A stretch of DNA of 30,169 nt from a virus, in IMG/VR virus record IMGVR_UViG_3300026521_000198, positions 1-30,169 of that record; one strand, given 5' to 3'. Of the stretch, positions 1 through 30,169 are shown one piece after another; positions within the stretch are counted from its first letter, which is position 1; each line of letters starts with the position of its first letter. A program made the translations under genes and the position numbers. The notes under the pieces were generated by a model that ran no database searches, was not told where the DNA came from, and worked only from the letters and a program-made list of their open reading frames with translations.

Positions 1-19
1 TAAACTTAATCTCTCTCAT
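1..19 (-). CDS. Start of a leftward gene, cut by the window edge
   Basis: An ATG at 17-19 on the minus strand overlaps the TGA stop of the upstream gene as ATGA, the coupling seen throughout this operon. The frame stays open to the window edge and gives only MREIKF, too little to assign a function. It indicates that the early operon continues to the left. Confidence 0.45.
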
Positions 20-606
20 ATCTTCCTATCCTCATAATACTTATCAATTCTATCGCTAAACTTAGTAGCTACAATTCTTGCATTTTTAACAGCTTGTGAT
101 TTTTCATTTATATCAGTACTCATTTTTTGATTAAATTCAGAAATATAGTAAACTCTATTTTTCATATTTGAGTGAATTTCAAGCAAACTAAATGCTAAAG
201 CTAAGCTTGACACATTTAATTCGTTATCTTCATCTAAAACACAAACTTTTTTAAATCTTGTTGGCTTAGATACTCTTTGAAAATCCTCAACAATTTGCAT
301 CTCATTTTCTGCAACTTTTAAAATAGTATCTCTTTCAAATTTACTATTAATTAGTTTTAAATGCTTGGGGTGATTTTTATACAGTTCTAACAGTTTGACC
401 TTGTCGTCACTATCTATAATACTGCTCTGACAAGCTGTTGCTATACAATCCCATACTTTTAAAACACTTCTAAACTCTGAATTTTTATCTTCGTACATCT
501 TTAAAAAACTTGCACTTAGTAAAAGTAAAGATAATTCTTTGCTAATATCTAATCTTTTATTAAATACTTTTCTTTGTTTGTTACTTAGTTTTGGATTTGG
601 ACTCAT
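16..606 (-). CDS. Unknown early phage protein, 196 aa
   Basis: I do not recognise this family. The protein is lysine-rich and mostly helical in appearance, with no signal peptide and no membrane segment. The N-terminal half has a leucine and serine run (about residues 25-35) and two cysteines, and the C-terminal third is charged. It lies in the leftward early operon downstream of ssb and bet. Its ATG overlaps the stop of the gene before it by 4 nt, so translation is probably coupled. A role in early DNA metabolism is only suggested by the neighbours. Confidence 0.75.
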   Translation of the reverse strand: MSPNPKLSNKQRKVFNKRLDISKELSLLLLSASFLKMYEDKNSEFRSVLKVWDCIATACQSSIIDSDDKVKLLELYKNHPKHLKLINSKFERDTILKVAENEMQIVEDFQRVSKPTRFKKVCVLDEDNELNVSSLALAFSLLEIHSNMKNRVYYISEFNQKMSTDINEKSQAVKNARIVATKFSDRIDKYYEDRKI

Positions 607-995
607 ATTTTAATGCCTTTTTCAATCAGATAATTCTCTAAATTAGCTAATACTATTCTTTTTTTCCTGATAATTTCAACTGTAATAACTCTTGGCTCGA
701 AAAAGTAGCTATCAAATACCATACGAAATGCCATATCGTTTTTATATGCATTTTGACTACCTATTTTATAAAACTTACCTAAGTTAATATGGTATCTCTC
801 CCATAAATAAAAAATATCTGTAATTCTATTTTGTATTTTTTCTAACGAAGATACTGCAATATCTCTGCCATATAATGCTTTTTTTGCTTCCAATGCCATA
901 TAATTTCTTCCTAAAAATCTAAAATATCGAAAAGAACTTTTATTTTTTCTTTTTAGTGAATAAATCGCCATTACTTTATTTCTTTCAGTCGCCAT
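603..995 (-). CDS. Unknown early phage protein, 130 aa
   Basis: This is a basic protein rich in Arg, Lys and Tyr, with the aromatic stretch SFRYFRFLGRNYMALEAKKA near residues 21-40. It has no membrane segment and I recognise no family. It sits 2 nt downstream of ssb and overlaps the next gene by 4 nt, so it belongs to the recombination operon. The basic aromatic N-terminal part could contact nucleic acid, but that is inference from composition only. Confidence 0.75.
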   Translation of the reverse strand: MATERNKVMAIYSLKRKNKSSFRYFRFLGRNYMALEAKKALYGRDIAVSSLEKIQNRITDIFYLWERYHINLGKFYKIGSQNAYKNDMAFRMVFDSYFFEPRVITVEIIRKKRIVLANLENYLIEKGIKI

Positions 996-997
996 AA

Positions 998-1474
998 CTA
1001 AAAAGGTATCTCATCATTGTCATAATTCATTTGTGGCTGATTACCTTGACCTTGACTTTGTTGTGGTTGTTGGTTCTGCATTTGCTGTGGTTGCTGTGCA
1101 TACTGTGGATTAGGTGCATTATGTGATGGTGCTTGATTTTGGTTGTCTGCTTTTCTATCAATAAAATCAAAGCTTTTTAGTTTGATAATTACTTTACTTC
1201 TGTTTTGTTGTGTTTGTGTATCTTGCCATACTTGTTGCTCTAACTCGCCTTGTATTCCTATGCGACTACCTTTATGAAAATATTGATTAATTAATTCAGC
1301 TTGTTTACCAAATACCGAAATATCAAAAAAAGATGTTTTTTCTACTTTTGTACCATCTTGTTTTTTATAATCTTGGTTTATTGCTATTGAAAAGTTACCT
1401 ACTGCACTTCCACTAGGTAGATACTTTAGTTCCATATCTCTTGTTAATGTTCCTATTAATATTGCTATATTCAT
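998..1474 (-). CDS. ssb: Single-stranded DNA-binding protein
   Basis: This protein coats single-stranded DNA during phage replication and recombination. The N-terminal 105 residues form the SSB OB fold, with the typical opening MNIAILIGTLTRDMELKYLP, the SFFDISVFGKQAE segment and GELEQQVWQD. A Gln/Asn-rich flexible linker (about residues 112-150) follows. The acidic tail ends in DNDEIPF, the tip that docks partner proteins in bacterial SSBs. The 158-aa length is normal. A good AAAGGA site precedes the ATG. It is encoded with the RecT/Bet annealase, a common pairing in phage recombination operons. Confidence 0.95.
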   Translation of the reverse strand: MNIAILIGTLTRDMELKYLPSGSAVGNFSIAINQDYKKQDGTKVEKTSFFDISVFGKQAELINQYFHKGSRIGIQGELEQQVWQDTQTQQNRSKVIIKLKSFDFIDRKADNQNQAPSHNAPNPQYAQQPQQMQNQQPQQSQGQGNQPQMNYDNDEIPF

Positions 1475-1484
1475 TTTAATCCTT

Positions 1485-1718
1485 TTAATATTTTATTATT
1501 TCTATATCAGTTACAATATCATCTTCATCTAAAATAATATTGCTATGCTTTTTAACCATCTCTAATTGCTTTAAAAATGGAAACTCTTTTAATTCGTATT
1601 TTTTAATTTTTGCTTCATTAAAATCAAAAGTTCCACTTTTTAATATTTCTACTCGTATTTTAATTTGCTTATCTTCTTTTGCCTTTTTTACAATTTTTAG
1701 ACCTTGCCTAATACTCAT
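1485..1718 (-). CDS. Unknown small early protein, 77 aa
   Basis: This is a small charged protein, Lys-rich at the N-terminus with an acidic patch (LDEDDIVTD) near the C-terminus. It has no cysteine pair, signal peptide or membrane segment, and I recognise no family. The start is supported by GGAAAGGAAG upstream and a 1-nt TAATG overlap with the 39-aa gene before it. It sits between bet and ssb in the same operon. Confidence 0.7.
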   Translation of the reverse strand: MSIRQGLKIVKKAKEDKQIKIRVEILKSGTFDFNEAKIKKYELKEFPFLKQLEMVKKHSNIILDEDDIVTDIEIIKY

Positions 1719-1837
1719 TACACTTCCTTTCCAGTTCTTTTATCAATTCTAACTATTCCAGTTATATACCCTATTTCTACGATATGTTCATCTTTAATGA
1801 ACATATCTTTTATTTGCTCTACTGATGGCTTATTCAT
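1718..1837 (-). CDS. Small 39-aa early protein
   Basis: A 39-codon frame begins at an ATG inside the 3' end of the bet gene (8-nt overlap, ATGAATAA) and ends in a TAATG overlap with the next gene. It fills the gap exactly, and both junctions look translationally coupled, which is the main evidence that it is real. The product, beginning MNKPSVEQIKDMFIKDEHIV, matches no family I know. Confidence 0.6.
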   Translation of the reverse strand: MNKPSVEQIKDMFIKDEHIVEIGYITGIVRIDKRTGKEV

Positions 1838-2642
1838 CTCTATCACTTCCATCATCATTAAAACTATCAAGCATACTTGTATCTACTGTTTTAACTTCGC
1901 CAGTTTCCATATCAACTATTTCTGCATCTTCAAATAAATCTTCATTTTTATGTACAAATTTTTCAGCTTGAGTTTCTTTTTTAGTTTTTCTTCTAACTGT
2001 TTTTTTAATCTCTTGTTGTAGTTTTGGAACTTGGTATTTTTCTTTTAAATCAATATCTTCAACAGGTTCAACTTCACTCTCATCATATAGACCGTTAATA
2101 TCAAATGCCATTCGTAAACATTGACTTTCTGCAACTTTTTTAAGCATTGTTTTTGGTTTTTCAGCCCAAAACTTCGTAGGTGTTCCATCTTTCTTTTTTT
2201 GCACATATTCACTATATTCAACTTCTGTTAAAAATGGTGTTTCACAATCTTTTCTTTTTATCTCACATATTGCAACTAAATCCTGACTCTCTGTCCATTT
2301 GCCATTCATAAGTTTTGGAGTGTCAATTAATTTTGTTGTTGTTTTGATACTTTCTAATTTACCACTTTGATTTGCTATTTTTCTAAAGGCATTTCTTCCT
2401 GCTAGCGGCTCTATTTTTGTAACCCATTGTCCATTAATATTTGCTTTTCTTTCAACAAAATAAATCTCACTTAACAATGGGTTTAATCCTAAACTTTTAG
2501 CAACTGTCATACAGTATTGCATCTCGTGTGGTGTTGTAGATGGTGGGAAAAATTGATTTTTTATTATCTTTTTTTGTTCATCATCAAAATCTATTAAATA
2601 CTTTGCTTTATTTTCTACTAATTCTACTTGTTTATTTTCCAT
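1830..2642 (-). CDS. bet: RecT/Redbeta-type single-strand annealing recombinase (Bet)
   Basis: This protein anneals complementary single strands during phage recombination and concatemer formation, working with SSB. It matches the Bet/RecT family pattern: a helical N-terminus, MTVAKSLGLNPLLSEIYFV near residues 46-64, a GRNAFRKIA segment, the FWAEKPKTMLKKVAESQCLR block near 165-184, then MAFDINGLYDESEVEP. The C-terminal 70 residues are a charged, poorly conserved tail. The 270-aa length is normal. It lies between the Gp157-like gene and ssb. No partner exonuclease of the lambda Exo or YqaJ type is recognisable in the window. Confidence 0.9.
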   Translation of the reverse strand: MENKQVELVENKAKYLIDFDDEQKKIIKNQFFPPSTTPHEMQYCMTVAKSLGLNPLLSEIYFVERKANINGQWVTKIEPLAGRNAFRKIANQSGKLESIKTTTKLIDTPKLMNGKWTESQDLVAICEIKRKDCETPFLTEVEYSEYVQKKKDGTPTKFWAEKPKTMLKKVAESQCLRMAFDINGLYDESEVEPVEDIDLKEKYQVPKLQQEIKKTVRRKTKKETQAEKFVHKNEDLFEDAEIVDMETGEVKTVDTSMLDSFNDDGSDRDE

Positions 2643-2643
2643 C

Positions 2644-3150
2644 TTATGCTCCTCTTTTTTTGTTAAGTTTTATTGTTGTTGGTTTTATACTTTCTTTTAA
2701 TTCGGCTAAATCTTCATCTATTAATCCACTTTCTAAATCTGCTTTAATCTTAGTAGTGTCGAGTGTAGTTTTAACATATCCTAGTGCCATCAAAGTGGCT
2801 TCATCTTTGATATTTATACTCTTGTTAGGCTTAGGATTATAAACTGTTATAGATGATACTCTATCGCCTTGTAACTTATCAATTCCATTTGCCTGTAATA
2901 GATTTGCTACTTCCATTTTGATATGCTCTTTTTGCATCTTAGCTTCATCTTCTATCATTTTTAATTCAGCCTTAGCGATTTTTATTCTTTCAAGCTTATC
3001 ATCTAAATTATCAAGTGCTAAACCTATATAATCGGTTAAGCCTTGTGGACTTGTATGCTCTAATTTATTTGTCATAACTTCAAGCATAAACTCTTTATCT
3101 ACATTTTCTAAGCTCGTACTCTTTTGAGATAGTTTCATCATCATATTCAT
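2644..3150 (-). CDS. Siphovirus Gp157-like protein
   Basis: The protein is 168 aa. A long predicted coiled coil covers about residues 40-90 (DNLDDKLERIKIAKAELKMI onward). A C-terminal beta part includes the family-like segment YVKTTLDTTKIKADLESG, where Gp157 proteins have a Lys/Ile-rich 'tpDk..Ik..Lk.G' stretch. Gp157 (Sfi11-type) genes usually sit next to recT/bet and ssb in phage early operons, as here. The molecular role is not settled. A basic KLNKKRG tail closes the protein. The alternative reading is a generic coiled-coil recombination accessory protein. Confidence 0.65.
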   Translation of the reverse strand: MNMMMKLSQKSTSLENVDKEFMLEVMTNKLEHTSPQGLTDYIGLALDNLDDKLERIKIAKAELKMIEDEAKMQKEHIKMEVANLLQANGIDKLQGDRVSSITVYNPKPNKSINIKDEATLMALGYVKTTLDTTKIKADLESGLIDEDLAELKESIKPTTIKLNKKRGA

Positions 3151-3353
3151 AATATTTCCTTTAACATATCATCAAGTTCCTCACTAAAATCATAATCATT
3201 ATAATCTTTAGCAACATCTTTAGCTTTTATAATCATACTTTCTATTTCATCAAGATAATTTGCTCTTATGTCATCTTCAAAATATTGTAAAAATTTTTCT
3301 TGTTTGGCTTGTTTTTCTAAGTGACTGTTTGTTTCATAATTTACTCTACACAT
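3147..3353 (-). CDS. Unknown small early protein, 68 aa
   Basis: This is a short acidic protein, mostly helical by composition, with a run of Asp, Glu and Tyr in the second half (AKDYNDYDFSEELDDMLKEI). I recognise no family. It overlaps the following Gp157-like gene by 4 nt, and its start lies within the end of the 45-aa first gene of the operon, so it is translated as part of this unit. Confidence 0.65.
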   Translation of the reverse strand: MCRVNYETNSHLEKQAKQEKFLQYFEDDIRANYLDEIESMIIKAKDVAKDYNDYDFSEELDDMLKEIL

Positions 3354-3483
3354 TGTGCATACCTTGTCTAGTTTGATGTATAATCATCTTTTCTATTCTT
3401 TTTAATAGATTTGTTTTTCTAGCTATTTCTTTACGAATAGCAACTTGTAATGTCCATAGGTTCATCTCTTTAGTTTGTTTCAT
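3346..3483 (-). CDS. First gene of the leftward early operon, 45 aa
   Basis: A 45-codon frame (MKQTKEMNLWTLQVAIRKEI onward) starts just downstream of an AAAAAGGA ribosome site and overlaps the next gene by 8 nt. The product is basic and helical with no recognised family. It is the gene nearest the leftward promoter region, so it is probably the first one translated when repression is lifted. Position, ribosome site and coupling support it, not homology. Confidence 0.6.
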   Translation of the reverse strand: MKQTKEMNLWTLQVAIRKEIARKTNLLKRIEKMIIHQTRQGMHNV

Positions 3484-3535
3484 AATATAATCCTTTTTCC
3501 GAATTGTTTTAAGTTATTTGCAAATAGACTTAATA

Positions 3536-3579
3536 AAGGCAACTCTTCACAAACATACTACTTTTTTATTTGTTGCCTT
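3536..3579. repeat. Inverted repeat in the leader of the leftward early operon
   Basis: AAGGCAAC at 3536-3543 is the exact reverse complement of GTTGCCTT at 3572-3579, with a 28-nt loop. It lies in the untranslated leader between the operator pair and the first leftward gene. It could form an RNA hairpin in the leftward transcript (antitermination or attenuation) or bind a protein. Its function is unknown. Confidence 0.4.
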
Positions 3580-3661
3580 AATTAAATCTACAATTTTGTA
3601 AGATTTTTTTAACAATGGGTTTTTAAATATCTTAAAAGCTGTTTCGCTTTTGTTGTATGAA

Positions 3662-3714
3662 TTGTAAGATATACTTACTTAATTACAACTTAATAATGTA
3701 AGTATAACTTACTA
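3662..3714. promoter_or_regulatory. Left operator pair (OL-like) for the CI-type repressor
   Basis: Two GTAAG-N5-CTTAC sites lie at 3664-3678 (spacer ATATA) and 3698-3712 (spacer TATAA), with starts 34 bp apart. The first is identical over 20 nt to the site at 5751-5770 beside the repressor gene. They sit where the promoter of the leftward early operon should be, so repressor binding here would silence recombination genes in the lysogen. Confidence 0.75.
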
Positions 3715-3945
3715 AATTTAAAAATTCGCAATAAGAGATTATATTTATGATTTTTTTGTGTATATATAATAAGGAGTGGTTTTTTTGTATTAGCATAATA
3801 ATTGATTTGGAGTTATACTAATTTGAGGTGATTTTTGTACACAAATTGGCATAAGTCATTTATTCGCCTTAATAGGTAATATTTAAGCTATAATTAATAT
3901 AATGTATATTATAATTCTTATATCAAAACAACAAAAGGATTTAAA

Positions 3946-4224
3946 ATGACAAAACAAGAAATTTATGAAGAATTAGGAAAAGTAACAATAAACGAAAGAG
4001 ATTATATATTAGTGAATAATGAAGTAATACTGCAAAATTTAAACTTAGATGACGATTGGTTTGAAATTGTAGATTATGCAGACGACGAAGAAACATTTAA
4101 AGACTATTCTTTTGAAAAAGTTGAGTATGTTGATGGAGACCTTTTTAAAAAAGAAGATGGGGAAGTTGTAGAAGTAGAATTTAAACAACCAACTGGGTGT
4201 GTAATAAGATATGAAATCAAATAA
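3946..4224 (+). CDS. Strongly acidic small protein, 92 aa
   Basis: I recognise no family. About 26 of 92 residues are Asp or Glu against about 10 Lys or Arg, with clusters such as LDDDWFEIVDYADDEE near residues 34-49. There is no signal peptide or membrane segment. It has its own promoter region and a clear AAAAGGA site, and it overlaps the HTH gene downstream by 14 nt. Its position between two operator-controlled early promoters suggests a regulatory or anti-defence role. Such acidity also occurs in DNA-mimic proteins, but that is speculation. Confidence 0.75.
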   Translation: MTKQEIYEELGKVTINERDYILVNNEVILQNLNLDDDWFEIVDYADDEETFKDYSFEKVEYVDGDLFKKEDGEVVEVEFKQPTGCVIRYEIK

Positions 4225-4366
4225 ACCACCAAAAAAGGCTACAATCAAAGAAGTAGCAGAGTATTTGGGCAAAAGTCCACATACAGTTAAAGATTATGAT
4301 AAAAAGAAGCTGTTACTTATGCGATTAGGATTGGCTTCTTTGCAGAATATCAGAACAAGTAAATAA
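4211..4366 (+). CDS. Small helix-turn-helix DNA-binding protein, 51 aa
   Basis: The 51-codon frame contains a compact helix-turn-helix, TIKEVAEYLGKSPHTVKDYD at residues 11-30, in the style of MerR/excisionase or small phage regulators. A basic KKK stretch follows. The N-terminus is also basic and proline-containing (KSNKPPKKA). Its start lies inside the end of the acidic gene (14-nt overlap), so the two are probably made together. Candidate roles are excisionase-like factor or regulator of the lysis-lysogeny switch. Confidence 0.65.
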   Translation: MKSNKPPKKATIKEVAEYLGKSPHTVKDYDKKKLLLMRLGLASLQNIRTSK

Positions 4367-4378
4367 TACATTGTTCTG
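4351..4378. terminator. Possible stem-loop between converging genes
   Basis: CAGAACAA (4351-4358) pairs perfectly with TTGTTCTG (4371-4378) around a 12-nt loop, at the point where the rightward HTH gene and the leftward repressor unit converge. No U-run follows on either strand, so an intrinsic terminator is possible but not clear. Confidence 0.35.
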
Positions 4379-4434
4379 TACTAAAAATTAATAACCACAA
4401 GAATTTATCTACAAAATCTGTTATCACAACATAT

Positions 4435-4512
4435 TTATTTCAACATCATCAAGGCAGTAAATGCACTACCAGCTAAAAAGCCAAGTAGTATGTAGGGTAT
4501 GTATTTAATCAT
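4435..4512 (-). CDS. Tiny membrane peptide, 25 aa
   Basis: The ATG overlaps the stop of the lipoprotein gene (ATGATTAA, 8-nt overlap), the same coupling pattern used elsewhere in this phage. The 25 codons encode one hydrophobic segment, with YIPYILLGFLAGSAFTALMM between flanking lysines, as expected for a single-pass membrane peptide. It lies in the repressor transcript, so it would be made in the lysogen together with the lipoprotein. A chance frame cannot be excluded at this length. Confidence 0.45.
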   Translation of the reverse strand: MIKYIPYILLGFLAGSAFTALMMLK

Positions 4513-5074
4513 TCGTATATGATAACACTTCATATTTTATATAGTTATTTGTAGCTTCATATATTTTTATTTTAATATTTTTAAAGTTAATTGTTGTTGG
4601 CTTGTCTTTGTTTAATTTGTATGTTAAATCTTGAAAAAATGCTGGTCTTATTAGGCTTCCAATAAACTCTCTGTATGTAAGTCTAAGAGTGTCCCCTTGA
4701 ACACCTTGGTATAATAATTCTGTTTTAAAATTATTATGATTTGTGTCAAGAATTATTGTTGGCTTAAATTTATATTTTAAAGCTTCCTTGTTGTTTATAC
4801 ATCTATACTTCATTTTAACAGCTTTGAATTTTCGTTCTTTACCTCTTGGAATACAAAAAGCATCCTTATCTAAAGGGTTTAAAATTACACCATTGTATGA
4901 ATATGTTTTTGTGCCATAAAAGTCTTTTGTCTTAACTAAAGAATTTCCAGTATTAACTTTAATTATTGTATTTATTTTTGGCTCTTTTGAAAATATTTTT
5001 TCACTCTTTGACGAACACCCACTAAAAGCAAATATTGCTATAACTAATACCCCTATCCGCATTATTCTTTTCAT
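4505..5074 (-). CDS. Predicted lipoprotein expressed from the repressor operon, 189 aa
   Basis: The N-terminus MKRIMRIGVLVIAIFAFSGC is a typical type II signal peptide: basic start, hydrophobic core, lipobox FSGC with the lipidated Cys at residue 20. The mature domain of about 170 aa is Lys- and Tyr-rich with a beta-type look, and I recognise no family. I chose the ATG at 5074 because AAAGGA lies just upstream. An upstream in-frame start at 5101 would overlap the repressor gene and mask the signal peptide. Downstream of the repressor, it is a good candidate for a lysogenic-conversion or superinfection-exclusion protein. Confidence 0.8.
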   Translation of the reverse strand: MKRIMRIGVLVIAIFAFSGCSSKSEKIFSKEPKINTIIKVNTGNSLVKTKDFYGTKTYSYNGVILNPLDKDAFCIPRGKERKFKAVKMKYRCINNKEALKYKFKPTIILDTNHNNFKTELLYQGVQGDTLRLTYREFIGSLIRPAFFQDLTYKLNKDKPTTINFKNIKIKIYEATNNYIKYEVLSYTND

Positions 5075-5084
5075 AATGTTCCTT

Positions 5085-5714
5085 TTAAGCTCGACCAACA
5101 AGTTTTAATCTTGCTAATCTGTTATTTAATTTATTTTTATTTATAGCAACTACTTTAGATACTTTTAAATTATCTATTTCTTCACTATCTAATCTTACCA
5201 CTTTTGTCTTAAAAGTTTCGCTTTGATTATAAGGTATAAACTCTATCATATAATTATCATCATCTTTATTGTATATTTTTATTGCACTTTCATTTTCTAA
5301 AGAGTAATGTACTATATCACCATTTTGCACTTGTGCATTTGGGTCACATATGATTTCATCTCCATCTTCAATATCAGTTGCCATACTGTCACCATTTGCA
5401 ATAACACAATACAAATGTTCGTTCCATTTTTCAGCATTAATTATACAGCTCATACCCTCGACTTGTAAAAAGTTTATCTCGCTTCCTCCGCAAGATGCAG
5501 TTCCAACGATAGGTACTTCTTTTACTTCTCTGCGACCTACAATATTAATTGACAGTAATTCAATAATTTTTTCCATATTTTCAAAAGTAGGAGTATTGTT
5601 CCCTGCTTCATAATTTGCGATAGCCCCTCTGCTTACACCAATTAATTTTGCTAGTTTTTCTTGAGATATTTTTTTATTTTTTCTCGCTTCTTTTAATTTT
5701 TCACCAAAACTCAT
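5085..5714 (-). CDS. CI/LexA-type phage repressor with S24 self-cleavage domain
   Basis: This is the lysogeny master repressor. Residues 3-55 form an HTH_3 DNA-binding domain (ISQEKLAKLIGVSRGAIANY). The C-terminal part is an S24 peptidase-like domain with Ser110 in NGDSM and Lys146 in SAIKIY as the catalytic pair. Cys75-Gly76 in TASCGG is the likely self-cleavage bond, 35 residues before the serine, matching LexA/CI spacing. It should therefore respond to host RecA during DNA damage. An AAAAGGA site precedes the start. It is divergent from the Cro-like gene, with two operators between them, and is co-transcribed with the lipoprotein. Confidence 0.93.
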   Translation of the reverse strand: MSFGEKLKEARKNKKISQEKLAKLIGVSRGAIANYEAGNNTPTFENMEKIIELLSINIVGRREVKEVPIVGTASCGGSEINFLQVEGMSCIINAEKWNEHLYCVIANGDSMATDIEDGDEIICDPNAQVQNGDIVHYSLENESAIKIYNKDDDNYMIEFIPYNQSETFKTKVVRLDSEEIDNLKVSKVVAINKNKLNNRLARLKLVGRA

Positions 5715-5751
5715 GTTAGTCCTTTTTGTAAAATGTATTTTAACATCTAAA

Positions 5752-5804
5752 TTGTAAGATATACTTACTTATTTAAGCATTTATAAAGTAAGTATATCTT
5801 ACAA
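5752..5804. promoter_or_regulatory. Right operator pair (OR-like) between repressor and Cro-like gene
   Basis: A 19-bp sequence at 5752-5770 (TTGTAAGATATACTTACTT) is repeated as an exact reverse complement at 5786-5804, with a 15-bp spacer. Each arm contains a GTAAG-N5-CTTAC site (5754-5768 and 5788-5802), again 34 bp apart. The sites cover the 98-bp gap holding the divergent promoters. A TATAAA at 5782-5787 would be a fitting -10 box for the rightward promoter and would be blocked by bound repressor. Confidence 0.8.
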
Positions 5805-5812
5805 TATGCCTT

Positions 5813-6061
5813 ATGAAAACAATTAAAATAACAGAATTAGCAAAAAAACTAAATATTAATCATTCTGCCATTTCATTATGGAATAAAAAGAAAAAAATAC
5901 CCGCTGGAAGAATCTTTGAAGTTGCAAAAATTATTAAAGTGAGTCCTATTTCTTTAAATAAAAATAATGATTTGTTATTTAATATGATTAATTCTACTCC
6001 AAAAAAAGACAATATAACAAGAGTACAATCACAAGACAATCACAATACTAAGGTAATTTAA
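5813..6061 (+). CDS. Cro-like helix-turn-helix regulator, 82 aa
   Basis: The first 50 residues form a small HTH of the Cro/YdaS type: ITELAKKLNINHSAISLWNK (residues 6-25), then KKKIPAGRIFEVAKI. The C-terminal 30 residues are polar and probably disordered. It is transcribed away from the repressor across the shared operators and is the first gene of the rightward early operon, so it is expected to favour lytic growth by shutting off the repressor promoter. No good Shine-Dalgarno is seen. The right operator ends only about 10 nt before the ATG, so the mRNA leader must be very short. Confidence 0.85.
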   Translation: MKTIKITELAKKLNINHSAISLWNKKKKIPAGRIFEVAKIIKVSPISLNKNNDLLFNMINSTPKKDNITRVQSQDNHNTKVI

Positions 6062-6258
6062 TGCATGAGAAATATGATAATAGCAAGACACTGAAATTTA
6101 GTAATAACGATATTAAAATTATTCAAGAATTATCAGATAAGCATAATTTTAAAAGTGATAGCGACTTAGTTAGGCATTGTATTAATTTTGTAAATGCACT
6201 TGATAAAAAAAATTTATATATTGAAACAACTGCTAAGTTAATTGAGGGGTTAGAGTAA
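6061..6258 (+). CDS. Small protein, possibly ribbon-helix-helix, 65 aa
   Basis: It overlaps the Cro-like gene by one base (TAATG). The segment TLKFSNNDIKIIQELSDKHN followed by FKSDSDLVRHCINFVNAL has a beta strand-helix-helix look compatible with a ribbon-helix-helix regulator, but the match is weak and I name no family. There is no membrane segment. It lies between the Cro-like gene and the replication genes, where phages often carry a CII-like or other regulator. Confidence 0.65.
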   Translation: MHEKYDNSKTLKFSNNDIKIIQELSDKHNFKSDSDLVRHCINFVNALDKKNLYIETTAKLIEGLE

Positions 6259-6265
6259 ACAATGA

Positions 6266-6333
6266 TAGTAAGTACATCACAGGGTAACTGTTCGCAAGGT
6301 CTAGTTGGTCCTTGCCTTGTGATGTACTTATTA
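6266..6333. promoter_or_regulatory. Large stem-loop (19-bp stem) before the replication gene
   Basis: Bases 6266-6284 pair with 6315-6333 in a 19-bp stem containing two G-U pairs. The core is AAGTACATCACA against TGTGATGTACTT. Inside the loop, CAAGG (6295-6299) pairs with CCTTG (6310-6314). The element ends about 20 nt before the likely start codon of the replication protein at 6355. It could be an RNA attenuator or translational control element, or a DNA palindrome at the replication origin. The sequence alone does not decide. Confidence 0.65.
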
Positions 6334-6354
6334 GAAAAGATAAAAGGACCAATT

Positions 6355-6987
6355 ATGAAAAATATGAGAAAAGCATTTAACTTTTATTCATCTTATGATG
6401 AAGTTATACAAGATATGAATGACAAGCAAATAGTTTTATTCGTTAAATCACTACTAGATGTGCAGTTTTTTAGAAAACATATATCTGAAATAAAGTTTGA
6501 AGATAAAATATTATCTATATGCTGGAAGGGTATGAAGCACTCTATACACAAACAAATAGAGGGTTACTGTAATGCAAATAAATTAAAATATGATGATTTA
6601 TTTGATGCCTATGAGGCACCTTATAACCCTACCCCTGAGGCACCTTATCAAGATACCCCAATACAAGAGGAAGGACAAGGACAAGAGAAAGAACAATTAA
6701 TAACAGAGCAAGAAGAAAGATTTGAGAAAGTATGGAAAGCTTATAACGTAAAAACTATTGCTAAAGGAAATAAGAAAAAAGCTTTAGATAGTTATAAAAA
6801 ATATATTCACAATAAATCTAGCAAAGATATAAAATTAGTTTTAGATTTGGAAGCTAAAAAAGAATATGGAATTAGACATTTATCAACTATCTTTAATAAT
6901 TTTGAAGAAGCATTAGAAATAGCAAATGAAACTTTAACTGAAGATATAAAAGAAGATAAAGATAGATTTGAAAGAGTGATAGGCTAA
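6355..6987 (+). CDS. Replication protein with DUF6291-like N-terminal domain, 210 aa
   Basis: The N-terminal 70 residues (AFNFYSSYDEVIQDMNDKQI onward, ending in HKQIEGYCNANKLK) resemble the DUF6291 domain of phage replication proteins. A Pro/Glu/Gln-rich linker follows, with two APY-x-TP motifs. The C-terminal domain RFEKVWKAYNVKTIAKGNKK is typical of phage replisome organisers. I chose the ATG at 6355 because AAAAGGA lies just upstream. A longer frame from 6262 would read through the whole stem-loop and is less likely, although it has no stop. It probably recruits the helicase encoded two genes downstream. Confidence 0.7.
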   Translation: MKNMRKAFNFYSSYDEVIQDMNDKQIVLFVKSLLDVQFFRKHISEIKFEDKILSICWKGMKHSIHKQIEGYCNANKLKYDDLFDAYEAPYNPTPEAPYQDTPIQEEGQGQEKEQLITEQEERFEKVWKAYNVKTIAKGNKKKALDSYKKYIHNKSSKDIKLVLDLEAKKEYGIRHLSTIFNNFEEALEIANETLTEDIKEDKDRFERVIG

Positions 6988-6989
6988 CA

Positions 6990-7325
6990 ATGTTTAAAAA
7001 AGAAGATTTACTAATAGCTAAACAGAAAGCATTACTTGTTTCAAAGATACATATTTATGATGATAAATTTATAGATTATGAATTAAATGAAAAATGCTTT
7101 ACTGGTCCATATAAACTATTAGCAAGAGCTATAAATAAAGTTCAAGAGAAATATGGATTTATAGATGAAACTTATTTAGTAGATTTTCTTATTGAGCATA
7201 ATAGCTTTAATAGTCAAATAGAAAAAGTATTTTTAGAATTATTAATAACTACTGGCTTACCATTTACAATTGCAATGCAATATGAAAAAGATTTAATTGA
7301 AAATTTAATCAGAAAGGATATTTAG
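6990..7325 (+). CDS. DnaB N-terminal-domain-like replication accessory protein, 111 aa
   Basis: This is a fully helical-looking protein. Segments resemble the N-terminal (non-ATPase) domain of DnaB helicases: LLARAINKVQEKYGFIDETY, then LVDFLIEHNSFN and a C-terminal helical pair. No Walker motif is present. It starts 2 nt after the replication protein and ends 2 nt before the RepA-like helicase, so the three genes form a block. It may be a split-off helicase N-domain or a loader. The family match is by pattern only. Confidence 0.55.
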   Translation: MFKKEDLLIAKQKALLVSKIHIYDDKFIDYELNEKCFTGPYKLLARAINKVQEKYGFIDETYLVDFLIEHNSFNSQIEKVFLELLITTGLPFTIAMQYEKDLIENLIRKDI

Positions 7326-7327
7326 AA

Positions 7328-8353
7328 GTGTATGAAAAATTAAAAACAGATGCTAAAGAACTAGAAAAGAAGTATCTAAAACTTAAAAATGAAGAAGTAG
7401 AGATAATTGATATTGTATATGCAAAAAAACAATATTTAAAAAAAGAAATGGAGGTCCTAGAAGCATTAGAAAATGATGATAAAAAATATAATCCATTTCA
7501 ACCACAAAGATTAACTGAAATTGTAGGAGCTAGTTATGAGCTTGTAGGCTTAGATTATGTTCCAATGTTAAAAGGTGCTTATAATGTTTTAACTGGTCGT
7601 GGTGGTAGTGGTAAAACAGCAGTAGCATTTAGAAGTATGATTAAATATTTAAAATTAAATCCAAAAGAAAAAGGATTGGCATTTTTTAGTGAAGATAATC
7701 GTGTTGAAATTGAAAAAAGAATTAATATTATTTGTAGTGATGAAAAGATTGATAAGGAAGATATTTTAAACAGAATTGATTTTGTAACTGTTGAGACTGA
7801 TAAAAAAGTTAGGTTGGTAACAAAAACAAAAAATGGTGTAATTGCTAATATGATTGAAACTGCAAATATTATTAATTATTGCATAGATAAGAATATCAAA
7901 TACATAATACTTGACCCATTAAAAAGATTTCATAGTGTAAATGAAAACGATAATAGTGAGATTGATATTTTAGTTAGAGATGTATTTATTGAAATAGCTA
8001 CTAAGACTGGTGCTGTATTAGTTGTAATTCATCATAGTGCTAAAGGAATTGGAAGCGAAACAATGTCAAGAGGTGCTAGTACGATAACTGATAGTGCAAG
8101 ACTTGGTTGGAATGTTGGAAGAATATTTAAAAAAGATAAACATACTGGAGCTATTATTTTTGATGAAGAAATGAAAAGTAGAGTAATGCTTACTTGTATC
8201 AAAGATAATCAAGGTGCAGAAGAATTTTTAAGAATTAGAAAAGATGGAACTATTCCGCACCCTCTTTTTAAAGCAATTCCAAATGTAACTATTACAAAAT
8301 TTAAAGATGAACCTGAAATAAATACAGATGAAAATTTAACGGACTTCTTTTAA
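7328..8353 (+). CDS. RepA/DnaB-type replicative helicase (AAA_25 family)
   Basis: This is a RecA-fold hexameric helicase ATPase for phage DNA replication. Walker A is GRGGSGKT at residues 90-97. Walker B is IILDP at 193-197. HHSAKG at 235-240 and the MSRGASTITDSARLGW segment just after it are hallmarks of the RSF1010 RepA-like group. The N-terminal 60 residues are coiled-coil-like and charged. The start is GTG at 7328 with AAAGGA upstream; the next ATG would remove 40 residues. The 341-aa length is typical. It works with the two replication genes directly upstream. Confidence 0.88.
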   Translation: MYEKLKTDAKELEKKYLKLKNEEVEIIDIVYAKKQYLKKEMEVLEALENDDKKYNPFQPQRLTEIVGASYELVGLDYVPMLKGAYNVLTGRGGSGKTAVAFRSMIKYLKLNPKEKGLAFFSEDNRVEIEKRINIICSDEKIDKEDILNRIDFVTVETDKKVRLVTKTKNGVIANMIETANIINYCIDKNIKYIILDPLKRFHSVNENDNSEIDILVRDVFIEIATKTGAVLVVIHHSAKGIGSETMSRGASTITDSARLGWNVGRIFKKDKHTGAIIFDEEMKSRVMLTCIKDNQGAEEFLRIRKDGTIPHPLFKAIPNVTITKFKDEPEINTDENLTDFF

Positions 8354-8499
8354 TGAAAATATTAAATATAAATAATAATCAATTTAAAGGTGAGTATATG
8401 CAGTTTAAAATAACAAAGAGTGGGCTAGAAAGAGTTTTTATAGAAAATAGGAACATTGGTAAGGCTAAAGACAAAAAGGGGTTTGGATGCAAGATATAA
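8353..8499 (+). CDS. Small basic protein, 48 aa
   Basis: The frame starts by TAATG overlap with the helicase gene and overlaps the next gene by 13 nt. The product is basic (GLERVFIENRNIGKAKDKKG near residues 24-43) and has no recognised family. It fills the gap in a compact operon, which is the main support. Confidence 0.5.
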   Translation: MKILNINNNQFKGEYMQFKITKSGLERVFIENRNIGKAKDKKGFGCKI

Positions 8500-8708
8500 G
8501 ATTTTTAGATTTTGTAGCTTTTTTAATTATATTTTTTCAATGGTTTTTTATTTATTCATTAGCTGCAGCCAATAACAAAATAGCAAAAGAAATTGAGAAC
8601 ACTATTAGACTGCTAGAGATTTACAAAAAATATATAAATAAAAAAGATAATGAAGATTTGCAAAATTTTAATGAATTTATTTTAAAAATGAAGGAAAGTC
8701 ATGCGTAA
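8487..8708 (+). CDS. Small single-pass membrane protein, 73 aa
   Basis: Residues about 6-28 form a hydrophobic membrane segment (FLDFVAFLIIFFQWFFIYSL). A charged, helical cytoplasmic-type tail rich in Lys, Glu and Asn follows. No family is recognised. AAAAAGGGG precedes the ATG, and the gene overlaps its neighbours on both sides. It sits between the helicase and the DUF1064 gene. A role in membrane anchoring or host interference cannot be judged from sequence. Confidence 0.65.
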   Translation: MQDIRFLDFVAFLIIFFQWFFIYSLAAANNKIAKEIENTIRLLEIYKKYINKKDNEDLQNFNEFILKMKESHA

Positions 8709-9093
8709 TAAATTCGGAGCTAAAAAAGTAACCATTAATAATATTAAATTTGATAGTAAAGCAGAGGCTAGAAAATACAATGAGTTAAAATTATTATTAA
8801 GAGCTAAAAAGATTAAGAATTTAGAATTGCAACCTAAATTTAAAATACTTGATAGTGCAACATACAGATGTAACTTTACTAAAAATAATAAAACTAAAAT
8901 ATCAGATTTATATTATACACCTGATTTTGCTTATACAACTTTAGATAATAAAAAAATTATTATTGAGGTTAAGGGAGTAAAAACTGAAGCATATCAGATT
9001 AGAAAAAAGATGTTTTTAAATTTGATGGAAGATTTTGGAGTGAGCGAATTTCACGAAATAGTTAAAAATGATATAAAAATTTATAAGGTTTAA
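8701..9093 (+). CDS. DUF1064 family protein, PD-(D/E)xK endonuclease-like
   Basis: This is a clear match to the DUF1064 phage family: NKFGAKKVTINNIKFDSKAE at the start, the EARKYNEL helix, then LQPKFKI and YYTPDFAYTTLDNKKIIIEV followed by KG. The PDF...IEVKG arrangement (about residues 80-98) fits the PD-(D/E)xK nuclease fold, with Asp, Glu and Lys as metal-site residues. Family members lie in replication and recombination modules and are thought to be Holliday-junction or structure-specific endonucleases. The 130-aa length is normal. It overlaps the membrane protein gene by 8 nt. Confidence 0.88.
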   Translation: MRNKFGAKKVTINNIKFDSKAEARKYNELKLLLRAKKIKNLELQPKFKILDSATYRCNFTKNNKTKISDLYYTPDFAYTTLDNKKIIIEVKGVKTEAYQIRKKMFLNLMEDFGVSEFHEIVKNDIKIYKV

Positions 9094-9096
9094 TAT

Positions 9097-9489
9097 TTGA
9101 AAAATAATCAAGACAAAGCAAGAGAGATAAGCGAATATTGTTTAGGAAGAAAAGGCTTTACATCTGTAAGACTTGAAGATTTTAAAGACCAATACGAATG
9201 GCAATTGGAAGTGAAAGAATATGCTAAAGCAATGCATAAAACTATACTAACTCTTGAATTGAAAGATTATTACGACTTGGGAACATTTTGTATTACAAAT
9301 CAATTAACTATGGCTAATGTAATGCGACAAGCTGTTTTATTTGTCTTAGAAGAGATTAGAAAAGATAAATTAGAATTTGAAATTATTAATCCTAAAAAAA
9401 TTAAAAAACCTGATGAAAAATTTAAAGTAAGAATAACACCAGCCACAAAAAAGAAACAGGAAGAAAGTAAACAAGGAGAACTATTTTGA
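9097..9489 (+). CDS. Unknown protein, 130 aa
   Basis: The start is TTG at 9097 with AAGG upstream; no ATG occurs near the beginning. The N-terminal two thirds look helical (AREISEYCLGRKGFTSVRLE, then LTMANVMRQAVLFVLEEIRK), and the C-terminal 40 residues are Lys-rich and probably disordered, ending KQGELF. No family is recognised. It sits in a run of small genes between the DUF1064 gene and the terminase. Confidence 0.7.
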   Translation: MKNNQDKAREISEYCLGRKGFTSVRLEDFKDQYEWQLEVKEYAKAMHKTILTLELKDYYDLGTFCITNQLTMANVMRQAVLFVLEEIRKDKLEFEIINPKKIKKPDEKFKVRITPATKKKQEESKQGELF

Positions 9490-9662
9490 AGATTAAAGAT
9501 GTAATAAAACTAGCAGAAGAAATTGATAAATCAGTTTTAAATGATGATGATAAAATAAAAGTTTTAATGATGAAAATATATGAGTATCAACAAAAAGAAG
9601 ATATTGAAAAGATTATTGATGACACTATTGTTGAGATGCAAATAATGGAAGAATTAAACTGA
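9486..9662 (+). CDS. Small acidic helical protein, 58 aa
   Basis: It starts at TTG overlapping the previous stop (TTGA) and ends overlapping the next ATG. The product (KIKDVIKLAEEIDKSVLNDD onward, then IEKIIDDTIVEMQIMEELN) is acidic and helical. No family is recognised. The linked junctions on both sides support it. Confidence 0.55.
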   Translation: MKIKDVIKLAEEIDKSVLNDDDKIKVLMMKIYEYQQKEDIEKIIDDTIVEMQIMEELN

Positions 9663-9814
9663 TGAATTTATATAAAAATAGTGAATGTAGTATTTGTGAT
9701 TGTTTTATGTGTGAAGTTAAAATAAAAGTTAATCCAAATACAAATGAAAAAATAATTATTTGTAAAGATTGTTGGATTAATTTAGTAAAGGAGAATAAAG
9801 CAAATGGATTATAA
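9662..9814 (+). CDS. Small zinc-ribbon-like protein, 50 aa
   Basis: The frame starts at a TGATG overlap. It encodes six cysteines as C-x2-C-x-C-x2-C (SECSICDCFMC, residues 8-17) and a second C-x2-C in IICKDCW (residues 33-38), which looks like a treble-clef or zinc-ribbon pair. Such small zinc proteins are common in phage early regions. The function is unknown, but regular cysteine spacing argues that the frame is real. Confidence 0.65.
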   Translation: MNLYKNSECSICDCFMCEVKIKVNPNTNEKIIICKDCWINLVKENKANGL

Positions 9815-9902
9815 TTTTGAAGATGAAAAAAAAGAAAATGCAATGGCAATATTTTTAACAGTAATTGCAATAATAGTATGTTTGATAGTAGTATTTAATT
9901 AA
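9804..9902 (+). CDS. Tiny membrane peptide, 32 aa
   Basis: An AAAGGAG site precedes the ATG, and the frame overlaps the zinc-ribbon gene. After an acidic N-terminus (MDYNFEDEKKEN), residues 13-31 form one hydrophobic segment (AMAIFLTVIAIIVCLIVVF). This is a single-pass small membrane protein of unknown role. Confidence 0.6.
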   Translation: MDYNFEDEKKENAMAIFLTVIAIIVCLIVVFN

Positions 9903-9920
9903 TAAAATAAAGGAAAAAAG

Positions 9921-10211
9921 ATGAATGATAAAATAGATAATTTAATAAATGGTAAAAAAAGTGAAGAAGTAAAAGATAATAATGATTTTTTTGAAGAAAA
10001 TGAGAAGATAGTAACAGTTATGCAGAAAGAGCTTGATAGATTATACGAAATATGTGAAATTTTAGCTAAGCAAAGAGACAAAGTAACTGTTGAAAATGAA
10101 GCCTTAAAAGATGAATTATTAATTTTAAAAACAAATAGTGAGCCAGTTAGTATGGGTTTGGATAAATATGAAGAGATGATAAAGATAGCTATTGAAGCAA
10201 AGATTGACTAA
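9921..10211 (+). CDS. Coiled-coil protein, 96 aa
   Basis: A charged protein with a long heptad-like helix at about residues 28-75 (EKIVTVMQKELDRLYEICEI, then LAKQRDKVTVENEALKDELL), a probable dimerising coiled coil. No family is recognised. A good AAAGGA site lies upstream, and it overlaps the 40-aa gene downstream by one base. Confidence 0.65.
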   Translation: MNDKIDNLINGKKSEEVKDNNDFFEENEKIVTVMQKELDRLYEICEILAKQRDKVTVENEALKDELLILKTNSEPVSMGLDKYEEMIKIAIEAKID

Positions 10212-10333
10212 TGGAGTTTTTATTTGGTTTAATATTCGGATATGTTTTTGCAACAAGTGATGAATATTTTAAAACAGATGATTTGTTTAGTAGAGATAAT
10301 AACTCTACTAAAGTTATCAAGAAAAAAGATTAA
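10211..10333 (+). CDS. Small protein with hydrophobic N-terminus, 40 aa
   Basis: The frame starts in a TAATG overlap. The N-terminal 15 residues (MEFLFGLIFGYVFAT) are hydrophobic and could be a short membrane segment. The rest is charged, ending KKKD. No family is recognised. It directly precedes the terminase genes. Confidence 0.5.
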   Translation: MEFLFGLIFGYVFATSDEYFKTDDLFSRDNNSTKVIKKKD

Positions 10334-10351
10334 GGATTTAAGGGGTATTAT

Positions 10352-10882
10352 TTGGCATTATCTACGAGAAAAAAGAACATTATAATTGCAGATTGGAAAA
10401 CTGGGTCTTTTACTAAGAAAGAATTGGAAAAAAAGCATAAAATATCATTTAAAACACTAAATAAATTGGTAAGTGGAATTTTACCAACAAATGCCGAAGC
10501 AGTAGATGTTTTATGTGAAGCAGAAATGGTTAAAAAGTCCATTAAAAATCCAGTAGAACTAAAAGCAGTGGAAAATGTAGTTAAAAATAGGATTATGGTA
10601 GATGATATTACTTGTATTATTGCAAATGGAGTTAAAGAGTTAGCTAATAAGAAGAAAGCACAAAAAGTTGTTACAGTTGGCTTAGGAGATGGAGTTACAA
10701 GAACAGAAATAGTTGAGTATGATTTACAAGCAAAAGATTATAAAGATATGCAAGATACAATCGATAAAGCGAGTTTAACTTTAGGTGTTAATCAAAGACA
10801 TAGTAATAATTTAACACAAATTAATAACCAGAATCAACAAACACAAAGTCAACAAGGCTTTATAATCAAGGTGGAAGATTGA
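10352..10882 (+). CDS. terS: Terminase small subunit
   Basis: This protein recognises phage DNA to start packaging. The start is TTG at 10352 with AAGGGG upstream. The N-terminal region contains a helix-turn-helix (WKTGSFTKKELEKKHKISFK, then TLNKLVSG), as in small terminases. The middle is helical, and the C-terminal 35 residues are Gln/Asn-rich (NNLTQINNQNQQTQSQQ). It directly precedes and overlaps the large terminase gene by 4 nt, which is the strongest support. The 176-aa length is normal. Confidence 0.75.
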   Translation: MALSTRKKNIIIADWKTGSFTKKELEKKHKISFKTLNKLVSGILPTNAEAVDVLCEAEMVKKSIKNPVELKAVENVVKNRIMVDDITCIIANGVKELANKKKAQKVVTVGLGDGVTRTEIVEYDLQAKDYKDMQDTIDKASLTLGVNQRHSNNLTQINNQNQQTQSQQGFIIKVED

Positions 10883-12129
10883 AAGAAATAGCACTTAATC
10901 GTAAGCAAATGGACTTTTTAACATCAAAAGCTACTAATACAGGCTTTGTTGCTGGTCTTGGTAGTGGTAAGACCTTTGTCTCTACATTAAAAACTATTAA
11001 GATGAAGATGGAAAATCCAACGGAAACAGTAGCTTATTATTTACCTACTTATGGTCTAATTAGAGATATTGCTTTTGATAAATTTCCTACTCTTTTAAGC
11101 GATTTAAATATACCTTATAAATTAAACAAATCTGATAAAGAAATCCATATTGATAACTATGGTAAAATCATTTTTAGGAGTATGGATAACCCTGAAACAA
11201 TAGTTGGGTATGAAGTATTTTATAGTATTATTGATGAGTGTGATATTTTAAATCGTGATAAAATGTCTATTGCTTATAATAAAATTATGGCAAGAAATAG
11301 ACAAAGACACCCTCAAGGGAAATTAAATCAAATAGATGTGGCTTCAACACCTGAAGGCTTTAAATGGTTTTATCAAAGATATGTAAAAGAGTTTAACCCT
11401 AATACCGATAAGTTAGTTAGAGCTTCAACTTATGAAAATAAACATTTACCAAATGATTATATAACTAATTTAGAACAACAATATCCACCAAACTTATTAA
11501 AAGCATATTTAAATGGCGAATTTGTAAATCTTAATAGTGATACAGTTTATTCATATTTTGATAGAAAAAAGCATCACAAAATAATAGAACTATTACCTGA
11601 TGATATTATTCATATCGGTCAAGACTTTAACTACAATGGAAGTGTATCGACTGTGTTTATAATTAGGTATATAAATAATATTGAATGTGTATTTATGATA
11701 GATGAATTTACATCTAAAGATAGCTATGGAATTGTAGAAAATTGTAAAAGAAAATATCAAAATAGGATTATAAATATCTATCCAGATGCGAGTGGAAATG
11801 CAAATAAAACTAATGCAACAGTTACTGATATTCAGATACTTAGACAAGGCGGATTAAATGTCTATACTAACAATAAGAACCCACGAGTGCAAGATAGAGT
11901 TAATAGTGTAAATGCCTTGATTTATAAAGATAGATTTTTTATTGATACTAACAAATGTATTAAAACAACAGAAGCTTTAGAACAACAAGCATACGATTTA
12001 AACGGAGTGCCTGAAAAGTTCAATGGAAGTGCTACGATTGATGATTATAATGATAGCTTAGGTTATTTTATTTATTATAAATATCCATTACTAGATAGAA
12101 CCGTATCAACAACAACATTTATATTATAA
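10879..12129 (+). CDS. terL: Terminase large subunit
   Basis: This is the motor ATPase and nuclease that packages DNA into the head. Walker A is AGLGSGKT (residues 25-32) and Walker B YSIIDE (115-120). VASTPEG (154-160) is the coupling motif. The C-terminal RNase H-like nuclease has Asp249 (IGQDFNYN), Asp303 (YPDAS) and Asp392 (DDYNDSLGY) as metal ligands. The 416-aa length is typical. The start is TTG in a TTGA overlap with the small subunit gene. Large terminases are highly diagnostic for tailed phages. Confidence 0.95.
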   Translation: MKEIALNRKQMDFLTSKATNTGFVAGLGSGKTFVSTLKTIKMKMENPTETVAYYLPTYGLIRDIAFDKFPTLLSDLNIPYKLNKSDKEIHIDNYGKIIFRSMDNPETIVGYEVFYSIIDECDILNRDKMSIAYNKIMARNRQRHPQGKLNQIDVASTPEGFKWFYQRYVKEFNPNTDKLVRASTYENKHLPNDYITNLEQQYPPNLLKAYLNGEFVNLNSDTVYSYFDRKKHHKIIELLPDDIIHIGQDFNYNGSVSTVFIIRYINNIECVFMIDEFTSKDSYGIVENCKRKYQNRIINIYPDASGNANKTNATVTDIQILRQGGLNVYTNNKNPRVQDRVNSVNALIYKDRFFIDTNKCIKTTEALEQQAYDLNGVPEKFNGSATIDDYNDSLGYFIYYKYPLLDRTVSTTTFIL

Positions 12130-12141
12130 AAAAGGAAAAGA

Positions 12142-12312
12142 ATGACTTACATACATAGAACATATTTAATAGAAGATATGAGAATAATATGCAAAAGATT
12201 AGGATTTGAATTTCAGCAAGAGGTGGGCGATATTTTTACCATTAATCATATAAGATTTAATTGTTTAAAAGATGCCTTGACTTATATTTATGAAAAGGAA
12301 AGTAAGAAATGA
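12142..12312 (+). CDS. Small unknown protein, 56 aa
   Basis: AAAGGAAAAG lies just before the ATG, and the frame ends in an ATGA overlap with the next gene. The product is basic and partly helical (YLIEDMRIICKRLGFEFQQE, then a C-terminal CLKDALTYIYEKESKK). No family is recognised. It lies between the terminase and portal genes. Confidence 0.6.
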   Translation: MTYIHRTYLIEDMRIICKRLGFEFQQEVGDIFTINHIRFNCLKDALTYIYEKESKK

Positions 12313-12521
12313 AAACTAAAAAAGAATGTATGATTTGTGGAGGAGGACATCATTATTATAATTGCCCTAACGACAATATACAAGAGGACGGTAGTGTTAA
12401 TATTTCAAATGAAGATTTAAATTTATTAGTAAACTTGGTAAATGATAAAATATCAAGCATAAGAAATAATAATAGATACAAATTACTTCATAAAAAGCTA
12501 TTAGATATTTTAATACAATAA
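12309..12521 (+). CDS. Small zinc-knuckle-like protein, 70 aa
   Basis: The N-terminus carries C7-x2-C10-x3-H14-x4-C19 (CMICGGGHHYYNC), close to the CCHC zinc knuckle of nucleic-acid-binding proteins. The remaining 50 residues are helical and polar (LNLLVNLVNDKISSIRNNNR). It overlaps the preceding gene by ATGA. Its position between terminase and portal suggests a packaging or head-assembly helper, but that is inference. Confidence 0.65.
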   Translation: MKTKKECMICGGGHHYYNCPNDNIQEDGSVNISNEDLNLLVNLVNDKISSIRNNNRYKLLHKKLLDILIQ

Positions 12522-12523
12522 TT

Positions 12524-12563
12524 AATACCTTTTAAATAACCCCCTAATCAATTAATATATAAC
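12524..12563 (+). promoter_or_regulatory. Late motif copy 1, before the portal gene
   Basis: AATACCTTTTAAATA is followed by an AT-rich TATATAA box about 32 nt downstream. The motif begins 55 bp before the portal ATG. It is one of seven similar copies in late-gene gaps, probably a promoter or activator site. Confidence 0.55.
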
Positions 12564-12578
12564 TAAAAAAGGTTATGT

Positions 12579-13949
12579 ATGATTGATTATATAATGCCCG
12601 AAGTGTCTAATAAACTTAGCACTTGGAAATTAATAGACAATGTTTCTGATGGTTGGGCTGGTATTGAAAGTAATATTGAAAAATTTGTTCTTCAAGAAGA
12701 TGGCGAAGAGCAAAAAAGTTATGATAATAGAGTAACAAAATTAACACATTTTGATTATTTTAATAATACTGTTGATGGAATTACTGGTCTTATATTTAAA
12801 AATAGAATTAAACTAAGTGAAGATACTCCTACTCAAATATTAGATTTAATTGAAGATATAGATTTAAATGGAACTCATTTAGATAATTTTATAGCAAACT
12901 CATTTAAAAAAGCACTTCAAAAAGGTGTATCATTTACTTTAGTTGATTTACCAAAAGTAGAAGAACTTAAAAATAAAGCTGATGAAATAAATCAAAACAT
13001 AAGACCTTATTTAATAGATATAGCACCTGAAAATGTAACAGCTTGGAAAACATCTAAGATTAATAATAGAACAGTTTTAACAATGGTTAAAATTAGAGAA
13101 TTTCAAACAATAGATGATGCAAAAAACCCTTATGCAATAATTCAAAAAGAAGTTTTTAGAGTATTAAAAATCGGCACTTGGGAATTATGGGAAAAAGATG
13201 ACAAGGGTAATGAAGCATTGATTGATGATGGAACTACAAATTTAGATTATATCCCCTTTTATTGCTTGAATTTATCAAAAGAGGACACATTCTTATCTAA
13301 ATTACCATTTTTAGACCTAGCAAAGTTAAACATAGCACATACTCAAATATTCACAGACACTAGACATTCAGCACATATTGCAAGTGTTCCAATGTTGAAA
13401 CTTTTAGGAATACAAAAAGATGAGCTAAAAGGCTTTATTGTATCAGCAAACAAAGCTATAAGCTCAAACAATTCAGATGCCAAAGTTGATTGGCTTGATT
13501 ATGACGGAAAAGGTGTCGCAGTTAATGATACTTTGATGCTTAAAATCGAAAAGAGAATGGCTGAAATTGGATTAAATGTTTTAGCTGGAAGCGACAACAA
13601 TGGAAATGTAACAGCAACAGAGATACGAATATCCACAACAAAAGAGCAGAGCAAAATAACTAAGTGGGTGAATAATTTATCTGATACTTATAATAATATT
13701 TTACTAGCTTTAGCTGGGGCTTATGGGCTTAATTATGGTGGAAGTATAGAAATAGAAGCTGATATTATAAAAGAGCCTTTAACACCACAAGAGATACAAG
13801 CATATTCATCTATGGTTAGTAATGGGCAAATGAGTATAGATACTTTATGGGCCACATTAAAAACACATAAAAATTTACCTGATGAATTTGATGCAGAAGT
13901 CGAAAAAGAATTAGTATCAGTTGATGGATTACCTTTAAAAAATGAGTAA
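12579..13949 (+). CDS. Portal protein, DUF4055-like
   Basis: This protein forms the dodecameric DNA entry pore of the head. The 456-aa protein has the layout of DUF4055 portal proteins: an N-terminal RVTKLTHFDYFNNTVDGITG block (residues about 51-70), then GLIFKN, a beta-rich centre (PYLIDIAPENVTAWK), and the helical stem FTDTRHSAHIASVPMLKLLG. A late helical clip region (AMINO block TATEIRISTTKEQSKITKW) follows. It sits between the terminase and the Mu F-like head gene, the usual portal position. The ribosome site AAAAAAGG lies 6 nt before the start. Confidence 0.85.
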   Translation: MIDYIMPEVSNKLSTWKLIDNVSDGWAGIESNIEKFVLQEDGEEQKSYDNRVTKLTHFDYFNNTVDGITGLIFKNRIKLSEDTPTQILDLIEDIDLNGTHLDNFIANSFKKALQKGVSFTLVDLPKVEELKNKADEINQNIRPYLIDIAPENVTAWKTSKINNRTVLTMVKIREFQTIDDAKNPYAIIQKEVFRVLKIGTWELWEKDDKGNEALIDDGTTNLDYIPFYCLNLSKEDTFLSKLPFLDLAKLNIAHTQIFTDTRHSAHIASVPMLKLLGIQKDELKGFIVSANKAISSNNSDAKVDWLDYDGKGVAVNDTLMLKIEKRMAEIGLNVLAGSDNNGNVTATEIRISTTKEQSKITKWVNNLSDTYNNILLALAGAYGLNYGGSIEIEADIIKEPLTPQEIQAYSSMVSNGQMSIDTLWATLKTHKNLPDEFDAEVEKELVSVDGLPLKNE

Positions 13950-14970
13950 ACAAACTTTAGAGCAAGAATTATTGAAAGATTTTTTAATGCTTGAAAGATA
14001 CAAGCCTGAAACTTTAGGAGTAATCACTAATAATTTAGAATTAGCAGTTAAAAATATAATTGACTTCATTTCTAATACTCAAAACAAAGCTAAAATTAGA
14101 ACATTTATTAAAAAAGAGATGAATGTTGCTTTTAGTGAGCTAGACACCCTACTTTTAGATGATATTGATAAAATAACTGATGCAACTTGGAGTAAAACAG
14201 CTACAACTATGAGCCATTTTTTAGCTAAAGATTTAGTTCAAAAGATACCTAAAGCAATGCCAAAAAGAGTTAAGGAAAAATTACTTAATCCTAATCGTGA
14301 TTTGATGGGTAATAATATAGATGATTTTAAATCAAGTTTTATTTATAACAATAATAATAAATTAAGACAAACTATTTTTAATGGCTTTGAAAAGAATTTA
14401 AGCACTCCACAAATTGCAAAAGAATTAAAACATATAATCGCATCAACACATAGAAACCAGCTTAAAACAGTAGTTAAGACTTCATTGTTTAGTGCAATTA
14501 ATGAAGCTAAAGATGAAATGTTTAACGATATTTTTAAAGATGATAAGAGTATTGTTTGGAGATATACGAGTGCTTTAGATACTAGAACATCTTTATATTG
14601 TATGGAAGCGAACGGATATACAACTAAAGATAAATCTAAGGCAAAATATAAGCCAAACTCACATTATAATTGTAGAAGTATGTGGACTATTGAAAGTGAT
14701 TTAGTTAAAACCCAAAAGGTCGTGCAATGGGATGGTAAAATTGTAAATCATAGAGATGGAACTCACTCTACTAAATATAAAGTATCATCTGTAAAACAAA
14801 TTGATAAAAATTCAACACCTAAACAAGTATTTGACAGTTTTGATGAAAAATATCAAATTAAATACATGGGTAAAAAGAGATTTGAATTATATAAGCAAGG
14901 TCGTTTAAAATATAGCGAAATGATTGATATTCAAAGAAATAAATTTATACCATTGAAAGACCTACTATAA
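13942..14970 (+). CDS. Phage head morphogenesis protein, Mu F / SPP1 gp7-like
   Basis: This is a minor head protein that binds the portal and aids head assembly. The C-terminal part shows the Mu F-like signature: VWRYTSALDTRTSLYCMEAN followed by KYKPNSHYNCRSMWTI (about residues 207-250), with the conserved Asp, Thr, Cys, His, Cys and Arg. The N-terminal half is helical and charged. The frame overlaps the portal gene by 8 nt. The last 90 residues after the signature carry a second domain I do not recognise. The 342-aa length fits the family. Confidence 0.85.
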   Translation: MSKQTLEQELLKDFLMLERYKPETLGVITNNLELAVKNIIDFISNTQNKAKIRTFIKKEMNVAFSELDTLLLDDIDKITDATWSKTATTMSHFLAKDLVQKIPKAMPKRVKEKLLNPNRDLMGNNIDDFKSSFIYNNNNKLRQTIFNGFEKNLSTPQIAKELKHIIASTHRNQLKTVVKTSLFSAINEAKDEMFNDIFKDDKSIVWRYTSALDTRTSLYCMEANGYTTKDKSKAKYKPNSHYNCRSMWTIESDLVKTQKVVQWDGKIVNHRDGTHSTKYKVSSVKQIDKNSTPKQVFDSFDEKYQIKYMGKKRFELYKQGRLKYSEMIDIQRNKFIPLKDLL

Positions 14971-14973
14971 AAC

Positions 14974-15005
14974 TTGTGGAAAAATATTAATAGCTTTTTC
15001 CACAA
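14974..15005 (+). terminator. Perfect 11-bp stem-loop after the head gene
   Basis: TTGTGGAAAAA (14974-14984) pairs perfectly with TTTTTCCACAA (14995-15005) around a 10-nt loop. It lies a few bases after the head-protein stop. No U-run follows the stem, so it may be a weak terminator, an mRNA-processing or stability element, or both. Confidence 0.5.
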
Positions 15006-15022
15006 CTCCACTTACCTATTTT

Positions 15023-15060
15023 AATACCTTTTTTAAATACTCTAATACTCGTAATATACC
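15023..15060 (+). promoter_or_regulatory. Late motif copy 2, before the scaffold gene
   Basis: AATACCTTTTTTAAATA is followed by TAATATAC about 30 nt downstream. This copy is 91 bp from the scaffold ATG, farther than the others. A small GAGTT-AACTC hairpin lies between. Confidence 0.5.
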
Positions 15061-15113
15061 TTTAGACTGGATAGTCGAATAAGAGTTGGATAACTCAAAA
15101 TAAAGGGAACACT

Positions 15114-15866
15114 ATGAGTAAAGCAGAACAATTTAAAACATTTATTAATGGTTTAGAATTAGGAGATGAAGTTAAAACGGATATTTTAACTAAATTTGGG
15201 AATGTAGATAAAAGTTATGGGGAAATCATTGAGGACATTAAAACCTCAAGAGATGAAACTAAAACTAAATTAAACACTTATAAAGAGCAATTATCAACTG
15301 TTAAAAATACTCTTGGCTTAGATGATGATTTAAGTGAAGATGCAATTAAACAGAAACTGAAAAATAGTAGCAATGTTGAAAAAATAGAAGAAAAATATCA
15401 AGGTGATTTGCAAAAATTAAGAGATGAGTTATCTAAAGCTTCTAAAACTATCGAAGATAATAATTCAAAGTTTGAAGATTTAACTTTTAAAACTACAATT
15501 ATTGATAATGGACTATTAGAACCTTTTGTTGATGAAGCAATGGCTCGAAACAATATTATCGAAATGGTTAAAGATAAAGTTATCTTTCAAGATGGACAGA
15601 TATTTGCAAAAGACGCAGTTACTGGAAAAATTGCAACAGATTTAACTACGGGTAAGCCTTTAGGTGTAGATAGTGTAATAAATGACATTAAAACAAATAT
15701 AAATCCTATGTATCTAAAACCTGATGTAAAAGCAAATGGTGGTGGAGCTAATAGTGCAACAAATACGAATAATGGAACTTTGAAACGGTCTGAAATGTCA
15801 GCAAGTGAAAAAGGAAAATATATAAGTGAAAATGGGCAGGAAGCTTATTTGAGCTTATCTAAGTAA
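15114..15866 (+). CDS. Capsid scaffolding protein
   Basis: A 250-aa highly charged protein with a long coiled coil (residues about 35-125, for example YGEIIEDIKTSRDETKTKLN) and a disordered Gly/Asn/Thr-rich stretch near 204-222. This is the usual architecture of siphovirus scaffolds, which template capsid assembly and are later removed. It directly precedes the major capsid gene (12-nt gap). No protease gene is seen nearby. The ribosome site AAAGGGAAC lies before the start. Confidence 0.8.
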   Translation: MSKAEQFKTFINGLELGDEVKTDILTKFGNVDKSYGEIIEDIKTSRDETKTKLNTYKEQLSTVKNTLGLDDDLSEDAIKQKLKNSSNVEKIEEKYQGDLQKLRDELSKASKTIEDNNSKFEDLTFKTTIIDNGLLEPFVDEAMARNNIIEMVKDKVIFQDGQIFAKDAVTGKIATDLTTGKPLGVDSVINDIKTNINPMYLKPDVKANGGGANSATNTNNGTLKRSEMSASEKGKYISENGQEAYLSLSK

Positions 15867-15878
15867 AAAGGAAATTAA

Positions 15879-16838
15879 ATGGCTTTAAAAATAGATGATA
15901 AAATAGTACATGCAACTGCGACAGAAGTAATTATGCAAAATGGTGAGAACTTCACAAATGGAACAAATGGTGCTATTGTAGTATCAAGTGAAGCAATTAT
16001 GGGAGATTTAGAAGCTACATCAATGTTGGGTGAAATTGCAAATATTATTGGTGGTAGAGACATATCAGCTTCAACAGATGCAACAGTTAAGCAATTAGCT
16101 ACAAGAGATGAAAATAATATCAAATTATATTGGGGAACTGGTGCTATTGAATTCAAAGTGGTAGATGCTACAAGATATGGTTCAGATGCTGGTGCATTTA
16201 GTGTTGCTATTGGTGAACAAATCGGTAAGGGTATTGTTATGTATATGCTTAATGGTGCTATTGCTGGTCTAGTGGGCTCAATTAGTTCACAAACTGATTT
16301 GGTAACTGGTGATGGAGCTTCAAAAGTTACACATTCATTATTAAATAACGCATTAATTCCATTTGGTGATGCAAGAGACAGTATTGTTTGTTGGGTTATG
16401 AATGGTAAAACTTATGCTGATTTAGTTGAAGCTGGACTTGGAATTGCGACTTCTAATGTTGCTGGTGGTGTTGTTGCTGATGGTTCAGTTGGTACTTTAG
16501 GCAGACCTGTATATATGACTGATAGTGCGTCTTTAGCTATGAAGTCAACAGATGGTAATGATACTAATAGTAATGGTATTTTAGGATTGTCTCAAAGTGC
16601 TATAAATGTAGTTGAAAGTGCATCAAGAACTTTTGCAAATGAAATTATTACAGGTAAAGAGAATATTATGTATAGAATACAAGGCGAAGGTGAATTTATG
16701 CTAAATATTAAAGGCTTTAGTTGGAAAACTGATGCTGGTACTAACCCATCTTTAACAGCTCTTGCGACAAAAGACAACTGGGATAAGAAAGCAACAGATA
16801 TTAAAGCAACTGCTGGTGTTTTACTGAATGTAGCATAG
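15879..16838 (+). CDS. Major capsid protein
   Basis: A 319-aa protein that builds the head shell, probably with an HK97-like fold. Features are an N-terminal arm, then Gly/Ala-rich loops, a long helix region (FSVAIGEQIGKGIVMYMLNG near residues 106-125), the ARDSIVCWVMNGKTYADLVE P-domain-type segment, and a C-terminal beta part with YRIQGEGEFMLNIKG. It uses fewer Lys and more Gly/Ala codons than its neighbours, as expected for an abundant structural protein. The position after the scaffold is diagnostic. Confidence 0.85.
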   Translation: MALKIDDKIVHATATEVIMQNGENFTNGTNGAIVVSSEAIMGDLEATSMLGEIANIIGGRDISASTDATVKQLATRDENNIKLYWGTGAIEFKVVDATRYGSDAGAFSVAIGEQIGKGIVMYMLNGAIAGLVGSISSQTDLVTGDGASKVTHSLLNNALIPFGDARDSIVCWVMNGKTYADLVEAGLGIATSNVAGGVVADGSVGTLGRPVYMTDSASLAMKSTDGNDTNSNGILGLSQSAINVVESASRTFANEIITGKENIMYRIQGEGEFMLNIKGFSWKTDAGTNPSLTALATKDNWDKKATDIKATAGVLLNVA

Positions 16839-16851
16839 TAAGTAGTATCTA

Positions 16852-17055
16852 ATGACTTATATTTATTCAGATAAAAAGGTCGATAATCTTCAAGGGTGTT
16901 ATATAGCACCCTTTAGGTTTAAAGAAATTGAAAAAAATGCAACAAAAGTATTTACAGATAATGCAGATATAAAAAAAGCATACTTAAATAAATGTGAAGT
17001 TCTACCTATTAAAAAGAAAGTAGTTAGAAAAATAATAAAGGAAAAAGATGAATAA
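16852..17055 (+). CDS. Small unknown protein after the capsid gene, 67 aa
   Basis: A basic protein with MTYIYSDKKVDNLQGCYIAP at the start and a Lys-rich tail (LPIKKKVVRKIIKEKDE). No family is recognised. It overlaps the next gene by 8 nt. Small genes in this position are often head accessory proteins, but nothing in the sequence proves it. Confidence 0.6.
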   Translation: MTYIYSDKKVDNLQGCYIAPFRFKEIEKNATKVFTDNADIKKAYLNKCEVLPIKKKVVRKIIKEKDE

Positions 17056-17503
17056 AATTAAACTTCTAATAAAGTCAAATGCTAAAGAAATATTAGCAAC
17101 TGCTGTATTAGTATTGCTTATTTTTGTTGTATATGGTTATAAACAATATAGAGTATTAGAAGCTAATATAAATACAACTTCTAATATACAAGATAAAGCA
17201 ATTAAAAATACTGCAAAAGCTATAAAAGATATAAAAACTGTTGCAGAACCTAAAAAAATAAAAAAAGCTATTATTAAAACAGTTGAAAATAAACCTTTGT
17301 CTATACCAAAATGTACACCAGCGGAGATTAATTATACTTTAAAAAATACAGATAATTTATTATCTAATAAAAACTGGCTAGTACTAGACTTGGACACTTT
17401 CAAAAAACTAAAAACTATTACTAAGTCTGGTAAAAAATATGTGTATTATCAGCGTTTTGGCAAAGAAGATGTTTATATTACTATTGCAAAAAAGATTAAG
17501 TAG
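17048..17503 (+). CDS. Inner-membrane-anchored protein, 151 aa
   Basis: Residues about 13-31 form a single membrane helix (ILATAVLVLLIFVVYGYKQY), followed by a helical, Lys-rich stretch and a small C-terminal domain (NWLVLDLDTFKKLKTITKSG). One N-terminal anchor plus a long periplasmic helix resembles an i-spanin layout, but no lysis partner is obvious and I do not assign it. A rho-independent terminator lies about 95 nt after the stop. Good AAAGGA site upstream. Confidence 0.65.
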   Translation: MNKIKLLIKSNAKEILATAVLVLLIFVVYGYKQYRVLEANINTTSNIQDKAIKNTAKAIKDIKTVAEPKKIKKAIIKTVENKPLSIPKCTPAEINYTLKNTDNLLSNKNWLVLDLDTFKKLKTITKSGKKYVYYQRFGKEDVYITIAKKIK

Positions 17504-17598
17504 TATTTTTTGGAAAATCTTAAAAGTAATACTATATCCCATTAAAATATTTAGGATATTTTTAAAAATAGTAAATATAAAATTAAATGAATGGTTTT

Positions 17599-17630
17599 AA
17601 AAAAGACGAGTGTAAAGCTTGTCTTTTTTT
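17599..17630 (+). terminator. Rho-independent terminator
   Basis: AAAAAGACGAG (17600-17610) pairs with CTTGTCTTTTT (17618-17628) around a 7-nt loop, with one G-U pair, and a run of seven T residues ends the structure. It lies in a 148-bp gap after the membrane-anchored protein gene, so it separates that gene from the secreted protein gene downstream. Confidence 0.75.
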
Positions 17631-17651
17631 ATTGTCTAATAAAGGTTAAAA

Positions 17652-17972
17652 ATGATAACTAAAACTGCAATCTTGATATTATTATCCTTGAAATTATACG
17701 CATTTCCTCCCTATAAAATTGTAGCAATGTATTTTGATGAATTAGCTTTTATTGTTGATGTTGAAGGTGTTGATATAAAAACAAAAGTTAAAAATTGTGT
17801 ACCTATAAAAGGCAAATTACCAACGATACAATGGCTAATGAAAAAAAATTTAAGAAAAAGAACCCTTAAAGTAGAACACCTTGAAATAAAAAACAAAGTT
17901 ATAACGGGGGTGTTTTATGTAAACAATGAAAATTTATCTAAAATATTTAAGAAAAAGGGCTTATGTAAATGA
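17652..17972 (+). CDS. Small secreted or periplasmic protein, 106 aa
   Basis: The N-terminus MITKTAILILLSLKLYAFPP is a signal peptide with a likely cleavage after LYA. The mature part (IVAMYFDELAFIVDVEGVDI onward) is beta-rich and basic, with two Cys residues (in VKNCVPIK and at the C-terminus) that could pair in the periplasm. It has a faint resemblance to short staphylococcal-nuclease-like (OB-fold) proteins, but the catalytic residues are not evident, so I leave it unassigned. It is the first gene after the terminator. Confidence 0.6.
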   Translation: MITKTAILILLSLKLYAFPPYKIVAMYFDELAFIVDVEGVDIKTKVKNCVPIKGKLPTIQWLMKKNLRKRTLKVEHLEIKNKVITGVFYVNNENLSKIFKKKGLCK

Positions 17973-18008
17973 TACCTTTAAAAAAATCAATGTATCTAAT
18001 AAAATAAA
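17971..18008 (+). promoter_or_regulatory. Late motif copy 6, before the XhlA-like gene
   Basis: GATACCTTTAAAAAAATC begins in the stop codon of the secreted protein gene and lies 60 bp before the ATG at 18031, the same spacing as the other copies. Confidence 0.5.
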
Positions 18009-18030
18009 AGTAATAATAAAAAGGTTACAA

Positions 18031-18285
18031 ATGACAGATTTAGAGAATAGAGTTGATAAGATTGACGATAGATTAAGAGTTATTGAAAATAGTAATTCTA
18101 CATTAAACGAAACAATGAAACATCTATCACATAGCTTAGATAATTTTGTGGATAAATTAGACAAGCGAGAACAATCAGATAACGCAAGATTTAATAAATT
18201 AACTAATATCGTTTATATCGGTATTGGTGGTTTGATTGTGTTTCAATTTTTATTGACAAATGGATTAATTAAGGTTGGTGGCTGA
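18031..18285 (+). CDS. XhlA-like coiled-coil membrane protein (holin-associated)
   Basis: The protein of 84 aa has a coiled coil at residues 3-60 (LENRVDKIDDRLRVIENSNS) and a C-terminal membrane helix (VYIGIGGLIVFQFLLTNGLI). This is the layout of XhlA/hemolysin-type phage proteins that work with a holin. I chose the ATG at 18031, with AAAAAGG upstream. The longer frame from 17926 begins inside the previous gene, has no ribosome site, and would add a nonsense-looking basic extension. It overlaps the head-tail connector gene by one base. Confidence 0.65.
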   Translation: MTDLENRVDKIDDRLRVIENSNSTLNETMKHLSHSLDNFVDKLDKREQSDNARFNKLTNIVYIGIGGLIVFQFLLTNGLIKVGG

Positions 18286-18800
18286 TGGCAATAGATACTA
18301 CAATAAACGGAGATAATGCAAATAGCTATATAAGCATAGAAGATGCTAATGATTACTTTATGGGCAGACTATATAGCGATTTATGGATTAATGCAGATGA
18401 TATTAAAAAAGAACAAGCTTTGCGAACAGCTACTGCTCGTATTGATATGGAGAAATTTTACGGAGATAAGCAACAATCATCACAAGCTTTAAAATTTCCA
18501 CGAGTAAATATAGGGTATTTAGATGGTGTCTTGATAGATGGAATATTACCTAAAACACTATTAAATGCTACATGCGAGTTGGCTATTTATTTGCTTAGCA
18601 ATGATATGAGTAAGCCTAGCGTAGATTTAAGTGGTGTTCAAAAATTTAAAGCTGGTAGCTTATCAATAGACTTTGTAGAGCCTGATAAAAATGATAATGT
18701 AACTGTAGATAATAATGAACTTCCACCATTTGTTAAATACTTATTAGCTGACTTTAGTAAAACAGTTGCTACGAGTGGATTAATTGATATAGGTCGTTAA
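18285..18800 (+). CDS. Head-tail connector protein (DnaT-like family)
   Basis: The 171-aa protein matches the family often annotated as DnaT-like ssDNA-binding, which in phages sits in the connector position: NANSYISIEDANDYFMGRLY near residues 12-31, KEQALRTATARIDME, then LKFPRVNIGYLDG and LLNATCELAIYLL. It probably builds the ring joining portal and tail rather than acting in replication. It is followed by the head-closure-like, gp10-like and tail terminator genes in the canonical order. Confidence 0.75.
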   Translation: MAIDTTINGDNANSYISIEDANDYFMGRLYSDLWINADDIKKEQALRTATARIDMEKFYGDKQQSSQALKFPRVNIGYLDGVLIDGILPKTLLNATCELAIYLLSNDMSKPSVDLSGVQKFKAGSLSIDFVEPDKNDNVTVDNNELPPFVKYLLADFSKTVATSGLIDIGR

Positions 18801-18801
18801 T

Positions 18802-19149
18802 ATGTTTACACAATTTAAAGACATTGCTTATTCAAATATACAACGATTTGGCAAAAAAATATCACTAATTAAAAAAGGTAGCTCTACTTATGTAGCTGGG
18901 CAAGGAATAGTTAATACTGATGATACAAAAATAGCTATCTATGCCATTATAGATAGCTTTGAAAATGTCGAGATTGGAGAGTTGATAAAAGCTGGAGATA
19001 TTAAAATTATTGTTGCTGAAAATGATATTAAATACAGTATTTCAGATGATAAAATTGAAATTGACAATATTAAATATAACATTATAAATGTAAATAAGAT
19101 TTATGGTGGAGATATTGTTATTACCAATGAAATTCAACTGCGAAGATAG
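18802..19149 (+). CDS. Head closure / head-tail joining-like protein, 115 aa
   Basis: A beta-rich small protein (ISLIKKGSSTYVAGQGIVNT at about residues 20-39, then a C-terminal YGGDIVITNEIQLRR). Sequence matches to known stopper proteins are weak; the call rests on size, beta content and position between the connector and gp10-like genes, where siphoviruses encode the head-closure stopper. Confidence 0.6.
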   Translation: MFTQFKDIAYSNIQRFGKKISLIKKGSSTYVAGQGIVNTDDTKIAIYAIIDSFENVEIGELIKAGDIKIIVAENDIKYSISDDKIEIDNIKYNIINVNKIYGGDIVITNEIQLRR

Positions 19150-19153
19150 TTAA

Positions 19154-19561
19154 ATGATGACTTCAAATATAGTACAGTTTTTAAAAGATACAGATGCAAA
19201 AATAAAAGCAGAAGTTAAAAAACAAGATTTGGACGCTAAAAAAATATTAACTGATGCCTATTCATTGATTACAAATAATAGTCCAGTTGATACTGGTCAA
19301 TTTGTAGCTAATAATATTATAACAATAAACAAATCAACATCAGTAACGATAGATAATCCCACGAGCAAAAGCGAAGCCGTTTTGGAAGCAAATAGTTTAA
19401 TTAGAGGTTTGAACACTAAAAAAGATTTTACATTCATTATTCAGAATAATTTACCTTATGCTGATAAGCTTGAAGCTGGACATAGTAGTCAAGCAGAAGC
19501 TGGTGTTTATGGAGTTGCAGAAGAGATAATAAGAGATGACATCAAGAGGAGCAAAAGATGA
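19154..19561 (+). CDS. HK97 gp10-like tail completion protein
   Basis: The 135-aa protein shows the gp10-like signature: NNSPVDTGQFVANNIITINK near residues 39-58, with the conserved SPVDTG, and NNLPYADKLEAGHSSQAEAG, with conserved PYA..lE.GhS.QA (about residues 97-116). gp10 proteins complete the tail end that joins the head. It overlaps the tail terminator gene by 4 nt. Confidence 0.85.
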   Translation: MMTSNIVQFLKDTDAKIKAEVKKQDLDAKKILTDAYSLITNNSPVDTGQFVANNIITINKSTSVTIDNPTSKSEAVLEANSLIRGLNTKKDFTFIIQNNLPYADKLEAGHSSQAEAGVYGVAEEIIRDDIKRSKR

Positions 19562-19980
19562 ATTTATCAGCATTAAAAAGCAGATTAGAAGTATATCTAA
19601 ATACAAATATTACAGATGTTGCTATCAAATGGGAAGATTTAAATATATATACTTTAGATAGCGAAACACTCGAGCAAGAAGATATAAATGCACTTGATAT
19701 TTTTATATCGCCATCACTTGTTTTAATTGGTTATGAAAAAGAGATAATGAGTTCAGTAAATGGGTATGCAAATAAAGCTTTTTTACAAATAGACATTTAT
19801 ACAAAATTAAATACTGGCGTTACTCAAAGACTTGAATTAATAGACAGATTATCAAATCTTTTCAAAGAGAAAATAATCGAAGATATAACGATTGAGAATA
19901 TTAAACTTTTAAATAAATTCAATATAGGTGAATATACTATTTTACCTATTCGCTTCACTTCAAAGCTGTACTCTAGCTAA
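19558..19980 (+). CDS. Tail terminator-like protein, 140 aa
   Basis: A 140-aa protein with a mixed fold look: an N-terminal helix (LSALKSRLEVYLNTNI), then ALDIFISPSLVLIGYE, AFLQIDIYTKLNTGVTQRLE, and a final strand ILPIRFTSKL. This matches siphovirus tail terminator proteins (DUF4128-like group) in size, pattern and position between the gp10-like gene and the major tail protein. It caps the growing tail tube. Confidence 0.7.
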   Translation: MNLSALKSRLEVYLNTNITDVAIKWEDLNIYTLDSETLEQEDINALDIFISPSLVLIGYEKEIMSSVNGYANKAFLQIDIYTKLNTGVTQRLELIDRLSNLFKEKIIEDITIENIKLLNKFNIGEYTILPIRFTSKLYSS

Positions 19981-19989
19981 TAATAAATT

Positions 19990-20027
19990 AATACCTTTTT
20001 GAAAATCATATAAATCTATAAACTACC
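19990..20027 (+). promoter_or_regulatory. Late motif copy 3, before the tail tube gene
   Basis: AATACCTTTTTGAAAATC is followed by CTATAAAC about 27 nt downstream. It begins 64 bp before the major tail protein ATG, in a 73-bp gap. Confidence 0.55.
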
Positions 20028-20053
20028 TTATAAATTAAAATAAAGGATTTAAT

Positions 20054-20992
20054 ATGGCACAAGGTCAAGGTAGTTCAGTAAGCCTACGAGTGGGTACAGA
20101 ACCGAGTTTTGGAGTTAATGCTGATGAAATGGCAGAAGTTCCTTTTATTCCATCTTTAACGCTAAAAGAAACACAAAATCAAAATGAAAGTGCTGTTATT
20201 CGAGGGACTAGAGATACAGGTGAACCATTTTTAGGGTATAGACAAGCAGAGTCTAGCTTTAGTATTCCATTAGATACAAAGTTGTCAGGTTTTTGGTTTA
20301 AAAAAGCACTTGGTCAAGTTGCATCAGTTGATGACGGAGATGGTAACTATACACATACATTTACAAAAAATGATACTTCATTGGAAAGTATGACTATTGA
20401 AAAAGCACATAAGGATATTGGAACTTATCATTTAGGTAATGGGTTCAAAGTAAACACATTTAATATTTCATTTGGTGGAGAAGATGAAGCAAAACTAGAT
20501 TTAGAATTTTTAGGTCAAAAAGTTTCATTAAATACTTCTGAATTAGTAGCCCCATCAACTGGAGGAGAAGGTGCATACTTTGAGCCATTCCAGTGTACTG
20601 TAACAGGTGCAAGTAATGTAAAAAATGCGTCTATTTCATTTACTAATAATTTAGATGGTGACCAATATGTAATTGGTGATGGTGGTACAAGAGGTGAAAT
20701 ACCTTTAGGAATGATAGCTGTTTCAGGAAGCTTTACAGCACTTTACGAAAATGATGACTTATTAGCAACTGCAAAAGCATCAACTACAAATGCTATGTCA
20801 ATGAAGTTTGAAATAGATGCAACAAAGAGTGTTGAGTTTAAACTTGGTGAATTAAAACTAGAGCCAACAGGTATTGAAGTAGGAAGCCCAGCTGGATTAG
20901 AGCAAACATTTAACTTTAAAGCTTTTTGGAAGTCAGGGGCTGACAATTCAGCTTTAGCAGTTGTATTAAAAAATCAAGTAGCTAGTTACTAA
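20054..20992 (+). CDS. Major tail tube protein
   Basis: A 312-aa beta-rich protein that polymerises around the tape measure to form the tail tube. It opens SSVSLRVGTEPSFGVNADEM, carries the TTP-type segment YRQAESSFSIPLDTKLSGFW (residues about 63-82), and contains a Gly-rich insertion (DGGTRGEIPLGMIAVSGSFT) resembling a bacterial Ig-like addition. It has its own late motif upstream and a strong stem-loop downstream, as expected for a highly expressed structural gene. Confidence 0.85.
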   Translation: MAQGQGSSVSLRVGTEPSFGVNADEMAEVPFIPSLTLKETQNQNESAVIRGTRDTGEPFLGYRQAESSFSIPLDTKLSGFWFKKALGQVASVDDGDGNYTHTFTKNDTSLESMTIEKAHKDIGTYHLGNGFKVNTFNISFGGEDEAKLDLEFLGQKVSLNTSELVAPSTGGEGAYFEPFQCTVTGASNVKNASISFTNNLDGDQYVIGDGGTRGEIPLGMIAVSGSFTALYENDDLLATAKASTTNAMSMKFEIDATKSVEFKLGELKLEPTGIEVGSPAGLEQTFNFKAFWKSGADNSALAVVLKNQVASY

Positions 20993-21003
20993 TAACACTA
21001 AAC

Positions 21004-21039
21004 GGGTATAGGGGGTTGGTTGTTCCCGACCCTATACCT
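21004..21039 (+). terminator. Stem-loop after the major tail gene
   Basis: GGTATAGGG (21005-21013) pairs perfectly with CCCTATACC (21030-21038), with a flanking G-U pair and a 16-nt loop. It lies directly after the tail tube stop, where a partial terminator would lower expression of the chaperone gene. No long T-run follows. The right arm also contains a copy of the late motif. Confidence 0.6.
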
Positions 21040-21070
21040 ATTTCAAAATGGGAACACAAAAAGTAAACTA
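21033..21070 (+). promoter_or_regulatory. Late motif copy 7, before the tail chaperone gene
   Basis: TATACCTATTT is a degenerate copy (one mismatch in the T-run) nested in the right arm of the stem-loop. It lies 54 bp before the chaperone ATG, matching the spacing of the other copies. Confidence 0.4.
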
Positions 21071-21086
21071 TTAAAAAGGGAACAAA

Positions 21087-21527
21087 ATGAAAGTTAATTT
21101 AAAAGAATTAAAAGAATTACAAAACAAAACAATTACGATTGATGGAACTTATGAGGGCTTTGTTGGGACAGATTTAGAAAATGATAATTTTTCAGTGTCT
21201 ATTAAAAATATTTCAAGAATAGATAATATAAATTTATCTGTAGCTTTTCAAAATGAAGATGGAACAATAAATGCCGGTGGTTATAGTTTTGAAAAATTTA
21301 AAGCTTCTATTTCAGAAGTTAGTGGCTTTTATGATGAGAATGATGAAGAGTTGTCATTTGATGATACTATTAAATTTTTATGGGAAAATGCACCAAAAGA
21401 ATTAGAAGAAGCTATCTCTAAAGCTATTGATTCTTTCAAAATTATAGAAGAAGAAAAAAAAAGCGAAACAGAGAGTTTAACAGAAGATACTCAAAATGGA
21501 GCATATACAACAGAAACAGCTGTGTAA
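21087..21527 (+). CDS. Tail assembly chaperone, in-frame product (gpG-like)
   Basis: A 146-aa acidic protein located between the tail tube and tape measure genes, the fixed position of the lambda G-type chaperone. It has a beta N-terminal part (TITIDGTYEGFVGTDLENDN) and an acidic helical C-terminus (IEEEKKSETESLTEDTQNGA). A run of nine A residues at 21454-21462 overlaps codons EKKS and can act as a slippery site. The stop at 21525-21527 would then be bypassed to make the longer fusion. Confidence 0.8.
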   Translation: MKVNLKELKELQNKTITIDGTYEGFVGTDLENDNFSVSIKNISRIDNINLSVAFQNEDGTINAGGYSFEKFKASISEVSGFYDENDEELSFDDTIKFLWENAPKELEEAISKAIDSFKIIEEEKKSETESLTEDTQNGAYTTETAV

Positions 21528-21856
21528 GTTGTGAAGAAGCATATGGAGTTGATAAAACTCCTTGTGTTTTAAAAGAAGAACCTACAAAAAACAAACATTA
21601 TTATATTTTTAATGATAATACTTATACTTGCAAATATATCCCACCAAAAATAAATTATATTAACTCATTATTTATCAGTACTTACTCTAAATGTTCAAAT
21701 GCAAGAGATGGGATGACTGGCTCGTTAAATTATGGGGTAATGCTAGAAATAGCAAAGCTTAATGGGCTAAAAGATGATTTATTAGATGATTTTATAGATT
21801 TTGTTAATGCTATGGAAAATGAAATCACAAATAAAAAAAATAGCAATAAGAAATAA
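21087..21856 (+). CDS. Tail assembly chaperone, -1 frameshift fusion (gpGT-like)
   Basis: At A-AAA-AAA (21455-21461) a -1 slip changes frame. The -1 frame is open from before the slippery site to the TAA at 21854-21856, giving a 256-residue fusion: 125 codons of the in-frame product plus 131. The extension is cysteine-bearing (CVSCEEAYGVDKTPCVLKEE, then YTCKYIPP), ending KKNSNKK. It has no ATG near its beginning, so frameshifting is the simplest way to translate it. The G/GT arrangement is the norm in long-tailed phages, and the fusion part binds the tape measure. Confidence 0.75.
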
Positions 21857-21893
21857 TACCTTTTAAAAATACCCCTATTCTAATAGTATCTAC
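21855..21893 (+). promoter_or_regulatory. Late motif copy 4, before the tape measure gene
   Basis: AATACCTTTTAAAAATACCC is followed by AGTATC about 31 nt downstream. It overlaps the chaperone-fusion stop codon and lies 60 bp before the tape measure ATG. Confidence 0.55.
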
Positions 21894-21914
21894 AAATAAA
21901 AAAGGATAGATTAT

Positions 21915-24900
21915 ATGAGTTTACAGTTAAAAATAGATGTTAAAAATAATGCAAGTAAAGAACTAGTTAGATTCCAAAAAGATTTAAAACAGTTAGATAT
22001 TTCTATCCCTAAAACTTCAAACAATTTTAGTATGCTTAGTAAGTCTATGGTTGCACTTGGAGCTTCTGCATATGCTTTAAACAAAACATATAGTGCTACT
22101 ATAAAAAGAGGTTTAGAATACAATAACCTTATTGAAAATCAAAGAAATTCAATAGCCACATTAATTAATGTAACATCTAAAAACATAGATAGTCAAGGTA
22201 AATCATTGACATATCAAGAAAAGATGAATTTATCTCTTGCAAATTCTAATGAATTAATGGCTGAACTTACTAGAATCAATGCAAATACACCACAAACATT
22301 AGGTCAAACAGCACAAATATTTAAAACTATGTATGCACCTATGCAAAAAGTTGGTGCTAGTCAAAAAGATTTAATTTATTTAACAGAAAAGTTGGCAATA
22401 GCATCTAAGGTTGGTGGTGTCGAGTTTAATAGTCTATTAGCTGGTGTAGATGGCTTGGCGAGTGGTACAGTTCTTGCAAATAGTGATTTAGGTAGGTTTC
22501 TATCATCTTTAGGGCTTACAAATGAAGCAATAAAAGAAAGTAATGATGTAATAGGCTTATTAAAAACAAAGCTAAAAGATTTTAAAGCATTTGATGATTT
22601 AGACACATCTGTTTCAAATTTAAATGTTCAATGGGACACTTTAACTGGGAATATGACTAAAGATATATATTCAGCACAAAAGATATATACAAAGCAACTA
22701 ACAGGGTTTTTAAAGACTTTAAATGATGAATATAAAGATTATGAGCAAAATATAAAAAGAGTTGCTGATATCTCTAAGCTAAAAAATACGCAAGATTTAA
22801 CAAGAGAGATACAGCAATTAAAAGATAAAAATGAAGCACTTAAAAAGATAGGTGCATTTAGTAAATATTGGAAATATGCGAGTGATAGTGCATATAAACA
22901 AGATATTAAAAATAATGCCTTTTTGATTAAACAAGCTGAAAAAAGATTAAAATTATTAAAAGAAGAAAAGTCTTTAAAATCTGAACCTAGCCTAGTAAGC
23001 AAAAAGACAGATACAGCAAGTATTAGCCCATCAAGTGCTTCTTTAGAACAGAAGTTAAATATTGATAAAGAGTATTATATTAAATTAGGAGAGCTTGAAA
23101 AAGCTTGGAATATTGAAGCTAAGCAATTAAGCGACAGATATGGTAAGGATAGATTTGCTAAATTATATGAAACTTCTAAGGTTGAATTTTTTGACAAATT
23201 TAAAAAAGAAACTAAACAAATTGAAACGGTAGAATTAAAAGAGTTCAAATTTGATAATACTTTGCTGGATAGTATAAAGAATTTCAAAAAAGATATTCAA
23301 AAAGAAATAAATACTGAACCTTTTACTTTTAAAATAGAATTAGATACAAGTAATTTTTCAGATGCAGATAAGGATATTCTAAAAGTATCTAGTGGATTTG
23401 AAACTCTAGCAAAAGAACAAAGCTCTTACAATGAAGCAATAAGCCAAACAGGGCTTACTCAACAGCAAATAAATGAAATGAATGAACAGCACAATGCTAA
23501 TCAAATACAAGGTTATGCAAATTTAGCTGGAGCAATGTCTAAAACTTTTAAAGATGGTTCAAATGAAGCTAAAGCAATGATTGTTGTTCAGACAGCATTA
23601 AGTGTGGCTACTGCAATGGTAGCAATAGCAAGTGCAGGAACTGGAGACCCTTATACAGCTATCGCAAGAGTTGTTGCTATGATTGCAACTTTAAGAAGTG
23701 CTGGAATTGCATTAAGTGGTGGTTCAGCATCTGCTCCAAAAGATTATTCATCTACAATAGAAAGTGCAAATTATACAACTGGTACTGGTGTTAGTTTAGG
23801 CGATTATGATAATAGTTTTGATGACTTCATAAAAGGACTAGATAAAGCTTCTGAAAGACTAGAAGATTTTGGAAGTGTTGGGAGTGCTACCAAGAACGAA
23901 CTAGAAATATTAACTAATCAGTTATCATCAGCACAAACTGATAATAATGTTTTATCTCAATTTGATGATGATGTTTTTTCTTTAATTGTTGCAAAAAATA
24001 GTGGAATAATTGATAAAACTACAAATGAAATATCAAGACTTCTAATCGATAATATTGCAGATAGTCTTACATTCGAGGGGCTTAGTGAAAATCAATTAGA
24101 GCATTTAATAGGGGACTTTGATGCGTCTTCTTATGAAGAAACATTATCGCAAATAAACGACTTAGCAATTACAGCTAAACAGCACGGTGGGAACTTAACA
24201 AGCAAGGAACAAAAGGAACTAATAGAATTTTACACTTTGCCAAACTTTGTAAAAGGTCAAGATTATCAAGGTGCTATTGAAGCATTAGAAAAATTAAACG
24301 ATGCAATGTTTGATATGACTAAAACAGCTAATAAGTATGAATTATCTTTTAGTGGACTTGAAGATACAACAGATTTGAGAAAAGCACAAATCGAAGAAGA
24401 GAAAGCCTTTTTAATCAAAGAAATACCAGAACTTAGCAAGGTAACTAAAGATAATTTTGTGAGTTTGTATGAAGATATTGACCCAACTAATACTGATTTA
24501 ATAGATAGTTATGAAGAGTACGGAGATTTACTAGTCGAACAAGCCAGTTTAATTGATGATGTATCTTCATCTTTGGCAGATTTAAATAAAAATATGATTA
24601 CTTCTGCCAATCAATATGAGATTACATTTGCATCTTTCACTAAAAATGAAAAAGAACTGTCTGATTTAAGGGCTTCTCAAATTCAAGAAGAAATGGAATA
24701 TTTAAGTAGTTCATTTGGTGATGTTGATTTAATAGACAATAATATAACTAAAGACATAAAGATTTTTGGACATAAAATAGGAAGCTTTACTATTCCTCAA
24801 CTCGAAACATTATCAGATGTAACAGTTGATAATTTCCAAGAGATTTATGAAGCAATAGACCCTACAAACACAGACTTAATCGAAGCAATGCAAGAATATG

Positions 24901-25601
24901 GTAATTTATTAGCAGAACAAGCACAAATCGAATATGATGCAACTAAAGCTATTGAAGATAACAAGCTATCTTTAGAACAAAGACTAGAGCTATTAAATGC
25001 AACAGATGAAGCTGATAAACTAGCAATTGAGCGAGGTTGGGAGCTAGAAGAGCTTAATGATGATGCAAATAAAGCTTTATTGCAAAGCATTTTCAATAAA
25101 GAAGATGAGCTGAAAGCTATTGAAGACGCAACTAAAGCAAATGAAGATTTTATTGAGAGTATGCAACGATTTGGTGAAAGTATTGATGATGCAATTAATA
25201 CTATAAAAGGGAACTTACTTAAAGATAGTCAAGATACTACGAGCGAACTAATCAGACAATACAATACAGCAATAAATAAAGGTGAATATGATACTGCTTC
25301 TAATCTTGCTACTCAAATATCATCTACTGCATTTGGCGATACTAGTAATTTAGATAGGAACTTAATAGCTAGTTTGGAGCAAACTAAAATGGATATTGGG
25401 TTTGAAGATGAGATTTTAAATGTAAATATTGTTAGTAGTGATTTAAATTTAGACAATACTACTACAACACCATCAGTATTAGTAGCAAATCAAAGTGTAA
25501 CATCTAATGATACAATGGAAACTATCCTTATGGAGCTATTGAAAACAAATAAAAGAGTTGAAACAATTTTAGAAAGAATTGAAGAAAATCAAGAATTATA
25601 A
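21915..25601 (+). CDS. Tail tape measure protein
   Basis: A 1228-aa, mostly helical protein that sets tail length and passes DNA into the cell; this is the largest gene of the window. The N-terminal part has a coiled coil, and the NANTPQTLGQTAQIFKTMYA region resembles tape measure N-domains. A hydrophobic stretch (about residues 553-605, AMIVVQTALSVATAMVAIAS) could insert into the host membrane. A degenerate duplication lies at about 24319-24554 and 24596-24936. Position after the chaperone fusion is diagnostic. Confidence 0.95.
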   Translation: MSLQLKIDVKNNASKELVRFQKDLKQLDISIPKTSNNFSMLSKSMVALGASAYALNKTYSATIKRGLEYNNLIENQRNSIATLINVTSKNIDSQGKSLTYQEKMNLSLANSNELMAELTRINANTPQTLGQTAQIFKTMYAPMQKVGASQKDLIYLTEKLAIASKVGGVEFNSLLAGVDGLASGTVLANSDLGRFLSSLGLTNEAIKESNDVIGLLKTKLKDFKAFDDLDTSVSNLNVQWDTLTGNMTKDIYSAQKIYTKQLTGFLKTLNDEYKDYEQNIKRVADISKLKNTQDLTREIQQLKDKNEALKKIGAFSKYWKYASDSAYKQDIKNNAFLIKQAEKRLKLLKEEKSLKSEPSLVSKKTDTASISPSSASLEQKLNIDKEYYIKLGELEKAWNIEAKQLSDRYGKDRFAKLYETSKVEFFDKFKKETKQIETVELKEFKFDNTLLDSIKNFKKDIQKEINTEPFTFKIELDTSNFSDADKDILKVSSGFETLAKEQSSYNEAISQTGLTQQQINEMNEQHNANQIQGYANLAGAMSKTFKDGSNEAKAMIVVQTALSVATAMVAIASAGTGDPYTAIARVVAMIATLRSAGIALSGGSASAPKDYSSTIESANYTTGTGVSLGDYDNSFDDFIKGLDKASERLEDFGSVGSATKNELEILTNQLSSAQTDNNVLSQFDDDVFSLIVAKNSGIIDKTTNEISRLLIDNIADSLTFEGLSENQLEHLIGDFDASSYEETLSQINDLAITAKQHGGNLTSKEQKELIEFYTLPNFVKGQDYQGAIEALEKLNDAMFDMTKTANKYELSFSGLEDTTDLRKAQIEEEKAFLIKEIPELSKVTKDNFVSLYEDIDPTNTDLIDSYEEYGDLLVEQASLIDDVSSSLADLNKNMITSANQYEITFASFTKNEKELSDLRASQIQEEMEYLSSSFGDVDLIDNNITKDIKIFGHKIGSFTIPQLETLSDVTVDNFQEIYEAIDPTNTDLIEAMQEYGNLLAEQAQIEYDATKAIEDNKLSLEQRLELLNATDEADKLAIERGWELEELNDDANKALLQSIFNKEDELKAIEDATKANEDFIESMQRFGESIDDAINTIKGNLLKDSQDTTSELIRQYNTAINKGEYDTASNLATQISSTAFGDTSNLDRNLIASLEQTKMDIGFEDEILNVNIVSSDLNLDNTTTTPSVLVANQSVTSNDTMETILMELLKTNKRVETILERIEENQEL

Positions 25602-25610
25602 GGATAATAA

Positions 25611-26726
25611 ATGGAATTAATACCAATAGTCGAACTAGAATACAACACTACTAATATCGCAGATGATGATACAGCAATTTGGAATGGAACTTTTGAATAT
25701 GCAAAAGAAACAATAAGACAATTAAATCACAAGCTTTATAAATGTTATGAAAAAGTTGAATTACTATCTACTTACATATATAACGATACTGATTTGTCTA
25801 AGCCACATATCACAACTAGAATTATTGATAATGTGGTTATAGATAGTACTTCTGTTCCTTGCGTAAAAGATGTAACAATAGTGTATGTGGTTGAAAATAA
25901 TACATATTATCTATATAGTGAAGATGACAATAATGTAGATTTTACAAGTGAAGATATGACTAATCCTACAAATTTTACAGTTTTAGAAAATGGGAGACAT
26001 ACTTTGGATAATCCTGAAATAAGCCCATTGATTTGGGAGGACTTAGGATATGTTAATAAGTACAAAATGCTAGACAAGAATTTAGGCTCTCAAACAATTT
26101 TAGATGGAAATATTGAAGCTAGTTTTTTAGTTAGTAAAATCGATAGGATTTTCTTTTTTAATGTTTTTGCTGAAAGTATTGATATTAAGATAACACAAAT
26201 TGATAGCGATATAGTTTTGCTAGATGAAAATTTTACAATGCAAAGTAAAGATGGAGGAACTTTTTATAATTATTTTTATAACGATTTCATATACGAAACT
26301 AAATTATTTAGTAGTGTTGAAATAAATTTCAATATGCTTATCGAAATTAAAATAAATGCAATTGGAAATGTTGCTAAATGTGGATTGGTTGCAATTGGAA
26401 GGTCTGAATACTTAGGTGCTACGCTATATGGTGCTAGTGTAGGAATACATGATTTTAGCAAAAAAGAAGTAAATGAAGCAACAGGCGAAAGCTATTTAAA
26501 ACAAGGGAAAGTCAAATCAACAAATAACTTAACAATAGATGTGCCTATCAACCTAACAGACAAAGTCATAGATGTTTTGACTAGATACCGAAGTATCCCA
26601 GTTGTTTTTATTGGAGCTAAAGAGTTCAAAAGTACTTATATTTTTGGTATATATAACAAGTTTGATACATTAATTTCAACTCCTACAATTTCAAAACTAA
26701 CTTTAGATTTAGAGAGTTTAATATGA
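25611..26726 (+). CDS. Distal tail protein, 371 aa
   Basis: The protein is beta-rich with acidic patches and follows the tape measure gene by 9 nt, the usual position of the distal tail or hub protein. A segment GRSEYLGATLYGASVGIHDF (about residues 264-283) resembles a phage tail-tip module, and the FSKKEVNEATGESYLKQGKV stretch just after it is also seen in such proteins. I recognise no exact family, so the call rests on position and composition. Confidence 0.65.
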   Translation: MELIPIVELEYNTTNIADDDTAIWNGTFEYAKETIRQLNHKLYKCYEKVELLSTYIYNDTDLSKPHITTRIIDNVVIDSTSVPCVKDVTIVYVVENNTYYLYSEDDNNVDFTSEDMTNPTNFTVLENGRHTLDNPEISPLIWEDLGYVNKYKMLDKNLGSQTILDGNIEASFLVSKIDRIFFFNVFAESIDIKITQIDSDIVLLDENFTMQSKDGGTFYNYFYNDFIYETKLFSSVEINFNMLIEIKINAIGNVAKCGLVAIGRSEYLGATLYGASVGIHDFSKKEVNEATGESYLKQGKVKSTNNLTIDVPINLTDKVIDVLTRYRSIPVVFIGAKEFKSTYIFGIYNKFDTLISTPTISKLTLDLESLI

Positions 26727-26762
26727 TACCTTTTACCATATTGTCAAAAGTGTTATTATTAA
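26725..26762 (+). promoter_or_regulatory. Late motif copy 5, before the 113-aa tail gene
   Basis: GATACCTTTTACCATA begins in the stop codon of the preceding gene and lies 55 bp before the next ATG, with TTATTATT downstream. Confidence 0.5.
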
Positions 26763-26779
26763 AATAAAAAAGGCTGAAA

Positions 26780-27121
26780 ATGATTGACAGCATACCACTT
26801 TTTGGTGATGCTCCTCTTTTAGGGCAAGACCAAGAAACTTTTGACAAGAATTGTAGTGATACATTAGGCAAAATGGGCAATTTTGTAGAAAAGACCAACT
26901 TTAGCATAGGTCAAATTAACGCAAATAGCAAAGCAATGGATTCAAACCTTGAAAAATCTATTGAAGCAATGAACACTACTGTTGAACAAGCAGAAGAAGC
27001 CATAAGGGCTAAGGAATATATCGAGCAATATACAATCCCTAATGAAGCTACTTACAATACTAAAACAATAGACGATAAGGTGCGAATGTCGCAAATACTA
27101 AATATGACAAATTCAATATAA
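26780..27121 (+). CDS. Tail tip or fibre-associated coiled-coil protein, 113 aa
   Basis: The N-terminus is PLFGDAPLLGQDQETFDKNC, and a coiled coil follows (GQINANSKAMDSNLEKSIEA, then MNTTVEQAEEAIRAKEYIEQ). It looks like the N-terminal attachment part of a tail fibre, detached from any receptor domain. The DGR target protein follows 9 nt downstream, so it may anchor that protein to the tail. This is inferred from position. Confidence 0.55.
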   Translation: MIDSIPLFGDAPLLGQDQETFDKNCSDTLGKMGNFVEKTNFSIGQINANSKAMDSNLEKSIEAMNTTVEQAEEAIRAKEYIEQYTIPNEATYNTKTIDDKVRMSQILNMTNSI

Positions 27122-27130
27122 AGGAAAAAG

Positions 27131-28459
27131 ATGAGTTTAAAAAGTAAAATTTTTGAAAAATTAGATAATGCTGTTGAAAATGCAGATACAAATACAGTTG
27201 ATGGAGTGCAAATATTAGCTTTATGTTCAAGCACTGTTAAAAATTTAAATGAGGGTACAGATTTAGAAGATGATATTTATAATATTGGTATAGCTGGTGA
27301 GTTAGGTTTTGGTGTTGCTACTTGCCCTAATGAACTAATCCCAAGTGGTTGGAGAGGTTTAGAGGGGCATGACAATATTATCAGTCCTAACTATGGTAAT
27401 TATGTAGATGCTAATGGGAGTATATTAGTTTATGTTCCTAAGCATTATTATAAATATGATGGGAATACTTGCCTTATATCTAACAGAGCATTAAGTGGGT
27501 ATGTACTTGATAGAAGTTTTATAAATGCGGGAAAAGAGATAAACGGAGTTTTTGTTTATAAATATGGTGCTAGTAATTCAAATGGTATTTTTGCAAGTAG
27601 AAAATTAAAAGACCCAATTTCAACACATAGCGACCATAATCCAGTTGCAAATATAAATGGTGCAAGTGAAAATAATTATGGAGAGCTTTATCAAGCCGTT
27701 AAAAGTGCTGGAAGTAAATATTATTTAACTTCAATATTTAATTATAGCATGTTAGCAAGATTAGCACTTTCACATGGTTCGGCTTCTTCTACAGCCACAG
27801 CATGTGCATTTACTGATGTTGCTCCAGCAATGCCAAAAGGTTGTTTAGGAAGTGCATTAAGAGATTACAATGACAATTCAGTTGTGTTTACACCAAGTGG
27901 ATACAGTGATTGTGGTTTAACGGGTAGTGGTGAGCCTTTTGCAAAAACAACTCATAATGGTCAAGACTGTGGAATAGCAGATTTAACGGGAAATATGTGG
28001 GAAGTCGCAAGTGGTTTTATTAGAACTGATGACGATGGTTTTTTAGTTTTAAAAGAAAGTGTTGATATTACTAGTATTATTAATGATGGCACAAGTGGTG
28101 GGGCTTATGATGTTTCTCTTTATGATGTTGTAGATATATCAGATGTAGTTAGTGGTAATGATGGTTGGACTTATTTAGGGAATGGTTCAAATGCTGTATT
28201 TGGAATGAGTACGGATAGAGCAAGTACAACTTATAAAAAAACAGCACTTGGTATTGGTAATGATACGGGATATAGCAGTAGTGGAACAACACAGTTTGGA
28301 AATGATGGTTTATATAGATATTTACGAAATGAAATGGCTTGTCTAGTCGGCGGTGGTTGGGGTTACTCTTCTGATGCGGGGGCGTTTGCTGTGAATTTGG
28401 GCGGTAATCGGACTAGCTCGAGTAGCGCTGTGGGTGGTCGTGCCTGTGTTCTTGTATAG
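27131..28459 (+). CDS. DGR-diversified tail tip protein with FGE/C-type-lectin-like domain
   Basis: The 442-aa protein is the target of the retroelement. Its C-terminal part shows the formylglycine-generating-enzyme-like/CLec fold used by DGR targets: HNGQDCGIADLTGNMWEVAS (residues 275-294) and the final VGGGWG...GGRACV strand. The last 41 residues contain the variable repeat (402-437), where up to 11 template AAY codons allow ligand-site residues to vary. N-terminal residues 1-40 have a helical anchor. It follows the tail genes, so it is probably the host-receptor-binding tip. Confidence 0.88.
   Translation: MSLKSKIFEKLDNAVENADTNTVDGVQILALCSSTVKNLNEGTDLEDDIYNIGIAGELGFGVATCPNELIPSGWRGLEGHDNIISPNYGNYVDANGSILVYVPKHYYKYDGNTCLISNRALSGYVLDRSFINAGKEINGVFVYKYGASNSNGIFASRKLKDPISTHSDHNPVANINGASENNYGELYQAVKSAGSKYYLTSIFNYSMLARLALSHGSASSTATACAFTDVAPAMPKGCLGSALRDYNDNSVVFTPSGYSDCGLTGSGEPFAKTTHNGQDCGIADLTGNMWEVASGFIRTDDDGFLVLKESVDITSIINDGTSGGAYDVSLYDVVDISDVVSGNDGWTYLGNGSNAVFGMSTDRASTTYKKTALGIGNDTGYSSSGTTQFGNDGLYRYLRNEMACLVGGGWGYSSDAGAFAVNLGGNRTSSSSAVGGRACVLV
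28334..28441 (+). repeat. DGR variable repeat (VR)
   Basis: The 108-bp VR is the 3' end of the target gene (residues 402-437). It aligns to the TR (28919-29026) with no gaps and 18 mismatches; 16 are at template adenines (14 A to G, one A to C, one A to T). The first 21 and last 12 bp are identical to the TR. The last 12 bp (GTGGGTGGTCGT) contain no adenine and are the likely initiation-of-mutagenic-homing site. Confidence 0.95.
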
Positions 28460-28471
28460 TAACGAACGATA

Positions 28472-28876
28472 GTGAGTGATAAAATGGGTATTCATAGTGA
28501 AGCAATATTAAATCGTAAATATATGGAAATGATTAAGTTATTAAATATATATCTTAATCATTTTCCACGATTTGAAAAATATGCGTTATCAAACAATATA
28601 AGAAATACAGCTTATGAAGTGTATGACTTGATTACCGAAGCCCAAAAAAGATATATCAAAAAAACAACACTTACCAATCTTGATATTACACATCAAAAAC
28701 TTCGTATGCAAATATATCTAGCAAATGAGCTTGGATATTTTGCATTTAAAGATGGAAAAATAAATAATAATATAAGTCCACACAAAAGATTTTTAGCAAT
28801 ATCATCACTAATAGATGAAATAGGTAAAATTATTGGTGCTTGGATAAATAAGCTTAAAAATATAAGTAAATTTTAA
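28472..28876 (+). CDS. avd: DGR accessory variability determinant (Avd-like)
   Basis: A 134-aa helical protein of the Avd four-helix-bundle family that binds the RT and the template RNA. Family-like blocks are LNIYLNHFPRFEKYALSNNI (residues about 24-43), LDITHQKLRMQIYLANELGY, and the closing IGKIIGAWINKLK. Basic surface residues fit RNA binding. The frame begins at GTG 28472; ATG 28484 (MGIHSE) is an alternative start, and neither has a strong ribosome site. It sits between VR and TR, and its stop overlaps the start of the TR-RT frame by no bases (TAAATG). Confidence 0.88.
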   Translation: MSDKMGIHSEAILNRKYMEMIKLLNIYLNHFPRFEKYALSNNIRNTAYEVYDLITEAQKRYIKKTTLTNLDITHQKLRMQIYLANELGYFAFKDGKINNNISPHKRFLAISSLIDEIGKIIGAWINKLKNISKF

Positions 28877-30154
28877 ATGAAACACATAGGGCAACATAAC
28901 AATATGAAAAATGACAGCATGGCTTGTCTAGTCGGCGGTAATTGGAGTAACTCTTCTAATGCAGGGGCTTTTGCTATGAATTTGAACAATAATCGTACTA
29001 ACTCGAATAACAATGTGGGTGGTCGTGACTCTATTTCTAAACTTGAAACAACAAAAGTTGATACTAGGAATACAGGGGTATGTTGTCCTGCTAATAGCGA
29101 AATCAAAAAAAGAAGTCTTTTGAGTAAATCAACTGAAAATCAGACTTCATCAAAATCCAAAAGAATAGGTTTTTTATTTGATAAAACATTTACTATTGAT
29201 AACTTATATCAAGCTTTTTTAACAGCAAGAGCTGGTAAGAGAAATAAAAGAGCTACATTAAAATTTGAAATAAATTTAGGAGCTGAACTTAAAAGTTTGT
29301 ATGATGAATTGCATAATGGAACTTATAAGCCAAGAGCCTATAGTCAGTTTAAAGTATATGAACCAAAAGAGCGAATTATAAATGCACCAGCATTTAGAGA
29401 TTTAGTAGTGCAACATTGTATCTATAAAACTATTTATAATATATTTGACAATAGTTTTATAGATACATCTTATGCTTGTAGAAAGGGAGGAGGTACTCAT
29501 AAAGCTAGTATTTATACACAAAAAGAAATGCGAAAATATAATGGAGATTTATATTATGCAAAACTAGATATACGAAAATTTTTTTATAGTATAGATAGAG
29601 AAATTTTAAAAACACTATTTGAAAAAAAGATTAAAGACAAAAGATTCGTAAATCTTATGTGTGAATTTGCAAAGATGAATGGTGAAAAGGGTATTCCTAT
29701 TGGAAATTTACTATCTCAAATATATTCACTTATATATTTAAATCAATTAGACCACTTTGTAAAAAGAGAATTAAAAATCAAAAGCTATGTTAGATATGTA
29801 GATGATTTTGTTGCTATTGGATTAACATTAGATGAAGCAAAAGAATTTAAAAACAAATGTGAAAAATTTGTGCAAGATAAATTGAATTTAGAGTTATCAC
29901 ATTGGCATATCCAAAAAATTAAAAAGGGAATCAATTTTGTAGGATATAGAACTTGGAAAAATAAAAAATTCGTAAGAAAACATAGTATGTACAAATTTAA
30001 AAAAGCAGTTAAAAAATTTAAAATTGAATCAATAATCTCTCTCATAGGTCATGCAAAAGGTACAAATAGCATTTCTTATTTTAGAGGTCTGTTGATTGAA
30101 TTTCAAATTTTAAATTTATTACCAAAGAGGAGCAAAAAATGGTTAAATATGTAA
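28877..30154 (+). CDS. DGR reverse transcriptase (frame includes TR at its 5' end)
   Basis: This enzyme copies the TR RNA into mutated cDNA for transfer to the VR. The RT domain (from about residue 98) closely follows Bordetella phage RT: YSQFKVYEPKERIINAPAFR, SYACRKGGGTH, first catalytic Asp231 (KLDIRKFF), the DGR-specific GIPIGNLLSQ, YVDD at 307-310, then SHWHIQKIKKGINFVGYRTW. The frame is open from ATG 28877 through the TR. The only in-frame start between TR and RT is TTG 29120 (344 aa), without a clear ribosome site. Either start is possible. Confidence 0.93.
   Translation: MKHIGQHNNMKNDSMACLVGGNWSNSSNAGAFAMNLNNNRTNSNNNVGGRDSISKLETTKVDTRNTGVCCPANSEIKKRSLLSKSTENQTSSKSKRIGFLFDKTFTIDNLYQAFLTARAGKRNKRATLKFEINLGAELKSLYDELHNGTYKPRAYSQFKVYEPKERIINAPAFRDLVVQHCIYKTIYNIFDNSFIDTSYACRKGGGTHKASIYTQKEMRKYNGDLYYAKLDIRKFFYSIDREILKTLFEKKIKDKRFVNLMCEFAKMNGEKGIPIGNLLSQIYSLIYLNQLDHFVKRELKIKSYVRYVDDFVAIGLTLDEAKEFKNKCEKFVQDKLNLELSHWHIQKIKKGINFVGYRTWKNKKFVRKHSMYKFKKAVKKFKIESIISLIGHAKGTNSISYFRGLLIEFQILNLLPKRSKKWLNM
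28919..29026 (+). repeat. DGR template repeat (TR)
   Basis: This 108-bp TR is the template copied with adenine mutagenesis into the VR. It carries 28 adenines, 11 AAT/AAC codons and no in-frame stop, the codon choice typical of a DGR template (mutated AAY never gives a stop). It lies between avd and the RT domain, in the same frame as the RT. It encodes ACLVGGNWSNSSNAGAFAMN in that frame, and ends with the adenine-free GTGGGTGGTCGT. Confidence 0.95.
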
Positions 30155-30169
30155 AATACAATAAGGTTG
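30139..30169 (+). CDS. Start of a gene cut by the right window edge
   Basis: AGAGGAG lies 7 nt before an ATG that overlaps the end of the RT frame, and the frame (MVKYVKYNKV) stays open to the edge. Too little remains to assign a function. It shows that the operon continues after the RT. Confidence 0.55.
   Translation, partial: MVKYVKYNKV

Follow-up and report, generated by a model that had tools for sequence, protein, structure and literature searches.

Diversity-generating retroelements (DGRs) are well known in phages, in which they constitute a major system of directed hypermutation, and their template is treated as a non-coding RNA. The DGR of Bordetella phage BPP-1 (mtd-avd-TR-brt) has in common with the locus described here the gene order, the adenine bias, a Brt-like reverse transcriptase (RT), Avd and a GRNA-loop hairpin after the variable repeat (VR). 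Such hairpins are needed for efficient retrohoming in BPP-1, in which the element was defined (PMC3240598), and the BPP-1 cassette has been reconstituted in a laboratory strain of E. coli (PMC12875486). For phage ACA1, translation of the template repeat (TR) to give the RT an N-terminal extension has been reported (PMC10612066), and structural group 3 of DiGReF, in the part of that source used here, comprises elements in which the TR overlaps the RT (PMC3521204).

The sequence analysed, hereafter the window, is the whole IMG/VR record IMGVR_UViG_3300026521_000198 (30,169 bp). Taken as a whole, the evidence makes it very likely that a probable temperate phage of Campylobacterota carries here a complete DGR, which varies a lectin-like tail-end protein and in which translation of the RT begins upstream of the TR. 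Genes for a repressor, a single-stranded DNA-binding protein, a RecT/Bet-like annealing protein, terminase, portal, major head protein, tail tube and tape-measure protein lie 5′ of the target, a set consistent with a tailed phage of temperate lifestyle. The target sits after the tape-measure gene and is the final gene ahead of avd, TR and RT. The features of the cassette are as follows.

27131..28459, plus strand: target gene, 442 aa, with a C-terminal VR; C-type lectin/FGE-like variable protein (ORF, AF2, Foldseek)
28334..28450, plus strand: VR, by ungapped alignment to the TR; the substitutions that adenine mutagenesis can account for lie at 28355-28428
28462..28477, plus strand: post-VR DNA hairpin ACGAAC-GATA-GTGAGT with a GRNA loop and tandem A.G/G.A in the stem; putative target-recognition element (covariation)
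28472..28876, plus strand: avd, accessory variability determinant (Pfam bAvd, 2.9e-18; phrog_3206 'Avd protein of DGR', 2.2e-20)
28877..30154, plus strand: RT ORF, 425 aa, which takes in the leader, the TR and the spacer in frame; the RT core begins at 29159 (KRIGFLF) (ORF, clade comparison, AF2)
28889..28899, plus strand: 5′ arm of the TR-flanking helix, GGGCAACATAA, within the RT leader codons G-Q-H (covariation with 29078-29088)
28904..28906, plus strand: ATG, second possible RT start, 15 nt downstream of where the 5′ arm begins (conserved in 40/44 elements scanned)
28919..29035, plus strand: TR, by ungapped alignment to the VR; in frame with the RT and read in the VR frame
29027..29148, plus strand: spacer (Sp) RNA, a diverged relative of Rfam RT-14 (full-length match below the gathering score)
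29078..29088, plus strand: 3′ arm of the TR-flanking helix, GTATGTTGTCC (91.2% of cells paired)

A sequence-only reading of this DNA had proposed a complete DGR, and all the parts (VR, TR, avd, a DGR-type RT, the post-VR hairpin and a VR-bearing target) were found. Its gapless alignment of 108 bp of VR (28334-28441) and TR (28919-29026), in which TR adenines account for 16 of the 18 mismatches (28 adenines available), was reproduced exactly, and no mismatch in this core lies at a VR adenine. When the alignment is extended to 117 bp, 18 of 21 mismatches fall at TR adenines (30 available) and again none at a VR adenine (p = 1.2e-10, hypergeometric). Because the TR 'GACT' against the VR 'GC' is invariant in every relative examined, the mismatches from 28443 onward probably fall beyond the 3′ boundary of the transferred stretch. 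The alignment, together with the comparison of relatives below, shows the pairing of TR and VR typical of a DGR, with substitutions restricted to TR adenines. No further VR was found in a search of the 30,169-nt window.

The accessory protein Avd of DGRs is encoded in the window, and its match to NCBIfam DivGenRetAVD (4.1e-19, 68.8 bits) lies below the cut-off of 80. The RT matches Pfam RVT_1 (4.4e-16) and phrog_1423 (6.8e-116), and it carries the GxxxSQ and YxDD motifs that had been pointed out earlier, as GNLLSQ at 29702-29719 and YVDD at 29795-29806. Among solved structures it groups with DGR RTs, with BPP-1 Brt as the best match (3e-64, 220 bits) and a group II intron RT as the runner-up for the RT profile (96 bits); the RT tree discussed below took in no retron or group II rows. 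That the repeats are an ordinary duplication of a tail gene, or that the RT belongs with those of retrons or group II introns, has a negligible probability: the RT domain does match TIGR04416 group_II_RT_mat (3.6e-33), as RTs generally do, but with 115 bits against a cut-off of 300, and a mismatch bias of p = 1e-10, Brt as the best solved relative and the presence of avd, TR, hairpin and RNA together argue against both. The RT gene also contains a perfect 18-bp inverted repeat at 29417-29467, with a loop of 15 nt, which degrades in relatives and is probably a chance feature. Elsewhere, a single contig of an Aliarcobacter MAG (G001) encodes two distinct DGR-type RTs, separated by 27 kb (C6:119195-120103 and C6:146351-147331), the first of which has an in-frame stop by the match.

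To the extent that public contigs permit, the comparison of VRs among close relatives suggested earlier favours activity, with VR variation concentrated at TR adenines while the TR is conserved. The closest comparison is with L003, a phage element whose RT is 98% identical to that of the window: the TRs differ at 1/107 positions and the VRs at 23/107, of which 19 fall at TR adenines and one mirrors the single TR change. Across 16 elements, the VR departs from its own TR at 231/426 adenine sites and at 12/1286 other sites, and 38 of 43 variable non-adenine TR columns are mirrored by every VR to its own TR. As read from the sequences, this pattern is the mark left by repeated copying of the TR into the VR. 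It is quite improbable that the DGR is decayed or dormant and its VR pattern a relic. Identical VRs in L011-L013, three contigs of one relative, would suit such a relic, and the VR of L010 shows several non-adenine differences, but the RT motifs, Avd, hairpin and RNA are intact, the VRs of L003 and the window have been rewritten independently beside near-identical TRs, and changes in the TR are mirrored in the VR. The element is a complete and probably functional DGR, and we infer from these comparisons that it is active at present in the phage of IMGVR_UViG_3300026521_000198.

In the phage of L003, a second target gene (L115:3097-4128, IMGVR_UViG_2616644881) lies at a distance of more than 10 kb from the RT and has a VR and a post-VR hairpin of its own. 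Over 27670-30169, DNA identity to L003 rises from 74% at 27670-28019 to 96% at 28157-30169. Because identity jumps in this way while the upstream tail genes cannot be aligned, the cassette seems to be a module that moves between phages.

The target protein gave no match in a Pfam search. Its AF2 model (mean pLDDT 90) has TaqVP (5vf4) as the best Foldseek match (E 3.5e-17), followed by Mtd variants and PvdO/FGE, which places the VR at the 3′ end of a gene with a predicted C-type-lectin-like fold, as in DGRs. From the TaqVP/Mtd-like fold and the location after the tape-measure gene, the target may be the receptor-binding tip, and its variation could permit host-range switching. A VR-like target gene is also present at L116:4599-6317 (IMGVR_UViG_3300019762_000006), on a contig of 90 kb that yielded no RT relative.

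The proposed Campylobacterota host agrees with the relatives of the RT and cassette, which occur in Campylobacterota MAGs, and with the target homologues among phage records, in which every named host is Campylobacter or Helicobacter. This assignment is supported indirectly, through such relatives. In 397 Campylobacteria genomes searched, a strong DGR RT match was found in 7, and the portal protein gave only matches of 26% identity, with no close match for a host genus.

Structured elements accompany both repeats. The stem of the GRNA-loop hairpin downstream of the VR covaries in relatives around the tandem A.G/G.A mismatches, which distinguish it from the perfect stem of BPP-1, and the GRNA loop is kept; the same hairpin also follows the distant second target in the phage of L003. 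Around the TR, the two arms of the flanking helix, picked by anchors independent of complementarity, show a covariation of 0.577 (0.229 when shuffled), and both sides change in 71 cells, compared with 20 in shuffles; slid versions of the helix collapse. Further covarying stems occur within the spacer, and a structured spacer RNA downstream of the TR, as in DGRs, is thus found. Single-sequence folding of leader-TR-Sp was uninformative (z 0.35), and covariation was used instead. RT-14 is the only Rfam model that matches the window, with 30.4 bits against the gathering score of 48.1, and it matches three relatives at the same place; Phage_DGR, the BPP-1-type spacer RNA, does not match the window.

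What the sequence-only reading had missed is that the RT ORF begins at 28877, directly after the avd stop, so that TR and spacer RNA lie in frame within it, in the order leader, TR, spacer and core at 29159. In an RT tree, 17 fused elements form one branch (SH-aLRT 98), with hosts, where known, among Sulfurovum, Sulfurovaceae, Helicobacteraceae and Campylobacterales MAGs. The 17 share ancestry and are not 17 independent events; in every one of them, the distance from the TR end to the core is a multiple of 3 across six lengths, no stop interrupts the spacer (0.7/17 open expected from shuffled spacers), and the site at which relatives start the RT is a non-start codon (Ser, Thr or Pro). Outside the clade, 25 of 27 elements have ATG, GTG or TTG at the RT start, and lengths occur in all three phases. 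One row inside the fused branch, L015, encodes its RT separately, with an ATG present in the spacer, and is read as a reversal. Because all 17 have lost the RT's own start, with a spacer that is a multiple of 3 and free of stops, the RT almost certainly starts upstream of the TR.

The TR would consequently be translated, and its overlap with the RT may carry a regulatory meaning. It is unlikely, by comparison, that this is an ordinary DGR whose RT starts at an internal spacer codon (e.g. TTG 29120), with the open frame as an untranslated by-product. A TTG near -30 does occur in many clade members, ATG or GTG is found within the spacer of some, and the TR would be open in the VR frame anyway, as the mirror of a coding region; but the ATG or GTG codons have no shared place, no internal start is shared, TTG 29120 is missing in L006-L008 and L036, and the retained frame and the Ser, Thr or Pro at the former start site argue against this explanation. 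The spacer codon-position rates (0.20/0.27/0.35), which are not strongly coding-like, would also suit an internal start. With these rates, selection on the spacer peptide was not convincing, and the peptide itself may therefore do nothing. AF2 predicts RT residues 1-94 to be disordered (pLDDT <50) and the core to be mostly above 70, and the tail of the upstream-started RT looks tolerated rather than a domain.

Of 25 relatives whose RT is separate, 19 have a frame that is open through the spacer, compared with 5.5 expected from shuffles in which kinship is ignored. In ten elements (L018, L037, L038, L042, L050, L052, L057, L063, L064 and L069), an ORF that begins at the ATG before the TR reads through both TR and spacer, in frame with the VR, and terminates in an ATGA-type overlap with the start of the RT. 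RTs beginning with ATGAAR automatically give TGA in that frame, so the overlap by itself is weak evidence, and only openness up to it counts. These frames hint that translation through the TR may be general in this family of DGRs. We tentatively suggest, as an idea with somewhat less than even chances, that in this family the RNA of TR and spacer is itself translated, as an ORF linked to expression of the RT. Ribosome transit through the template would then couple or compete with its use for reverse transcription and give a self-limiting cis control of hypermutation. A complete DGR with 11/11 mismatches at TR adenines was also seen in a Helicobacter ganmani prophage (BK070120.1; L128:5110-5223 and 5893-6006), where it is annotated merely as hypothetical proteins; its RT has its own ATG, and the upstream frame is closed.

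In the mechanism that we propose, the avd-TR-Sp-RT transcript would be mRNA and template at once. The spacer and the helix bracketing the TR would fold into an RNA bound by RT-Avd, which would copy the TR with errors at adenines. The resulting cDNA would replace the 3′ end of the target gene, within a region marked by the constant GCCT (TR: GACT) boundary and the GRNA hairpin, and would vary the lectin-like tail-end protein. With the RT start at 28877 or 28904, upstream of the TR, ribosomes would cross the template, and the RT would carry a tail of approximately 94 residues from leader, TR and Sp. The lineage, documented here in Campylobacterota and their phages, is seemingly obliged to translate through its template, which makes the relation of translation to mutagenic reverse transcription directly testable.

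Relative to known systems, pairing comparable to that around the TR can be read upstream and downstream of the BPP-1 TR, but brt has a separate start downstream of the spacer, whereas the RT here is in frame with the TR. The BPP-1 spacer RNA is Rfam Phage_DGR, and the spacer model built here (R1) found no match in BPP-1. The spacers of the window, L008, L004 and L042 align over the full RT-14 model (RF02921), although at 30-35 bits, under the 48.1 cut-off. The target is TaqVP-like rather than Mtd-like overall; it shares the fold of the Thermus aquaticus DGR target TaqVP at 17-19% identity but follows phage tail genes. The DGRs of Pseudoalteromonas phage ACA1 and Vibrio VP58.5 share with the sequence here a TR that lies in frame as an N-terminal extension of the RT, with a probable start upstream; because their RTs form a distant group, the TR-RT fusion probably arose at least twice, independently. 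In the part of the DiGReF source used here, group 3 is listed as an annotation overlap, without a test of frame retention or start-codon loss (PMC3521204). A TR that extends the RT has precedents in DiGReF group 3 and ACA1, which makes the present element a variant and not a new kind; what is new is the clade-wide loss of the start codon, the retention of the frame and the position of an RNA helix inside RT codons.
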